The notes under the pieces: generated by a model
Told to the model about the DNA's origin: nothing
Seen by the model: only the letters and a program-made list of their open reading frames with translations
Database searches by the model: none
Translations under genes and position numbers: made by a program
Shown: positions 1 through 64,000 of the stretch, in pieces
Position numbering within the stretch: position 1 is the first letter of the stretch
How the letters are laid out: every line of letters begins with the position of its first letter
NCBI GenBank assembly: GCA_903901335.1
Contig: CAIUQR010000034.1
Span: forward strand, 53,736-117,735
DNA from: an uncultured delta proteobacterium
Lineage (GTDB): Bacteria > Desulfobacterota > Desulfobulbia > Desulfobulbales > Desulfocapsaceae
Reading direction: 5' to 3'
Length of the DNA stretch: 64,000 nt

Positions 1-407
1 CAGCACTGGTCGCTGTCGCTGCCACCGCAAGACGTGAAAACCCGGACAAGAAAATGACAGACCGAGAATGCTTTGAGACATTCTTGGACAAAAAGTGGCG
101 AGGCGCGCTTAAGGTTGAATTCCGCGGAGAGCTACACACGATTTTCCATATTTTTTATAAATGGTTCAGGTGCGAACTCGTACATGAGGGTGGCCTACCA
201 ATCGATATCGAGTTTATTAAAAGCGAAGAATTGACTCTTCGGGCTGGCGGAACTCCAGATTATATTTTAAAAATCTCCCATGGTTGGTTCTACTGGCTAA
301 TTGAAACAGTAGTTGAGGCATCATGCAACAAAGAAGAGTTTAAAGATATTCATAAGGAACTGCCAACACGGCGTTCAAGCCGATCGCAAACGGCCGCGCC
401 CGCTTAA
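1..407 (+). CDS. Partial HEPN-like protein, probable integron-cassette gene
   Basis: The frame is open from the window edge (first full codon at position 3), so the 5' end is missing. An internal ATG at 54 exists, but the codons before it continue the same protein. Near the middle is FRCELVHEGG, an R-x4-H arrangement like that of HEPN-type RNase or Apea-like domains; the fold assignment is an inference from this short motif. The last dozen residues (rich in Arg, Ser and Ala) are encoded by the attC-like site that overlaps the stop codon, as is common for cassette genes. The local sequence is more AT-rich than the genes further right. It could be a toxin or defence component, but nothing beyond the motif supports this. 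Confidence 0.5.
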   Translation, partial: ALVAVAATARRENPDKKMTDRECFETFLDKKWRGALKVEFRGELHTIFHIFYKWFRCELVHEGGLPIDIEFIKSEELTLRAGGTPDYILKISHGWFYWLIETVVEASCNKEEFKDIHKELPTRRSSRSQTAAPA

Positions 408-420
408 CTTTCAGTTAAAA
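361..420 (+). repeat. attC-like integron recombination site
   Basis: The 60-bp stretch has the attC architecture: an R''-like box TGCCAAC (361-367), a 6-nt spacer, an L'' box TTCAAGC (374-380), a GC-rich centre, an L' box GCTTAAC (402-408), a 6-nt spacer, and an R'-like box GTTAAAA (414-420). L'' (GTTCAAGC) and L' (GCTTAAC) pair except for one unpaired base in L'', which is the extrahelical base typical of attC. The stop codon of the upstream gene (405-407) lies in L'. Weak points are that R'' does not match RYYYAAC fully, and R' lacks the final pyrimidine and is not the complement of R''. Confidence 0.5.
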
Positions 421-582
421 CATGAGGGTCAAGCCACCGGTCGACTCATTGTAAGTGTAAAATGTTCCTGACCTTTCCCCAACGATTAATTTTCGTATCC
501 CGCCTTTGAGAGAAGTTTGGCAAAAAGCACCGGACCCACGAAATTTTCAGGGTTTGGATTTGCAGTCCCGTTATTGGCAATC

Positions 583-3069
583 TTATTTTCCGGCTTCTTT
601 CAAAGAGTCCAGATCAAGGTCGGGATAGAGTATTTTTACGCACGTCGGACAAATGCCATGGCTGAACTGGGCTTCGGTGCGGTCGCGGATATAGACCTCC
701 ACCTGGTTCCAATAGCCCTGGTCATCGCGGATCTGCTTGCAGTTCGCGCAGATAGGGATGATGCCGCGCAGGGTCCGGATGTCTTCCAGGGCACTGTGCA
801 GCGCCTCCTCCATTTGCTTCTCCTCGGTGATGTCATGGACAATGGAGTGAAGCATCTTCTTTCCCTTGACTGTGATATTACTGCTGAATACCGCCACGTC
901 CCGGATAGAGCCGTCGGATAGCCGGTGGCGGAATTCAAAAGAGACCCGCTTCAGGTCTCTTGCCTTTTTCATCTCCTGCATGACCTCGTCCGGGGAAAGC
1001 GTGTTGATGTCCTGAATTTTCATTTGCACGAGCTGTGTCTTCGACCATCCGTAGAATCGTTCAGCCGCTTGATTCGCGGCTATGATTTTCCCGGTTTTTG
1101 GATTGATGATGAGTTTAACGGCAGCATGGTGTTCAAAAAGGTTTCTGAAGAGTATTTCGCTTTTCTGCAGCGCTTCTTCGGTACGTTTGTTGTCGACGAG
1201 CTGCCAGGTGACATCGGCCAGGTAGGAGACGGTATCGATGTCCTTTGCAGTGTAGTCCGCTGGTTTGTTGCCTACCCCCAGGATGGCGACGACCTTGCCT
1301 GCCTTCATCACGGGGACCGCCAGTTCGCGGATGACCTCGGCGTGGCCATCAGGCATCCCCCGCTTATGCGGCAGCGAGGCGTAATCGTTGTGGACGACAG
1401 GTTTCCCCTCGCGTACACAATCGGCCCAGACTCCTGCCTGGTCTATTCCGTAGTGCATCCCTTTGCCTTCGGCCCGGCAGAATTCCTGCAGCGTGCGGGT
1501 GGACCATTGTTGCAGGGAAAGGGTCTTCTGGTCGAAACTGACAAAGTGGTAAAACCCGACAGGGCTCTCAACGAGTGTACCGATTTCATCCAGGGCTTTG
1601 CGTAGAAGTTCGTCCAGGGTGTGGGTGGAGGCGTATTCGAGCAGGGCGAATCGTATCTGAATCAACCGCTGCGCTCGGCGTTCATCGGTCTGGTCGCGGA
1701 AGACCAGCACCACACCGGTGATCTCTCCTTGAGGGTCATGGATAGGGGCTGCCGAGTCGGCAATGGGCCTCTCGGTTCCGTTCCTGGCTATAAGCAGGGT
1801 GTGGTTGGCCAGGCTCACAACAACCCCCTCCTGCAGAACCTTGACCGCAGGGTTTTCCACCTTTTCCCGCGTCTCTTCGTTGACGATGCGAAAAACATCT
1901 TCCAGCGGCCTGCCGCAGGCCTCCTCCCGGCTCCAGCCGGTAAGCGCCTCGGCTACGGGGTTCAAGAGTTCCACTCGGCCCTGGGCGTCGATGGCAATAA
2001 CTCCGTCGCCGACGGACTTCAAAATGATGCCACTGCGTTCCAGGCTGGTACGCAGTCTGGCCTCGGTGTCATATAATATCCTGTAATAGGTTTTCCGTCT
2101 GCTGTGCCAAGCGACCAGTCCGATTGCCCCCAGCCCGACCAGGAGTGCCGCAAATAACGCCAGGATCAAGGCCGCGCGGAAATGCCACTCGGCAAAAACT
2201 TCCGCCGTGTCCTCCTTGGCAACCATGAACCAGGGCGAATCCGGGATGGGCAGGACGACGGCCACCGATGGGACCCCGCGATAATCCCGGCCTTCGACAA
2301 AGCCTTGCCGGCCCAGCACAGCCATGACCGCGGGTACATCGATCTGACTTAAGGGGATTCGCAGCTTCAAGGCCGCATTGGGTTGATGCCGCAGATCGTT
2401 AAGGAAGAGGGCCGTATCTCCATCGCGCCGGATCAGCAAGGTCTCGGCGGTCTTACTCGGCGTGGGCCAGGACTGGATCAAGGGATAGAGAAACTGCTTG
2501 GCATCGTTGACCAGAATGATAGCGCCGAGCGGCCTTGCGGCCTGCCCATCGCCTGCAAAAATCGGGGCGACCACGCTGATATGAGGTGCCGGGTGTTGCG
2601 CTTCGGTGTGCAGGTCGGCGAATACGGGTTTGTGCTCGCGCAGGGCCTCAGCCAGGGCCGCCGCATAACCCGTAGGGGTCGTTGAGTTTTCGGTCAGGGT
2701 CAGGAGAACTCTCCCTTCCGGGTCAACCATTAAAACATCTGCGTATCGGTAATGCACCTGAAGACTCAGGAAGTGGCTGCGGAGTTCTTGAGCGCTTACG
2801 CTATCCTGAGCGGCCAGGTAGCGGCCCATGGCCGCAGTCAGAAAGGGGCTCTCCGTGAGGACGGCTGCATCGCCCAGACGCTCGCTGCGCCAAGCGGCGA
2901 TCTGACCCACCTTAAGGCGGGCAATGGCGGCAAATTGATATTCGGCCCGTTGCAGCGTCACGGACTTTTCGACGCGGTAGAACCATGCGCCGCCGGCAAA
3001 CAGGGCCAGGAGGGCCGTCGTCAGTACGGCCGTCATCAAGGGGGAAAACGTTTTCGAATCTGTCTTCAT
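583..3069 (-). CDS. Cache/PAS/GAF/PAS membrane sensor without kinase domain
   Basis: 828-residue sensor. A membrane segment near residues 10-32 is followed by a periplasmic Cache-like region (about 40-290), a second membrane segment (about 295-320), a PAS domain (about 345-460), a GAF-like domain (about 480-625) and a second PAS domain (about 640-755). Instead of a HisKA/HATPase pair, the protein ends in a short Cys module (ICANCKQI ... GICPTC), a tail often seen after PAS domains in deltaproteobacterial sensors. It therefore has no visible output enzyme and may be a truncated kinase or an adaptor. Its upstream region faces a divergent small secreted-protein gene. Confidence 0.8.
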   Translation of the reverse strand: MKTDSKTFSPLMTAVLTTALLALFAGGAWFYRVEKSVTLQRAEYQFAAIARLKVGQIAAWRSERLGDAAVLTESPFLTAAMGRYLAAQDSVSAQELRSHFLSLQVHYRYADVLMVDPEGRVLLTLTENSTTPTGYAAALAEALREHKPVFADLHTEAQHPAPHISVVAPIFAGDGQAARPLGAIILVNDAKQFLYPLIQSWPTPSKTAETLLIRRDGDTALFLNDLRHQPNAALKLRIPLSQIDVPAVMAVLGRQGFVEGRDYRGVPSVAVVLPIPDSPWFMVAKEDTAEVFAEWHFRAALILALFAALLVGLGAIGLVAWHSRRKTYYRILYDTEARLRTSLERSGIILKSVGDGVIAIDAQGRVELLNPVAEALTGWSREEACGRPLEDVFRIVNEETREKVENPAVKVLQEGVVVSLANHTLLIARNGTERPIADSAAPIHDPQGEITGVVLVFRDQTDERRAQRLIQIRFALLEYASTHTLDELLRKALDEIGTLVESPVGFYHFVSFDQKTLSLQQWSTRTLQEFCRAEGKGMHYGIDQAGVWADCVREGKPVVHNDYASLPHKRGMPDGHAEVIRELAVPVMKAGKVVAILGVGNKPADYTAKDIDTVSYLADVTWQLVDNKRTEEALQKSEILFRNLFEHHAAVKLIINPKTGKIIAANQAAERFYGWSKTQLVQMKIQDINTLSPDEVMQEMKKARDLKRVSFEFRHRLSDGSIRDVAVFSSNITVKGKKMLHSIVHDITEEKQMEEALHSALEDIRTLRGIIPICANCKQIRDDQGYWNQVEVYIRDRTEAQFSHGICPTCVKILYPDLDLDSLKEAGK

Positions 3070-3395
3070 CGGTCGATCTCGCTTTAGCCTTCCGATGATG
3101 GAGAGAACCGGAAGTTTCAGGGTGTAGATCTCCAGGAAAAGGATTATGCTGGGGGGTATTCTAACGAGGAATGAAATAATATTCCAGTTTCATTCAAGGG
3201 TCCTGTGTGGAAATTCCCGAAAAGTTCCAAAGCGTGCTGAAAGCATTAAAAGTTGCAATAGCTCCTATTTACCGGTCCAGAACTTTTCTATCAAGTACGT
3301 TGGTGTTTGCTGCAGCCATGCTGTATAATTATAAGAGAAGGCCGAAAGTTAAAGTTTTTACGGATGGCCTGCAAAATATAAAAGAGGGTAGATAT
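3070..3395. other. Intergenic region between divergent genes
   Basis: 326 bp between the sensor gene (minus) and the small secreted-protein gene (plus). It must hold the promoters of both. I see no hairpin terminator, repeat or convincing extra gene; an in-frame extension of the downstream ORF to 3207 exists but has no signal peptide at its start. Confidence 0.5.
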
Positions 3396-3719
3396 ATGAA
3401 GTTTAAACGTATTTTCGTAATTGCGGCAATGTTGTTGGTAGGGATGGCGAGTGAGAGTTTTGCTTTTCGCGGCGGTCCGCCGATATTGGTGCCGGTACCG
3501 GTACCGATGGTACCAGCACCGATGGTATACGGACCACCCGAAGTTGTTCCTGTGCCAGTCTTCTATGGAGGCTTCTGGTGGTTTAACGATGGAGGGTATT
3601 GGCATAGATCCCGACATCGGAATGGTCCCTGGGGACATCCATATCGCGGCAGGGTTCCCCATGGTGTTCGAAATTATTCGCATGGTGGGCATGGTGGACA
3701 TGGCGGGCACCATCGGTAA
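3396..3719 (+). CDS. Small secreted Pro/His/Gly-rich protein
   Basis: 107 residues. The start at 3396 is preferred over an earlier in-frame codon because it is preceded by AGAGGG and begins a clear signal peptide (MKFKRIF, a hydrophobic core, then SFAF). The mature part has a Pro-Val-rich segment with aromatic residues (VPVPVPMVPAP, YGGFWWF) and a His/Gly-rich tail (HGGHGGHGGHHR) that could bind metal. Low-complexity envelope proteins of this type are common and mostly uncharacterised. No function is assigned. Confidence 0.65.
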   Translation: MKFKRIFVIAAMLLVGMASESFAFRGGPPILVPVPVPMVPAPMVYGPPEVVPVPVFYGGFWWFNDGGYWHRSRHRNGPWGHPYRGRVPHGVRNYSHGGHGGHGGHHR

Positions 3720-4164
3720 TAGAGCTTTTTAAGAGAACACCAACACGCCCATCGTCGGCTATTCCAACTGAGATTGAGTTTTTGTGGACATTTTGTGGAC
3801 ATCTAAGCCGATATTCTTTATCCTTTTCTTCATGGCCTGCTTCCTTGGTGGCTCTGGGTTGATTGATGATTCTTTCAACCTAACCCACGCTGACAAGGTA
3901 GGCAGGCTTTTTTTGTCGCATGCTTCGGCAGGTGAGCTACCATCATGCGGTTGATACCTTCGATGCGGTGGTTGTTTGTGCTGTCTTTACATGGCTTTCC
4001 CGTGATTCAACAGACCGACTATGAAGAGCTTCGACACAATGTACGCCCGTGTCGAACACGTCCATACCCTGCAGAGGGTAATGCTCGAGCTGTTAGCCGA
4101 CCAGATATCCTTGTGTATGTCCGGAAGATGAAACATAACCTTAGCGCGGCGGTGATGTGACAGC
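3720..4164. other. Intergenic region with a tandem 11-bp repeat
   Basis: 445 bp without a confident gene. Positions 3780-3801 hold two head-to-tail copies of TTTTGTGGACA. A T-run at about 3909-3915 follows a weak, imperfect stem and could be a poor terminator. A 36-codon ORF (4021-4131) is described separately. Confidence 0.5.
4021..4131 (+). CDS. Possible 36-residue ORF, unrecognised
   Basis: An ATG at 4021 opens 36 codons with a protein-like composition (MKSFDTMYARVEHVHTLQRV, then a Leu-rich stretch) ending at TGA 4129-4131. There is no good ribosome-binding site. It could be a leader peptide or the remnant of a larger gene. I cannot assign a family. Confidence 0.2.
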   Translation: MKSFDTMYARVEHVHTLQRVMLELLADQISLCMSGR

Positions 4165-5034
4165 ATGTCAATTGATCTCCATATTCATTCCGTCTATTCA
4201 GACGGGTCACAGACACCGGCCGAAATCGTCGCTCTTGCTGTCAGGAGAAGGCTTACGGCGATTTCGCTTACGGATCACGACACTATGGCCGGGACGCCCG
4301 GGGCTCTGCATGCAGGAGTTGAGCAGGGCATCGAGGTTCTGCCGGGGCTTGAAATCAGTGCAGTCCACGGCGAGACGTATCTGCATATCCTGGGGTATGG
4401 CATGGAGAGGGATGACCCCGGTCTTGTTGCCGGCCTTTCTCGATTGCAGCAGGCCCGTGATGAGCGCAACGTGAAGATCGTGCAGAAGATCGTGGATCTC
4501 GGTTTCCCGATCACACTTACAGAAGTACAGACCGTGTCCAGGCTCGGCCAGACAGGCCGGCCGCATATAGCGAAGGTCCTGAAGGCCCATGGCATAGTGA
4601 AAAACATACCCGCAGCCTTTGAAAGATTCCTGAAAAAAGGGGCACCCGCCTATGTCTCCAGATTTGTCTATAATGCGGAGGAGGCCATCGGCATGATCAA
4701 GCGGGCAGGAGGGGTCGCTGTCCTTGCTCATCCCATCCAGATTGATCCGACCCTTGAACGTCTGCCCGGCCTGCTGGCCGAGCTTGCCGTTTTCGGACTT
4801 GATGGAATAGAATTGTATTATCCGACCCAATCTTCCAGGGTCCGGAAAAAAATCAAGATGCTGGCTGAAAGATATCACCTTCTCTCTACCGGCGGAAGTG
4901 ATTATCATGGAGATGTCCGGCCCGGATCACATCTTGCCGGCGGAAAGAACGTTCATGTCCCGTCAGACGTGTTGGAGACGATACGGCAACGACTGGCCAA
5001 ACTAAAAACCACTGCTGAAGAAGACTCCCTATGA
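4165..5034 (+). CDS. PHP-domain phosphoesterase (YciV/TrpH family)
   Basis: 289 residues. The N-terminal motif DLHIHSVYSDG (His6, His8), the DHD triad near residues 38-40 and the later HP and GGSDYHG motifs are the metal ligands of the PHP phosphoesterase fold. Members of this subfamily hydrolyse 3',5'-nucleoside bisphosphates or act as 5'-3' exoribonucleases on short RNAs; which applies here cannot be told from sequence. Length is normal for the family. The 3' end overlaps the NtrC-type regulator gene by 4 bp (ATGA), indicating translational coupling. Confidence 0.85.
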   Translation: MSIDLHIHSVYSDGSQTPAEIVALAVRRRLTAISLTDHDTMAGTPGALHAGVEQGIEVLPGLEISAVHGETYLHILGYGMERDDPGLVAGLSRLQQARDERNVKIVQKIVDLGFPITLTEVQTVSRLGQTGRPHIAKVLKAHGIVKNIPAAFERFLKKGAPAYVSRFVYNAEEAIGMIKRAGGVAVLAHPIQIDPTLERLPGLLAELAVFGLDGIELYYPTQSSRVRKKIKMLAERYHLLSTGGSDYHGDVRPGSHLAGGKNVHVPSDVLETIRQRLAKLKTTAEEDSL

Positions 5035-6425
5035 CGCTACATTCAATCCTTGTTGTTGATGACGAACCGAACTATCTGATCGTTCTTTCGGAACTCCTTC
5101 GCGATGAAGGGTTTGAGGTCTTTACCGCACCGTCGGGACAGGACGGACTCGGGGTAGTCAAGGAGGTTGATCTCGATCTGATCATAACCGATATGCAGAT
5201 GCCGGGCCTTGATGGCCTGCAATTCCTCCAGGAGATCAAAAAGAAGAATGCGGATATCCCGGTAATCATCATTACCGCCTTCGCCGAAGTGGAAAAGGCT
5301 GTTGTCGCCATGCAGGCCGGGGCCTTCAGTTATCTGGCGAAACCGTTTTCCAATGATGAACTCATTGTTAACGTCAATAAGGCCGTCCAGCATTATGCCT
5401 TGATCAAGGAAAACACCAGGCTGAGAAAAGAAATTCATACCCGGACGAATTTCAGCGGCATGATCGGAAAAAATACGCGTATGTTGCAGGTATATGAAAT
5501 GATCGAAAAAGTGGCGCCGACGCCGGCGTCCGTGTTGATCTCAGGCGAGAGCGGTACCGGTAAGGAACTGGTGGCCAAGGCCATCCATCTCAACAGCCCG
5601 CGAGAGGCGCATCCTTTCATTGCGGTGAATTGTGCGGCTCTGGCCGAAAACCTGTTGGAGAGCGAGCTGTTCGGACACGAAAAAGGCGCGTTCACCGGGG
5701 CGGTCGGGATGCGGAAGGGCAGGTTTGAACTGGCGGACCAGGGGACGATTTTCCTGGATGAGGTCGGTGAAATTCCTCTTTCGCTCCAATCCAAGTTGTT
5801 GAGAGTCTTGCAGGAAAAGAGTTTTGAACGGGTCGGGGGCACCAAGACGCTTGATGTCGATGTCCGGATTATCAGCGCTTCCAACAAGGATCTGAAGGAA
5901 GAGGTCTCCATGGGCCGGTTTCGTGAGGATCTCTTCTATCGCCTGAATGTCATTCATGTCTCCCTTCCGGCCTTGCGTGAACGGATGGATGACATGCCGC
6001 TCTTGGTGAACTTTTTCATCCAGAAATTTTCGGAACGTCTGAATAAGATTAATCTGAGGATCTCTCAGGATGCGATCCGGCTGTTGATGACCCTGCCGTG
6101 GGAGGGAAATATCCGCGAACTGGAAAACACTATCGAGCGGGCCGCGATCCTCTGCGACGATAATTGTATTCAGCCCACTGATGTTCAGCCCGAATCGATG
6201 GATATGGAAAGTCAGGCCTCCTGGAGCCAGGAGATGGATCTGAGTCAACTTATTCCCGATTCGGCCGGACTGAACGATGTCCTCTATGCAATAGAGGAGA
6301 AGATGTTGAAGCGGGCACTGGACGAAACCGGGCATGTGCAATCCAGGGCAGCGGAAAGATTGGGTATTACCAAAAGTCTCCTCCAATATAAAATGAAGAA
6401 GTACCGGATCAGGAAGAAAAAATAG
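5031..6425 (+). CDS. NtrC-family sigma-54-dependent response regulator
   Basis: 464 residues with the full three-domain layout. The receiver domain (1-120) has phospho-acceptor Asp54 in IITDMQMPG. The AAA+ sigma-54 activation domain (about 140-380) has Walker A GESGTGKE and the GAFTGA loop that contacts sigma-54. The C-terminal Fis-type helix-turn-helix has RAAERLGITKSLLQYKM. It should activate sigma-54 promoters when phosphorylated. No cognate kinase is adjacent; the only partner is the overlapping PHP gene upstream. The target genes are unknown. Confidence 0.92.
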   Translation: MTLHSILVVDDEPNYLIVLSELLRDEGFEVFTAPSGQDGLGVVKEVDLDLIITDMQMPGLDGLQFLQEIKKKNADIPVIIITAFAEVEKAVVAMQAGAFSYLAKPFSNDELIVNVNKAVQHYALIKENTRLRKEIHTRTNFSGMIGKNTRMLQVYEMIEKVAPTPASVLISGESGTGKELVAKAIHLNSPREAHPFIAVNCAALAENLLESELFGHEKGAFTGAVGMRKGRFELADQGTIFLDEVGEIPLSLQSKLLRVLQEKSFERVGGTKTLDVDVRIISASNKDLKEEVSMGRFREDLFYRLNVIHVSLPALRERMDDMPLLVNFFIQKFSERLNKINLRISQDAIRLLMTLPWEGNIRELENTIERAAILCDDNCIQPTDVQPESMDMESQASWSQEMDLSQLIPDSAGLNDVLYAIEEKMLKRALDETGHVQSRAAERLGITKSLLQYKMKKYRIRKKK

Positions 6426-6436
6426 CAGGACCGTCC

Positions 6437-7303
6437 CTAGCCGATCTCCTGGATACCCCAACGAAGCTTATTCCTGAGGATGGCAAAATAATCTTTGTGC
6501 GGGGAGACGATCAGCTGGAGCGGATGTTCCGCGGCTTTAACTTCGAGGATATCATCCTTATCCATACTCCAGCTGGCTTGGCCGTCGATGATAATATTGG
6601 CCTTATCCGTAGAGTCCTGAGCGTCGAATCTGGTGGTGATTGTTTTGTTCGACGGCAGAAGGACGGGCCTTGAGCTGAGCATGAAGGGACAGATCGGTGT
6701 AACTAAGATGGAGGGAAGACCGGGATATACCAGTGGCCCTCCAGCAGACAGGTTGTAGGCCGTAGAGCCGGTCGGTGTGGAAATGATCAGTCCATCGGCC
6801 TTATAGGTAGTGATAAACTCTTCATCTGCCTGTGCCGACAGATGAAGAACCCTGTCGAGAGAATTTTTATTGATCACAACATCATTAAGGGCATAGCGAT
6901 AGCCCTGATGCACTCCCTTTTTTATAAGGCAAGCCTTCAGCATCAGACGGTTTTCAACAATGATCGAGCCTAAGATGATCTTCTCCAGCGCCTCTTCCGC
7001 CTCGTTTTCGGTCAGCTCGGTCAGGAAGCCGAGATGTCCTAAATTGATGCCGATGACCGGAATTGAATAGCGTGCAGCCTCTGCGGCGATATGCAGGAGC
7101 GTTCCGTCTCCTCCCAGAATGATCAGGATGTCGATATCCGGCGCGATCCGGTTCAGGCTGACGGAAATTCCCTGCTGTTCCAGCCATCGTCCCAGCTTAT
7201 CACCAAAAAAGGAGGCTGGCGGGTCTCCTTTTTTGGTGATGATTCCGGCAATACGGACCGAAAAATCAGAGATGGTGCGGAATTGAAGTGAGCTGGCGTC
7301 CAT
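6437..7303 (-). CDS. nadK: NAD kinase
   Basis: 288 residues. It carries the NAD kinase signature ILGGDGTLLH near residue 65 and the downstream TPTGSTAYNLSAGGP motif of the nucleotide-binding site. It phosphorylates NAD+ to NADP+. The ATG at 7303 directly abuts the proC stop codon (7304-7306), so the two genes form a minus-strand operon. It converges on the NtrC-type gene with an 11-bp gap. Confidence 0.95.
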   Translation of the reverse strand: MDASSLQFRTISDFSVRIAGIITKKGDPPASFFGDKLGRWLEQQGISVSLNRIAPDIDILIILGGDGTLLHIAAEAARYSIPVIGINLGHLGFLTELTENEAEEALEKIILGSIIVENRLMLKACLIKKGVHQGYRYALNDVVINKNSLDRVLHLSAQADEEFITTYKADGLIISTPTGSTAYNLSAGGPLVYPGLPSILVTPICPFMLSSRPVLLPSNKTITTRFDAQDSTDKANIIIDGQASWSMDKDDILEVKAAEHPLQLIVSPHKDYFAILRNKLRWGIQEIG

Positions 7304-8122
7304 CTACTGTCTGCCCAGTTCGGTCGCACGGTTGGCTGCTGCCTCGACGGCGTCCATGATAATTCCGCGGAAGCCGTTTTTTTCAAGGACATGGAGGCCG
7401 GCAATGGTGGTGCCGCCCGGAGATGTTACTTTTGCCCGCAGAACGGCGGGGTGTTCTTTGTTCTCGAGCAGCAGTTTCACTGAGCCAAGCACCGTCTGCA
7501 CGGCCAGGGTTTCGGCCACGTCCCTGGCAAGGCCGGTCTTCAGTCCGGCGTCGATCAGGGCCTCGATGAAGGTGAAAACATAGGCCGGACCGGAGCCGCT
7601 GAGTCCCGTTACCGCATCGAGATACCGTTCATCCAGAACAACCGATTTCCCGACCGCATTGAAGATGGCTGTTGCCTTTTGCAATTCATCGTCGGTCACT
7701 TGAGCGTTGCAGCAGAGTGCCGATGCCCCTTCCAGAACCAGGGCGGGGGTGTTCGGCATGACCCTGATAATTTTGGCCATTTTGTTGTCCAATAACCGTT
7801 CGTAGAAGGCAATTGGCAGACCGGCCGCAATCGTTATGATCAGATGGGTATTTTGAATGTATGGTTTTGCTGATGTCAGAACATCGGCCATCACCTGGGG
7901 TTTAACCGCGAGGAGTACCGTGCTGCAGGTCTGCCAGACAGGGATGGTGGCAGTGCAGGTCTCTATGCCATAGGTCGTTTCGAGATAGCTTCTTCTCAGG
8001 GCACTCGGCTCAGCCAGGATAAGAGAATGTGCCTGATACAGTCCAGCTTTGAGCAGACCTTTGACAAGCGCCTCGCCCATCTGGCCACCGCCGATAAAAC
8101 CAATTTCTTTTGTCATTGCCAA
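7304..8122 (-). CDS. proC: Pyrroline-5-carboxylate reductase
   Basis: 272 residues, normal length. The N-terminal Rossmann motif IGFIGGGQMGEAL and the conserved block SGSGPAYVF followed by the ALIDAG helix and SPGGTT are typical of ProC. It performs the last step of proline biosynthesis, NAD(P)H-dependent reduction of 1-pyrroline-5-carboxylate. It is first in an operon with nadK, which makes the NADP pool it can use. Confidence 0.95.
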   Translation of the reverse strand: MAMTKEIGFIGGGQMGEALVKGLLKAGLYQAHSLILAEPSALRRSYLETTYGIETCTATIPVWQTCSTVLLAVKPQVMADVLTSAKPYIQNTHLIITIAAGLPIAFYERLLDNKMAKIIRVMPNTPALVLEGASALCCNAQVTDDELQKATAIFNAVGKSVVLDERYLDAVTGLSGSGPAYVFTFIEALIDAGLKTGLARDVAETLAVQTVLGSVKLLLENKEHPAVLRAKVTSPGGTTIAGLHVLEKNGFRGIIMDAVEAAANRATELGRQ

Positions 8123-8504
8123 ACCTGATGCGTAGTGGATGGAGGTTGTATCTTTTACAGGGAAGAAAAAATACCGTCCTGCCGGTAAGCCAAACGGATA
8201 ATTGTCTTTACAGTATCAGTAATGTACCATGAATCCATCCGGCAGTCCATATTACAGATTGTTGAAATATGATGATAGGGATAGATGTAAAAATGGTTCA
8301 TCCTTGCGAAAGAGACATTGCCCTGGAAAGGTTCGGATCGGGACAGGCCTTTTACCAAGGATACGGGATTGTATTTTCACCTCATGGTCTTATTGACATG
8401 GAGTGGATAAAAATGCTATAGCTTCTGTCCTGTACGATTTCAGACGTTGAGCGAAGTTTTATCAGCGGGGTATTAATCAGTATTTCAGCCTACGAATTTC
8501 CTTT
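8123..8504. other. Intergenic region between divergent proC and glycosyltransferase
   Basis: 382 bp. A minus-strand ORF at 8155-8358 has no recognisable protein features and is not called. The only clear signal is the promoter-like pair at 8393-8422 facing the glycosyltransferase gene. Confidence 0.5.
8393..8422 (+). promoter_or_regulatory. Sigma-70-type promoter
   Basis: A perfect -35 TTGACA (8393-8398), an 18-nt spacer and a -10-like TATAGC (8417-8422) with an upstream TG (extended -10 style). It lies about 80 bp upstream of the glycosyltransferase start at 8505 and points towards it. Confidence 0.5.
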
Positions 8505-11126
8505 ATGGTCCAGTCCGAAAAATTCATACCTGCTGTTTCGATTGTCATCCCCACCCTGAATGAGGCCGAGAACATCTATCCGCTTTTAACGCGGATCTTT
8601 GAGGTGGCGCAGACCTCCGGGCTGTCGATCGAGGTCGTCATCGTCGATGACAGTTCCACCGACGGCACCCGGGATCAGGTGCGCGGATGGCAGACCACCC
8701 ACCCGGTGACCATGGTCTGCCGGGAGACCAAGGATGGCCTGGCCAGCGCGGTGATTGAAGGAGCGCAGGCAGCCCGAGGGGCAATCGTCGTGGTTATGGA
8801 TGCCGACCTCAGTCATCCCCCGGAGATCCTGCCTGATCTGATTGGCCCTCTTGTTGCCGGCACCCACGATATGGTCATCGGCAGCCGCTATACAAAAGGA
8901 GGATCGACACCGGACTGGCCGTTCGGTCGGAAGATGGCCTCCCGCCTGGCCACGGTTCCGGCCAGGATCCTGACCGACCCGCACGATCCCCTGGCCGGGT
9001 TTTTCGCGGTCAGAAGAGACCCTCTCGCCAACCTCGACAAATCGGTCAGCGGCTTCAAGATCGGACTTGAGGTTTTAGTTTCGGGGGATGGCAAGCTGCG
9101 AATCGCCGAGGTCCCGATCACCTTCTATGACCGCTATAAGGGCAAATCGAAGATGAACAAAGGGATTATCTTCGACTATTTCCGGCAATTATTGACGCTT
9201 ATCGGTGTCAGGCCGGCCCCCTCCTTTATAACCGGCCTCGGGGCTGCTTTGTGTGTGGGCGGCGTACTTGATTTCCTTGTCTTTTTCTTTCTATCCCGTC
9301 ATGGTATTGCCATAGGCTCGGCCCATATCGGCAGCTTTCTTACGGCAAGTATCGCCACGGCCGGTATTCATTGTCGCTGGACCTTCCCCGGCCACGATCT
9401 GAGATGGCATCATATCGGCGGGTTTCTGGTACTCAGTCTCTTGGTCCTTACGCTGCGCGGCGGCCTTTTAGGGGATTTGCTGCGGCTCGGGTGCCCGTTC
9501 TATCCTGCCATGATTGTGACGATACCGGCCTCAATTGCAGCAACTGCTCTGGGCCTGATGTGTTTTGTCTTTGCCGGCAGTGGCGGAAAGCCCAGCGCCG
9601 ATGTGCGCGGGCGGCTCTTCTGTCTCGGAGCGACCCTCTTTTCTCTGATCCTGCGGCTGCTTTACCTGGGCCAGCCCGCCCTTCTGGAAGAAGAGGCCTA
9701 TTACTGGAATTATGCCCATCATCTGGCCATCGGCTATCTGGATCATCCGCCGATGGTGGCTGTTCTTATCCGCACAGGCACCTGGCTTTTCGGCGATACC
9801 GAATTCGGCGTCCGGGTGATGGCTGTCATCTGCTGGCTGATTACGGCGGGTTTTTCCTACGCCCTGACGCGCTCTTTGTATGGCCGGGCTACCGCTTTCC
9901 GGGCCGTCCTCTTACTGTCCATCCTGCCGGTCTTTTTCTCCATCGGTCTGATAATGACTCCGGATGCCCCTCTGACCGCCTGCTGGTCCGGGCTCATCTA
10001 TTTTCTGTACCGGGCTTTGCTGCTTGAAAAACCGAAGGCCTGGCTCGGGGTTGGGATATCTCTCGGGCTCGGCATGTTCTCCAAATACACCATCGCCCTG
10101 CTCGGACCGGCGATTGTGCTCTTTATGCTGATAGATCCCAAAAGCCGGAAATGGCTGCTCAAACCCGGCCCCTATCTGGCCGTCCTCATTGCACTCTTGA
10201 TTTTCTCTCCGGTGATTGTCTGGAATATCGAGCACAACTGGGCCTCGTTTATCTTTCAGGGAGAGCGGCGGGTAACCGGACTGACCCATTTCTCGACACA
10301 TGTCCTGATCGGTCAGGTCCTGTTGCTGCTGACCCCGGCCGGATTCCTTGGTCTGCTGGCCTTTCTGTCGTATGGCCGGGGCCTTTTTGTCTCATCCTCT
10401 CCGGCGTCCGGGGGGAGGACGCATCTCTTCTTTCTGCTGTTGACCCTGGCACCCTTGTCGGTGTTCTTTTTCTTCAGCCTGACCAAGGAGGTGCAATTGA
10501 ACTGGACCGGGCCGCTCTGGCTGGCCGTCATCCCGTTTATTGCCGCGACCATGGCCGGAGACGGGGATGCGCCTGCATTTATCGGCTGGGGCCGCCGGTT
10601 GTGGCCGTCAACGGGTATCGTGCTGCTGCTGCTCTTCGGCCTCTGCCTGCACTATTATTCCCTGGGGATTCCAGGAGTTACGACCCTTGAGCGTCCCTTT
10701 CTGACCGGCTGGGACGGGGTCGCCCGCACCGTGGACAGGATGGTCGAGGCTGAAAAAGAGAAGACCGGGAAACGGCCGCTGGTGGTCGGGATGGATAAAT
10801 ATCAGATCGCAAGCGGTCTGGCCTTCTACCGGTACAAGGATGCCGTCTCTGCCAGGGATACTAGGCCGGACCGGGTCATAGGTGAGACCTTGTCCCGGCA
10901 CATCTTCGGTCTGCCCGGTCTGATGTATGCCTATTGGTTTCCACCCGCAACCCTTGACGGGAAGGATCTTCTGCTGGTCGCCTCATCTAAGGACTTGGTC
11001 GATGAAAGGAATCTGGGGCAGCATGTGCAGGATATGGACGAAATACAGGAACTGGATATAAAAAAGGATGGCCTGACCATCGACCACTGCTTTCTTCGCC
11101 TCGTCCGAGCCTATCACCACCAATAA
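8505..11126 (+). CDS. GT2 (DPM1-like) - GtrA-like - ArnT/PMT-like fused glycosyltransferase
   Basis: 873 residues in three parts. Residues 1-235 are a family-2 glycosyltransferase of the polyprenyl-phosphate mannosyltransferase type, with IVIPTLNEAENI, VDDSSTDGT and MDADLSHPP. Residues about 240-355 form four hydrophobic helices resembling GtrA/DPMS membrane anchors. Residues about 370-870 are a multi-span PMT_2/ArnT-like transferase, with LLEEEAYYWNYAHH and LDHPP near its start. Part one should make a polyprenyl-phosphate sugar and part three should use such a donor on a periplasmic acceptor, probably lipid A, LPS or protein. The substrates are unknown. It is monocistronic or in loose linkage with the Trm112-like gene. 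Confidence 0.85.
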   Translation: MVQSEKFIPAVSIVIPTLNEAENIYPLLTRIFEVAQTSGLSIEVVIVDDSSTDGTRDQVRGWQTTHPVTMVCRETKDGLASAVIEGAQAARGAIVVVMDADLSHPPEILPDLIGPLVAGTHDMVIGSRYTKGGSTPDWPFGRKMASRLATVPARILTDPHDPLAGFFAVRRDPLANLDKSVSGFKIGLEVLVSGDGKLRIAEVPITFYDRYKGKSKMNKGIIFDYFRQLLTLIGVRPAPSFITGLGAALCVGGVLDFLVFFFLSRHGIAIGSAHIGSFLTASIATAGIHCRWTFPGHDLRWHHIGGFLVLSLLVLTLRGGLLGDLLRLGCPFYPAMIVTIPASIAATALGLMCFVFAGSGGKPSADVRGRLFCLGATLFSLILRLLYLGQPALLEEEAYYWNYAHHLAIGYLDHPPMVAVLIRTGTWLFGDTEFGVRVMAVICWLITAGFSYALTRSLYGRATAFRAVLLLSILPVFFSIGLIMTPDAPLTACWSGLIYFLYRALLLEKPKAWLGVGISLGLGMFSKYTIALLGPAIVLFMLIDPKSRKWLLKPGPYLAVLIALLIFSPVIVWNIEHNWASFIFQGERRVTGLTHFSTHVLIGQVLLLLTPAGFLGLLAFLSYGRGLFVSSSPASGGRTHLFFLLLTLAPLSVFFFFSLTKEVQLNWTGPLWLAVIPFIAATMAGDGDAPAFIGWGRRLWPSTGIVLLLLFGLCLHYYSLGIPGVTTLERPFLTGWDGVARTVDRMVEAEKEKTGKRPLVVGMDKYQIASGLAFYRYKDAVSARDTRPDRVIGETLSRHIFGLPGLMYAYWFPPATLDGKDLLLVASSKDLVDERNLGQHVQDMDEIQELDIKKDGLTIDHCFLRLVRAYHHQ

Positions 11127-11180
11127 GTGAATAAATAACACATCGAAAAAGAGTGAAGTACACCTAAAGAGGATGGTTAA

Positions 11181-11351
11181 ATGATCAGGAAAGAACTGCT
11201 CGATATTCTGGTATGCCCGAAATGCAAAGGTATGATTCAACTGACCGAAAAAGGCGATGGCCTGGTCTGTGAAAACTGCAGATTGGTCTATGAAATCCGG
11301 GATAATATCCCGATCATGATCATCGAAGAGGCAAAAATTCTGGAGAGCTGA
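11181..11351 (+). CDS. Trm112-family zinc-ribbon protein
   Basis: 56 residues, in the size range of bacterial Trm112/YcaR-like proteins. It begins MIRKELLDILVCPKCKG and has a second Cys pair CENC, then an LVYEIRDNIPIMI segment typical of the family. Members activate methyltransferases or accompany LPS genes (for example next to lpxK/kdsB); the partner is not evident here. A Shine-Dalgarno-like AGAGGATGG precedes the ATG. Confidence 0.85.
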   Translation: MIRKELLDILVCPKCKGMIQLTEKGDGLVCENCRLVYEIRDNIPIMIIEEAKILES

Positions 11352-11378
11352 TCTCGACTCGCCCCGGCAGATGTCGAT

Positions 11379-11427
11379 GGCGGCCTGCCGGTTATTGCCG
11401 TCAGACCGCCCGAATCGTTTTTTTTAT
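11379..11427 (+). terminator. Rho-independent terminator after the Trm112-like gene
   Basis: An interrupted stem pairs GGCGG/CCGCC, CTG/CAG and CGG/CCG (11379-11410) around a TTATTG loop and is followed shortly by a run of eight T (11418-11425) at the ppsA stop codon. It would end plus-strand transcription between the convergent genes. Confidence 0.6.
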
Positions 11428-13877
11428 ACCGATATGCCCAGTTCCTGCTCTTTCTTATAGATCGCAAGTCGGGTTTTAACAATGGTATCCGGGATCAGAC
11501 TTATTGAATCGATGCCGCATTCGACCAGGAAGGTGGCAAACTCCGGAAAATCCGATGGAGCCTGGCCGCAGATGCCGATCTTTTTCCCTCGCCGCTTGGC
11601 CACGTCGATTGCCATCTTGACCAATGTTTTCACCGCCTCGTTGCGTTCGTCAAAGATATGGGCGACCAGATCGGAATCGCGATCGAGACCGAGGGTAAGC
11701 TGAGTCAGGTCGTTTGAGCCGATGGAAAATCCGTCAAAGATATCAAAAAATGCGTCCGCCGATATGACGTTGGACGGGATTTCGCACATCACGTAGACCT
11801 CCAGATCGTTTTCTCCCTGCACGAGTCCGAATTCCCGCATTGTTTCAATTACCCTTCTGCCTTCTTCCGGGGTACGGCAGAAGGGCACCATCAGCTTGAT
11901 ATTGGTCAGTCCCATATCATTTCTGGCTTTAAGGAGACCCTTGCATTCCAATTCAAAGGCCGCCTTGTATTTTAGGTCGTAATAACGGGAGGCCCCGCGC
12001 CAGCCGATCATCGGATTGGACTCTACCGGCTCGTAAAGGATCCCGCCGACCAGGTTGGCATATTCGTTCGATTTGAAATCGGAGAGCCGAACGATAACAT
12101 CTTTGGGGTAAAATCCAGCCGCGATCCGGCCGACACCTTCGGCGATCTTGTCAATGAAAAATTGTCTCTTGTCGTGGGGATAAGCAGTTGTAAGCTTTTC
12201 TATCTCAGCGATTATGCCGGCTATTTTTATGTCACCTGCAGTAGCCTTTTCCTGGAGTTTGTGAAAGTTGTAGAGGGCCAGGGGATGAATACCGATATGG
12301 GAGTTGATGATGAATTCTTCGCGGGCCAGGCCGACACCGTCATTGGGTATCTGCGATTCCTTGAAGGCTTTTTCCGGAATCCCCACATTCATCATGATCT
12401 TGGTTTTTGTCCTCGGCACACTCGAGTAATCCAGCCGATCGATAATAAAATCGAGTCTTCCTTCATAGACATATCCGGTTTCACCTTCAGCGCAGGAAAT
12501 GGTAACTTCACAGCCTGGTTTGATACATTCGGTGCCGTTTACGGTGCCGATCAGACACGGAATACCGAGTTCTCTGGAAATAATCGCGGCATGACAGGTT
12601 CTGCCGCCTCTGTTCGTCACAATAGCGCTGGCGCTTTTCATGATCGGTTCCCAGTCGGGATCCGTCATATCCGTGACCAAGATGTCTCCCGCTCGAAAAT
12701 CGTGTATTCCTGAAACATCGTTAATGATTCTGGTGATTCCCTGACCGATTTTGGTGCCGACGGCCTGACCGCTGGCAAGGACCTTCCCCTTTTCCTTCAG
12801 TATGTATGTCTCACTGATTATTTTTGATTCCTGGGAATGGACGGTTTCCGGACGGGCCTGGACAATAAAGAGTTTTCCGGATCCGACATGCATTCCGTCG
12901 CCATCCTTGGCCCACTCAATATCCATGCCTTTTCCGTAATGATCTTCGATGATCATTCCCCATCTGGCAAGCTGCAGGATCTCATCGTCATTGAGGACAT
13001 AGGAGCCTCGTTCTTTCTGCGAAGTCGGAATGTTTTTTACCAGAGCAGATGAACCGGAATCGTCATCATAGACCATCTTGATCTCCTTGGAGGCAACGCG
13101 TTTGGAAATGATCGGTCGTTTGCCCGCACGAAGGGTCGGTTTAAAAACATAGTATTCATCCGGGGTAACAGCCCCTTGAACAATATTTTCGCCAAGCCCC
13201 CAGGCTCCGGTTATAAAAATTGCATTTTCAAACCCTGATTCGGTGTCAATGGTGAAGAGGACGCCGGAGCTGGCCGAGTCGGAGCGAACCATTTTCTGGA
13301 CCACGATGGAGAGATAGACGTCGAATTGACCAAAATTTTTATCATGACGATAAGAGATTGCCCGGTCGGTAAAAAGACTGGAGAAACACAGGCGGCAATA
13401 CTGGATGACTGCATCGTATCCGCGCACATTCAGATAGGTATCCTGCTGCCCGGCAAAGGAGGCGTCGGGGAGATCCTCTGCCGTTGCCGATGAACGGATG
13501 GCGACATCAACGTCTTTTCCATATTCTGCTTCCAGTTTTTTGTAGGAGGTGATGATCTCCTCACGCAGATCATCCGGGAATTCAGCCGTTCTAATGATTT
13601 CGCGGACTTTTTTGCCTCGTTCCTGCAGGTTTTTCAGGTTATGGGTATCAAGTCCCGCCAGGGCATCCTGAACAGCCTCTTTGATTCCGGCCGTTTCGAT
13701 AAGGTGCCGGTAGGCGCTGGCAGTTATTGCAAAACCATGGGGAATTGCAACTCCTTTGGCAGTGAGATGCTGGTACATCTCGCCTAGAGAGGCGTTTTTC
13801 CCTCCGACAAGACCGACATCATTGATATTAAAATCATCGAACCAGAGGATCAGTTCGTTTGCGTGTTTGGAACCCAT
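11424..13877 (-). CDS. ppsA: Phosphoenolpyruvate synthase
   Basis: 817 residues. The N-terminal ATP-grasp domain begins with VGGKNASLGEMY and includes AIRSSATAEDLPDASFAGQQ. The mobile phosphohistidine domain carries GGRTCHAAIISRELGIP with the catalytic His, and the C-terminal PEP-binding barrel ends with GSNDLTQLTLGLDRDS. It converts pyruvate and ATP to PEP, AMP and phosphate for gluconeogenesis, which suits an anaerobe assimilating C2/C3 acids. The ATG at 13877 has a strong GGAGG ribosome-binding site. Confidence 0.95.
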   Translation of the reverse strand: MGSKHANELILWFDDFNINDVGLVGGKNASLGEMYQHLTAKGVAIPHGFAITASAYRHLIETAGIKEAVQDALAGLDTHNLKNLQERGKKVREIIRTAEFPDDLREEIITSYKKLEAEYGKDVDVAIRSSATAEDLPDASFAGQQDTYLNVRGYDAVIQYCRLCFSSLFTDRAISYRHDKNFGQFDVYLSIVVQKMVRSDSASSGVLFTIDTESGFENAIFITGAWGLGENIVQGAVTPDEYYVFKPTLRAGKRPIISKRVASKEIKMVYDDDSGSSALVKNIPTSQKERGSYVLNDDEILQLARWGMIIEDHYGKGMDIEWAKDGDGMHVGSGKLFIVQARPETVHSQESKIISETYILKEKGKVLASGQAVGTKIGQGITRIINDVSGIHDFRAGDILVTDMTDPDWEPIMKSASAIVTNRGGRTCHAAIISRELGIPCLIGTVNGTECIKPGCEVTISCAEGETGYVYEGRLDFIIDRLDYSSVPRTKTKIMMNVGIPEKAFKESQIPNDGVGLAREEFIINSHIGIHPLALYNFHKLQEKATAGDIKIAGIIAEIEKLTTAYPHDKRQFFIDKIAEGVGRIAAGFYPKDVIVRLSDFKSNEYANLVGGILYEPVESNPMIGWRGASRYYDLKYKAAFELECKGLLKARNDMGLTNIKLMVPFCRTPEEGRRVIETMREFGLVQGENDLEVYVMCEIPSNVISADAFFDIFDGFSIGSNDLTQLTLGLDRDSDLVAHIFDERNEAVKTLVKMAIDVAKRRGKKIGICGQAPSDFPEFATFLVECGIDSISLIPDTIVKTRLAIYKKEQELGISV

Positions 13878-14223
13878 GTGTTTCCTCCTTCTATGATTGT
13901 TGTTACAGGAAAGTCTCCTGAATAACGATGCAAGCAGTATGGCTGTGAAAATGGATAGAGAAGAGCATTTTACAGGGACGTTTGAAGAAAATGAATCTGA
14001 TCATATTGCTATCCTATAGCAAGGTTGCTGGATTCGTCAAGGACCAGAAGGTCAGGTGATGGTGAAAATTTTTTTGTACACGATTGTCTTTCTGTTTTTA
14101 TGAGTTGTAATGAAAGAGGCGATAATATACTGTTATTTAGTGCTTTCACCCCTTAAGGGGGTACTGGAAAAAGTCCCGTTTATCGGGCTTAGGCTGAGCC
14201 GGTATAATGAGTGGGGAGAATAC
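13878..14223. other. Divergent promoter region of ppsA and phosphohexomutase
   Basis: 346 bp. It holds a perfect inverted repeat at 14006-14022 (separate entry) and, closer to the mutase, a short palindrome CCCCTTAAGGGG (about 14151-14162). An ORF extension of the mutase to 14110 is not supported by a ribosome-binding site. Confidence 0.5.
14006..14022. promoter_or_regulatory. Inverted repeat, candidate operator
   Basis: Perfect 7-bp arms TTGCTAT and ATAGCAA separated by CCT, between divergent ppsA and the phosphohexomutase gene. There is no T-run, so an operator for one or both central-carbon genes is more likely than a terminator. The regulator is unknown. Confidence 0.4.
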
Positions 14224-15957
14224 ATGTCCATATCCGCAAGAGTTGATGAAATATTGTCGCGTCTGGTCCAAAATGACCATTCAAAAAATGATTACTTTAC
14301 CGTAATAAAAGAGCTTGTTGACAGACGCAAACAGGACGGACAGGTCTGGCAGGAACATATCGATACGGTCTATACGATGTTACTGGACGAGATTATGACC
14401 AATAACGCTGCACCGCAGACTGCAGTCAAGTTCGGAACTTCGGGGTGGCGTGGACTTCTCGGCAAGGATATTTTTGTCCGGTCCATCTCCTTTGTGACTG
14501 CAGCCATTATTGAACTCTATATGGCGGTCGATCACGAGCCTGACCTGATCCCTCTTCTTGGGGTCCGAAGCCTTGCCGAAGCCAGGAGGCGCGGCTGTGT
14601 GGTCGGATTTGATAACCGCTTCGGTGGTGAGGCCCTGGCTGCGGCGGTAATCGATGTCCTTGCAGACGCAGAATTCACCGTCCATTATGCCGGTGAATCG
14701 ACAACCGGGGTCCTTTCGGCTGCGGTTCTGGAGCTTACGGCCGCTTTTTCGATCAATCTGACCCCGTCTCATAACCCCCTCGAATATGGCGGCTATAAAT
14801 ACAATGCCGCCGATGCAGGACCTGCCGCCTCCGAACTGACGGCCCGGATAACCGATTCGGCCCGGAAAATCATCGCTGCAGATACCTCTCCTCTGGTTGC
14901 ACTTGAAAAAAATCCTCCTCTTCCGGCCAAACGAACCGATGTCCTTCCCTTTGATTCCCTTGCTACCTGGAAAAGTCTGGTCCGCAAAAACAGAGGTCGG
15001 CACGGACTTGACTACGACGAGATTGTTCGACATTTTGAAAACAACCCTGAGATCGTCGTCGTGGTCGATTCGGTCCATGGGGCCAGCCGGTTGCATATTG
15101 CCGATCTTCTTAAACAAACGACATCAGGACGGCTTATCCATTTACGCGGTGTGGCCGATGTGACCTTCGGCGGGGTGGCGCCGGAACCCTCCTCCGCCAA
15201 TATGCGGGGGGTTGTGAAAGCCCTTCAGGACCGGCCCGAGCGACTGAAACTGGGAGCGATCATCGATCCGGATGGCGACAGGATCCGTTTCACCGACGGT
15301 GCAAAAGAGATCAGCATGAATCAGTTCGGGGCCATGAGTTATCATTTTCTCCATGAGTTTAAAGGCAAAAAGGGCATGGTTGCCAAGACTGTGGCGACAT
15401 CGAATATGGCCAATAATCTGGCAAAATCCTTTGGTGAGGAGATATTTGAACCTCGCGTCGGCTTCAAGGAATTCAAACCGGTGATAGGCAAGGCCTTGGT
15501 CTGTTTTGAAGAATCGGACGGCATCTCAATCATCGGCCATACACCTGAAAAGGATGCCTATATAGGACTTCTGCTGGCCCTGGATATGGTTATGACCGTC
15601 GGCAAAAATCTTGGCGAGTATCTGCAGGATCTGGAACGACAGTATGGCGCCTGTTATCCGGACCGAGATGGCATACGGGTGAGCCTGCAGGGGGACGAAC
15701 TGCTGCGTGCTTTGGCCATGTTGGAAAAATATGGGATTGGAGCGGTTGTCAGGGTGGGAGAAGAGGAAAAAATCATTCGGGAGGTCATCGATATCGATGG
15801 CCGGAAAATGATTTTCGGGGATGGTTCCTGGTTGATGATCAGACCATCGGGGACGGAACCCAAAGTCCGTTTTTATGTCGAATCGAGGACTCCGACCGGT
15901 GCCTTGCATCTTGTTGATGCGGCCAAGGCCATGCTGGCCGGTGTGGGATTGCTCTAG
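14224..15957 (+). CDS. Phosphoglucomutase/phosphomannomutase family enzyme
   Basis: 577 residues from the ATG at 14224, chosen because GGGGAGA precedes it. All four catalytic loops of alpha-D-phosphohexomutases are present: the phosphoserine loop TPSHNPLEYGG, the metal loop DPDGDRIRF, the sugar loop EESDGISI and the phosphate loop RPSGTEPKVRFY. It interconverts hexose 1- and 6-phosphates, and the sugar (glucose or mannose) cannot be settled by eye. It carries an N-terminal extension of about 60 residues before FGTSGWRG compared with the shortest family members. Confidence 0.9.
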   Translation: MSISARVDEILSRLVQNDHSKNDYFTVIKELVDRRKQDGQVWQEHIDTVYTMLLDEIMTNNAAPQTAVKFGTSGWRGLLGKDIFVRSISFVTAAIIELYMAVDHEPDLIPLLGVRSLAEARRRGCVVGFDNRFGGEALAAAVIDVLADAEFTVHYAGESTTGVLSAAVLELTAAFSINLTPSHNPLEYGGYKYNAADAGPAASELTARITDSARKIIAADTSPLVALEKNPPLPAKRTDVLPFDSLATWKSLVRKNRGRHGLDYDEIVRHFENNPEIVVVVDSVHGASRLHIADLLKQTTSGRLIHLRGVADVTFGGVAPEPSSANMRGVVKALQDRPERLKLGAIIDPDGDRIRFTDGAKEISMNQFGAMSYHFLHEFKGKKGMVAKTVATSNMANNLAKSFGEEIFEPRVGFKEFKPVIGKALVCFEESDGISIIGHTPEKDAYIGLLLALDMVMTVGKNLGEYLQDLERQYGACYPDRDGIRVSLQGDELLRALAMLEKYGIGAVVRVGEEEKIIREVIDIDGRKMIFGDGSWLMIRPSGTEPKVRFYVESRTPTGALHLVDAAKAMLAGVGLL

Positions 15958-16169
15958 CTCGACCCGTTTGAATTTGATACGATTCCGGGCATGATCTAAC
16001 GTCGCGCTGCTCTCTTTCCTTTGATAAGGAAATTCACGGTTGCAATTTGGGTAACACGTATTACTTTCAGGTAGTGCCGGGTTGAATAAATACGGCTGAG
16101 CTGGAGTTGTCCTTCGTGGTGAAAATTCGGCTCATTACAAAGCCATCAAAGAATAATCAGGAGCAATCT

Positions 16170-17006
16170 ATGTGGGAATATACGGAATTGGTGCAAGAGC
16201 ATTTCCTCCATCCGAGAAATGTTGGCGAGATTGAAAACCCGAGCGGGATGGGTGATGTCGGTTCTCTTGCCTGCGGTGATGCGTTAAAGCTGACACTGAA
16301 GGTCGAGAACGATATTATTGTTGACGCAAAATTCAAGACCTTCGGGTGTGCCAGCGCGATTGCCTCGTCTTCTGCCCTGACCGAAATGATTAAGGGCTTG
16401 CATATTGATGAAGCCGCGAAGATCACCAACCAGGATATTGCTGATTTTCTGGGAGGTCTGCCGAAAGAAAAGATGCATTGCTCCGTGATGGGACGGGAAG
16501 CCCTTGAGGCTGCCATTGCTGATTATCGCGGGACGGTGCTGCCGACGGCCGAAGGAGAGATTGTCTGCGAATGTTTCGGGGTCACGGATCTGGAGATTAT
16601 CCGGGCGATCAAGGAATCGAACCTGCGCTCGATCGAGGAGATCACCAATTTTACCAAGGCTGGCGGCGGTTGTGGAAAATGTGAGGAGAAGCTGCGCGAT
16701 ATCCTCCGGGCAACGGCGGGAGAGACGTTCGAGATTAAGGCAATTGCTCAAAAACCGCAGAGGATGACGGCACTGCAGAAGATCAAAAAGATCGAGGAGG
16801 TTCTCGAACGTGAGATAAAGCCCGGACTGCGAAAAGACGGCGGCGATATCGAACTCATCGATGTAGATGGCGACTTTGTGATGGTGTCCCTCCGGGGAGC
16901 CTGCACAAGTTGCGCCAAATCTCAGACCACATTGAAGCAGTATGTGGAGAAAAAGCTGCGCGAGCTGGTCCTTGATACCTTGATCGTGGAGGATGCCAAC
17001 TCATGA
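16170..17006 (+). CDS. nifU: NifU-type Fe-S cluster scaffold, full length
   Basis: 278 residues from ATG 16170, preceded by CAGGAGC. There are three modules. The N-terminal IscU-like scaffold has its three cluster Cys in SLACGD, FGCASA and MHCSV. The central [2Fe-2S] BFD-like domain has VCECFG and GGGCGKCEEK. The C-terminal Nfu domain has ACTSCAKSQ. Epsilonproteobacteria and many anaerobes use this NifUS pair for general Fe-S assembly rather than nitrogen fixation, and no nif structural gene is nearby. It overlaps nifS by 4 bp. Confidence 0.93.
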   Translation: MWEYTELVQEHFLHPRNVGEIENPSGMGDVGSLACGDALKLTLKVENDIIVDAKFKTFGCASAIASSSALTEMIKGLHIDEAAKITNQDIADFLGGLPKEKMHCSVMGREALEAAIADYRGTVLPTAEGEIVCECFGVTDLEIIRAIKESNLRSIEEITNFTKAGGGCGKCEEKLRDILRATAGETFEIKAIAQKPQRMTALQKIKKIEEVLEREIKPGLRKDGGDIELIDVDGDFVMVSLRGACTSCAKSQTTLKQYVEKKLRELVLDTLIVEDANS

Positions 17007-18184
17007 ATCGTCAAGCCGATACCATCATTTACATGGACAATAACGCCACTACCCGGATGGCTCCGGAGGTCCTTGAGGCCATGCTGCCCTTTCTGACGGA
17101 TTATTATGGCAATCCTTCCAGTATGCATAACTTCGGAGGGCAAGTCGGACGAGTGGTAGCGGATGCCAGGGCCAAAGTTGCCGATCTTCTCGGAGCCGAG
17201 CCGGAGGAGATCACCTTCACCAGTTGCGGCACCGAGAGTGATTCGACAGCGATTTTGTCGGCACTCCAGTCCTTTCCTGATAAACGGCATATTGTTACCA
17301 CTCGTGTTGAACATCCGGCGATCAAAACCCTCTGTGACAACCTGGATGCACGGACAGGTCATAAGCACCGGGTGACCAGGTTGAAGGTCTCCTCCGATGG
17401 AACTCTGGATCTCGATGAATACAAGGCGGCTCTCGATGATGATACGGCCATAGTCAGTATCATGTGGGCCAATAATGAGACCGGCGTGATCTTTCCGGTT
17501 GAGGAAATGGCAGCGATAGCGAAGAAACGAGGGATTCTCTTCCATACCGATGCGGTGCAGGCCGTCGGCAAGATTCCTATTGATTTAAAGAAACTCGACG
17601 TGGATTTTCTGTCCCTGTCCGGGCATAAGCTGCATTCGCCCAAAGGGGTAGGTGTACTTTATGTGCGGCGCGGTACCCCGTTTGTCCCGTTTCTGGCCGG
17701 TGGTCACCAGGAAAAAGGCCGTCGGGGCGGGACTGAAAATGTCGCCTCCATCGTCGGTCTGGGACGTGCCTGTGAGCTGGCGGCTCTGAAGATGGAAGAG
17801 GAAAATACCAAAGTAAGAGCGCTCAGGGACAAGCTGGAAAACGGGTTGCTGACAAGCGTTCCCCGCTCGATACTGAACGGACACAAGATCGATCGGTTGC
17901 CCAACACTGCCAATATCAGTTTTGAATTTGTGGAAGGTGAGGCGATTTTGTTGCATCTGAATCGATATAATATCTGTGCATCCTCCGGTTCAGCCTGCAC
18001 CTCCGGTTCCCTGGAGCCTTCGCATGTCCTGCGGGCCATGGGGGTTCCCTTCACCGCAGCCCATGGCTCGATCCGATTTTCATTGAGTATATACAACACT
18101 GAGCAGGAGGTGGATTTTGTTCTCGAAAAGGTCCCCTCAATTATCTCGTCATTGAGACAGATGTCTCCCTTCTGGAACGGGTGA
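17003..18184 (+). CDS. nifS: Cysteine desulfurase NifS
   Basis: 393 residues. It has YMDNNATTRMAPEVLEAM at the N-terminus, the PLP lysine in SLSGHKLHSPKGVG, and the catalytic Cys loop in SSGSACTSGSLEPSHVL. It takes sulfur from cysteine and passes it to the NifU scaffold encoded by the overlapping upstream gene. Some NifS enzymes also release selenium from selenocysteine; nothing in the sequence shows this here. Confidence 0.95.
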   Translation: MNRQADTIIYMDNNATTRMAPEVLEAMLPFLTDYYGNPSSMHNFGGQVGRVVADARAKVADLLGAEPEEITFTSCGTESDSTAILSALQSFPDKRHIVTTRVEHPAIKTLCDNLDARTGHKHRVTRLKVSSDGTLDLDEYKAALDDDTAIVSIMWANNETGVIFPVEEMAAIAKKRGILFHTDAVQAVGKIPIDLKKLDVDFLSLSGHKLHSPKGVGVLYVRRGTPFVPFLAGGHQEKGRRGGTENVASIVGLGRACELAALKMEEENTKVRALRDKLENGLLTSVPRSILNGHKIDRLPNTANISFEFVEGEAILLHLNRYNICASSGSACTSGSLEPSHVLRAMGVPFTAAHGSIRFSLSIYNTEQEVDFVLEKVPSIISSLRQMSPFWNG

Positions 18185-18190
18185 GCAAAA

Positions 18191-19120
18191 ATGAAAGTCA
18201 TAGATCCGTATTTTCAGATTCAGGATGATCTCGATCGGAAAGGTTTTGCCGTTCGGCTGGAGGAGTGCGGGCGCATCTGCTACAAAAGTGAAGAATTGAT
18301 CAGCAAGGATTCGGCCCTGCCTTTTGTGAAAAAAATTGCTGCCCACGGTCACAACTCCGTCATGGAGATGGCGGTTGCGACCCTGCAGGTACAGTGCAGT
18401 CCTGCTCATACAGCTGCTCTTCTTGGTTGTCAGCCTAAATTTTTGATAATCGATCAACGCGATGATGGTCTCTTGATCACCGGATCGATACGGAGTTTCC
18501 GGGAACTGTATGTGCGTTATCCTGATAACCAAATTATCAAGAGACTGACTGCGTTTTTAGGCAATCGCCATCCCTACCTCTTTGAAGGTGTCTGGAACGC
18601 CGAGGCGGCCTGGGAGAGTGAAGAGGAAATTCCTGTTAAAAGGCTCACCCTTGACGAGGTGGAAAATCTGCCTGTGAATCTGCTGCTCAGGCATCGGTAT
18701 ATCGGCGTGAAATTCGTGGTTAACAGAGCGGTTACCCATGAGATTGTTCGTCATCGACCCTGCTCCTTTCTCCAGGAGAGTCAGCGCTATTGCCGATACA
18801 GCCAGGATAAGTTCGACAACCAGGTGACCTTCATCAGGCCGATGTTTTATGCAGAGGACACGGAGGAATATAGACTCTGGGTTCAGGCCATGGAGGAGAC
18901 GGAAAAGATTTATCTGAAGCTTCTGGAGACATCAACTCCTCAGGCAGCGCGGACGGTGTTGCCGAATTCCTGCAAGACGGAGATTATCGTCTACTGTAAT
19001 CTGGAGGAATGGCAGCATATTTTCAAGCTTCGAACAAGCAAGGCCGCCGAGCCATCCATGCGCGAAATTATGATCCCGCTGGCCATGGAGCTGAAAAAAA
19101 GATACCCGGCAATGGAGTAG
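18191..19120 (+). CDS. thyX: Flavin-dependent thymidylate synthase
   Basis: 309 residues. The ThyX motif RHR-x7-S is present as RHRPCSFLQES. The enzyme methylates dUMP with methylene-THF, using FAD and NADPH, and replaces ThyA in many anaerobes. It follows nifS by 6 bp and ends just before a bidirectional terminator. A dCMP deaminase that can feed it dUMP is encoded at 48593-49102. Confidence 0.93.
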   Translation: MKVIDPYFQIQDDLDRKGFAVRLEECGRICYKSEELISKDSALPFVKKIAAHGHNSVMEMAVATLQVQCSPAHTAALLGCQPKFLIIDQRDDGLLITGSIRSFRELYVRYPDNQIIKRLTAFLGNRHPYLFEGVWNAEAAWESEEEIPVKRLTLDEVENLPVNLLLRHRYIGVKFVVNRAVTHEIVRHRPCSFLQESQRYCRYSQDKFDNQVTFIRPMFYAEDTEEYRLWVQAMEETEKIYLKLLETSTPQAARTVLPNSCKTEIIVYCNLEEWQHIFKLRTSKAAEPSMREIMIPLAMELKKRYPAME

Positions 19121-19160
19121 GATGACCCCTTGCCCGAGATTAAAAAGGGACAAAAAAAGA

Positions 19161-19195
19161 AAGGGGCGGCTATCACTGATAGCCGCCCCTTTTTC
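19161..19195. terminator. Bidirectional Rho-independent terminator
   Basis: A perfect stem AGGGGCGGCTATCA / TGATAGCCGCCCCT with a very short loop is flanked by an A-rich run on the left and a T-run on the right, so it ends both thyX (plus) and fhs (minus) transcripts. Confidence 0.9.
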
Positions 19196-19220
19196 GTGCT
19201 CAGGTGAAGAATTGTTTGGT

Positions 19221-20996
19221 TTAGAAAACGCCTTCGACTTTACCTGTCTCCAGGTTGATATCAACACGTTTGAAGGCCGGATTGGAGCTGGTGCCCGGCA
19301 TCAGACTGATAGACCCAGCCACCGGAACGATAAAGCCTGCACCGCCATAGGTCAGGACCTCACGAATGGTGAGTCTCCAGCCTTTGGGCACACCTTTCAG
19401 AGCCGGATTGTCGGACAGCGAAAGATGCGTTTTTACCATGCACATGCCAAGTCCGGAAAGAACAGGATCTTTCTGAATTCTCTCAATGGCTTTATTGGCC
19501 TCGACGGAATAGTCAACACCATCAGCACCATATACCTCTTTAGCGATGAGTTCGATTCTCTGTTTGATCGGCATATCAAGATCATAGAGGAATTTGAACT
19601 TGGGCTTCTCCTCACATGCGGCGATAACCGTCTGGGCGAATTCGATGGCACCGGCACCGCCTTGTTCCCAATGACGGGACAGCGCAACCTTTGCACCTTC
19701 AGCCTCGCAGAGTTCACGAACTTTATTGATTTCCCCAGGAGTGTCCGTATAGAACGCGTTAATACAGACAACCGGGCTGATTCCTGCTTTTCTGACGTTT
19801 CTGATATGGTGAATAAGGTTACCACAACCCTTGGCTACCCAGTCAACATTCTCTTCCAGGTATTCTTTCGGCATTGCTTTGCCGGGAACCGGGACAGGGG
19901 CGCCGCCATGGCATTTCAGTGCCCTGATGGTCGCAACGACAACAGCACAGTCCGGAATGAGGCCTGAGAAGCGGCATTTCAGGTTCCAGAATTTCTCGAA
20001 ACCGATATCTGCTCCGAAGCCGGATTCGGTGACATGATAATCGGCAAGTTTCAGGCCAATCTTGTCGGCAATAACGGAACTCTGACCAATGGCAATGTTG
20101 GCGAAAGGACCGGCGTGGACGATAACCGGCTGGCCTTCCAGGGTCTGCATCAAGGAAGGATTGATGGCATCCACCATCCATGCGGTCATGGCGCCTGCCA
20201 CTTTCAGATCTTCAGTGGTTACCGGCTTGCCCTTTTTATTATAGGCGACAACGATTTTCCCCATTCTCTCTCGCATATCTCTGAGATCATTGGAGATAGC
20301 AAGGATTGCCATAACCTCAGAAGATACGGCGATACCAAATTTCGATTTCATCATGAAACCGTCGGATTTACCGTTAACACCGTCGATGCCAATAATAATG
20401 TTTCTGAGAGACTGGCAGCAGAAATCCATGATCCATCCCATCTCGACCCTGGTGGGATCGATATCAAGACGTTTCATTTTGGTGAGACGATCAAGCTGCT
20501 CGTCATCATAGTTTCTTTCATGCTGCATACGGGAGGTCAGGGCGACCATCGCCAGATTATGGGCGTTCATGATGGCATTGATATCACCGGTGAAACCCAA
20601 GGAGAAAGGTGTCAGCGGGATGCACTGGGCCAGACCGCCGCCTGCTGCGGAGCCTTTGATGTTCATGGTGGGGCCGCCCGATGGCTGACGAATGGCAGCA
20701 CAGACGCTTTTACCTAATTTTCCAAGACCCTGTACAAGCCCCATGGAGGAAGTCGATTTTCCCTCTCCCAAGGGGGTGGGGGTGATTGCGGTGACATCGA
20801 TGTACTTTCCATTGGGCTTGTCTTTCAGGCGTTTGAGAACTTTCTGGAAATCGATCTTGGCAATGTAGTGACCCTGGGGGAGGAGCTCTTCTTTGGTAAG
20901 GCCCAGTTTTTCACCTATTTCATAGATGGTCAGCATGGTTTTTTCTGCATCTTGTGCAATTTCCCAATCCGCGTGTTTGGTAGGATCTAATGCCAT
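19221..20996 (-). CDS. fhs: Formate-tetrahydrofolate ligase
   Basis: 591 residues from ATG 20996, preferred over an upstream in-frame start because AAGGAG precedes it. The nucleotide loop [14 protein letters not shown] is the family's P-loop. The conserved blocks [19 protein letters not shown] and GTSSNPAF are present, and the length is slightly above the usual 555-560. It forms 10-formyl-THF from formate and ATP, the entry to the methyl branch of the Wood-Ljungdahl pathway. This pathway supplies methyl-THF, which is thought to feed HgcA in mercury methylators. Confidence 0.95.
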
Positions 20997-21248
20997 AATT
21001 CGCTCCTTTGTTAGTTTGGGGTCCAAGGGTAGATAAAAAGTTGAGTTGAGGACCCTTTAATTGTGTTGAAAAGACATACTGAATAGACCGATATAAGGAT
21101 GTAGTCTATAAGAACAATCGTGTCTAACACGTACATAACAACATGGTTCTCGTACCATAAATCACTCCGATAGGCAATTTTTTTTTAAGCGGTCGCCCCA
21201 TGTTTGATCGTTCTTCCGTTGAATGAGTATTTTTTGAGGAGTAGGTGA

Positions 21249-21701
21249 TTAACAGGGAATTGTCTCTTCCGGTGTTTCATCGATAGCAATTTTGGGAAAT
21301 TGTTGAATCTCGCCGTCTATGGTGATAATTGTCCATCCCCCATCTTCATCACAGGCCTTTACGAGACAATGAATTTTAGGCTGATCTTTAAGATGGAGAC
21401 AACATTCTTCATTTATTTTCATTGTGTTTATAGATTTAAACTTTTTCTCGGAAGCAATTTTTTTGAATGCGGTTACCGCATTTTCAAGAGTCATGATATT
21501 CTGATGTTCTTCAGGTGAAATATTCTGGAGTTCCAAACGCAATGCAGTGATTTCATCCTTATGGGCGGCGATTATTTTCACAACATGCTCCATTTCCTTT
21601 TGCTCATTTGAGGAAAGGGAGAAAAGAATCTGCTTTTGTATCTCAATATCGGCCTCTATATACGTAATCTTTTTGAGGAGGTCTTGTACTTTTATATTCA
21701 T
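21249..21701 (-). CDS. Coiled-coil hypothetical protein
   Basis: 150 residues from ATG 21701, chosen because the longer ORF start has no clear ribosome-binding site. Residues 1-75 are predicted to be a continuous heptad-like helix (MNIKVQDLLKKITYIEADIE and onwards). The C-terminal half has CCLHLKDQPKIHCLVKACDE and a beta-rich tail. No family is recognised. It lies between fhs and the divergent pilB-like gene and may be a cytoplasmic structural or regulatory protein. Confidence 0.55.
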   Translation of the reverse strand: MNIKVQDLLKKITYIEADIEIQKQILFSLSSNEQKEMEHVVKIIAAHKDEITALRLELQNISPEEHQNIMTLENAVTAFKKIASEKKFKSINTMKINEECCLHLKDQPKIHCLVKACDEDGGWTIITIDGEIQQFPKIAIDETPEETIPC

Positions 21702-21975
21702 GTTGTGGTATCCCGATTTTGTTAGAGCAATTGATGAATGAGTTGTAACTGAAAAGGTACAAGCGTATCTGGCGTTCCAGGGTAACATATTTTTTGTAAA
21801 GCTAAAAGCCGATTACTGAAAATGACAGCTTGGGCCGTTATCAGTCAGAAACTTTGACTGTCCTTAGTTTTATCAGAAAAAAAAGTTCTCTTATCCGGTT
21901 ACTTGACTTATAGTTATAAAGTGATGCATCTCAAAGTAATTCTCATTTCCAGATAAGAAATCAATAAGACAACCT

Positions 21976-24207
21976 ATGGCAGAAAAAATTCTTACTCCCA
22001 GCAAGAAATCGTCCATTAAAAAAACCGTTAAGGATCAATCCGGTGCGGGGAAGCTTAAAATTGGAGAATTGTTAAGCAAGGCCGGGTACATAACCCCTTC
22101 CCAACTCGAAACGGCCAAGAAGGAGATGAGCAAATCCGGTGGTCGTCTTGGGAACATCTTGCGTCAACTCGACTATATTGAAGACAATACGATCTTTAAT
22201 TTCCTCAGTCGCCAGCATAATTATCCTGCCGTCGTTATCAAGAATGAGCCTCCATCGAAAGACGCTGTAAATTTAATGTCCTATGAGGTGGCCAAGGAAT
22301 ATATGGCCTTTCCGCTCAGGATGGCGGGAAACACACTGCAGATCACGATGGCGGAACCGTCCGATGCCACGGCCGTCGAAGAGTTGCAGAATACCCTGAA
22401 CAAGGAACTGTCCATCTGTGTATCGACCGAAAGCGATATCATTGAGGCGTATGTAAGATATTATAATATCAATGAAGAAGAGGCGAAGTCGTTTTTTTCT
22501 ACCGCTGATGAAGAAGTTGAAGAGCTGACGGTCACCCAGGTCGACGACTTTGGGTCGATAGTGGCGGATGCGGCCGATGAGTTTGAGCTTGAGAGCATTA
22601 ACGAAGATGATGGAAGAGATCAGTTTGCCGCTTCTGATGCCCCGATCATCAAACTGGTGAACGGGATTCTGATTAAGGCGGTCCAGGAGGGCGTCTCCGA
22701 TGTGCATGTGGAACCGTATGAAAGAACGATGCAGATCCGCTACCGGAAGGATGGGGCTCTTTTTAAGTCCATGAATCTGCCCCTGAATATCAAAAATGCG
22801 CTGGTTGCCAGGTTGAAGATTCTTGCAGGGCTTGATATCACCGAGAGGAGGGTCCCTCAGGACGGCCGTATTAAGATGCGGATGGGCAAAAACAGATCGG
22901 TTGATTTTCGAGTTTCATCACTTCCGACACTCTTTGGTGAATCCGTTGTTCTGCGTATCCTGGATAAAGGTTCTTTGAATGTGGATCTCACCCATCTCGG
23001 ATTTGAACAGGAAACGTTCGATATGTTGAAACGCTGTTTGAATCGTCCACAGGGTCTTCTTCTGGTAACAGGACCTACAGGCTCGGGAAAGACCGTCACC
23101 TTATATTCCGCACTCAACTCGTTAAACAGCGAGGATATAAAAATCCTGACGGCCGAAGATCCTGTCGAGTTTAATTTCAAAGGCATCAATCAGGTCAATG
23201 TCAATACCGATGTGGGGATGACGTTTGCGGCGGCCCTGAAGGCCTTTCTCCGTCAGGACCCCGATATAATAATGGTAGGCGAGATCCGGGATATGGAAAC
23301 GGCGGAGATCGCGATCAAGGCGGCCATGACGGGACATTTAGTCTTCTCAACACTGCATACCAATGACAGTGCGGCCACGATCTCCCGTCTTTCCGACATC
23401 GGGATCCCTCCGTATATGCTGGCTTCCTCCATCACCATGGTATTATCCCAGCGGCTTGGTCGGAAGCTCTGTCAGAAATGTAAAAAAACGGTTGAATATG
23501 ATAGAGATGAACTGCTTCATTTCGGGTTCAAGGAGGATGAGGTTGACGATTTGGTCATCTATGGTCCAAATGGGTGCTCGGAATGCAATAATCTCGGTTA
23601 CAAAGGCAGGGTTGGTTTCTTTGAACTGATGGAGGTGACCGATGAAGTCGCCAAGGCGATCAGCGCGGAGATTTCTGAGGATCAGTTACGGAAAATTGCC
23701 ATTCAGGAAGGCATGACCCCCTTGCGCGAGGCAGCGTTGAAGAAAGTGAGGAAGGGAATAACAAGCGTCGAAGAGGCCTTACGCAGAACTGTTGCCCATA
23801 AAGAGAGTCTGCCGGCCTATCTGGTGAACCCCGATGTAGAAGACTATGAGGATGGGGACATGATTATCCGCGAGGGAAACACGGATATAGACTTTTTTAA
23901 GCTCATTCGAGGCGGACTGACAGTGATCAAAGGGGGGAAAAAAATTGCCGAGTTGACGGAACCGGGCGAATATTTCGGCGAAATGGCTGCGATCTCCGGG
24001 GAACAGAGAACGGCTTCCATTGTCTCCCAGGGACGCAGTACGGTAAAACGGTTTCCAGGAGATAAAATCGATGAGATTATTGAAAAATATCCGGATGTTT
24101 CCGGCCATCTTTTTAGAACGATGACCTCCAGGTTACAGAAATCCAATCAGATAATCGTCAAATTGGCCGGAGGTGGTCGCAGGCCTCCTCCTTCTCAACC
24201 GCAATAA
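21976..24207 (+). CDS. pilB: PilB/GspE-type assembly ATPase fused to a cyclic-nucleotide-binding domain
   Basis: 743 residues. The N-terminal part (about 20-170) is an MshEN/GspE N-terminal domain with LGNILRQLDYI. The central ATPase has Walker A GPTGSGKT, an Asp box, Walker B MVGEIRDMETAEIA and the His box STLHTNDSA. The zinc-binding Cys tetrad is CQKCKK and CSECNN. After the usual end (about residue 600), residues about 610-735 match the cNMP-binding fold, with the phosphate-cassette-like PGEYFGEMAAISGEQRTASI. The ATPase powers type IV pilus or type II secretion assembly. The added domain suggests direct control by cAMP, c-di-GMP or a related ligand. No other pil gene is adjacent. Confidence 0.88.
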   Translation: MAEKILTPSKKSSIKKTVKDQSGAGKLKIGELLSKAGYITPSQLETAKKEMSKSGGRLGNILRQLDYIEDNTIFNFLSRQHNYPAVVIKNEPPSKDAVNLMSYEVAKEYMAFPLRMAGNTLQITMAEPSDATAVEELQNTLNKELSICVSTESDIIEAYVRYYNINEEEAKSFFSTADEEVEELTVTQVDDFGSIVADAADEFELESINEDDGRDQFAASDAPIIKLVNGILIKAVQEGVSDVHVEPYERTMQIRYRKDGALFKSMNLPLNIKNALVARLKILAGLDITERRVPQDGRIKMRMGKNRSVDFRVSSLPTLFGESVVLRILDKGSLNVDLTHLGFEQETFDMLKRCLNRPQGLLLVTGPTGSGKTVTLYSALNSLNSEDIKILTAEDPVEFNFKGINQVNVNTDVGMTFAAALKAFLRQDPDIIMVGEIRDMETAEIAIKAAMTGHLVFSTLHTNDSAATISRLSDIGIPPYMLASSITMVLSQRLGRKLCQKCKKTVEYDRDELLHFGFKEDEVDDLVIYGPNGCSECNNLGYKGRVGFFELMEVTDEVAKAISAEISEDQLRKIAIQEGMTPLREAALKKVRKGITSVEEALRRTVAHKESLPAYLVNPDVEDYEDGDMIIREGNTDIDFFKLIRGGLTVIKGGKKIAELTEPGEYFGEMAAISGEQRTASIVSQGRSTVKRFPGDKIDEIIEKYPDVSGHLFRTMTSRLQKSNQIIVKLAGGGRRPPPSQPQ

Positions 24208-24334
24208 TAAGAAATACGTAACCCGCACCCTTGTGCCGTGATGAACGTAAATGATTGTCGAAACGGCATATTCCACTTTTCCAGAGACATGCTTTCCTGT
24301 GAAATCCTCCGATTTTCGGGCCTGATACCGCACA

Positions 24335-25306
24335 TTGAGTGATATGGTAAAAAGTGAATACTTTCCGTTGAAAGTGGCCGTATTTCTTGATGGAAGTCCG
24401 GGCCATGAAAAACAGACCATGGGTATTGTCAAGGCTCTGCAGGGATTGCATCCCCTGGAGGTGACGGAGATAAAGACAGGCCATACGTCACCCTGTCAGG
24501 AGGCGTGGGCCTGGATAAGATATTTTCTCGGTATGGATGTTCCATCAACCTCTGCGCAGGTATCGTATGATCTTGTAATCGGAACTGGATCTCATACGCA
24601 TATCCCGATGTTGACCTGCAAAAAACGCTCTGGAGGTCTAAGCATTACCTGTATGGCGCCATCCCGGATCCTGCGGCAAAAATTCGATTTGTGCTGTATT
24701 CCTCAGCACGATGGAATTCGGGCTGGAAAGAATGTCTTTCTTACCGTTGGTCCTCCTAATTGTTCAGAGGCAATGGCAGGGCACGACCGGAACAAGGCCC
24801 TGATCCTGCTGGGAGGGGTGGATGATAAAAGTCATCATTGGAGTTCTGCGGATATCGATATGTATATTCGCGGACTCGTAGCAATCGATTGCGGGAAAGC
24901 ATGGACAATCTCGTCGTCACCCAGGACGCCCGGAGAAACGGTTGACCTGGTTGAAAGAATTGTTGCCGGATTGGATAATGTCACCTTTTTCAGGTATGAG
25001 AATACAGCATCCGGGTGGGTTGAAGAGCAATACGCCAGAAACAGGACTGTCTGGGTGACGGCAGACTCGATGTCGATGGTCTACGAGGCACTGTCGGCAG
25101 GGTGTCAGGTAGGGATTCTGCCGGTTGCCTGGAAAAACAAAAACAATAAATTCAATCGCAGTGAGACATATCTGCTGGAACAAGGTCTGGTGATCTCCTT
25201 CCCGGCCTGGAGAGAGGGTACTGCCCGGTGGAAATCGCATGAACCTCTGCATGAAGCCGGGCGATGTGCAGAAGAGATACTGAGAAAATGGTTTCAGAAA
25301 AACTGA
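24335..25306 (+). CDS. ELM1-like (DUF1022) GT-B-fold protein
   Basis: 323 residues; ATG 24344 is an alternative start. The opening VAVFLDGSPGHEKQTMGI and the later LILLGGVDDKSHHW and TADSMSMVYEALS segments match the mitochondrial-fission ELM1-like family, whose bacterial members are GT-B-fold proteins in LPS/envelope clusters with unproven activity. The next gene starts inside its 3' end (19-bp overlap), so it forms an operon with a GT4 transferase and lpxL. Confidence 0.75.
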   Translation: MSDMVKSEYFPLKVAVFLDGSPGHEKQTMGIVKALQGLHPLEVTEIKTGHTSPCQEAWAWIRYFLGMDVPSTSAQVSYDLVIGTGSHTHIPMLTCKKRSGGLSITCMAPSRILRQKFDLCCIPQHDGIRAGKNVFLTVGPPNCSEAMAGHDRNKALILLGGVDDKSHHWSSADIDMYIRGLVAIDCGKAWTISSSPRTPGETVDLVERIVAGLDNVTFFRYENTASGWVEEQYARNRTVWVTADSMSMVYEALSAGCQVGILPVAWKNKNNKFNRSETYLLEQGLVISFPAWREGTARWKSHEPLHEAGRCAEEILRKWFQKN

Positions 25307-26448
25307 CAGTCGTCCAGATGCTGCCGGATCTTATCGGGGGCGGTGTGGAAAGAGGAACCCTGGAGTTCGGGCGGTACCTGGCTGAGCACGGGCATCGGTC
25401 TATCGTCATATCGGGAGGAGGCCGGCTTGTAGATCAGCTTGAAAGGGAAAACAGCCTGCATATCACTTGGGATGTCGGATCAAAAACCTGGCGCTGTCTT
25501 CGTTATATCCTCCCCTTACGGCAGTTCTTGTTGAGAGAACAGGTCGATGTTCTGCATCTGCGTTCACGGATGCCTGCCTGGATCGGGTATATGGCCTGGA
25601 GAAGTCTGCCACGAGAGAAACGTCCGGCCCTGGTCACGACTTTCCATGGTTTTTACTCTGTCAACTGTTACAGCGCGATCATGACCAAGGGAGAGAGGGT
25701 CATAGCCGTTTCCGAGAGTATCAGAAAACATATATCTGAACGGTATAAGGTCAGCAGACCGGTTCGGCTGATTTTCCGTGGAGTGGATGATACTTTTTTT
25801 GCCCCTGAAAAGGTCAGCCCCGAGCGTATTGCTGCTCTTCGTTCGGAGTGGGACATCCAGGAGAAACCGATCATCATGCTTCCCGGTCGCCTGACCCGTC
25901 TGAAAGGGCAGGATGTTTTTCTGAAAAGCCTGCTTCACCTGCAGGATCAGCCGTATCAGGCGATCCTGGTCGGAGATGTTAACGAAAACCCTGGTTTTGT
26001 CAGCGAATTAAAGACGATTGTCCGGGAAAATCATCTCGAAGATAAGGTCAGGCTTGTCGGACATTGTGCGGATATGCCGACGGCCTTGATGCTTGCTGAT
26101 CTCGTTTTGTCCACATCATCAAGAGAACCGGAATCATTCGGGCGGACGACAGTTGAGGCCATGGCTATGGGGAAAGCGGTTATAGCAACGGCGCATGGCG
26201 GCAGTCTCGAAACGGTTGTCAGCGGTGAAAACGGCTGGCTTGTCAATCCGTCCGATCCGTTAGATCTGGCCAGGGGGATAAGGGAGGCGTTATCTGATCA
26301 TAACAGATTGAAAGCATACGGAATCGCAGGGCAGCAGAGAGTAAGAGAGCGGTTTACGGCAACATCCATGTGTGAACAGACTCTGAGTGTCTATAAAGAG
26401 CTGTTGGCTTCCAAAAGAGGTGGCGTTTGCAAGCTTCCAAAAACTTGA
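25288..26448 (+). CDS. Family-4 glycosyltransferase, LPS-core type
   Basis: 386 residues from ATG 25288. The acceptor-binding glycine loop is LIGGGVERGTLEFGRYLAE, and the donor-site motif is ESFGRTTVEAMAMGKAVIAT, as in GT4 enzymes. It probably adds a sugar to the LPS core at the inner membrane, because its neighbours are lpxL and msbA. The donor sugar is unknown. It overlaps the genes on both sides. Confidence 0.85.
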   Translation: MVSEKLTVVQMLPDLIGGGVERGTLEFGRYLAEHGHRSIVISGGGRLVDQLERENSLHITWDVGSKTWRCLRYILPLRQFLLREQVDVLHLRSRMPAWIGYMAWRSLPREKRPALVTTFHGFYSVNCYSAIMTKGERVIAVSESIRKHISERYKVSRPVRLIFRGVDDTFFAPEKVSPERIAALRSEWDIQEKPIIMLPGRLTRLKGQDVFLKSLLHLQDQPYQAILVGDVNENPGFVSELKTIVRENHLEDKVRLVGHCADMPTALMLADLVLSTSSREPESFGRTTVEAMAMGKAVIATAHGGSLETVVSGENGWLVNPSDPLDLARGIREALSDHNRLKAYGIAGQQRVRERFTATSMCEQTLSVYKELLASKRGGVCKLPKT

Positions 26449-27368
26449 AAATAAAATACAAATTTGAATACGGTTTCTTACGGGGGTTCATCTTTCTGAT
26501 CAATCTCCTGCCGCTGTCGGTAATTTTGGCAATTGCGCATATCCTTGGTTGGTTTGTCTGGATTTTCTGTCCTGTTCGTCTTCGGGTCGCCTACAGCAAT
26601 CTTTCCACTGTCCTGCCGAATATGGGGCATCCGGAAAAAATACGTTTGCTGAGAGGCGTCTATCTGCAATTCGTTCGCACCTTCGGTCTGATCTTTATCC
26701 TCCATCGTAAGCGAATCTTCCGGATGATTCAGGATGCAGAGATATCAGGGAGAGAAAAACTGGATAAGGCCATGTCCCAGGGGAAGGGGGTGATCCTGAC
26801 CACCTTTCACGGATTCTGGTTTGAGGCCTATTTCGCCTGGTTTAACTGCAATAATCTGCCGGTCAGCCTCATCTATCAACAACAGAGCAACCCCCTGTCC
26901 GATGCGTATTTTATCAGGCAGAGAAAGAGATACGGCACAAGCCTTGAACACCTGCACAGCCAGATCGGCATTAGCCATTATCAAGAGGCGCTCAAAAGAA
27001 ACAGAATCCTGATTGTCAGCCTGGATCAAAGTTTTCACAAGGGAACGGTGATCCCCTTTTTTAATCGCCCCCTCTACTGCGCCAAGGGGGCGGGAATTCT
27101 TCATTTACGTACTGAGGCCCCGGTCATGACCAGTGTCTATTATGTAAAAGAAGGGAAATTTCATATCGATTTTGACGATGTCCGCCTGCCTGTCTATGAT
27201 GACATAACAGAAGAGAATATTCAGGAGATCTGTGCAACCAGTCTCAAAGGCTATGAGGCCTTCATCAGGGAAAATCCTGAACAGTGGTTCAATCTCTTTC
27301 ACAGGTTATGGACAAAAAAAGATTATCCTGAAGATGTCCCCAGGAGTGTACGCCAGATTTTCTTCTGA
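26427..27368 (+). CDS. lpxL: Lipid A secondary acyltransferase (LpxL/HtrB family)
   Basis: 313 residues. It starts with TTG 26427 behind AGAGGTGG. A membrane-proximal helix (FLRGFIFLINLLPLSVIL) is followed by the catalytic H-x4-E motif in TTFHGFWFEAYF. It transfers an acyl chain from acyl-ACP to lipid A. It overlaps the upstream GT4 gene by 22 bp, which points to coupled translation. The msbA-like gene follows after 142 bp. Confidence 0.85.
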   Translation: MQASKNLKIKYKFEYGFLRGFIFLINLLPLSVILAIAHILGWFVWIFCPVRLRVAYSNLSTVLPNMGHPEKIRLLRGVYLQFVRTFGLIFILHRKRIFRMIQDAEISGREKLDKAMSQGKGVILTTFHGFWFEAYFAWFNCNNLPVSLIYQQQSNPLSDAYFIRQRKRYGTSLEHLHSQIGISHYQEALKRNRILIVSLDQSFHKGTVIPFFNRPLYCAKGAGILHLRTEAPVMTSVYYVKEGKFHIDFDDVRLPVYDDITEENIQEICATSLKGYEAFIRENPEQWFNLFHRLWTKKDYPEDVPRSVRQIFF

Positions 27369-27510
27369 CGGGAAACCTGTCCACTCTCTCAAAAATTTCG
27401 CTTTGTTATTCATACAGAGTAGTGTAAGAATACTCGGGATTTCCGCTACTGGTCTTTCCTGTTGTAATCAACATAACACTTTGAATTGTAATGGTATATT
27501 TTATACATCG

Positions 27511-29238
27511 ATGACAAATAAAGAAATAGTATCACGACTCTACGCGACAATAAAGCCTTATCAGCTCAGGCTGGTCATAGCGATGATCGCCATGTTTTTC
27601 GTGGCCGCAATGACTGGTTTTCAAGCCTATCTTGTCAAGGATCTGCTTGACAAAATATTCATGGAAAAAAATATATTTTTTCTAAATATCCTGCCGGTCA
27701 TCGTTGTTGTCATTTTCTTTTTAAAATCCGTTTTTTATTATCTGTATTATTTTCTGCTCGAAAAGGTAGGCCAGTCAATTATCCGCGATCTTCGTATCCT
27801 GGTTTTTGAGCATATCCATTCACAATCATTGTCATTTTTTCATCAGATGCCGACCGGTACATTGATCTCCCGGGTGATTTCGGATATTACCTTGATGCAG
27901 CAGGCAGTCTCAAACGCCCTGGTCGGTGTTATAAAAGACTTTTTCCAGGTGATAATCCTCTTGGGTGTTGTCTTTTATATGAATTGGAAACTGGCCATGT
28001 TCTCCTTTATCATCCTGCCCGTTGCTGCCTTTCCCATTATCAAGTTCGGTCGAATTTTCAGAAGTCTCAGCACAAAAACTCAGGAAGAGACAGCCAATGT
28101 TTCCAATATGTTATATGAGACAATTACCGGAAACAGGATCGTTAAGGCCTTCTGTATGGAAAAATATGAATGCCTAAGATTCAAAAATCAGGTGTACAAG
28201 CTCTTTTCCGTTATCATCCAGGCTGCCCGGTTCCGCAGTATGCAGCATCCTCTGATGGAATTTATCGGAGGAGTTGCGATTGCCCTCATTATCTGGTTCG
28301 GCGGCAACGAGGTCATAAACGGTACGGCTACTCCGGGAACATTTTTTGCGTTTTTGACAGCCCTCATCGCTGCCTACGAGCCTGTAAAAAATGTCAGTCA
28401 GATAAATTCGACAATCCAGCAGGGAATGGCTGCGGCAACCAGGGTGTTCTCTCTTCTTGATGCTGAGCCCGAAATTGCGGACAGTCCCGGCGCAACCGAG
28501 CTTGCCCCATTTAAAAATGCCATTGATTTTAAAAATCTCTCCTTTAGTTACGATAAAAAAAATACTGTATTATTCGATATTAATCTGAAGGTCCCTGCCG
28601 GTCAGGTCCTTGCAGTTGTCGGGCCAAGCGGCGGCGGGAAAACCACACTGACCAATCTCATTCCCCGCTTTCTGCAAATTTCCGAAGGCACAATACTGAT
28701 CGACGGAAAAGACATTAACGAAGTTACCCTTCGTTCCCTGAGAGATCAGATCGCCATGGTCACCCAGCAGACCATTCTTTTTAACGATACGGTGAGAAAT
28801 AATATAGCCTATGGTGATCTCACCAAATCCGAACAGGAAATCATGGAAGCTGCCGATGCCGCCCATGCCCTGAAATTCATTAATGAACTCCCCGAAGGGT
28901 TCGAAACAATAATCGGCGAAGGGGGCTCACGGCTTTCAGGGGGCGAGCGTCAGCGTATCACAATAGCCCGCGCACTCCTGAAAAATGCTCCCATTCTTAT
29001 TCTGGACGAGGCCACCTCGGCTCTGGATACCGAATCCGAACGTGAAGTCCAGAACGCCCTCGAAAACCTGATGAAAAACAGGACGACTCTTGTGATTGCT
29101 CATAGACTCTCGACCATCAAGAATGCCGACAGGATAATAGTTGTAAAAAACGGATCCATCGTAGAAGAAGGAACGCACGATGAACTCCTTGCGCTGGGTG
29201 GGGAATACGAGCTGCTTTATAGAATGCAGTACACCTGA
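27511..29238 (+). CDS. msbA: MsbA-type lipid A export ABC transporter
   Basis: 575 residues from ATG 27511, the usual MsbA length. The membrane domain (1-320) has six hydrophobic segments. The ATPase domain has Walker A GPSGGGKTT, signature LSGGERQR and Walker B ILILDEATSALD. As a fused TMD-NBD half-transporter it works as a dimer and flips lipid A-core across the inner membrane. No good ribosome-binding site is visible before this ATG, so the start is less certain than the identity. Confidence 0.88.
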   Translation: MTNKEIVSRLYATIKPYQLRLVIAMIAMFFVAAMTGFQAYLVKDLLDKIFMEKNIFFLNILPVIVVVIFFLKSVFYYLYYFLLEKVGQSIIRDLRILVFEHIHSQSLSFFHQMPTGTLISRVISDITLMQQAVSNALVGVIKDFFQVIILLGVVFYMNWKLAMFSFIILPVAAFPIIKFGRIFRSLSTKTQEETANVSNMLYETITGNRIVKAFCMEKYECLRFKNQVYKLFSVIIQAARFRSMQHPLMEFIGGVAIALIIWFGGNEVINGTATPGTFFAFLTALIAAYEPVKNVSQINSTIQQGMAAATRVFSLLDAEPEIADSPGATELAPFKNAIDFKNLSFSYDKKNTVLFDINLKVPAGQVLAVVGPSGGGKTTLTNLIPRFLQISEGTILIDGKDINEVTLRSLRDQIAMVTQQTILFNDTVRNNIAYGDLTKSEQEIMEAADAAHALKFINELPEGFETIIGEGGSRLSGGERQRITIARALLKNAPILILDEATSALDTESEREVQNALENLMKNRTTLVIAHRLSTIKNADRIIVVKNGSIVEEGTHDELLALGGEYELLYRMQYT

Positions 29239-29361
29239 TTCTCTCAGAAATACAATGTATGGCAATGTCTCTATCGGAGATAAGTGAACGTCCTGTTGAA
29301 AAGAGCAGAGAATATCTGTATGATAACAAGGTACATTCCAGATTAACGCAGGGGTAATGAA

Positions 29362-30120
29362 ATGAAAAGGTTTTTGCTCGTCGCAGGCTTGCTGTTATGC
29401 ACCACCACCGTGTATGGTTTTCAGAAGGATGGCTGCGGCAGTGGAAATTGTCTTGACTGCCACTCCTTGAGCCGGGAAGAGGCGGCCGTTCTTTTAAAAG
29501 GCAAAGTCGATAATGTCCTGAGTGTGAAACTCAGTGAGGTTCCGGGGCTCTGGGCCCTGGAGACTGTCTTCCAAGGCAAAACAATACCCCTCTATCTTGA
29601 TTTTTCGAAAAAATTTATCATCAGCGGCAATGTTATCCGCCTCCAGGATGGTGAAAACCTGACCCCCCAGCCTCCTGTCGAGACAGTCGATGTCAAATCT
29701 ATTCCCCTCAAAGATGCTGTTATCCTGGGCGATCCGAAGGCATCCCAAAAGATAATCGTTTTTGATGATCCTCAATGTCCCTTCTGCCAGAAACTCCATC
29801 CGGAGATGGAACACATAATCATGACCAGAAAGGATATTGCGTTTTTCATCAAGATGTTTCCCCTTCAAAGTCATCCCAATTCCTACGAAAAAGCTAAAAC
29901 GATTATCTGCACAAAATCTGCCAAATTGCTGGCCCAGAGTCTGGCGGGGCAACCATTGCCTCCACCTGTTTGTGAAACAGACCAGGTGGAGCAGAACATC
30001 AAACTGGCCGAGAAGCTGCATATCAATTCCACTCCGACGTTAATCTTTCCAAATGGGAAGGTCTTTCCTGGATACAGACCGGCTGATGTAATCCTCTCGA
30101 TCCTGGAAAAAAATAAATAG
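29362..30120 (+). CDS. DsbC-like periplasmic thiol-disulfide protein with an N-terminal CxxCH
   Basis: 252 residues with a signal peptide (MKRFLLVAGLLLCTTTVYG). Residues about 30-37 read GNCLDCHSL, a CxxCH motif that could bind one c-type haem. A DsbC-like linker follows, then a thioredoxin fold with active site CPFCQK (about residues 139-142) and the cis-Pro segment STPTLIFPNG. It probably isomerises or reduces disulfides in the periplasm. This architecture recurs in deltaproteobacteria, and whether haem is attached is unproven. RBS AGGGGT precedes the start. Confidence 0.82.
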   Translation: MKRFLLVAGLLLCTTTVYGFQKDGCGSGNCLDCHSLSREEAAVLLKGKVDNVLSVKLSEVPGLWALETVFQGKTIPLYLDFSKKFIISGNVIRLQDGENLTPQPPVETVDVKSIPLKDAVILGDPKASQKIIVFDDPQCPFCQKLHPEMEHIIMTRKDIAFFIKMFPLQSHPNSYEKAKTIICTKSAKLLAQSLAGQPLPPPVCETDQVEQNIKLAEKLHINSTPTLIFPNGKVFPGYRPADVILSILEKNK

Positions 30121-30187
30121 CCATCGTCGTCGAACCCATCCTCCAGATCTTTGAACGTTGTCACAGTTTCAGAGGCTTACGGGATTT

Positions 30188-31180
30188 ATGGATTATTCCA
30201 GGCTGAAAATATCTCTTCTATTGCTCTTGGCCATTATCGGTTTCGGCACAGTCGGTTATACCCATATTGAAGGCTGGTCGGCATTCGATGCCTTGTATAT
30301 GACCATCATCACCATCAGCTCTGTCGGGTTCTCCGAGATACACCCTCTTTCTACTGCCGGCAGGGTTTTAACCATATCGGTCATAGTTTCGGGAATCAGT
30401 GTTCTGACCTATAGTCTCGGCCAGGTGGCACGGATTTTTGTCGAAGGAGAACTTCGCCAGATACTTGGGAGAAGAAAATTGGAAAAGCAAATAGCGGAAC
30501 TCAAAGATCATTATATCATCTGTGGATTTGGCCGGATCGGTGGCATCATTGCCAAAGAACTGTCGATGGAAAATATACCATTTCTGATCATCGAACAGGA
30601 GCCGTTACGCATCGAACAGCTGGAGGCCTGTCATTACCTCTACTTGAATATGGACGCCACCGCCGATACAACTCTGCTCAAGGCAGGACTGCATACCGCC
30701 AAAGGGCTGGTTACTGCCGTCAGTTCCGATGCCGACAATGTCTTTATTGCTCTCTCCGCCAAGGGGTTGCGGCCGGATATCTTTATCCTGGCTCGGGCCT
30801 CGGACACAAAAAACGAAGATAAACTCCTGCGCGCCGGGGCTTCACGGGTTGTCTGCCCGTATCAGATGGGTGGCCGGAGGATGGCCGAAATCCTGCGCAA
30901 ACCGACGGTGGTCGATTTCATTGATAAAACTATGATGAACAGCGAACTCGATCTGAATATGGAGGAAGCCGTCATTGGCCCCTCTTCCTCTCTGATCGGT
31001 AAAACCGTAGTGACCAGTAACCTCAGGCAGGATTTCGGTGTAATTATCGTTGCGATTAAAAAGATCACAAACGAGATGATCTACAATCCGATGCCTTCCG
31101 AAATACTTGATGCCGGGGATATAATAGTGGTGATTGGCAAAAAGGACGGACTGCGCAGAATGGCAGACATCATGACATGA
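30188..31180 (+). CDS. Two-TM potassium channel with RCK (TrkA-N) domain
   Basis: 330 residues from ATG 30188; an earlier TTG at 30158 is possible. Two membrane helices flank a pore with TIITISSVGFSEIHP, a variant of the K+ filter (SVGF in place of TVGY). A TrkA-N Rossmann domain follows with IICGFGRIGGIIAKEL, then a TrkA-C domain. It is a probable K+ channel or K+ efflux regulator gated by nucleotides. It lies 12 bp upstream of livH, though function gives no reason for the link. Confidence 0.88.
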   Translation: MDYSRLKISLLLLLAIIGFGTVGYTHIEGWSAFDALYMTIITISSVGFSEIHPLSTAGRVLTISVIVSGISVLTYSLGQVARIFVEGELRQILGRRKLEKQIAELKDHYIICGFGRIGGIIAKELSMENIPFLIIEQEPLRIEQLEACHYLYLNMDATADTTLLKAGLHTAKGLVTAVSSDADNVFIALSAKGLRPDIFILARASDTKNEDKLLRAGASRVVCPYQMGGRRMAEILRKPTVVDFIDKTMMNSELDLNMEEAVIGPSSSLIGKTVVTSNLRQDFGVIIVAIKKITNEMIYNPMPSEILDAGDIIVVIGKKDGLRRMADIMT

Positions 31181-31192
31181 ATCTCGCTTCGC

Positions 31193-32095
31193 ATGAATTA
31201 TTTTATCGAACTGTTCTTTAGCGGTCTGACACGCGGTGCGATTTATGCGCTTATAGCCCTCGGCTATACCATGGTCTATGGAATAATAGGCCTGATTAAT
31301 TTTGCCCATGGCGAGATCTACATGATCGGTGCGTTCACTTCCTTTGTGGTCGCATCGGTATTGTCCATCTATGGATTTCCACTCATTGCCATTGTCATCA
31401 TGACAGGATTTGCGGCAGCCGTCTGGGCCGGTGCCTATGGGTATACCATCGAGAAACTGGCCTACAAACCGCTGCGACATGCCCCCAGGCTTTCGCCTCT
31501 GATCAGTGCCATCGGTATGTCTATCCTGCTGCAGAATTATGTCCTGCTGGCGCAAACATCCGATTTTCTGCCCTTTCCTAAATTGATCCCGGATTTCCCC
31601 TTCATGGAGCGCTATGCCGACGTCCTCGGTTCTTCCGATCTGGTGATTCTGCTGACGACAACCGCCGTGATGATTCTCCTCACCTTTCTGATCAAATATA
31701 CCAGGATCGGCAAGGCAATGCGGGCAACCGCCCAGGACACCACCATGGCCATGCTTGTCGGTATCAATGTCAATCGGATTATCTCGATCACCTTTGTCAT
31801 TGGCTCTGCTCTCGCTGCCATCGGCGGCTTGTTGATTGCCTCTCATATCGGGCAGATAAATTTTTATATTGGATTTATTGCCGGTATCAAGGCCTTCACC
31901 GCCGCAGTTCTGGGTGGCATCGGTTCAATCCCGGGGGCGGTTCTCGGCAGTCTGGTTCTTGGTTTGACGGAGAGTTTTGCCACCGGCTATGTTTCCAGCG
32001 ATTATGAAGATGTTTTTGCCTTTTCCCTGCTGGTCCTCATTCTGATCTTCAAGCCTTCCGGGCTCTTGGGAAAAGCGGTAATAAAAAAAGTCTGA
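31193..32095 (+). CDS. livH: Branched-chain amino acid ABC transporter permease LivH
   Basis: 300 residues, about eight membrane segments. GYTMVYGIIGLINFAHGEIY at the N-terminus and GGIGSIPGAVLGSLVLG near the C-terminus are hallmark LivH blocks. It forms the membrane channel with LivM. It is first of four closely spaced liv genes; no livK gene for a binding protein is in this cluster. Confidence 0.92.
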   Translation: MNYFIELFFSGLTRGAIYALIALGYTMVYGIIGLINFAHGEIYMIGAFTSFVVASVLSIYGFPLIAIVIMTGFAAAVWAGAYGYTIEKLAYKPLRHAPRLSPLISAIGMSILLQNYVLLAQTSDFLPFPKLIPDFPFMERYADVLGSSDLVILLTTTAVMILLTFLIKYTRIGKAMRATAQDTTMAMLVGINVNRIISITFVIGSALAAIGGLLIASHIGQINFYIGFIAGIKAFTAAVLGGIGSIPGAVLGSLVLGLTESFATGYVSSDYEDVFAFSLLVLILIFKPSGLLGKAVIKKV

Positions 32096-32097
32096 AC

Positions 32098-33333
32098 ATG
32101 ACGATTTCATCTGTTTTTCGAGAAATAATAAGATCGTCTCTGATCTCGCTCTGGTTTGTCTTCCTGACCTTTCCGCTCATGGTCATCAAGGTGAATCCTA
32201 TTGAGCGGGTCGTCCATTGGCGCTGGGGAAATATGCTGTATGTCGCGGTCACAAGCTTTGTCCTCTCGCTTTTTTTCAGAGAGGTGGTACGCAGGCGGAA
32301 ACTGAGAGAGACAAGGCCTGAAGAAGAGAATCGTGCAGGTATTGCCCTCTCAATCCGCAGGATATTCGATGAGCCCGGGAAGAGGAATATGTTGACAGGA
32401 ATCGTCTTCTGCTTTTCCCTGGTCTTTCCGTTTGTCTTTTCTTCGTACCAGACCACTATCATGACCACTGCCCTGATGTATGTCGTGCTCGGACTCGGGC
32501 TAAATATCGTTGTCGGGATGGCCGGCCTGCTCGATCTTGGCTATGTGGCCTTTTATGCCGTTGGCGCCTATACCTATGCTCTTTTAAATCATCATTTCCA
32601 TTTGGGATTCTGGACAGTACTGCCGATCGGTGGCCTTGTCGCCGCTCTCTTCGGATTTTTACTGGGGTTTCCGGTTCTCAGGCTGCGAGGGGACTATTTG
32701 GCCATCGTGACCCTCGGTTTCGGTGAGATTATCAGGTTGATCCTTGAAAACTGGGGAAAATTTTCCCAGGGGCCAAGCGGTATTGCCAATATTTCCCGGC
32801 CCGGTTTTTTCGGTATCCACCTCTCATTAGACAGTGCAATCGTCTACATGTACTATCTGATGATAGTCTTTGTTTTGGCAACCATTTTTATTGTCAGCCG
32901 GCTCCAGAATTCGCGATTGGGAAGGGCCTGGATTGCACTGCGGGAAGACGAGACAGCCTGTCAGGTGATGGGCATCGATAAGCGGAAAACCAAGCTCACT
33001 GCGTTTGCGCTGGGGGCTTTCTGGGCGGGCATCATCGGGGTGGTTTTTGCCTCTAAGACAACCTTTATTAATCCGGCAAGTTTTACCTTTCTCGAGTCCG
33101 CGATTATTCTTTCCATTGTGGTCCTGGGCGGGATGGGATCAATCATCGGCGTTATTATGGGGGCATTCATACTGATATTGATGCCTGAATATCTGCGTCC
33201 ACTCTCCCAATACCGGATGTTTGCCTTCGGGCTTATACTCGTGCTGATGATGGTATTTCGACCTCAAGGGCTGATAGCTAATGTCCGCAGTGCCTATCAT
33301 TTTGAAAAAACAAAGCGTACTTTTCACGCGTGA
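32098..33333 (+). CDS. livM: Branched-chain amino acid ABC transporter permease LivM
   Basis: 411 residues. An N-terminal extension with membrane segments precedes the core. The core has LGLGLNIVVGMAGLLDLGYV, the EAA-like LREDETACQVMGID loop, and GGMGSIIGVIMGAF. It pairs with LivH. The start lies 2 bp after the livH stop and the end overlaps livG by 4 bp. Confidence 0.92.
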   Translation: MTISSVFREIIRSSLISLWFVFLTFPLMVIKVNPIERVVHWRWGNMLYVAVTSFVLSLFFREVVRRRKLRETRPEEENRAGIALSIRRIFDEPGKRNMLTGIVFCFSLVFPFVFSSYQTTIMTTALMYVVLGLGLNIVVGMAGLLDLGYVAFYAVGAYTYALLNHHFHLGFWTVLPIGGLVAALFGFLLGFPVLRLRGDYLAIVTLGFGEIIRLILENWGKFSQGPSGIANISRPGFFGIHLSLDSAIVYMYYLMIVFVLATIFIVSRLQNSRLGRAWIALREDETACQVMGIDKRKTKLTAFALGAFWAGIIGVVFASKTTFINPASFTFLESAIILSIVVLGGMGSIIGVIMGAFILILMPEYLRPLSQYRMFAFGLILVLMMVFRPQGLIANVRSAYHFEKTKRTFHA

Positions 33334-34109
33334 ATAAATATTTATTGAAAATCAATAACCTGTCGATCGATTTTGGCGGCATTCGCGCTCTGAATCGCCT
33401 CAGTTTTGATATCAGACAAGCAGAGATCGCCGCCTTGATCGGTCCCAATGGCGCCGGCAAGACAACATTGTTCAATTGTCTGACCGGGATATATGCATTT
33501 TCGGAAGGCGACATTCTGCTCTTTCCGCCGGAAAGTGAGAAGGGGATCAGCCTGAAGGGGATGAAACCCAATCAGATTACAGAAAAAGGATTGGCCAGGA
33601 CATTTCAGAATATCCGGCTCTTTTCCCGGATGACGGTGCTGGAAAATGTGATGATCGGAAGACATTGCCGGACCAGGGCGTATATCCTCGGCGCTCTGTT
33701 CCGTAACGCCGCCACCCGAAAGGAAGAGCGGGAAACCGTCGATAAAAGTTATGCCCTCCTTGAAAAGATGGGCCTTGCCGAATATGTGAATGAACCGGCC
33801 GGGAATCTGCCCTATGGCGCCCAGAGGCGTCTTGAGATAGCGCGGGCCCTGGCCACGGATCCCTTCCTGCTTCTCCTGGATGAACCTGCGGCCGGTATGA
33901 ATCCGCAGGAGACCTCAGATATAATTGACCTGATCAGAGAGATTGCTTCCGATGGCCTGTCGATACTACTCATCGAACATGATATGAAACTCGTCATGAG
34001 CCTGTCCGATCGTATTTTTGTAATCGATTACGGCAGGAAGATCGCAGAGGGAGATCCGGCTGAAATTCGCTCGAATCCTGCGGTTATCAAGGCATATCTC
34101 GGTGCATAA
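33330..34109 (+). CDS. livG: Branched-chain amino acid ABC transporter ATPase LivG
   Basis: 259 residues starting at GTG 33330 (GTGA overlap with livM). Walker A GPNGAGKTT, the family-typical ARTFQNIRLF segment, a degenerate signature LPYGAQRRLEIARAL and Walker B LLLDEPAAGMNP are all present. It energises LivHM transport. Confidence 0.93.
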   Translation: MNKYLLKINNLSIDFGGIRALNRLSFDIRQAEIAALIGPNGAGKTTLFNCLTGIYAFSEGDILLFPPESEKGISLKGMKPNQITEKGLARTFQNIRLFSRMTVLENVMIGRHCRTRAYILGALFRNAATRKEERETVDKSYALLEKMGLAEYVNEPAGNLPYGAQRRLEIARALATDPFLLLLDEPAAGMNPQETSDIIDLIREIASDGLSILLIEHDMKLVMSLSDRIFVIDYGRKIAEGDPAEIRSNPAVIKAYLGA

Positions 34110-34821
34110 AGAGATGCTGAAACTCCAGAATGTGCAGGCCGGTTATGGCAATATCCTGGCGATAAAGGATGTCAGTCTCGAGGTGGAACGTGGAGAGATC
34201 GTCACCTTGATCGGAGCAAATGGTTCTGGCAAAAGCACACTCCTGATGGCCATCTCCGGAATCATTCCATGCAGGAAAGGCAGGATCCTTTTCGGCGATA
34301 GAGAAATGCAGGGGCTTGAACCGGACCGCATCGTCAAGATGGGCATCTGTCAGGTCCCGGAAGGCAGACATATTTTTCCGGAACTGTCGGTTCGGGAGAA
34401 TCTGGATATGGGTGCCTTTCTGCGTACCGATAAAAACGGCATTAAGGAAGATATGGACTATGTCTATTCCCTGTTTCCGATCCTGGCCGAACGGAGAAAT
34501 CAGGACGGCGGGACTCTCAGCGGTGGGGAACAGCAGATGCTGGCCCTGTCCAGGGCCTTGATGGCAAGACCGGTCCTCCTGCTCCTGGATGAACCCTCCA
34601 TGGGACTCGCACCCCTTGTTATAAAACAGATTTTTGAGATAATAAAAAAAATAAACAGCGAGTATAAGACAACGGTTTTCCTGGTCGAACAGAATGCACA
34701 TCAGGCTCTGCATATTGCCGATAGAGGATATGTCCTTGAAAACGGCAGGATAGCGCTTTCCGGTTCCGCCGCTGGTTTGCTTGAAAACCCTGAGGTTCAG
34801 AAAGCATATTTAGGGATTTAA
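34102..34821 (+). CDS. livF: Branched-chain amino acid ABC transporter ATPase LivF
   Basis: 239 residues from GTG 34102; ATG 34114 is an equally reasonable start and would give MLKLQNVQAGYG. Walker A GANGSGKST, signature LSGGEQQMLALSRALM and Walker B LLLDEPSMGLAP are intact. It overlaps livG and closes the livHMGF set. Confidence 0.92.
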   Translation: MHKEMLKLQNVQAGYGNILAIKDVSLEVERGEIVTLIGANGSGKSTLLMAISGIIPCRKGRILFGDREMQGLEPDRIVKMGICQVPEGRHIFPELSVRENLDMGAFLRTDKNGIKEDMDYVYSLFPILAERRNQDGGTLSGGEQQMLALSRALMARPVLLLLDEPSMGLAPLVIKQIFEIIKKINSEYKTTVFLVEQNAHQALHIADRGYVLENGRIALSGSAAGLLENPEVQKAYLGI

Positions 34822-34898
34822 GTTGAAATATATGGTAGTGTATCGCTTTCTTTTTTCGGTGCGTTGAGAGAGTGAGACCCTTTGAGAGCTGGAGATCT

Positions 34899-35882
34899 AT
34901 GGATACATTGAAAGCAGGTGTGATCGGAGTCGGATATCTGGGCAAGTTTCATGCTCAGAAATATGCCGGTATGCCGGGCGTTGAGCTGATAGGTGTGGCC
35001 GATACCGATCAGGCCTGTGCTGAAAGGATTGCCGCCCAATACGCATGCCGTCCCTACGGCGATTATAAACAGCTTCTCCCTCTGGTCGATGCCGTATCCA
35101 TCGTTGTTCCGACGGTCTATCATTACCAGGTAGCCCTTGATTGTATCAATGCCGGAGTCGATATCCTTCTGGAAAAACCGATGACCGTCACCCTGGCCGA
35201 GGCGGATGATCTGATCGATAAGGCGGAGAAAAAGAATCTGGTTCTCCAGATCGGGCATCTGGAGAGGTTCAATGCGGCCGTTCAGGCCATGGAACCGTTC
35301 CTGACGACGCCCGTCTTTATTGAAAGTAGTCGCATATCCACCTTTAAAAGCAGGGGGGTCGATGTCGATGTCGTTTTGGACTTGATGATCCATGATATTG
35401 ATATCATTCTCAACATCGTCAAATCTCCGCTGAAGACGATCCATACGGTCGGCGCCCCGGTGGTCACCGGATCAACCGATATAGCCAACGCCAGGCTCAT
35501 CTTTGAAAACGGCGCCACCGCCAATGTCACAGCGAGCAGAATCTCGCGGACAAACATCCGGAAGATGCGGATCTTTCAGCCCGGATCCTATATCAATGTG
35601 GATTTTGCCAACAAAAAGGTGATGACTATCCATCTTACCGATGAAATATTGGCAAGCGGCATGCCGAAACAGGAGGTTACTGTGGAAACGTTTGCCGATC
35701 ATGACGCCTTGAAAAGTGAAATAGAGCATTTTCTGGACAATGTCAGAAACCGGACACGACCTTCGGTTTCCGGACATGAGGGAAGAAGGGCACTTGATGT
35801 GGCCTTGCAGGTTATCAGCCAGATCAGTGAACATCAGAAACTTGATGCCTATAAACAGATCCTTGCGGCCATAAAAAAATGA
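34899..35882 (+). CDS. Gfo/Idh/MocA-family oxidoreductase
   Basis: 327 residues from ATG 34899, which has GGAG in place. It has the NAD-binding GVIGVGYLGKFHAQKYA loop and the family motif LEKPMT. The C-terminal alpha/beta domain carries the conserved ESSRIS and MIHDIDI segments. It overlaps lpxB by 4 bp. In many deltaproteobacteria a Gfo/Idh oxidoreductase sits beside lpxA/lpxB, and the GnnA enzyme of this family oxidises UDP-GlcNAc for 3-amino lipid A. A GnnA-like role here is possible but unproven, because no GnnB aminotransferase is nearby. Confidence 0.8.
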   Translation: MDTLKAGVIGVGYLGKFHAQKYAGMPGVELIGVADTDQACAERIAAQYACRPYGDYKQLLPLVDAVSIVVPTVYHYQVALDCINAGVDILLEKPMTVTLAEADDLIDKAEKKNLVLQIGHLERFNAAVQAMEPFLTTPVFIESSRISTFKSRGVDVDVVLDLMIHDIDIILNIVKSPLKTIHTVGAPVVTGSTDIANARLIFENGATANVTASRISRTNIRKMRIFQPGSYINVDFANKKVMTIHLTDEILASGMPKQEVTVETFADHDALKSEIEHFLDNVRNRTRPSVSGHEGRRALDVALQVISQISEHQKLDAYKQILAAIKK

Positions 35883-37030
35883 ATGGTCCTGTCATGATCG
35901 TTGCCGGAGAGGCCTCCGGCGATCTCCATGGAGCCCATCTGGTCAAGGCCATGCGAAGGCATGAACCGGACCTGGTCTTCTACGGTATGGGCGGGGTTGA
36001 ACTCACGGCTGCAGGCGTCGAGCTCCTCTATGATGCCAAGAAATTGGCCGTGGTTGGTGCCTTCGAGGTGCTGGCCCATCTCCCGGATATTATCACTGCG
36101 CAACGAATCTTGAAAAAGAGGATGAAAGAAGACCGGCCCTGTCTTCTTGTCCTGATCGATTTCCCCGATTTTAACCTGATGCTGGCCAAGAAGGCCAAAA
36201 AACTCGGAATACCGATTTTTTATTATATCAGTCCGCAGGTCTGGGCCTGGCGTTCCGGTCGCGTTAAGACCATCGGCAGATTAGTCGATCGGATCGGTGT
36301 TATCCTGCCGTTCGAGGAGCAGTTTTATCGCGATCGGGGCGTGCAGGCACACTACGTCGGACATCCGCTGCTTGATTCTGTTAAGGTGGAGATGAGCCGG
36401 GATGCCTTCTGCAGGCGCTATGAAATTGATCCCGACCATAAAATTGTAGGACTTCTTCCCGGCAGCAGAAAAAAAGAGATCTCAGCCTTGTTGCCGACCT
36501 TTCTTGAGGCCGCCAAGCGGATGCAGCAGAAGTATCAGAAACATATTGTCTTTCTGATTTCTCTGGCCTCGACCATAACAGAGGAAGACTTGCAGGAAAA
36601 TGGTCTGGACGCCTATCGGCAGTTTGTCGATATCCGTATTGTCCGGCAGAACCGATACGACATGATGGCGGCCTGTGATGCCGTTGTTGCAGCATCCGGC
36701 ACGGTCACCCTGGAACTGGCAATCCTCAATACGCCAATGGTGGTGGTGTATAAGGTCTCACCTCAGACCTATTACCTTGGCAAACTGCTTATCAAAATCA
36801 CATACTTCTCCTTGGTCAATCTTATAGCAGAAGCCCCTGTCGTGCCTGAACTTCTCCAGGACCAGGGGAATCCGGGCAGTATCGAAGTCGAATTGGCCTT
36901 CCTGCTTTTTGACGAATATACGCGGCACAAAATGCAGGAGGGGCTGTCCCTGGTCAGACAAAGGCTGGGGGAACCGGGCGCGTCTGAGAATGCAGCCAGG
37001 CTTGCCCTTCAGATTATGAAACCGAGCTGA
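35879..37030 (+). CDS. lpxB: Lipid-A-disaccharide synthase
   Basis: 383 residues, normal length. The N-terminal IVAGEASGDLHGAHLVKAM, the middle YYISPQVWAWRSGRVKTI and GLLPGSRKKEI blocks are diagnostic for LpxB. It joins UDP-diacylglucosamine to lipid X at the inner membrane. It is translated from within the end of the oxidoreductase gene. Confidence 0.95.
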   Translation: MNGPVMIVAGEASGDLHGAHLVKAMRRHEPDLVFYGMGGVELTAAGVELLYDAKKLAVVGAFEVLAHLPDIITAQRILKKRMKEDRPCLLVLIDFPDFNLMLAKKAKKLGIPIFYYISPQVWAWRSGRVKTIGRLVDRIGVILPFEEQFYRDRGVQAHYVGHPLLDSVKVEMSRDAFCRRYEIDPDHKIVGLLPGSRKKEISALLPTFLEAAKRMQQKYQKHIVFLISLASTITEEDLQENGLDAYRQFVDIRIVRQNRYDMMAACDAVVAASGTVTLELAILNTPMVVVYKVSPQTYYLGKLLIKITYFSLVNLIAEAPVVPELLQDQGNPGSIEVELAFLLFDEYTRHKMQEGLSLVRQRLGEPGASENAARLALQIMKPS

Positions 37031-37122
37031 GCAGGTTGATATGGATCCCACCGGGCTGGTATATCTTCTCATTGACGGAACCCTTGATCTGCATGCTTTT
37101 TCTCCCAAGTATTTGGTGTTTG

Positions 37123-37953
37123 TCAAATACTGAAGGTGACGATTTTGCCGGTGAATGGACACTTGAATCGCAGAGAATAGGCGCAGAGCTGGAGCGGAGA
37201 GGCGGACGATTTTCCCTTGATGCCGTACTTCGGGTCCCCGATAACGGGATGTCCCGTCTGACTCAGATGGCGTCTGATCTGATGAAATCTGCCGGTCTTA
37301 AGCTGGATGTCGATTGTGGTGCTGTTGCTCTCCGGTGTAAAGGCCGTCACCGAAATCGCCGTGATCGACTCCTTTCCATCAAGTGGTTGTGAGAGGGTGA
37401 CTATCTCGCCGACAGAGCCGATTTTCCCATATACTTCAGCCCGGTATCTCTTTTCTATCTCACCTTTTCTGAAAAGATTCGACAATGCAGAGGCGCCCTG
37501 TGTGGTATGGGCAAGAAGGACAAGTCCGAATGCCTCGCGGTCGAGACGGTGGACGGGCAGTATCTCCTTGCGGTACTTATAAAAAAGCTCGACACATCTG
37601 AGCAGCGCACAATGGTCGCCATACCGGGTGCCCTGGGTCAGCAGGTTTGCAGGTTTATACCAGACGCTGTAGTTTTTTTGCTCCGCGATGAGGCGTGGAT
37701 CAGGAGGGGCTGAAGAGAGCACCTTCGGATCATAATACAGCTCAACCTGGTCTCCGGGGAGAAGGTTATACGTTGCCTTGCGCAGCCGCTTTTCTTTATG
37801 GCCCGAGCGCTTGAGCCATACCGCGCCCTTGACCATGGCATCCTTGATCCTGAGTTTGGAAAGTCCGGTGGATGAAGCGAGAAGATTGCAGGCGGTGTCG
37901 GCTCTGGAGACAGTCACCCTGTGGTGTGACTGGCAATTCTCGTTACTTTCCAA
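37123..37953 (-). CDS. RluA-family pseudouridine synthase
   Basis: About 276 residues. The start is uncertain: TTG 37953 overlaps the upstream gene by 11 bp, while GTG 37917 would give a protein 12 residues shorter. A short S4-like start (LSKLRIKDAMVKGAVWLKR) precedes the catalytic domain with the Asp-containing HRLDREAFGLVLLAH and the TGRFHQIRRHL motif. It isomerises uridine in rRNA or tRNA; the target base is unknown. It is last in a minus-strand operon. Confidence 0.85.
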   Translation of the reverse strand: MESNENCQSHHRVTVSRADTACNLLASSTGLSKLRIKDAMVKGAVWLKRSGHKEKRLRKATYNLLPGDQVELYYDPKVLSSAPPDPRLIAEQKNYSVWYKPANLLTQGTRYGDHCALLRCVELFYKYRKEILPVHRLDREAFGLVLLAHTTQGASALSNLFRKGEIEKRYRAEVYGKIGSVGEIVTLSQPLDGKESITAISVTAFTPESNSTTIDIQLKTGRFHQIRRHLSQTGHPVIGDPKYGIKGKSSASPLQLCAYSLRFKCPFTGKIVTFSI

Positions 37954-38968
37954 AATTACAGACCGGGTAGCGGCAGTCTTTACAGGACCGGCAAAGCCCG
38001 CCGTGGCCGAGTTCGGCCAGTTCTTTCCGGCCGATGGACTCACCAGTGAGGATTCGGGGCAGTATCAGGTCAAAGACGGTGATTTTATGGAACATACCAC
38101 AGGCCGGCAGACCAAGCACAGGCACCTGTCCGATCCGGCTGGTCAGAAACATTGCCCCCGGCAGGACAGGGGTGCCGTAGACAATATCCGTGGCCCCCGC
38201 CCGCCGGATGCCTTCCCTGGTCACATCATCCGGATCGACGGACATCCCGCCGCTGGTAACGATCAGATCCGCGCCTGCCGATAGACATGCACCAATCGCC
38301 TCTGCAATAAGATCAGGGTCATCCGGGGTAAAGCGGACCTGCAGGATTTCCGAACCCAGTTCCTGTAATTTTCCCCGCAATACGGGCTCAAACCTGTCCT
38401 GTATCCGGCCATGAAAAACTTCATTGCCGGTGATGACCAGTCCTGCGCTTGCCTGGCGAAGAGTTCTGACCTGAATGACCGGGCTTCCGGATCCAGCGAT
38501 CTGCACGGCCTCTTCGATAATCACCCTGTCGGATAACAGGGGTATCAGTCGAGTTCCGGCAATGATCTCACCCTTCTTGACCGGGGTATTATCATGCAGG
38601 GTGGAACACATCACCTCGCCCAGCATATTAAAGCGCAACAGCGATTCTTTATTGATTTTCAGAAGACCATCCCGGTCGGCAAGGATTGTGATTTTTCCTT
38701 CCACCGGTGCAGACGAAGTCCTGGCCCCTTCTCCAATGAGCGCTGCAGACATGAGCCGGGCAGCCTCATCCTCATGGATCTGATGGGATTCGAGTTTGAC
38801 CACATAGATGTGTTCTTTTCCCAATCTTTTCAGGTGGGCGATATCTTCATCCCTGATGATATGCCCCTTTTTGAAGGCAGGGCCTTTGAAGGTTCCGGGC
38901 ACAATCTCGGTAATATCGTGAGGAAGGATCATGCCAACGGCATCATCCACGGGAATTGTCGTCTGCAT
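37943..38968 (-). CDS. MoeA/MogA-like molybdopterin-binding protein
   Basis: 341 residues. The C-terminal half has the MPT-binding core VITGNEVFHGRI, then DLIVTSGGMSVDPDDVTREGI and LPACGMF, as in molybdopterin-binding domains. The N-terminal part resembles the MoeA-related SAF-like region. A C-terminal Cys cluster (GLCRSCKDCRYPVC) is common in this group from anaerobes. It may serve in molybdenum cofactor maturation or sensing. The start is 6 bp after the sugar dehydrogenase stop. Confidence 0.8.
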   Translation of the reverse strand: MQTTIPVDDAVGMILPHDITEIVPGTFKGPAFKKGHIIRDEDIAHLKRLGKEHIYVVKLESHQIHEDEAARLMSAALIGEGARTSSAPVEGKITILADRDGLLKINKESLLRFNMLGEVMCSTLHDNTPVKKGEIIAGTRLIPLLSDRVIIEEAVQIAGSGSPVIQVRTLRQASAGLVITGNEVFHGRIQDRFEPVLRGKLQELGSEILQVRFTPDDPDLIAEAIGACLSAGADLIVTSGGMSVDPDDVTREGIRRAGATDIVYGTPVLPGAMFLTSRIGQVPVLGLPACGMFHKITVFDLILPRILTGESIGRKELAELGHGGLCRSCKDCRYPVCNFGK

Positions 38969-38974
38969 GGGATT

Positions 38975-40261
38975 TTAAAGGCCTCCATCCACCGATGCGG
39001 ATGGGAAAATATTTTTTACATCATAGAGAACGGAAAGTCCCTTGCGAAGGCTCCGGACCTGATCCACGGTCATCTCCTGAAATTGATGGTGGGCGACCGC
39101 AAAGACAATTCCGTCATACTGCTTTCTCAAGTCTTGTACCATGTTTATGCCATATTTTTTTCCGGCCTCTTCCTGGTTCACCCAGGGGTCATGGACATCT
39201 ACCTTGATGCCGAATTCACTGAACTCATTTATGATGTCGACAACTTTTGTATTGCGCAGGTCGGGACAGTCCTCTTTAAAGGTAAGTCCCATGACTAAAA
39301 CCTCCGCACGGGCGACATCGATCCCTTTTTTTACCATCAGTTTGATCACCTGGGAGGCGATATAAGAGCCCATATTATCGTTCAGACGACGGCCGGCAAG
39401 GATCATATCCGGCTGATATCCAACTTCCTGGGCCTTATGGGTCAGGTAATAGGGGTCGACCCCGATACAGTGACCGCCAACCAGACCGGGACGAAACGGC
39501 AGGAAATTCCATTTGGTCCCGGCTGCTTCCAGGACCTCAAGGGTGTTGATTCCAAGCCTGTTGAAAATCAATGAGAGTTCATTTACCAGGGCGATATTGA
39601 CATCCCGCTGCGTGTTTTCAATGACCTTGGCTGCCTCCGCAACCTTGATCGAACTGACCGGAAATGTCCCGGCGGTAATGATCGATTTATAGAGAGAGTC
39701 TACGAAATCAGCTGCCTCCGGGGTTGAGCCGGACGTCACCTTGACGATATTCGGCAACCGATGTTTTTTGTCGCCCGGATTGATTCGCTCCGGGCTGTAG
39801 CCACAGTAAAAGTCAGTGTTTAATCGGAGGCCAGATTCTTTCTCCAGGATCGGGACGCATACCTCTTCGGTAGCCCCTGGATAAACGGTTGACTCGTAAA
39901 TTACAACATCTCCCCGGCTCAGAACCTTTCCCACGGTATGCGAGGCTCCGATCAAGGGCCTGAAATCCGGGCGTTTGAAGGAGTCGATCGGAGTCGGTAC
40001 GGCAATGATATAGGTATTGGCCTTTTGTAACTCCTTCAGATCAGAGGCGTAAGACAGTTTCGTTGCTGCCCGGAGTTCCTGATCGGATACCTCCAGGGTG
40101 GAATCTGTACCTGATGCGAGCTCTGCCAGACGTTTTGTATTGAGATCAAATCCGGTTGTGCGGAATTTCTTCCCGAACTCCACAGCCAGAGGAAGACCTA
40201 CGTAGCCGAGTCCGATAATTCCGATTTGTGCCTGTTCCAGTGTGAGCATTGGGAAATCCAT
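38975..40261 (-). CDS. UDP-sugar 6-dehydrogenase family protein (TviB/WbpO-like)
   Basis: 428 residues. The NAD-binding motif [20 protein letters not shown], the conserved AVPTPID and ESTVYPGAT blocks and the catalytic Cys in [16 protein letters not shown] identify a four-electron UDP-sugar dehydrogenase. The sequence is most like the Vi-antigen/O-antigen type that oxidises UDP-GlcNAc or UDP-GalNAc to the uronic acid. It implies surface polysaccharide with aminouronic acids. The start could also be ATG 40249. Confidence 0.88.
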
Positions 40262-40330
40262 GAGGTTAAGTACGGGTAGTGGAGGACCTGCATTCTCTGA
40301 CTGTTTATCTATTTTAAATAACGGAAAATG

Positions 40331-41005
40331 TCAAACACCACGTAAGGTCTCCGGCCAGATAATGGAGTGAAGCTGGAGTTGGAGTCTGACCGGCAGCCTG
40401 TCCCGGAGAATCGCATCGGCAAGGTCTTTTATCGGAAAAAGGTCTTTGACCGGTGAAAAAAGGACCGGGGCGAAGGCAGGGAAGCCGTTTACAAGGACCA
40501 TATCTCTGGCCCATTCATAATCCTGAAGGCTGGAAAGGACGAATTTGACCTCAGTCGATCCTGGCCGCAAGGATGCCCGTTTTCTGATGGTCGGAATATT
40601 ATCCGGAAAAAGAGAAGACGAGCCGCTGCCTGGGCATTTGATATCCATGATTACTGTTGCTTCAATGGGAATGTCTGCAATGTCGAGTGATCCGTTGGTT
40701 TCAATGAGCACCGTCCTGCCGATAGCCAGCAGCCTTTCAATCAGCGCATTGACATTGGGTTGGAGCAGAGGCTCACCGCCGGTGATTTCGACCAGGACTC
40801 CGGGGGAGGAGGCGACAGAGGCCAGGATATCATCAACTTGGACAGTCCTGCCCTGTTCTTCCATGGCATACCGGGAATCACAGTATGAACAGTGCAGGTT
40901 GCATCCGGACAACCTGATAAAGACACAGGGAAAGCCGGAAAAGGTCGACTCCCCCTGGATGGAATAAAACAGCTCTGAAATTTCCAGAGTCTTACTGTCT
41001 GCCAT
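40331..41005 (-). CDS. queE: 7-carboxy-7-deazaguanine synthase
   Basis: 224 residues. The N-terminal FYSIQGESTFSGFPCVFIRL and the radical-SAM Cys motif CNLHCSYC identify QueE. It converts 6-carboxytetrahydropterin to CDG in the queuosine/preQ0 pathway. The start overlaps the queD end by 14 bp, so substrate-producing and substrate-using enzymes are coupled. Confidence 0.94.
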   Translation of the reverse strand: MADSKTLEISELFYSIQGESTFSGFPCVFIRLSGCNLHCSYCDSRYAMEEQGRTVQVDDILASVASSPGVLVEITGGEPLLQPNVNALIERLLAIGRTVLIETNGSLDIADIPIEATVIMDIKCPGSGSSSLFPDNIPTIRKRASLRPGSTEVKFVLSSLQDYEWARDMVLVNGFPAFAPVLFSPVKDLFPIKDLADAILRDRLPVRLQLQLHSIIWPETLRGV

Positions 41006-41366
41006 AATAGGTAAGCCCGGAATTGTCGGTTTCCATCACGGTGATACTGTGTAAATGATATCTGTCGTGTACGAGCTGTTCCTGCAGATTCTCGAAGATG
41101 AATATCGCGATATGTTCGGAAGAGGGATTCTTGTCGCGAAATGCCGGTAATCCGTTCAGGTCGCGATGATCCAGTTCATCGATGACTTTTTTTACCACCT
41201 GCTTTAAGATCTTGAAATCTATTCCCATTCCGAGTTTGTCAAGATCAGTGGCCCTGACAGTGACCTCAACTTTCCAGTTGTGTCCATGGGGATGCTCGCA
41301 GTCACCCGGATAATCGCGGAGATGATGCGCACCCGCGAAATGGGTTTTGATTGATATGTCAAACAT
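40992..41366 (-). CDS. queD: 6-carboxytetrahydropterin synthase
   Basis: 124 residues. Zinc ligands are in FAGAHHL and HPHGHNW, followed by the conserved DFKILKQVV and LDHRDLN blocks of the PTPS/QueD family. It makes 6-carboxytetrahydropterin from dihydroneopterin triphosphate. It is first gene of a minus-strand operon (queD-queE and probably on to 37123). Confidence 0.94.
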   Translation of the reverse strand: MFDISIKTHFAGAHHLRDYPGDCEHPHGHNWKVEVTVRATDLDKLGMGIDFKILKQVVKKVIDELDHRDLNGLPAFRDKNPSSEHIAIFIFENLQEQLVHDRYHLHSITVMETDNSGLTYYGRQ

Positions 41367-41602
41367 AGGGTTTCTCCTGTGGAAAGGTTCTGGGTGTTTT
41401 GTATTTATTCGTCGTCTTTTTACAAGATACCTTGAAAAGATACCTGTGAAAATGGTAAGACAAACAGCGAATTGCCTGACGTCGGCATTGAATTTAATGC
41501 CGATAGAGAGTATTTACAATGTCTTCTCATTCTTTTTGCCGGGTTTGTCCATTCCAGCCTGAGCAATTTTTCAAAAGATATTTACTGAAAGGAACGTAAC
41601 GC

Positions 41603-42982
41603 ATGGCTGTCATAGCGCCCCTGAAAGGGGTTAGGTATAACCCCGATCTCGTAGGGAAAATTGACGATGTTGTAACACCTCCATACGATGTTATCAATGA
41701 AAATTCGGTAGAATCATTTGTCTCAAAGACACCATACTCGATGATACGCCTGGATATTACGAAAAATCCGGGGCCATCGGATGGAAGTGATGCCCGTTAT
41801 GTCGAGGCGGCATCCCTTTTTCAGCAATGGCTCAAGGAAGGAATTTTGATCAGAGATACAGAAGATTCTCTGTATTTTTATGAGGTCGACTACTTTCATC
41901 CCCCGTCCGGAGAGAGACGTGTCCGTAAAGGGCTTGTCTGTCTTGTTGGTCTGGCGGAATTCTCGGAGAGGATCGTCAAGCCTCACGAGAGGACCTTTGA
42001 TACGGTTATTGAAGATCGCCTGAAGCTGACCAGATATTGTCAGGCCCAGTTCAGTCAGGTCTTTTCCTTATTTTCCGATCATGAAAATAAGGTCATCAGC
42101 CTTCTGGAACAGGGTCAGGGAAGACCGGTAGGTACCGTGACCGATGCCGATGGCTGTGTTCACAGTCTCCGGCAGGTCACCGATCCGGAGATCATCAGGA
42201 AGATCCAGGTTATTTTTCAGGAGAAATCGCTGTATATTGCCGACGGTCACCACCGGTATACAACGGCACTGGCCTATAGAAAATATATAAAGGGGCTTCA
42301 CGGAGGGCTTTCCGAAAAGAGCCCTGCCAACCATATCATGATGTATCTCTGTCCGATGGAAGATCCCGGCCTGTCGGTTTTGCCGACACACAGGCTCCTG
42401 AACTGGCCGGGGAAGATGGAGGTAGAGGAGTTGATCGAGAGATTGGCCAGGGGTTTTGAGCTCGAAGAGATTACAGTCGGCAGCCGAGAGATCCTGATCG
42501 GCGAGGTCCTGGCCAGGATGGCGGAAATTGAGCAGATGTCCCCGCAGAAGACCTCAACCACCTTTGGCGTCTATCATCCCGGCGAAGACAGATGTTTTCT
42601 CCTGAAAATGAAACCGGAATCAATCAAAGAAATCGCCGAAAAAGAGGAGTGTCTGCGGGAGCTTGATGTCGTTATTCTTTCTGATCTCATCATCGAAAAA
42701 TATTTTAACCTCGATTATCACCGATGTGAGCAAGAGAATCTTGTCCGCTATTTCAGTGATCCCGATGAGGCCTTGGATACCGCGGTGAAAACCTGTACCG
42801 CCTGCGAAGATGTCATGCCGCTGCTCTTTGTGATGAATCCGACCCGGGTAGAACAGGTAAAGAACGTTGCCGATCAGAACCGGATTATGCCGCACAAATC
42901 GACCTACTTTTATCCGAAGGTCATGACCGGACTTCTCTTTAACCGGCTTGTTCATGAAGAGGTGATAAACCGTCTTGACTGA
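41603..42982 (+). CDS. DUF1015-family protein
   Basis: 459 residues. The opening APLKGVRYNPDLVGKIDDVV and TPPYDVI, then YIADGHHRYTTALAYR, are characteristic of DUF1015 (a ParB/SerK-like fold). Some relatives are free-serine kinases, but the activity of this branch is not known. It begins a plus-strand run of genes reaching thiL; trmN6 starts inside its last codons. Confidence 0.85.
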   Translation: MAVIAPLKGVRYNPDLVGKIDDVVTPPYDVINENSVESFVSKTPYSMIRLDITKNPGPSDGSDARYVEAASLFQQWLKEGILIRDTEDSLYFYEVDYFHPPSGERRVRKGLVCLVGLAEFSERIVKPHERTFDTVIEDRLKLTRYCQAQFSQVFSLFSDHENKVISLLEQGQGRPVGTVTDADGCVHSLRQVTDPEIIRKIQVIFQEKSLYIADGHHRYTTALAYRKYIKGLHGGLSEKSPANHIMMYLCPMEDPGLSVLPTHRLLNWPGKMEVEELIERLARGFELEEITVGSREILIGEVLARMAEIEQMSPQKTSTTFGVYHPGEDRCFLLKMKPESIKEIAEKEECLRELDVVILSDLIIEKYFNLDYHRCEQENLVRYFSDPDEALDTAVKTCTACEDVMPLLFVMNPTRVEQVKNVADQNRIMPHKSTYFYPKVMTGLLFNRLVHEEVINRLD

Positions 42983-43802
42983 TCTGCATATCCGGCATGA
43001 AGAGAGAGGACCAGATGTCACTGTCGACAGCCTGTTCGATGGTCAAATGGTCTGTCGGCAACCCCGGCAAGGCTACCGGTTTTCTCTTGATTCTATTCTG
43101 CTTGCTCATTTTTCAGCGGTCCGGCAGGGTGACACAATTCTCGATATGGGCTGCGGTTGCGGGATTGTCGGACTCATCATGATGTTCCGCTGGCAGACGC
43201 TTTTGAAGGAACTGGTCGGGCTGGAGATCCAGCCGGAACTTGCAGAACTCGCCGGTAAGAATGGACGATTGAACGGATTTGACAAGAAGTACAAAATCGT
43301 GGAGGGTGATCTCCGCACTATCAAAGCCTCTTTCCCCGCAGAATCTTTCTCCCGGGTGGTCTGTAATCCACCTTTTTATACGTCAGGCTCCGGCAGAGAA
43401 AGTACCGACAGACAATCGCTGATAGCCCGTCACCAGGTCTGCTCATCAACGGATCAGGTGATGGCGGCGGCTTCCTGGGTGGTGAAAAACCGTGGATCGG
43501 CGTGTGTTGTTTTCCCCGCAGACAGATTGATCGAACTTGTCGGTTCGATGGTAGCGGCACACTTTCAGCCGAAAAGGATGCAGATGGTGTACAGTTATCC
43601 CGGAAAGAAGAGAACGGCCAGACTGGTACTGATCGAGGCGATAAAAAACGGAGGGCCGGGAGTCGCAATACTTCCCCCTTTCTGTATCTATCAGAAAAAA
43701 AACGGTGCTTATACGAATGAGATGCAGAGGTTGTATGAGGGGCATTGGGAGGAGCAGGGAATTACACCTGGAAACGAAGGTCATATCATGAATACCATGT
43801 GA
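42975..43802 (+). CDS. trmN6: tRNA1(Val) A37 N6-methyltransferase-like protein
   Basis: 275 residues from TTG 42975, which overlaps the upstream stop by 8 bp and has GAGGTG 11 nt before it. The SAM motif is ILDMGCGCGIVGL, and the N6-adenine catalytic motif is NPPFY. The opening QGYRFSLDSILLAHF matches the YfiC/TrmN6 family. It would methylate A37 of tRNA-Val. Confidence 0.85.
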   Translation: MTDLHIRHEERGPDVTVDSLFDGQMVCRQPRQGYRFSLDSILLAHFSAVRQGDTILDMGCGCGIVGLIMMFRWQTLLKELVGLEIQPELAELAGKNGRLNGFDKKYKIVEGDLRTIKASFPAESFSRVVCNPPFYTSGSGRESTDRQSLIARHQVCSSTDQVMAAASWVVKNRGSACVVFPADRLIELVGSMVAAHFQPKRMQMVYSYPGKKRTARLVLIEAIKNGGPGVAILPPFCIYQKKNGAYTNEMQRLYEGHWEEQGITPGNEGHIMNTM

Positions 43803-43808
43803 TTATCA

Positions 43809-45350
43809 ATGCTTGCAAAAGTAATGAGTAGCACGGTAATCGGGGTTGACGGGGTACCGATAGAGGTTGAGGTGGATATCGCCTTCGGGCTGCCGATGTT
43901 TTCTACCGTTGGTCTGCCCGAAGGAGCGGTCCGTGAAAGCAAGGACAGGGTCAAGGCGGCGATCAATAACAGCGGCTATGATTTTCCTCAAAATAAAATT
44001 ACGGTCAACCTGGCACCCGCCGATGTCAAAAAAAGCGGTTCCGGTTACGATCTGCCGATGGCTATCGGCATCCTTGCCGCCTCAGGGATTATAAAAGATT
44101 CGATACATCCGCATTATTGTATTGTGGGCGAGCTTTCTCTGGACGGGGGTGTCCGTCCGGTCAGCGGCATATTGCCGATGACGCTTGCAGCCAGAGAGCA
44201 AGGATTAAAAGGCGTCATTGTACCCGACGCCAATAAGGCGGAGGCCGCAATTGTTGACGGGATTGATGTCATTGCCGTGGAATTCCTCCATCAGGCGGTA
44301 GAGTTTGTTGCAGGCCTCAAGGCCATCACGCCGTTTTCCGTCGATTGCCAGACCCTGTTTTTTGATTCGAGGGTATTTGATGTCGATTTTGAAGACGTGA
44401 AGGGGCAGGAACATGTGAAAAGGGCGCTGGAGATCGCGGCTTCCGGAGGGCACAATATCCTGATGAAAGGACCCCCGGGTTCGGGGAAGACCATGCTTGC
44501 CCGCCGTTTGCCGACAATTCTGCCTGATCTGACCTTTGCAGAGGCCTTGGAGACAACGAAGATATATAGTATAGTCGGCACACTCCCGCAAGGTCGTGCC
44601 CTTTTGTCCACCCGCCCGTTTCGTGCTCCGCATCATACCATCTCGGATGCCGGTCTGATTGGGGGCGGTTCAAATCCTAAACCCGGCGAAGTCTCTCTTG
44701 CCCATAACGGTGTCCTTTTTCTCGACGAACTGCCTGAGTTCAAAAAACATGTTCTAGAGGTTCTGCGCCAGCCTTTGGAGGATGGAACGGTGACGATTGC
44801 CAGGGCGAATTCAGCCGTCTGCTTTCCCTCCCGCTTCGTCCTGGCGGTGGCGCTGAATCCTTGTCCCTGCGGGTTTTTTGGCGATAAGCGGAACCAATGC
44901 AACTGCAATGCCGGTCAGATTCAACGCTATGAAAGCAGGTTATCCGGACCTCTGCTTGATCGTATCGATCTGCATCTTGAGGTCCCGGCCCTACCATTCC
45001 AGGAGATGAGCGCCGTCAAAAAAGGGGAGTCTTCGCATCATATCAGAAAACGGGTGGTTGCGACGCGAAACATCCAGAAAGACCGATTCGAGGAAAGGCG
45101 GAATCTGCATTGCAACAGCCAGATGGGACCAAAAGAGATTGAAAAATATTGTGCCCTTGATTCCGGATCGATGAAACTGCTGGAAAAAAGTGTTGAGCGG
45201 CTGCGGCTGTCGGCACGTGCATATCACCGCATCCTGAAAATTGCCAGAACGATCGCTGACATGGATACGCAAGAATCGATACAGCTGGCTCATGTCGCCG
45301 AGGCAATCCAATACAGACGAATGAACACACATAATTTTATTTACAGATAG
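43809..45350 (+). CDS. comM: YifB/ComM Mg-chelatase-like AAA+ ATPase
   Basis: 513 residues. The N-terminal ChlI/Lon-like domain has GLPMFSTVGLPEGAV. The AAA+ core has Walker A GPPGSGKTMLARRLP, and the conserved RPFRAPHHTISDAGLIGGG and NPCPCGFFGD blocks follow. ComM is a branch-migration helicase that helps integrate foreign DNA during natural transformation. It follows trmN6 by 6 bp. Confidence 0.93.
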   Translation: MLAKVMSSTVIGVDGVPIEVEVDIAFGLPMFSTVGLPEGAVRESKDRVKAAINNSGYDFPQNKITVNLAPADVKKSGSGYDLPMAIGILAASGIIKDSIHPHYCIVGELSLDGGVRPVSGILPMTLAAREQGLKGVIVPDANKAEAAIVDGIDVIAVEFLHQAVEFVAGLKAITPFSVDCQTLFFDSRVFDVDFEDVKGQEHVKRALEIAASGGHNILMKGPPGSGKTMLARRLPTILPDLTFAEALETTKIYSIVGTLPQGRALLSTRPFRAPHHTISDAGLIGGGSNPKPGEVSLAHNGVLFLDELPEFKKHVLEVLRQPLEDGTVTIARANSAVCFPSRFVLAVALNPCPCGFFGDKRNQCNCNAGQIQRYESRLSGPLLDRIDLHLEVPALPFQEMSAVKKGESSHHIRKRVVATRNIQKDRFEERRNLHCNSQMGPKEIEKYCALDSGSMKLLEKSVERLRLSARAYHRILKIARTIADMDTQESIQLAHVAEAIQYRRMNTHNFIYR

Positions 45351-45380
45351 ACAACCCGTTTTTTAATACCGGAGTGCTCG

Positions 45381-47096
45381 ATGAAGAAGATCGTAATTCT
45401 GTTCCTTGTTGTTGCCCTTATGGCGACCGGCCTTTTCTTTTTACTCAAAGCAGAAAAGAAGACTGTGGCGACTCCGGCCGCCTTTATTTCCGAGGATGTC
45501 CTCGTCTGTTTTACCCAGAAAGATTTGGGGCGGATGCTGGATGATTTTAAGAAATCCCGTCTCGGTAAGACGTTTAGTCAGATTGATTTTGTGAAGATGG
45601 CGGAAGATATGGGGCTTCCCCAGGAGAATATATCATTTCTGAAGAAGGGTCAGGATGAAACCAATGATTTTGTTAATGGCCCAATTTTTAAGGAATTATT
45701 TAACAATGAATTTACGGTTGCTCTTTTTCCGATAGACACGTCAAGTCTCGAAAATCCTGCCGGGAGGATTGAGGAGCATCTGTTGATGATCGCCAAACCC
45801 GAACATGGTACGCAATTGATCAATCTGTTGACCTCCGGATTTATGAAGGTCGTCAACCAGACCAGCGTGTTGTATGGCAAATATACCATCAAACTTTTTC
45901 AGCTGGAAAAGGGGCGGACTCTTGCCGCAATAGCGGTGCAGGATCTGGTCTTGATTGCATTCGATGAACGGATTATCCGGGATTCTCTTGACCGCTATGA
46001 CAAAAAAAAGAGATCGCTGAATGACAATGAGGGGTTTTTGAAGCTCAGGCCACTATTTAAGGACCCTGTGTCCTTCAGCTATTTCGGGATGGAATCGCTG
46101 CAAAAACAGATGGAGATCCTCCTTGAAAAGACGGATCTCAAACAGAAAGACCTGCTGAAAGATGCCTGGAGAAAATGGAGCGGTCTGCAGGCGGCAGGAT
46201 ATGGTGTCTGGCGGGAAGCAGATGGGAGCAGAGACAAAGGAGTGTTCATTGTCGATAACGCAAAACTTGATCCCGCGCTCAGAAATTTTTATGCAACACC
46301 TTCCGAAAAGAATGCTTCTCTAGCGATTGTTCCGCAGAATGTCCTTGCCTATTACTGGACCAATACCATGGATTTTCCGGCCTACTGGAAAATGTATCGG
46401 CAAGGTTCTGGTTTCAGCCAGAAAAAGATAGATGCGATACGTGAGGATGCAAAGAGACAATTCGGGATGGATATCGAAACAATCCTTGGTCTTTTGGACA
46501 GGCAATGCGGTCTGATGGTCCAGGATGGAGAGGGAAAAAGGTTTCTCCCTGTACCGGATTTTTCGATGTTTGTGAAATTGAAAGACAGTAATCGAGTGAG
46601 TGAGCTTGTACGAAATTTCTTGAAAAATAATGGAATCCCGGTGCAGACACAGGACTATAAAGGGGTCGGGATCTCCTCTATGGCCGCATTTTCCCAAGGT
46701 GGCCTGATGCCCGTTTATGTCATTCACGATCAGTACCTGATCGTGGCCAGCAGTATGGGAATGATCAAACAGATAATCGACACGATGAAAGAGGGGCATG
46801 GCCTTGCGGACAATCCTCGTTTTCAGAAGGTCAGCACCGGCCTGCTTGATGAGAATAATTCCGTTGGTTATCTCCGTGTGGGAGATATGATGCGTGCAAC
46901 CAAGGGTATGGTGGGCTGGGGGAGAGCGGTAATTGCAATCCAGGATCAGGGGAGTGCAAAAAATTCAGAAATCGTGATCGACCGTCTGGTGAACCCGTTG
47001 CTGGATGGACTTTCGATGTATTCGGATGTAGGCTTACGAAGCCGGATTGATCCAAATCAGATCCTTATAGAATCCACAACCGTTATTGAACACTAA
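45381..47096 (+). CDS. Membrane-anchored protein of unknown function
   Basis: 571 residues. One N-terminal hydrophobic segment (IVILFLVVALMATGLFFLL) acts as signal anchor, and the rest should be periplasmic. Repeated alpha/beta segments such as FVKLKDSNRVSELVRNFLKN and LLMIAKPEHGTQLINLLTSG suggest two related halves, reminiscent of DUF3352-like proteins; this is an inference. No catalytic motif is seen. It lies between comM and a second unknown gene in the operon. Confidence 0.6.
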   Translation: MKKIVILFLVVALMATGLFFLLKAEKKTVATPAAFISEDVLVCFTQKDLGRMLDDFKKSRLGKTFSQIDFVKMAEDMGLPQENISFLKKGQDETNDFVNGPIFKELFNNEFTVALFPIDTSSLENPAGRIEEHLLMIAKPEHGTQLINLLTSGFMKVVNQTSVLYGKYTIKLFQLEKGRTLAAIAVQDLVLIAFDERIIRDSLDRYDKKKRSLNDNEGFLKLRPLFKDPVSFSYFGMESLQKQMEILLEKTDLKQKDLLKDAWRKWSGLQAAGYGVWREADGSRDKGVFIVDNAKLDPALRNFYATPSEKNASLAIVPQNVLAYYWTNTMDFPAYWKMYRQGSGFSQKKIDAIREDAKRQFGMDIETILGLLDRQCGLMVQDGEGKRFLPVPDFSMFVKLKDSNRVSELVRNFLKNNGIPVQTQDYKGVGISSMAAFSQGGLMPVYVIHDQYLIVASSMGMIKQIIDTMKEGHGLADNPRFQKVSTGLLDENNSVGYLRVGDMMRATKGMVGWGRAVIAIQDQGSAKNSEIVIDRLVNPLLDGLSMYSDVGLRSRIDPNQILIESTTVIEH

Positions 47097-47127
47097 GAGA
47101 ACGGGAAGCGAAAGGCGAAAATCTCAA

Positions 47128-47505
47128 ATGGCACAGGAAATGGAAAAGTTTGTCACAGAGCTCAAGCAGATTATTGCCTTTAAAAATAGTACTGACACTG
47201 GCGATATTGTACTGATAGCAGCTCAAGAGCCGCCGATGCTCGTCTATGCCCTAGTCACTGCAATTGAAAGGGATGCAAGCCGGAAGGATGAGTGGTGGCA
47301 AGTGGGCATGTCGATGCTGACGGTACCGCCGCAACAGATTACCTGGACCTTGCGGACACATCAGATGACGGGGATGGAGGTGTTCACGATGGGTGGAGAG
47401 GAACGATTTATGAAGGCCGTTGATTTCGGCACCGGCACGAGGCCATCGACCGGGAATGCCAAAAAGGATACGGGGAAGGGGCCGGGCTTAAAGCGCGTGA
47501 AGTGA
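47128..47505 (+). CDS. Conserved-looking small protein, unknown function
   Basis: 125 residues from ATG 47128; an in-frame TTG at 47086 would overlap the upstream gene. A compact domain includes DIVLIAAQEPPMLVYALVTA, WWQVGMSML and ITWTLRTHQMTGMEVFTMGG, followed by a basic, disordered tail (GTRPSTGNAKKDTGKGPG). No family is recognised. The position between an envelope protein and thiL gives no clear hint. Confidence 0.55.
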   Translation: MAQEMEKFVTELKQIIAFKNSTDTGDIVLIAAQEPPMLVYALVTAIERDASRKDEWWQVGMSMLTVPPQQITWTLRTHQMTGMEVFTMGGEERFMKAVDFGTGTRPSTGNAKKDTGKGPGLKRVK

Positions 47506-47551
47506 TCCTCTTACCTGGAGTATCTCCTGCTTCCTGGACGAAAAGGTGGAT

Positions 47552-48559
47552 ATGACTCTCTCGGAAAGAAATCTTATCGAACACATCCGGAAAAATGCGG
47601 CAACTTCTTCCGTGAATGGGCTCATTAAAGGGATCGGCGATGATTGCTCAGTTTTTGGAAAATCAGCGACGGGTGCCTGGCTTGTCTCGACAGACATGCT
47701 TGTTGATGGGGTGCATTTCAACAGAAAATGGCATCCGCCCCGGCTTCTCGGCAGAAAATCTATTGCGGTTAATCTCAGTGATATTGCGGCCATGGGAGGC
47801 ATTCCCCGCTTTTTTCTGCTTTCCGTCAGTCTCCCCCCGCAACTGTCGCCGGAATGGCTTTTTCAGTGGCTTGACGGGGTATCCGCGATGCTTTCCGAAT
47901 ATGATTGTGCCTTGATCGGCGGCGATACCGTCACCGGAAAGGAGATGAATATCTCTGTGACCGTACTTGGAGAACAGCATCCTTCAGGAGTTATCTATCG
48001 GACCGGCGCCGGAGAGGGGGATACCGTCTATGTGTCCGGACCGCTCGGTTCATCGGCCGCCGGCCTGGAGATCCTGAAAAAAACGGGTGGTTGGGATGCC
48101 GCACGTATCCAACATACATGGGAAGTACTTATAAACAGCCATCTGGACCCGATACCGCAGGTTCGTCTGGGACAGGTGTTGTGCGCCAGTGGATCCGTCT
48201 CGGCGATGCAGGATATCTCGGACGGACTGGCGACGGATCTCAGTCATATCTGTAAAGAAAGTGGCGTTCGTGCCGTCATTCAAGAACAGAGACTGCCAAG
48301 TCTTCCGGTGCTGGATGAGGTCTGCCAGACGCTGCAGCTGCGCAGGCTGGATTGCATCCTGCGTGGAGGCGAAGATTACCAGCTTGTCTTTTGTGTTCGA
48401 CGGGGCAGCGAAAAAGATCTTGAGGAATATGTAAAGAAATCAGGGAATTTTGCCATCTATCCTATCGGGACAATAGAAAAAGGCCAAGGTGTATTTCTGG
48501 AGGGGAGAAAGGCTGATCGCAGTGAGATTACCTTCCAGGGATATGAACATCTGGTCTGA
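47552..48559 (+). CDS. thiL: Thiamine-monophosphate kinase
   Basis: 335 residues from ATG 47552, with AAGG upstream. Conserved ThiL motifs are GIGDDCSVF, STDMLVDGVHFNRKW, KSIAVNLSDIAAMGG and SDGLATDLSHI. It phosphorylates thiamine monophosphate to thiamine diphosphate. It is last in the plus-strand run and converges on the dCMP deaminase gene. Confidence 0.93.
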   Translation: MTLSERNLIEHIRKNAATSSVNGLIKGIGDDCSVFGKSATGAWLVSTDMLVDGVHFNRKWHPPRLLGRKSIAVNLSDIAAMGGIPRFFLLSVSLPPQLSPEWLFQWLDGVSAMLSEYDCALIGGDTVTGKEMNISVTVLGEQHPSGVIYRTGAGEGDTVYVSGPLGSSAAGLEILKKTGGWDAARIQHTWEVLINSHLDPIPQVRLGQVLCASGSVSAMQDISDGLATDLSHICKESGVRAVIQEQRLPSLPVLDEVCQTLQLRRLDCILRGGEDYQLVFCVRRGSEKDLEEYVKKSGNFAIYPIGTIEKGQGVFLEGRKADRSEITFQGYEHLV

Positions 48560-48592
48560 GCAACCCGGCCGATAGAGAAGAAGACAAACGTA

Positions 48593-49102
48593 TCATTCCT
48601 GAAGAGACAGGTCGATACTGACCAGGGATCGTGAGGTCTGCAGCCGTCGGTAAGAAATATTCGGAGATGTATCGAGCATCAGTTTTGATGCCTTTACCGC
48701 ATCTGTATCCTTATATTTATCAGAGAGATAGATGATTTCTTTGATCCCCGCCTGGATGATAACCTTCGTGCACTCGTTGCAGGGGAAGAGACCGACATAG
48801 ATCCTGCAGTTCCGAAGGTCATAGGAGATGGAATTCAGCACGGCATTGAGTTCGGCATGACAGACATACGGGTATTTGGTGTCAAGATAGGCTCCGTCCC
48901 GAGTCCAGGGGAGTACGTCGTCGGAGCAACCCCACGGAAAGCCGTTATAGCCGACACCGACAATCTTATTCTGATCATTGGCGACACATGCCCCGACCTG
49001 GGTGTTCGGGTCCTTGCTGCGTTGGGCCGAAAGCAGGGCAACAGCCATAAAGTATTCATCCCAGGAGAGGTATCCGGCTCTTTTCTGAGTCTTTTGCACC
49101 AT
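48593..49102 (-). CDS. dCMP deaminase
   Basis: 169 residues. The zinc-dependent deaminase motifs CHAELNAV and PCNECTK are present, with the N-terminal [16 protein letters not shown] segment of the ComEB/dCMP deaminase family. It makes dUMP, which ThyX needs. It is encoded downstream of an alpha/beta hydrolase gene with a 26-bp gap. Confidence 0.92.
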
Positions 49103-49128
49103 CGTACTGTCCTTATAGGTTAATCAAA

Positions 49129-49971
49129 TCAGGGCTTGTCGTTGGGCTCGGATTTTTTTTGTTTTCGTCTGTTCCGCCAGGATGACCTACCGGTGATGGT
49201 ATCAATAAACTGTCGGATGGTCTGGAAGTACAGTTTTCCGGCTGTGCTGATCATGGTGTTGTGATCAGCACCGGGGATAAGCAGGAACTGCTTGTTCCTG
49301 GCGCCGCTGTCGGCCTGGAGTTTCTCGGCCTCGGAGGCAGGGATCAACTGATCACATGCCCCATGCAGAATCAAGGTCGGGATTTTGACCTGAGCTATTT
49401 TTTCTCTGTTTCCAAAGCACTCCTCTTCTCGTATATCTGTTGCTGTCGGAGAAAGTCCCAGTACCTGCAGAAGCGGTAAGGTATCTGCAAAGCCGCTTTC
49501 AATAATGAGGCCTTTCACCAAATCTCCGTGCATGGCTGCAAGATCAATGGCACATACCGATCCAAGAGATCGGCCCATGATAAAAAGCGGACCTGAAGAG
49601 CCATTGTCTCTGAGCCAGGCGATAAGCTTTATAAAGAGCTGTCTGCCGTCCTTGAACATCGCCTGCACCGTCGGAGTACCTGTGCTCCAGCCATAGCCTC
49701 GATACGTCATAACCAGAAGATTGCAGCCGACATCCATATATTCCAGGCCGACCTCGTCATAGTCAGAGGCAATTTCACCATTCCCGTGGAGATAAAGAAT
49801 GGATGGCGCTGCGCTGTCGTGCATATAGAACCGGCAGCCGAGCACGATGCCCGGCTCCATTTCAAAATCTACGTCACAGGCTCCGGCCGGAGGAACGGTC
49901 TTTGGTCCATGACGCGGATAAAAAATTCGGGAGAGGATTTCCGGTTGATCGAGCTTGAGAGAGTTGTGCAT
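49129..49971 (-). CDS. Alpha/beta hydrolase
   Basis: 280 residues. It has the oxyanion region YLHGNGEIASDYDEVG, the nucleophile elbow GRSLGS, an Asp in HGACDQLIP and the catalytic His in PGADHNTM, so the triad is complete. The family (serine aminopeptidase S33/BEM46-like) acts on unknown esters or peptides. The C-terminus is very basic and polar (RNRRKQKKSEPNDKP). No signal peptide is seen. Confidence 0.82.
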   Translation of the reverse strand: MHNSLKLDQPEILSRIFYPRHGPKTVPPAGACDVDFEMEPGIVLGCRFYMHDSAAPSILYLHGNGEIASDYDEVGLEYMDVGCNLLVMTYRGYGWSTGTPTVQAMFKDGRQLFIKLIAWLRDNGSSGPLFIMGRSLGSVCAIDLAAMHGDLVKGLIIESGFADTLPLLQVLGLSPTATDIREEECFGNREKIAQVKIPTLILHGACDQLIPASEAEKLQADSGARNKQFLLIPGADHNTMISTAGKLYFQTIRQFIDTITGRSSWRNRRKQKKSEPNDKP

Positions 49972-50222
49972 AAGGTTTCATGTTTGAGAGGGTTTTCTTA
50001 AAATAAAAGTCGTTGGTCCAATGATCAGGAACTATACGGGATTTTATTAAAAACTTCCAGCAATGAGATCAGATTGTTTCTGCAGTGACCTGGAAAAGGG
50101 AACATTCGGTATGTATTCTCTTTATCCTGCCAGGCTTAGAATAAAAAATTTGCATTCCAAAAAAAAAAATCGGATACTACTGATAGGAAAAAATACATAT
50201 CTTGTAATCACGGAATGATACA

Positions 50223-51446
50223 ATGAAATTCAGAATGATACAAATACTTCTCCTGGAAGCCTTGTTTGTCATGCTTGGCGCTACCTCAGGGGGGTCGCTT
50301 GAAACGATATTGTTTGGGATCAATGTGCCCTTGACGGGGTCCTACTCGAGGCAGGGCGAGGATGAACTGAGGGCATATAAACTGGCAATCAATAGGATCA
50401 ATGAACAGGGTGGAGTCCTGGGGAAAAAAATCGTGTATTCGGTAAAAGACACACGAACTGATGCTGAAGAAGCCAGGAAAAACACCAAAGAATTGATTCA
50501 TGACGGGGCCGTCGTGATTACAGGTGGTTCAAGCTCTGCAGAGGCCATTGTCCAGGGTGAGGAGTGCCAGAAGGCCGGCGTTATCTTTATGGCTGCACTG
50601 ACCCATGCAAATGAAACTACCGGGAAAGATGGTCACAGGCATACGTTCCGCTGGTATATCGATGCCCACATGAGTGCAGAGGCACTGTCCAATGAATTAA
50701 TTCGACAGTATGGTAAAAATGCACGGTATGCCTTCCTCTATGCCGACTACGCCTGGGGAACCAGTGTGCTTGATTCTATGCAGGGCGTCTTAGAGAAAGC
50801 CGGTGGGAAAACCATTCTTAAAATCCCGACGAAACTGGGAGAAGAAAGCTATATTGCTCCGCTTCTGCAGGCAAAGCTGGCTGGACCGGATGTCCTGGTG
50901 CTGATCCATTTCGGCAAGGATATGATCAACAGCCTGCAACAGGCAACAACGCTTGAGCTCCGACAAAAAATGGCCATTGTCGTGCCGTTGATGGATGTTC
51001 ATATGGCTGAACCACTCGGACCTGAAGTAATGCAGGGGGTTATTACCTCCATGAGCTGGTATCACGGCCTGGCGGAGATGTATGAGGGGGCGAAGGAATT
51101 CGTGGAGTTGTTCCAGAAAAAGTATAGAATGATGCCGGGAAGCGGAGCAGCTGCGGCCTGGGTTGATATTTTTCAATACGCCGATGCTGTGGAAAGGGCA
51201 AAAACATTTGATCATTTTCAGGTGATTAAAGCTCTGGAGGGACATCATTTCAAACTTCTGCTGGATGAGGAGTATTGGCGGAACTGGGATCACCAGGGTA
51301 TCCGTCCCACCTATGTAGCAGTGGGTAAGAAACCTGATAAACTAACCGATAAATGGGACCTCTTTAAGATAACAGGGGTCTATCGAGGAGAAGATCTTGC
51401 TCAGACCAAAAAAGAGAATCCTGTGCAGCTGGAACCGATCCCATGA
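50223..51446 (+). CDS. LivK-like periplasmic substrate-binding protein
   Basis: 407 residues with a signal peptide (hydrophobic core around residues 5-20). The mature part begins FGINVPLTGSYSRQGEDELR, and the GVVITGGSSSAEA-type loop matches type-1 periplasmic binding proteins of amino-acid ABC transporters. It is not next to transporter genes. Instead it leads a set made of another binding protein, a histidine kinase and response regulators, so a role in ligand sensing is likely. It overlaps the next ORF, but that gene's probable start is 105 bp downstream. Confidence 0.82.
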   Translation: MKFRMIQILLLEALFVMLGATSGGSLETILFGINVPLTGSYSRQGEDELRAYKLAINRINEQGGVLGKKIVYSVKDTRTDAEEARKNTKELIHDGAVVITGGSSSAEAIVQGEECQKAGVIFMAALTHANETTGKDGHRHTFRWYIDAHMSAEALSNELIRQYGKNARYAFLYADYAWGTSVLDSMQGVLEKAGGKTILKIPTKLGEESYIAPLLQAKLAGPDVLVLIHFGKDMINSLQQATTLELRQKMAIVVPLMDVHMAEPLGPEVMQGVITSMSWYHGLAEMYEGAKEFVELFQKKYRMMPGSGAAAAWVDIFQYADAVERAKTFDHFQVIKALEGHHFKLLLDEEYWRNWDHQGIRPTYVAVGKKPDKLTDKWDLFKITGVYRGEDLAQTKKENPVQLEPIP

Positions 51447-51550
51447 TGTTTCAAGGCGGGTCTGTTGCAGCGACGTCTGAAAAATCAGTGCACCGCAGGA
51501 TGTTCTGCACATACAGGTGGCAAAAAGAGATACAGAGTGAAGGACCCAGT

Positions 51551-52549
51551 ATGAGAAAGAGATTGTCTATTGGCCTTGTCATTATCACTCTTCTCGTTTT
51601 TACTGGGTTTTTCGGCAGACTTGCCAATGCCGAAAAATCGGTAAAAACGTTACTTATCGGGTACGTTCCGCTTATTTCCCAGCTGCCGCTGGTAGTTTCC
51701 TACGATAATGACAAATTGAATTATCTGAACGTGAAAGTCAGACTCGTCAAGTTCAGATCATTCACCTCACTCGAGGCAGCGTTACGGGTGGGGGCCATTG
51801 ATATTGCAGACCTGCCGTTACCCGTAGTATTCAATATGGCAGGTGACGGGATCAATATCAGGATCATTGGCCAATGTCACTTAGGCGGCTCGGTTTTCGA
51901 GGGTGTCGGGTTCAGCGGACTCTCTGATCTCAAGGCAAAGATAATCGGTGTGCCTGGTCTGAGATCCAATGAAAATCTGGAACTCATACGGATATTATCC
52001 CAGGAAAAGCTTCGGTATGGTCTTGATTATAAAACTATTAAAGTCCCTTTCAACACGATCCTGCAGAATCTTCAAGCAGGGAGAATCAATGCCATGTATT
52101 TCCCTGAGCCGTATGGTTCCATGGCCGAAAACAACCATCTCGTCATGCTGATGGATAACCAGGAGAAGGATCTTTCCGGCAGACTTACTACCGTACTTAC
52201 GGTCAGAGCGGAACTCTTGCAGGAACAGTACAGGGGGGCGATGGAAGAATGGGTGAGAAGTCTGACTGAAGCATGCTCGTTTATTGAAGATGATATTAAA
52301 AACCTCTCGGCACAGCAAACCGCCATTATTCAGGAACCATATTTCGGCTTTAAACGGGATGTTATCAGCTCATCTTTAGTCAAGCGCCGCGGGAAGATAC
52401 ATTTTTCGTATGCAATGCCTGAAAAAAAGCTCCTTCGACTCTATCTGCAGCAGGTTGCGGATGCAAAAACAGTACTGCAGAAAATTGATATCGATACCCT
52501 TATTTCTTTTGATTTCAGTGGAAAACAAGGAGAGTCTTCACCCCAATGA
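51551..52549 (+). CDS. NitT/TauT-like periplasmic substrate-binding protein
   Basis: 332 residues from ATG 51551, which has GAAGGA in front and starts a clear signal peptide (LSIGLVIITLLVFTGFF, then ANA). The mature protein has IGYVPLISQLPLVVSYDND, the ALRVGAIDIADLPLPVVF segment and GVPGLRSNENL, typical of SsuA/TauA-type binding proteins. The stop overlaps the histidine kinase start by 4 bp, strong evidence that it works with the kinase rather than with a transporter. Confidence 0.82.
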   Translation: MRKRLSIGLVIITLLVFTGFFGRLANAEKSVKTLLIGYVPLISQLPLVVSYDNDKLNYLNVKVRLVKFRSFTSLEAALRVGAIDIADLPLPVVFNMAGDGINIRIIGQCHLGGSVFEGVGFSGLSDLKAKIIGVPGLRSNENLELIRILSQEKLRYGLDYKTIKVPFNTILQNLQAGRINAMYFPEPYGSMAENNHLVMLMDNQEKDLSGRLTTVLTVRAELLQEQYRGAMEEWVRSLTEACSFIEDDIKNLSAQQTAIIQEPYFGFKRDVISSSLVKRRGKIHFSYAMPEKKLLRLYLQQVADAKTVLQKIDIDTLISFDFSGKQGESSPQ

Positions 52550-55134
52550 AGACCCTGAATCTGAATATAAAAGAAAAGATACTGTTGCTGATCACCTTTC
52601 TTATCAGCCTGGTCGGGTTTCTGATCATCATCGTTAACTACACATTGACAGACAACAGCAGGGGCGTGATTCTGGACGGTATTTCAGGGAAAATATCAGG
52701 TCTCCAGAAGCTCAGCGAACATGAGTTTACTTCCTTTAAGAGTATTGTGAACGAAGGAATTGTTGAAACAAGTGGCTTGCTGGCTGTCGAAAACATTGTT
52801 TCCATAGTTCTTAGACATCAGAAAGAATTTCACGATACTGTTCAGGATGAAATTGAGAAAGTGGGAGTGAAGGTTGGCAACACTCTGGATTCTCAGCATC
52901 AAACCGTGCGCAGTGGTTTGGAACAGTTCTTTGATCACTCTACGGCACTGATGGACGAAATGATAGAATTTGACAATCGATCTCTTTCCGTTCTGTCAAA
53001 TGTAGCGGTCTTCAATGTTGATTCACTGAAAGAGGCAAGTGATGAAAGCCTGGAAATGTTTTCCCGCAACATTGATCAAATGGAGAACTCTCTTGATGAG
53101 ATGCAGGAAAAAAACAGGCAGGATATAGATACGTTGCTCGCCGAAACGATTGTTATGATGGACACGCTGCAGGGGCCGGGACTCATGCAGTATCTTGTTC
53201 AGCGTTTCGGGGAGCTCAAGGTGTCATCGGATAAGAGAAAAGAACGGGTCCGTCAACGTATCAGAAAGGAGTTTGAGCTGCAAACAAATGTCATATCCGA
53301 AGAAATGAAGATCGTAACCGACAGGGTGAATCTTGCTATCAGCAATGAACAGAACAACAGTAAGATCATTCAGAAAAAGAAAATGGAAGAGATAGTCGCA
53401 AGACTCCAGGCCGATGAGTTGACTATCCAAAGTGACATAAAAAAGTCCATAGAAGATGTAAACAGAAGCCTTGATCAATTACAAACGGAACTTCCCCGGC
53501 AGTTGAAAGAGAAAGGGGAGACGACAAACAAGATTATTGAAGGGCAGATACAGGACACGAGAACGGTAGTGGCGGGTGCAAAAGACAAGGTCGGACAAAT
53601 GGTTGACAACAGCAATGAGAAAGCCATGGGCCGGATCAACACAGCCATCGATGAATCAGAGAAAGTGATTAAGAAAACGTTTAATGATGCTTCGAAAAAG
53701 ACCTTGTTTTTCAGCGTAATAATAACCGCAATCTGTATGGTGTTTGCCGTCACCTTAGGGGCATTACTGATCAGGGGTATTACCGGACCAATATCGAAGG
53801 TATTGCAGTTTGCCGGCAAAATTTCTCAAGGAAAATCGGCAGAAAGACTTCCGGAAGGGCCTGATGAAATCGGGGAGATGGGAGTGGCATTGAATAAAAT
53901 GTCCGATGAACTGAAAAAACTGGAAGAGGCCACTCTGAACAGCTTCAATCAGACCCTGGACCAGGTCATCGATTGTGTTTTCATGTTTGATCCGGAGACC
54001 CTTGTCTATCAGTTCGTCAATAAGGGGGCGGTGGACCAGACCGGGTACTCACGGGAGGAGCTCCTGAAATGTACACCGCTTGCGATTAAGTCGGAGTTTT
54101 CTCCGGAATCCTTCCGGGAAATGATTACACCCGTACAGTTTGGGCAGAAAGATTCGCTGCTCTTTACGACAGTACATAAAACCAGGGATGAGAGATATAT
54201 TCCGGTAGAGATTTTGTTGAAATATGTCGTTCCGCCCATCGGGAATGGGCGATTTGTCGAGATAGTTCGTGATCTTACAGAACTTCAGCAGAACGAAAAA
54301 GAGAAAGAGAAGCTGCAGTCGAAGTTGCTCCATGCCCAGAAACTGGAGTCGGTCGGCCAGCTTGCCGCAGGAATCGCCCACGAAATCAATACACCGATGC
54401 AGTTTATCGGGACCAATATGGAATTTCTGGAAGAGGCGAGCCAGGGGATGGTCAACCTTGAGCAGTCAATTAAGAAGATAATGGCCACCGCTCCTGCGGA
54501 GATTGCGGAAGAGCTACAGTCGGCCTTCGATGAAGCGGACTGGCAGTATCTGCTGGAGGAGGTTCCGGCAGCGATCCAGCAGTCCAAAAACGGCATATCG
54601 CGGGTTACGTCGATTGTGAAGGCCATGAAGGAATTTTCCCATCCATCATCACGAGAAAAAGAGAATGTCGTTGTTAATTCCATCATTGAAACAACGGTTC
54701 TTATTGCTCGCAATGAATGGAAGTATGTCTCAAATCTTACAACGGATCTGGCTGTCGATCTTCCACCCATCCCTTGCCATATCGACGAGTTGGGACAGGT
54801 TATTCTGAACCTGCTTATCAATGCCGCCCAGGCTATAGGTGAAAAACTTGGCCGGAACCCCCTCGGTGACAAAGGAGAAATCCATATCTCCACTCAGGTG
54901 GTGGATTCTTTTGTGGAGATCAGGGTCAGGGACACCGGATCAGGCATTCCGGTTGGGATTCGGGGGCGGATATTCGATCCGTTTTTTACGACCAAGGAGG
55001 TGGGAAAGGGGACAGGGCAGGGATTGGCCATCTCTCACAATGTGATTACGGAGAAGCATGGTGGAACACTTACCTTTGAGACTGCAGAAGGGAAGGGAAC
55101 CACCTTTATTATTCGTTTGCCAGCAGTGGGCTGA
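52546..55134 (+). CDS. Sensor histidine kinase with long coiled-coil sensor, HAMP and PAS
   Basis: 862 residues. A membrane helix at about 13-33, a roughly 350-residue helical region rich in Glu, Gln and Lys that looks like a coiled coil, a second membrane helix at about 388-410, HAMP (about 410-465), PAS (about 470-590), then the kinase core with His612 in GIAHEINTPMQF. The ATPase domain has N-box ILNLLINAAQAIGEKL, G1 VRDTGSGIP and G2 KGTGQGLAI. The periplasmic coiled coil is unlike a ligand pocket and could dock the binding proteins encoded just upstream. It starts inside the end of the second binding-protein gene. Confidence 0.88.
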   Translation: MKTLNLNIKEKILLLITFLISLVGFLIIIVNYTLTDNSRGVILDGISGKISGLQKLSEHEFTSFKSIVNEGIVETSGLLAVENIVSIVLRHQKEFHDTVQDEIEKVGVKVGNTLDSQHQTVRSGLEQFFDHSTALMDEMIEFDNRSLSVLSNVAVFNVDSLKEASDESLEMFSRNIDQMENSLDEMQEKNRQDIDTLLAETIVMMDTLQGPGLMQYLVQRFGELKVSSDKRKERVRQRIRKEFELQTNVISEEMKIVTDRVNLAISNEQNNSKIIQKKKMEEIVARLQADELTIQSDIKKSIEDVNRSLDQLQTELPRQLKEKGETTNKIIEGQIQDTRTVVAGAKDKVGQMVDNSNEKAMGRINTAIDESEKVIKKTFNDASKKTLFFSVIITAICMVFAVTLGALLIRGITGPISKVLQFAGKISQGKSAERLPEGPDEIGEMGVALNKMSDELKKLEEATLNSFNQTLDQVIDCVFMFDPETLVYQFVNKGAVDQTGYSREELLKCTPLAIKSEFSPESFREMITPVQFGQKDSLLFTTVHKTRDERYIPVEILLKYVVPPIGNGRFVEIVRDLTELQQNEKEKEKLQSKLLHAQKLESVGQLAAGIAHEINTPMQFIGTNMEFLEEASQGMVNLEQSIKKIMATAPAEIAEELQSAFDEADWQYLLEEVPAAIQQSKNGISRVTSIVKAMKEFSHPSSREKENVVVNSIIETTVLIARNEWKYVSNLTTDLAVDLPPIPCHIDELGQVILNLLINAAQAIGEKLGRNPLGDKGEIHISTQVVDSFVEIRVRDTGSGIPVGIRGRIFDPFFTTKEVGKGTGQGLAISHNVITEKHGGTLTFETAEGKGTTFIIRLPAVG

Positions 55135-55163
55135 AAAATGCATGCCATCGGTGATATATTGAA

Positions 55164-56300
55164 ATGACGGAAAAAATTCTATTTGTTGATGATGAAATCA
55201 ATGTTCTCGAGTCAATTGCCCGTCAGCTGAGAAAACGGTTCACCCTGCAGATCGCCAATGGTGGTCAGGAGGCCTTGCAGATCCTGAAGGATGAAGGGCC
55301 TTTTTCGGTAATTGTCTCGGATATGAGGATGCCGGGTATGGACGGGGTGCAGTTGCTGTCGACTGTAAAGGACCTGTATCCGGATACGGTCCGGCTGATG
55401 CTCACCGGCAATGCCGACCAGGGAACGGCTATCGAGGCGGTCAATAAAGGTCAGATTTTCAAGTTTCTGAACAAGCCTTGTTCGACTGCTGTCCTCGTGC
55501 CGTCACTGGCCCTTGCCCAGAGGCAGTATCGACTTGTCACAGCGGAAAAGGAATTGCTGGATAAGACCCTGAAGGGGAGCGTCAAGGTCCTGTCGGAGTT
55601 GTTGAGCCTTTCTAATCCGACGGCCTTCAGCTGCGGGTACAGGATAAAGAACCTCGTGGTGGAACTGGCCCAGCTCCTCAAGTTGAGTCAGATTTGGAAA
55701 TATGAGGTTGCGTCTTTAATGTCTCAGATAGGTTGTATTACCTTGCCCACCGATATTTTGAATAAGAAACATGCTAATATCGAATTAACCCCTGAAGAAA
55801 AGGAAATGTACCAGAGTCATCCGAAGGTCGGTGCGAGCCTGCTTGCAGACATTCCCCGGCTTGAATCAGTTGTTGGCATGATCTCCGAGCAGCTGCGGCG
55901 ATATGATGAATTTACCGAAGAGGTCTCGACTGATGAGGAAAGCGTCACCGGAGCCCAGATATTGAGAGTGGCGCTGGACTATGATCTCCTGTTGTTTCAG
56001 GGCAAAAAACATAAAGAAGCGGTAAGTGCGCTTTCTGCGGAAAAAGGGGTTTATAATCCTGATATTCTGAAATTGTTGAATAATGTCAAATTGGAAGATG
56101 AGCATGTCCGCATTGTCAGTCTTAAGGTCCATGATATCTCGATTGGCATGATTGCCGAGGAGGATATCCTGGCAAAGAATGGCATACTCCTCACTCCCAA
56201 AGGACAGGAGATAACCTGGCCGGTGTTGCAGGGCCTGTTGAATTTTTCTAAACAGGTCGGGGTCAGGGAACCCATCAGGGTTCGCCTTGAACAGACGTGA
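55164..56300 (+). CDS. Response regulator with degenerate HD-GYP domain
   Basis: 378 residues. The receiver has phospho-acceptor Asp53 in SDMRMPGMDG. The output region follows the HD-GYP template (ITLPTDILNKK, LTPEEKEMYQSHPKVGASLL), but the catalytic positions are lost: the usual LHDIG is MSQIG, and the GYP region reads RYDEF. A conserved tail (HDISIGMIAEEDILAKNG ... QEITWPVLQGL) closes the protein. It is probably a c-di-GMP-independent signal relay or a binding module. It is a close paralogue of the protein at 57579-58748. Confidence 0.8.
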   Translation: MTEKILFVDDEINVLESIARQLRKRFTLQIANGGQEALQILKDEGPFSVIVSDMRMPGMDGVQLLSTVKDLYPDTVRLMLTGNADQGTAIEAVNKGQIFKFLNKPCSTAVLVPSLALAQRQYRLVTAEKELLDKTLKGSVKVLSELLSLSNPTAFSCGYRIKNLVVELAQLLKLSQIWKYEVASLMSQIGCITLPTDILNKKHANIELTPEEKEMYQSHPKVGASLLADIPRLESVVGMISEQLRRYDEFTEEVSTDEESVTGAQILRVALDYDLLLFQGKKHKEAVSALSAEKGVYNPDILKLLNNVKLEDEHVRIVSLKVHDISIGMIAEEDILAKNGILLTPKGQEITWPVLQGLLNFSKQVGVREPIRVRLEQT

Positions 56301-56371
56301 GAATTACAGAGGGAACCTTTACGACGCCAATATCAAAATGACCGATGATTATATGTCAAGTGGTGAATGTT

Positions 56372-57592
56372 ATGGATAAAAGAAGGATTCTATTTGTTGA
56401 TGATGAACCCAATATTCTCGACGGACTCCGACGGATGCTCCGTTCCATGCGCAAAGAGTTTGAATTATGTTTTGCCGAAAATGCCAAAGAAGCCTTGGAA
56501 ATGATGGAGAAAGAAGAATTTGATGTGGTGGTATCGGATATGCGCATGCCGGGTATGGACGGCGCAGAACTGTTAACCGAAATCCAGAAAAGATATCCGC
56601 ACTCCATCCGGATTATGCTCACCGGACAGGCCGATGAGGAATCGACTCTACGGACCATCGGGGTTGTCCATCAGTTTCTGGCTAAACCGTGTGACCCGGA
56701 AAAACTGAAAAACATCCTTCTTAGGGCCAGCGCCCTGCACAGGCTGATGATTGACGGGACACTCAAGGATATCGTCTCAAGTATAGATACTCTTCCGAGT
56801 TTACCTAGTATGTATATAAAATTACAAGAAAAAATAAAAGATCCAGAGGCCTCTCTGGATGATATCGGAGAGATAATCAGCAAGGACATTGCCATGACTG
56901 CCAAGATTCTGCAGCTGGTGAATTCGGCGTTTTTTGGACTGTACCAGACGGTTGAAAGTCCGGCCAGGGCGGTGAAGCTCCTTGGTCTTGATACCATCAA
57001 GGCCCTGGTCCTTGTCTCGCATATTTTTTCCGAGAGCAAGATCTCATCGGATTTCTTTTCGGCTCAAACTCTTTGGACACACAGTATGACCGTTGGAACA
57101 CTTTCAAAAAAAATTGCTGAGAGTGAAACCGATGAAAAAGGAACTATCAATAACAGCTATATCGCCGGACTCCTTCATGATATAGGCAAGCTTATACTCG
57201 TTTCCAAGATGGAGTTATTTTACACAGATGCTGTACTCCTGGCTCGGCAGGAACATATTCCACTCCGTCAGGCAGAAAAAACGATATTCAAGGCAACCCA
57301 TTGTGATATGGGGGCCTTTCTGATCGGGTTATGGGGATTTCCGAGCGATATCGTCGAGGCAATCGGCTTTCACCATCAGCTGGGAGAATACCCGGCCGAT
57401 ACCTTCAGCCCGGCTTTGGCCGTCCATATTGCCAATGTCATGTATTACCAATTTCACCAAGATGAGACTATCGGTTCCATGCCCGAATTCAATGAGGAAT
57501 ATCTCCAGAAAATCGGTATGGGCGAAAAGTTGGAGAAATGGCAGGGCCTCTGTTTTGCCTATATGGAGCAACAGAAAAATGAAGAAGTATGA
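56372..57592 (+). CDS. Response regulator with HDOD domain
   Basis: 406 residues from ATG 56372; ATG 56345 is an alternative. The receiver has Asp in VVSDMRMPGMDG. Residues about 150-345 form an HDOD domain with the ILQLVNSAFFGLYQTVESPA block, a retained LLHDIGKLIL and the FHHQLGEY segment. HDOD proteins act in signalling without known enzymatic activity. The last 14 bp overlap the next response regulator. Confidence 0.85.
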   Translation: MDKRRILFVDDEPNILDGLRRMLRSMRKEFELCFAENAKEALEMMEKEEFDVVVSDMRMPGMDGAELLTEIQKRYPHSIRIMLTGQADEESTLRTIGVVHQFLAKPCDPEKLKNILLRASALHRLMIDGTLKDIVSSIDTLPSLPSMYIKLQEKIKDPEASLDDIGEIISKDIAMTAKILQLVNSAFFGLYQTVESPARAVKLLGLDTIKALVLVSHIFSESKISSDFFSAQTLWTHSMTVGTLSKKIAESETDEKGTINNSYIAGLLHDIGKLILVSKMELFYTDAVLLARQEHIPLRQAEKTIFKATHCDMGAFLIGLWGFPSDIVEAIGFHHQLGEYPADTFSPALAVHIANVMYYQFHQDETIGSMPEFNEEYLQKIGMGEKLEKWQGLCFAYMEQQKNEEV

Positions 57593-58748
57593 AATCCTTT
57601 TTGTGGATGATGAGCCGAGAACCTTGCAGGCATTCGAACGCCAGCTCAAAAAACGGTTTTCTATCCGAACGGCCGGCAGCGCCTCGGAGGCCTTAAATAT
57701 CCTGCAGGCGGATGGTCCCTGTGCTGTGATCATCTCTGATATGCGAATGCCGGGAATGGACGGTATTCAATTGCTTTCTCTGGTCAAGGATCTGTATCCG
57801 GATATGGTGCGGGTTATGCTCACCGGCAATGCCGACCAGGAAACCGCGATCGAGGCGGTGAACAGCGGGGAGATATTCAGATTCCTGACCAAACCCAGCA
57901 CGTCAGAGGCTTTGACGATCTCGCTGGAATCGGCGCTCAGGCAATACAGATTGAATACCGCAGAAAAAGAACTCCTGAACCAGACCCTGAAGGGGAGCGT
58001 CGAAGTCCTGTGTGAGTTGTTGAGTCTGGCCAACGCAACTGCCTTCAGCAGCGGCTATCGCATTAAAAAGACGGTTCTCGAGGTGGCGAACAATCTTCAG
58101 CTCGACAGACTGTGGCAGTATGAAATAGCCGCCCTGATGTCCCGGATAGGTTGTGTGACAATCCCTGACGATATTTTGCGAAAGATACAGACGGGTGGGG
58201 ATTTGACCCGGAAAGAGAGGGAAATGTACCAGAATCATCCGAATATCGGGGCAAAACTGATAGGAAAGATCCCGCGGCTGGAGCATGTCGCGGCCATGAT
58301 ACAGAGCCAGATGCGGCCTTATGATACCTACGATGAAGAACCGGGGATGCTTTTAACGGAAGAAGAAAAGATAGGCGCGCAGATCCTGAAGGCGACTATA
58401 GATCATGATTATCTGCTGCTTCAGGGCCTCAGCCATGTCGATGCCCTGCGGACGATGGAAATGCGTCAGGGGGCATATAATCCCGAGATCCTGAGGATAC
58501 TGACCGACAAGGAAGTCGCAACAGAGCGGGTCAGAATCGTCACCTTGAACTTTGAGGATATTATCCCCGGAATGGTAGCCGATGAGGATATTCTTGCTAA
58601 AAACGGGGCGTTGATTATTCCGCGTGGCCAGGAGATTACCTGGTCCGTTATCCAAGGGCTGACAAATTTTCTCGAACACCTAGGAATCAGAGATCCCATT
58701 CGGGTGCGTGTATACGAGAGAGCACACTACGAGTCTCTGCCGACATAA
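57579..58748 (+). CDS. Response regulator with degenerate HD-GYP domain, paralogue
   Basis: 389 residues from ATG 57579, with GGAG 10 nt upstream. The receiver Asp is in ISDMRMPGMDG. The output domain again follows the HD-GYP order without the metal-binding residues (MSRIG in place of LHDIG; QMRPYDTYDEE at the GYP position). The LKGSVEVLCELLSLANATAF block and the C-terminal tail match the protein at 55164-56300 closely, pointing to a local duplication around the HDOD gene. Confidence 0.8.
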   Translation: MKKYEILFVDDEPRTLQAFERQLKKRFSIRTAGSASEALNILQADGPCAVIISDMRMPGMDGIQLLSLVKDLYPDMVRVMLTGNADQETAIEAVNSGEIFRFLTKPSTSEALTISLESALRQYRLNTAEKELLNQTLKGSVEVLCELLSLANATAFSSGYRIKKTVLEVANNLQLDRLWQYEIAALMSRIGCVTIPDDILRKIQTGGDLTRKEREMYQNHPNIGAKLIGKIPRLEHVAAMIQSQMRPYDTYDEEPGMLLTEEEKIGAQILKATIDHDYLLLQGLSHVDALRTMEMRQGAYNPEILRILTDKEVATERVRIVTLNFEDIIPGMVADEDILAKNGALIIPRGQEITWSVIQGLTNFLEHLGIRDPIRVRVYERAHYESLPT

Positions 58749-58989
58749 CGCACTGAGGCTGCCGGAAAGAATGCAGCGGAGAAATCAGGACTAGGAGTAC
58801 ACATCTGAAAAATGGATGGGGTCGGCGATGGGACTTGAATGCTGTTTATGTGTTACCTTATAAACGTAGAAATTGAATGTTTGAGATTTAGTGGCTCTGC
58901 GAGTGCGCGAGCTTGTCCGTCAAACGTGTGAGCGGTTTGAAATCCAAATATTGCGGGGTGTTGTGAGTAAAGATCATGTGCATATCTTA

Positions 58990-59008
58990 GAGCTTATTCG
59001 TAAATAAA
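58990..59008 (+). repeat. IS5-family terminal inverted repeat, left
   Basis: GAGCTTATTCGTAAATAAA. It matches the inverted copy at 59896-59914 in 18 of 19 positions and contains the transposase stop codon (58994-58996 on the minus strand). Confidence 0.93.
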
Positions 59009-59828
59009 ACCTGCTTTCCTAAACGCGATTATGGCCGCAGCCATGTGCAACAAAGCTTCATGTCTCTCGGCTAGTTTTTCGAATCGTACCAAGAGCTTCC
59101 TGAATCTATTAAACCATGAATGGGCAACCTCAACCACATACCTTCGAGCTCTATAAGTTGGATTGTTTTTCTTCTCCTGGATTTCTTCTCCGCGTTGTTT
59201 GACATGCGGAATGTATAGCCGATCTTTGATAATTTGCTGCGCAGGTTCTCCGGAATATCCTTTATCAGCACAAAGATGTTGTGCCGTATCAGGACGTTCG
59301 ATAACAATCGCATCAAGCACTGCTCCCAATTGGCTGACATCATGCCGGTTTGCTCCGGTTGCGACTATCGAGAGCGGGACACCACGCTCGTCCACCAGAA
59401 GATGTCGTTTGGTACCGTTTTTTCCCCCTGTCTGTCGGGTTACGACCAACGGTTTCTTGAGCAAGTGGGGCTTTGACCATTGCGCCATCAATGCTTTGCC
59501 AGCGCCAGGCTATGCCCTCCATGTCATCATATTCGGCAAGGCCAGATCGCCAGAGTGCGAGGAAAAATCCTGCACGTTGCCATCTTGCAAAATGAGTATA
59601 GATTGCGCTCGGACTACCGAATCGCTCTTTGGGCAATGCCTGCCATTGGCAACCTGTTCGTAGCACATACATTATGGCCTCAAAAATTTTCCGGGAAGGT
59701 ATGGGCTTTCTGCCACCCCCGGATTTACGCTTATATGTTTTTTTCGGATCACGTTTAGGAGTAGGTATAATTGGTTCAACCTTTTTCCAGAAAGAGTCGG
59801 AGACTTCCCATGCTTTTATTTGTGCCAT
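58994..59828 (-). CDS. IS5-family transposase in two frames (programmed shift likely)
   Basis: The 5' frame starts at ATG 59828 behind GGGGGTG and encodes the HTH/DUF4096-like part (SFWKKVEPIIPTPKRDPKKT, GGGRKPIPSRKIFEAIMYVL) and the first catalytic Asp region SIDGAMVKAPLAQE. The 3' frame, ending at 58994, encodes GTKRHLLVDERGVPL, then CADKGYSG and the C-terminal RRYVVEVAHSWFNRFRKLL motif of the DDE transposase. The frames meet at a G5A6 run (T6C5 on the plus strand, 59418-59428). A +1 shift or transcript slippage there gives one protein of about 277 residues. Both halves are otherwise intact, so the element may be functional. Confidence 0.88.
59418..59428 (-). other. Slippery G5A6 tract joining the transposase frames
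   Basis: On the minus strand GGGGGAAAAAAC lies exactly where homology passes from the upstream frame (GRNPTDRGKK) to the downstream frame (GGKNGTKRH). Homopolymer runs like this support ribosomal frameshifting or RNA polymerase slippage in IS elements. Confidence 0.6.
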
Positions 59829-59895
59829 AATCACCCCCGTCGAAAGATTAATATGATTAAGGGTAATATAGCTGTTATGTAAAGAAAAATCTATA

Positions 59896-59914
59896 TTTAT
59901 TTACGAATAAGATC
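59896..59914 (-). repeat. IS5-family terminal inverted repeat, right
   Basis: Read on the minus strand this is GATCTTATTCGTAAATAAA, differing from the left repeat only at position 3. Confidence 0.93.
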
Positions 59915-60151
59915 TTAGTCTCTGCACCTCCCGATATTTCACCTTCTGATATCATGCGCAGGGTCAAGGGGAGGGTGTCCCAAAAGATTTTTGAGGAATT
60001 TCCTCTGATAAAGAAGAGATATTGGGGACGGCATTTTTGAGCTCGGGGTTACTTTTGTGTAACATCTGGAGAACTCACGAAGGAAATGATACACGAATAT
60101 TTGGCCCATCACTTTGAAAAGGACCCCAATGATCAGTTTGACGTCGAATAA

Positions 60152-60218
60152 ACCGGCTAAAGCCGGTGTCGCTGGACTTTCAGTCCGCGATTTTAAACTC
60201 ACCGACTCCTAGTCGGTG
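60152..60218 (+). repeat. IS200/IS605-type right end with three hairpins
   Basis: Directly after the tnpA stop come three strong hairpins: ACCGGCT-AA-AGCCGGT (60152-60167), GGACT-TTC-AGTCC (60174-60186) and CACCGACT-CCT-AGTCGGTG (60200-60218). Subterminal imperfect hairpins are the recognition structures of Y1 transposases, so this is the element's right end. The left end could not be identified. No tnpB is present. Confidence 0.8.
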
Positions 60219-60703
60219 GTTGTTTAGTTGTAAATTTATAAGACAGCAGTGAGTAGTAATCTGAACTTGTTGTGATAACATAGGATTAAGATCTTAGAAG
60301 TGGCAATATTAACGCTTGTCACGATTCGCACGCTCAGGCTTGTCAGGAATTATGTTGCGAGATGCCGCTACAAACTGAAGATTGGCGTAGCAAATCTAGT
60401 AGGCTTGTTGCGGTCAGATAAAAATGGACAATTAAACTTTCCTGAATAACTTCACTTGAAACTTGGCCAATTTCAGGGAGGAGGTCAGTTCCGTCGCGAG
60501 AGATTTGCACTGCCAACCTACTCTCAGGTTGATGCTACAATAGTTAAGACTATTCCTGATATGCCCTGCCTGAACAGTAAGAAGGTTACCCATCAAAAAT
60601 ATAGCAGTAAACTGTCATAAACGGAGGAGCCATAACTGATCGGCAGAGTTTGATTCCAAGCGTGTCTCTAACAAACTGATATGTTACACAAAAGTGTATA
60701 ATC
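60219..60703. other. 485-bp gap without recognisable gene
   Basis: AT-rich sequence between the IS200-type right end and hgcB. Short ORFs on both strands have frequent stops and no motif I recognise. A weak stem TACAC/GTGTA (about 60685-60698) just past the hgcB stop is the only candidate terminator. Confidence 0.5.
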
Positions 60704-60997
60704 TCAACAGCCGCAACGAGACGGAGCTTTTCCGCGAATTCTGGCAACCCAGCTGTTGATTATATAGGAAGCACAGCCGCAGCCATCATCGGGGTTTACG
60801 TAGATGGCTGCAGTCGGACAGTTTTTTGCACATGCACCGCATTCCATGCAAGCATTTAGGTCGACAATCTTGGCTTTGCCGTCACGGACCTGGAAGATGC
60901 GGTGTGGGCAAACCAACTGGCAATTGCCGCAACCGATGCATTTGTCCTCCGACAAACGAAGGATCGCAGTGTCATCAAGATATCTGAAACCTTGCAC
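60704..60997 (-). CDS. hgcB: Ferredoxin HgcB (mercury methylation)
   Basis: 97 residues from GTG 60997, selected because AAGGAG (61004-61009) is spaced 6 nt before it and the protein then starts MQGFRYLDDTA, as HgcB proteins do. Two [4Fe-4S] motifs are CIGCGNCQLVCPH and CMECGACAKNCPT. After them come the conserved GCGCASYIINSW segment and a Cys pair at the very C-terminus (SRCGC). HgcB passes electrons to the corrinoid of HgcA. It follows hgcA by 22 bp. The known requirement for both proteins in Hg(II) methylation makes this pair diagnostic. Confidence 0.92.
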   Translation of the reverse strand: MQGFRYLDDTAILRLSEDKCIGCGNCQLVCPHRIFQVRDGKAKIVDLNACMECGACAKNCPTAAIYVNPDDGCGCASYIINSWVARIRGKAPSRCGC

Positions 60998-61019
60998 GAA
61001 ATTCTCCTTTTTTCTTTGT

Positions 61020-62210
61020 TTACACAAACGGTCCGGCAATCCAGAATATCAAGGCCAAAATCGCCGATCCAATCTGAAATATCAGACCGTTTCGCATCTC
61101 CTTGGCTACCCCTGAAAGTGAAGTGAATGGCGTTGAGCCGGTGAAGTTCATCGCCAGATAGGCGGAACTGCTGATGGTCCAAAGGCAGATGGCAATCTTT
61201 TCAATGTCGCCCAGCGATTGCCAACCAATAAACAGCAGAAGGAGTGAAGCAAGGCTCCCCATAATTGCCCCTTTCAGCCAAAACTGACGAAATGGCAGCC
61301 ATGGCAAAAGAAGAGGAGTGGCTACCGCCCCGGCGAACATTGCCGTCAATGTGGCGAAGACCAATAAAATACCCCGGTTGAAGGCCAAGGTCGGAGAAAA
61401 GAAGTCCGGCGATATCCCCGACAGGATGAAAATGATCAAAGCCACGACGCTTAACTGTTTCCAAAGCATACAGATTTCCAGCGGGATGAGGACCGCCCGT
61501 TCGCGCAGGGTAAAGGTCACAGTACGCATGTCCTCATCGGCTTCCCCAGCCTGCAGAAATTTCGGCAAGTCAGCGGCCAATATCGGCCCAAATCGACCCC
61601 TGAAGCCGCAGAGCTTTTTTAGCTCATGGGCAGCAACCCCGTTCGCCGAGAGTTGAGGCAGAAGCACTTCCCTGTGAGTAACAATCTGGTCGAGATTTGC
61701 TTTGTGAACCTGATAGGCGATTTCCTCGGCGGAAAAAGTACCCTTGCCTGCGGCACACCAGACATTGATGCCGCGGGTATCGATTACCAAAAGCCAAGCG
61801 TTTACACCCACGAGTCCTTGACGCAGAGTGTCAAAACTTAATTTGTAGTTGGCTGTAACTACTACCGGCGACGTTGTACTCGGTTCGCCTATACAGTAGA
61901 GGCCTGGGGTAATTTTATAGTTGTTGCGGAAAAAACCGGTTCTGGCACCGATAGTACCGAGTTTGTCACGCATGGCAAGCTCGGCTGCCACCCGTGGCAC
62001 CGGCCCGACGGAGGTATCAACGAAGCCCTCGACAAAAGAGAGAATGCCATATCCGGCGCGTTCATTACCACTGGACCGTGGCTGCGGTTTTGGGCCTCAA
62101 CAGGGGGCGGCTGGGATTTCTGTCGGCATCTGGCAAGGAGCAATATCGGGCTGCTTACCCGAATCGGATGGACGCAGGAGCAATATTTGATGCTGGAGCT
62201 GACTATTCAA
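61020..62210 (-). CDS. hgcA: Corrinoid methyltransferase HgcA, with in-frame TGA (putative selenocysteine)
   Basis: 396 codons from TTG 62210, which follows a perfect AGGAGG with a 5-nt spacer. The cap-helix motif NVWCAAGK (codons 149-156, cobalt-facing Cys152) and a C-terminal membrane domain of about five helices (about residues 245-396, including NFTGSTPFTSLSG) are the hallmarks of HgcA and separate it from CO-dehydrogenase corrinoid proteins. Codon 38 is TGA (62097-62099), right after a Cys codon. The conserved block ERAGYGILSFVEGFVDT and VGPVPRV lies after it in the same frame. No ATG, GTG or TTG occurs between the TGA and GTG 62000, and that GTG is inside the conserved block. A SECIS-like hairpin follows. 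Read-through as Sec is the favoured view; a nonsense mutation or sequence error is possible. Confidence 0.9.
62068..62081 (-). promoter_or_regulatory. SECIS-like hairpin in hgcA mRNA
   Basis: On the minus strand CCAC-GGTCCA-GTGG forms a 4-bp stem with a loop that starts GG. The loop begins 19 nt after the TGA (62097-62099), close to the 18 nt seen in Escherichia coli fdhF, whose loop also contains GGUC. Bacterial SECIS elements need a G in the first loop positions at about this distance. The stem is short, and an alternative ACCG/CGGT stem is possible. Confidence 0.5.
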
Positions 62211-62259
62211 TTGGGCCTCCTGAATATTTTCTTCACCAGAGTTTTTCGCTCTAGAACAA

Positions 62260-63192
62260 TTATGCTCTGATATTCATCCCCTGCAGAACAAGGCGAAGTT
62301 CGATACTTATCTGGTCAAAAACCGTGTGCATTCCTAGATGCTCAAAAAAACGACTGGAACCGTAAATGATATTCCATCGGGTGCGGTCGAGGTCAAAATG
62401 GGCTTCCAAACCCAGGGAACCATCCTCCCGCACTGTGATGATTGCTGGAAAATCAAGATTCTTTGTTACACCACGCAGGCTGAGTGAACCTTTGAGCATA
62501 CTGTTGGTACTTGTCCTATAGGGAGTATCGGCTATCTCTCCCTGATCAATACTAAAGGTTGCAGTTGGAAATAATCTGGTGAAAAAAAAGTCATCGGATT
62601 TCAGATGTGCGAGAAGTACCGGCTGAAGTTCATCACCGGCCAGATTGACATTCTCCATGGCATCCATATCAACCACCAATTCTCCGGTTAGAGAACGTCC
62701 GCGCACGATGAGGTGGCCGCTTTTCAGCGGAAGTTTGCCGAAGTGTTTGTTGTTCTGGTTGCGACCGGACCATCCCATGATACTGGCCCCGGTATCCAAT
62801 TGATATTCACCGTCAAACGATGGTAGGAGGGTAGCCGAATCAACATTCCCCTCTGCTGCGTCACACCCTTCAACCGGATAACCTGCTGCGCGCCAGGCGG
62901 CAATTCCCCCATCCAAAATGAAGACCTGCCGGTATCCGCTCCTCTGGAGTTTTTCCGCCGCAGTCACCGCATCGAGGGAATGACTACTGGAACCGTAGAG
63001 GACAATGGCACTGTCCTTATCTGCGCAGAGGGTTCTCATATCATCAAGAAAAGTCACCTGATAAACACAGACATTAGCGGCTGCAGGAAGATGTGTTTTT
63101 GCAAAATGCTCTGTTGGAAGGGTGTGTATGAGCAAGGCGCCATCTTTAATCTTCAAAAGGGCCTCCTCAGGTTTAATATAAGTTAAATTCAT
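62260..63192 (-). CDS. Rhodanese-like domain fused to a YceI-like domain
   Basis: 310 residues from ATG 63192, with GGAG 8 nt upstream. Residues 1-115 form a rhodanese fold (ALLIHTLPTEHFAKTHLPAA, VFILDGGIAAWRAAGYP), but the active-site loop reads IVLYGSSSHSLDA and has no Cys, so sulfur transfer is unlikely. Residues about 120-310 match YceI, a lipocalin-like isoprenoid-binding domain (ASIMGWSGRNQ, LRGVTKNLDFPAIITV). There is no signal peptide, so it should be cytoplasmic. It lies 49 bp upstream of hgcA on the same strand and is probably co-transcribed with hgcAB. Confidence 0.82.
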   Translation of the reverse strand: MNLTYIKPEEALLKIKDGALLIHTLPTEHFAKTHLPAAANVCVYQVTFLDDMRTLCADKDSAIVLYGSSSHSLDAVTAAEKLQRSGYRQVFILDGGIAAWRAAGYPVEGCDAAEGNVDSATLLPSFDGEYQLDTGASIMGWSGRNQNNKHFGKLPLKSGHLIVRGRSLTGELVVDMDAMENVNLAGDELQPVLLAHLKSDDFFFTRLFPTATFSIDQGEIADTPYRTSTNSMLKGSLSLRGVTKNLDFPAIITVREDGSLGLEAHFDLDRTRWNIIYGSSRFFEHLGMHTVFDQISIELRLVLQGMNIRA

Positions 63193-63264
63193 GGGATGCT
63201 CCAATTATTTAAATACAAATAAAATCTTACAAAACTACACCTCTGCAGAGAAGAAATCCTCCTG

Positions 63265-63282
63265 TTCTTATCACTATAAGAA
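63265..63282. promoter_or_regulatory. Perfect inverted repeat upstream of the rhodanese-hgcAB operon
   Basis: TTCTTAT-CACT-ATAAGAA, two perfect 7-bp arms, about 73-90 bp upstream of the rhodanese-YceI start. A second short palindrome CTCTGCAGAG is at 63241-63250. The position suits an operator; the regulator is not in the window. Confidence 0.45.
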
Positions 63283-63429
63283 TGGGCATCGGATAAACAA
63301 GCTTTTCCGAACAAAGGACAAGTCGGAAGCATGGTCTTTTTAGCCAGGATAATTTCCGTCTATTAGCAGGAGATGATTCTTGGCAATGTAAAGGGAATGC
63401 TCGACACGTCTATTTGATATGTTTCCTGA

Positions 63430-63650
63430 CTGTCGCTACTGCATTTGAGCCCCTTGTATTTCTGAATCACTGCCGGATTCGTCATAGGTTCCGTATCCGT
63501 TATCAATCAGGACGTCCACCAGCCAGTACCAATTGAATATTGATTTCACAACGACGCCTGAAATCCATTCATAGAGTGGTGCAAGCTCAGCCAGAACGAC
63601 ACCTGGTTGATTGGGGAGTTTCTGATAGAGCGCGATGCGCTTATCCTGTA
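63430..63650 (-). pseudogene. IS110-family transposase fragment
   Basis: The minus-strand reading KRIALYQKLPN, LAELAPLYEWISGVVVKS and FNWYWLVDVLIDNGY matches the N-terminal DEDD domain of IS110/IS1111 transposases. After about 63490 the match continues in the next frame (NPAVIQKYKGLKCSSD), so a frameshift is present. Neither the start nor the rest of the gene exists. Its 5' side runs into the end of the amine oxidase gene. Confidence 0.8.
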
Positions 63651-64000
63651 ATGCGCTTCGAAAACCTTAGCCCTGCTTCCAATGCTCCCTCAATCAGACC
63701 ACCGTTGCTAAAAGATGTTTCCGTCGAGATGAATTCTAGCTTCCCATCCCATGCATTGCCCAATTGAAGATTTAGCCCATACTGTGGATGATGGGTTTGC
63801 GGATTGCGATCGGCGTCATTAGCGGTAAATTTTTCCGTACTCCAATCCTGAAAATGAACCGCTTTAGGCCGATTCGCTTCATTCCCAAACAACATCGCTA
63901 ATTGAGCTGTTGCTTGTCTAATAAATTCAGACCGCCCTATACTTGCCCGACTCTTTGCATCCAGCCCGGAAAAACCAAACAAACTGAAAGTGCTTCCAGA
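63641..64000 (-). CDS. Flavin-containing amine oxidase, C-terminal part (partial)
   Basis: 119 codons remain; the frame is open at the window edge (SGSTFSLFGFSGLDAKSRAS). The C-terminal FAD-binding part ISTETSFSNGGLIEGALEAG is typical of monoamine-oxidase-like flavoproteins, and EDW-type FQDWSTEKFT with HHPQYG precedes it. The stop lies inside the junction with the IS110 fragment, so the last residues (RFSKRITG) may be partly element-derived. The substrate is unknown. Confidence 0.8.
   Translation of the reverse strand, partial: SGSTFSLFGFSGLDAKSRASIGRSEFIRQATAQLAMLFGNEANRPKAVHFQDWSTEKFTANDADRNPQTHHPQYGLNLQLGNAWDGKLEFISTETSFSNGGLIEGALEAGLRFSKRITG

Follow-up and report, generated by a model that had tools for sequence, protein, structure and literature searches.

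Microbial mercury methylation requires proteins of the HgcA family. HgcA proteins carry a cap helix with a conserved cysteine, followed by a domain of five transmembrane helices, as described in PMC7305189. The same paper proposes that a flexible C-terminal cysteine pair of the partner protein HgcB moves Hg, and cites mutation studies that implicate the HgcB tail cysteines in methylation (PMC7305189). The model enzyme is HgcA of Pseudodesulfovibrio mercurii ND132. Cloned as ‘full-length’ protein, which we take to be the annotated form, it showed methylation activity in E. coli lysates according to PMC11588087.

Selenoprotein forms of both proteins have already been predicted. A 2026 review lists HgcA (NF040863) as a selenoprotein with the motif CU and also predicts selenocysteine (Sec) in a GVGU form of HgcB, in both cases citing Haft & Gwadz 2023 (PMC13188914). 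PMC11588087 likewise mentions possible selenoproteins among the homologues of hgcA and hgcB. These passages have overtaken the novelty of the original prediction for the DNA described here, which was made from its letters and knew of no selenoprotein HgcA. Among titles of the open-licence literature, we found none reporting experimental proof of Sec in HgcA. The main text of PMC2398784 (PLoS Genet 2008), apparently the review’s second HgcA reference, contains none of three CO-dehydrogenase terms, and the main text of the deep-Sep paper has no mention of Hgc. The hgcA gene described here adds a member to this already predicted form. It belongs to the same family as the predicted CU protein and has the same putative Cys-Sec motif; as far as that protein is described in the citing review (PMC13188914), we found no difference between the two.

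We analyzed a 64,000-nt stretch of DNA, referred to as the window, from an uncultured member of the Desulfocapsaceae. Features of the hgcA region are listed in Table 1. Read through its TGA, hgcA gives a 396-residue protein that scores 408.9 bits against the NCBIfam model NF040863 (cut-off 275). Its cap helix (residues 149–156) fits the family pattern N(V/I)WCA(A/G)GK, and a structure model with mean pLDDT 90.1 has five long C-terminal helices (250–264, 273–300, 310–327, 335–354 and 365–395). Foldseek matched this model to the published HgcAB model and to CFeSP. The adjoining hgcB ORF (60704–61039) scores 107.2 bits against NF040864 (cut-off 99). The family score, the cap helix with the five C-terminal helices and the neighboring hgcB identify the protein as HgcA.

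Table 1. Window coordinates of features in and around hgcA
Feature	Position	Strand	Remarks
hgcA	61020..62210	minus	start TTG 62210–62208; 396 codons, then TAA at the 61020 end; one in-frame TGA (predicted Sec38)
TGA, very likely selenocysteine 38	62097..62099	minus	directly after the Cys37 codon (TGT 62100–62102); following codons GGC-CCA-AAA-CCG
AGGAGG, likely ribosome-binding site	62216..62221	minus	5 nt before TTG 62210; from sequence
Cys152 of cap helix NVWCAAGK	61755..61757	minus	counterpart of ND132 Cys93
SECIS-like hairpin GCCAC-GGTCCA-GTGGT	62067..62082	minus	GCCAC 62082–62078, loop GGTCCA 62077–62072, GTGGT 62071–62067; at a position fixed among Cys-TGA genes
hgcB, dicluster ferredoxin	60704..60997	minus	start judged by eye, likely GTG at 60997; C-terminus ..RCGC, followed by TGA as stop
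Rhodanese and YceI fusion	62260..63204		directly upstream of hgcA
Two overlapping ORFs	58994..59834		

The reading frame is as originally described. It is open upstream to a TTG with a perfect AGGAGG, its sole interruption is the TGA, the codon before that TGA encodes Cys, and the stretch from the TGA to the conserved block FVEGFVDT contains no ATG, GTG or TTG. An in-frame ATG at codon 28 is a possible alternative start and also lies 5′ of the TGA.

The original prediction expected Cys or Sec at the codon-38 site of homologues, and the alignments agree. Among the best 80 of 569 loci (those named), 50 have Cys-TGA and 28 have Cys-Cys at the exact site, and in the other two (L104 and L129) Cys-Cys is displaced by 1 and 3 residues; these fractions do not measure the prevalence of Sec, because they come from the best 80 loci and because 27 of the 40 regions of our phylum search were chosen for a visible TGA. 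A search for the window’s own family in 93 genomes gave 61 strong matches (E below 1e-50), of which 50 have exactly one TGA. In one of these 50 (G065/L136), the site holds Cys-Cys and the TGAs lie upstream of it. In all 30 loci taken from this search, Cys-TGA precedes the cap helix by 111 codons. We read 20 further regions, mostly lower-scoring rows of the same search. The 18 readable by pattern comprise seven Cys-TGA, five Cys-Cys and six that have neither or are too short, and one of the remaining two (L152) has Cys-TGA by eye. Another locus (L094) was missed by the cap pattern and read separately.

Isolates with Cys-TGA include Desulforhopalus singaporensis (L065), Desulfopila aestuarii (L073), Pseudodesulfovibrio pelocollis (L080) and Salidesulfovibrio brasiliensis (L134). 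Desulfoprunum benzoelyticum has TGA at the site and Desulfoluna limicola has Cys. In more distant members of the phylum, the distance from the TGA to the cap is about 107 codons, and the TGA often stands within CUPP or CUGP. Relatives with the site 111 codons before the cap share the residues GP..PR.G..ER.GY 3′ of the TGA, and the reading frame is kept through the TGA across relatives. An in-frame TGA with Cys at the same site in homologues is one of the patterns by which bacterial selenoprotein genes are recognized.

We labeled 164 HgcA genes by a looser rule as Sec (93, including seven in which the TGA is not immediately after Cys), Cys (58), neither (12) or too short (1), and built a FastTree phylogeny of their cores. 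At least seven changes between Sec and Cys are needed on this tree when rows with neither are left out. Treating Sec against all others gives 10 changes, five of them forced by well-supported branches. The midpoint root has Sec on either side. The presence of a Cys-Sec or Cys-Cys pair on both sides of the HgcA tree is possibly a new observation.

The 12 of 164 genes with neither pair under the loose rule (L141, L142, L144, L145, L159, L169, L177, L211, L215, L216, L218 and L221) include some from the window’s own family. The two that were scored, L142 and L144, are above the HgcA cut-off. Given these genes and the lysate activity of the cloned ND132 protein, not every HgcA requires the pair.

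The original prediction also pointed to a hairpin with a GGTC loop 19 nt past the TGA. The hairpin is present, its loop beginning 19 nt after the TGA, but taken alone it is within chance: 30% of codon-shuffled versions match it (p 0.30), and in folding energy the 51 bases that follow the TGA are no better than shuffles (z +0.54). Nor did this energy, relative to codon shuffles, distinguish the 88 Sec genes from the 41 Cys genes (p 0.35). The case for the hairpin comes from a comparison at a fixed place. A stem of at least 5 with G at the loop start is found there in 80 of 88 Cys-TGA genes but in 10 of 41 Cys-Cys genes (p 3e-13), a result inflated by relatedness, from a test whose position and columns were set after viewing the sequences. 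The loop starts at index 21–23, counted from the T of the TGA, in 84 of the 88 Cys-TGA genes. We also permuted synonymous codons column by column across 63 Sec genes. With the better-scoring register of two, 263 of 315 pairs were formed, compared to 225 ± 3.9 under permutation; the maximum in 2000 draws was 239, so the observed pairing was never reached. All five pairs form in 30 of the 63 genes. A G-loop hairpin behind the UGA is therefore significant across the gene set and not for the window alone, and the contrast between Sec and Cys genes is the firmer part of this evidence. HgcA with Cys-Cys, found in Desulfobacterales and Desulfoluna (for example L091, L098–L101 and L116–L121), is the same protein with Cys for Sec at the same site. 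It differs from the window gene in having TGC or TGT instead of TGA, and in mostly lacking the hairpin at the fixed place.

All components of the Sec machinery that the original prediction named were found in the window’s own genome, a draft of 155 contigs that is 94.85% complete. SelA scores 629 bits and selB 391 bits, two selD genes are above the cut-off, and the tRNA-Sec (selC) has the anticodon TCA. One of the two selD genes (L021, C111:32785-33714) has an in-frame TGA, and the sequence suggests that SelD may itself be a selenoprotein. We rejected the presence of SelA as a discriminator of Sec from Cys genomes: among 79 genomes with loose labels, a selA above the cut-off is present in 46 of 48 genomes of the Sec class, in 22 of 23 of the Cys class and in all 8 that lack a pair. 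The two Sec exceptions both have selB and tRNA-Sec above the cut-offs; in one (G036, 97% complete) no selA was found, and the other (G092) has a weak piece of selA below the cut-off.

Homologues, the Sec machinery and the recurrence of the TGA in many assemblies all support a selenoprotein HgcA with a Cys-Sec pair. We give a probability of about 0.8 to the reading that the UGA encodes Sec and places a Cys-Sec pair on an N-terminal arm, which would bind Hg(II) and pass it on to the methyl-corrinoid. SelB and Sec-tRNA(Sec) recognize a hairpin behind a UGA. Here, SelB with Sec-tRNA(Sec) would read the hairpin and insert Sec38, and in a selenium-starved cell translation would halt at codon 38 and yield no full-length HgcA. 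Sec should have a higher affinity for Hg(II) than Cys has, and should serve better as a leaving group and in redox reactions. If the UGA does encode Sec38, full-length HgcA needs selenium, and methylmercury formation in such bacteria would be tied to selenium supply.

Residues 1–59 are proline-rich and have no helix or strand in the structure model, whose first strand begins at residue 60. The pLDDT averages about 50 for residues 1–20, 75 for 21–30, 65 for 31–40 and 85–91 for 41–60. In the model, only part of the arm looks mobile, because residues 41–60 are placed with confidence of 85–91; the pair-bearing part is less certain. The proline-rich segment might shuttle between a donor of Hg(II) and the corrinoid, itself held by the Cys152 region of the cap helix. 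The arm could act beside the C-terminal cysteines of HgcB and, by analogy with them, keep Hg(II) or methylmercury near the corrinoid. Binding of Hg(II) by the pair and its delivery to the corrinoid are plausible, and by the same analogy an Hg(II)-handling arm is our best guess for the role of the pair. The route of Hg(II) to the corrinoid, a proposal in PMC7305189, thereby becomes testable from the HgcA side.

The strongest rival accepts Sec and assigns the pair another function, as a redox couple (selenenylsulfide/thiol-selenol) or as an acceptor to which the corrinoid passes its methyl group or the product, and the natural substrate may then not be mercury. The evidence for Sec is identical under both functions. 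Several other selenoproteins also have CU motifs, some of them called organometallic in the review (PMC13188914), which fits such a role; the mutation studies on the HgcB tail cysteines cited in PMC7305189 speak against it. We regard this rival as somewhat doubtful yet a serious contender, with a redox role nearly as likely as one in holding Hg(II).

The TGA could instead be a true stop, ending a 37-residue leader peptide, with HgcA starting at the first start codon 3′ of the TGA (GTG 62000–61998), as gene callers report. The resulting 326-residue ORF scores 409.7 bits against NF040863 (cut-off 275) and covers model positions 1–324 of 325. The original claim that no complete HgcA is possible without reading past the TGA was thus too strong. 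The ORF fills the model because NF040863 itself begins after the Cys-TGA site. Late starts among the closest database proteins also agree with a true stop: of the best 120 database proteins to the window HgcA, 117 start after the site, none reach it and three have no readable cap motif. The lysate activity of cloned ND132 HgcA (PMC11588087) points the same way. However, conserved residues directly follow the TGA, in the window no start codon separates them from it, and the AGGAGG is located at the TTG. Relatives with Cys code straight through this stretch: of the best 120 database proteins to P. pelocollis HgcA, 50 carry Cys-Cys at the site, 69 start after it and one is unreadable. We consider a true stop very unlikely and retain Sec. 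From the late starts in these two sets of 120, gene callers seem to lose the pair where its second codon is TGA.

The annotation of the ND132 enzyme may be a case of this kind. ND132 HgcA (P0184, 338 residues) has the same corrinoid domain as the window protein, with its cap Cys at 93 rather than 152. As annotated, it begins 22 residues after the site, unlike the window read-through protein. Its start coincides with that of P0121, the core of P0121 is identical to that of P. pelocollis HgcA (L080), and the P. pelocollis DNA upstream of this start runs on through Cys-TGA. From these sequence matches, ND132 likely has the N-terminal arm. Similarly, Desulfococcus multivorans P0182 has a late start and is identical to a Cys-TGA protein (L155) over the 230 residues compared. 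The HgcA constructs studied so far were probably without the arm. Since the closest database HgcA proteins and annotated ND132 HgcA start after the pair, a conserved thiol-selenol site may be missing from structure models and from the purified enzyme. The pair may be dispensable, because cloned ND132 HgcA is active in E. coli lysate; assuming the annotated form was used, the arm is not absolutely needed in that assay. A broader reading is that laboratory HgcA is truncated, that ND132 and most Desulfobacterota HgcA have an unannotated N-terminal arm, with Cys-Sec or Cys-Cys, for loading Hg(II) onto the methyl-corrinoid, and that methylmercury formation in these bacteria is selenium-dependent. 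We offer it tentatively, as possible rather than probable.

The window’s genome has a second tRNA-Sec-like tRNA (L004 1501–1590, C149:51970-52059; 60.1 bits). It is a tRNA-Cys built like tRNA-Sec, with anticodon GCA, and resembles the selC-type tRNA-Cys described in PMC7609411, some of which have a UCA anticodon. Such a tRNA would produce a Cys-Cys HgcA if it read the UGA as Cys. We find this highly improbable: the GCA anticodon would not read UGA, and a true tRNA-Sec with TCA is also in the genome. Least likely of all, with a negligible chance despite the draft assembly, is that the TGA stems from faulty sequencing or assembly or that the gene has decayed, since Cys-TGA recurs at the same place in many separate assemblies, the four isolates above included, and the remainder of hgcA is intact.

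The TGA that ends the window hgcB after ..RCGC was considered as a C-terminal Sec codon and rejected, with similar ..GCGC and ..CC ends in other HgcB proteins and unconserved sequence behind them. Terminators in the 105 hgcB genes read were TGA in 74, TAA in 17 and TAG in 14, and from sequence the terminal TGA looks like an ordinary stop. The window HgcB is also not of the predicted selenoprotein type, having GCGC where GVGU carries U. We observed GVGU HgcB in three loci (L105, L129 and L136), all paired with Cys-Cys HgcA, a number too small to call the pairing exclusive.

The rhodanese-YceI fusion upstream of hgcA is not a conserved neighbor: beyond the window locus, matches were found in L029 and L057 only (29% over residues 24–112), among loci whose length of upstream DNA varies. 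By eye, the two overlapping ORFs in Table 1 resemble an IS transposase split in two.
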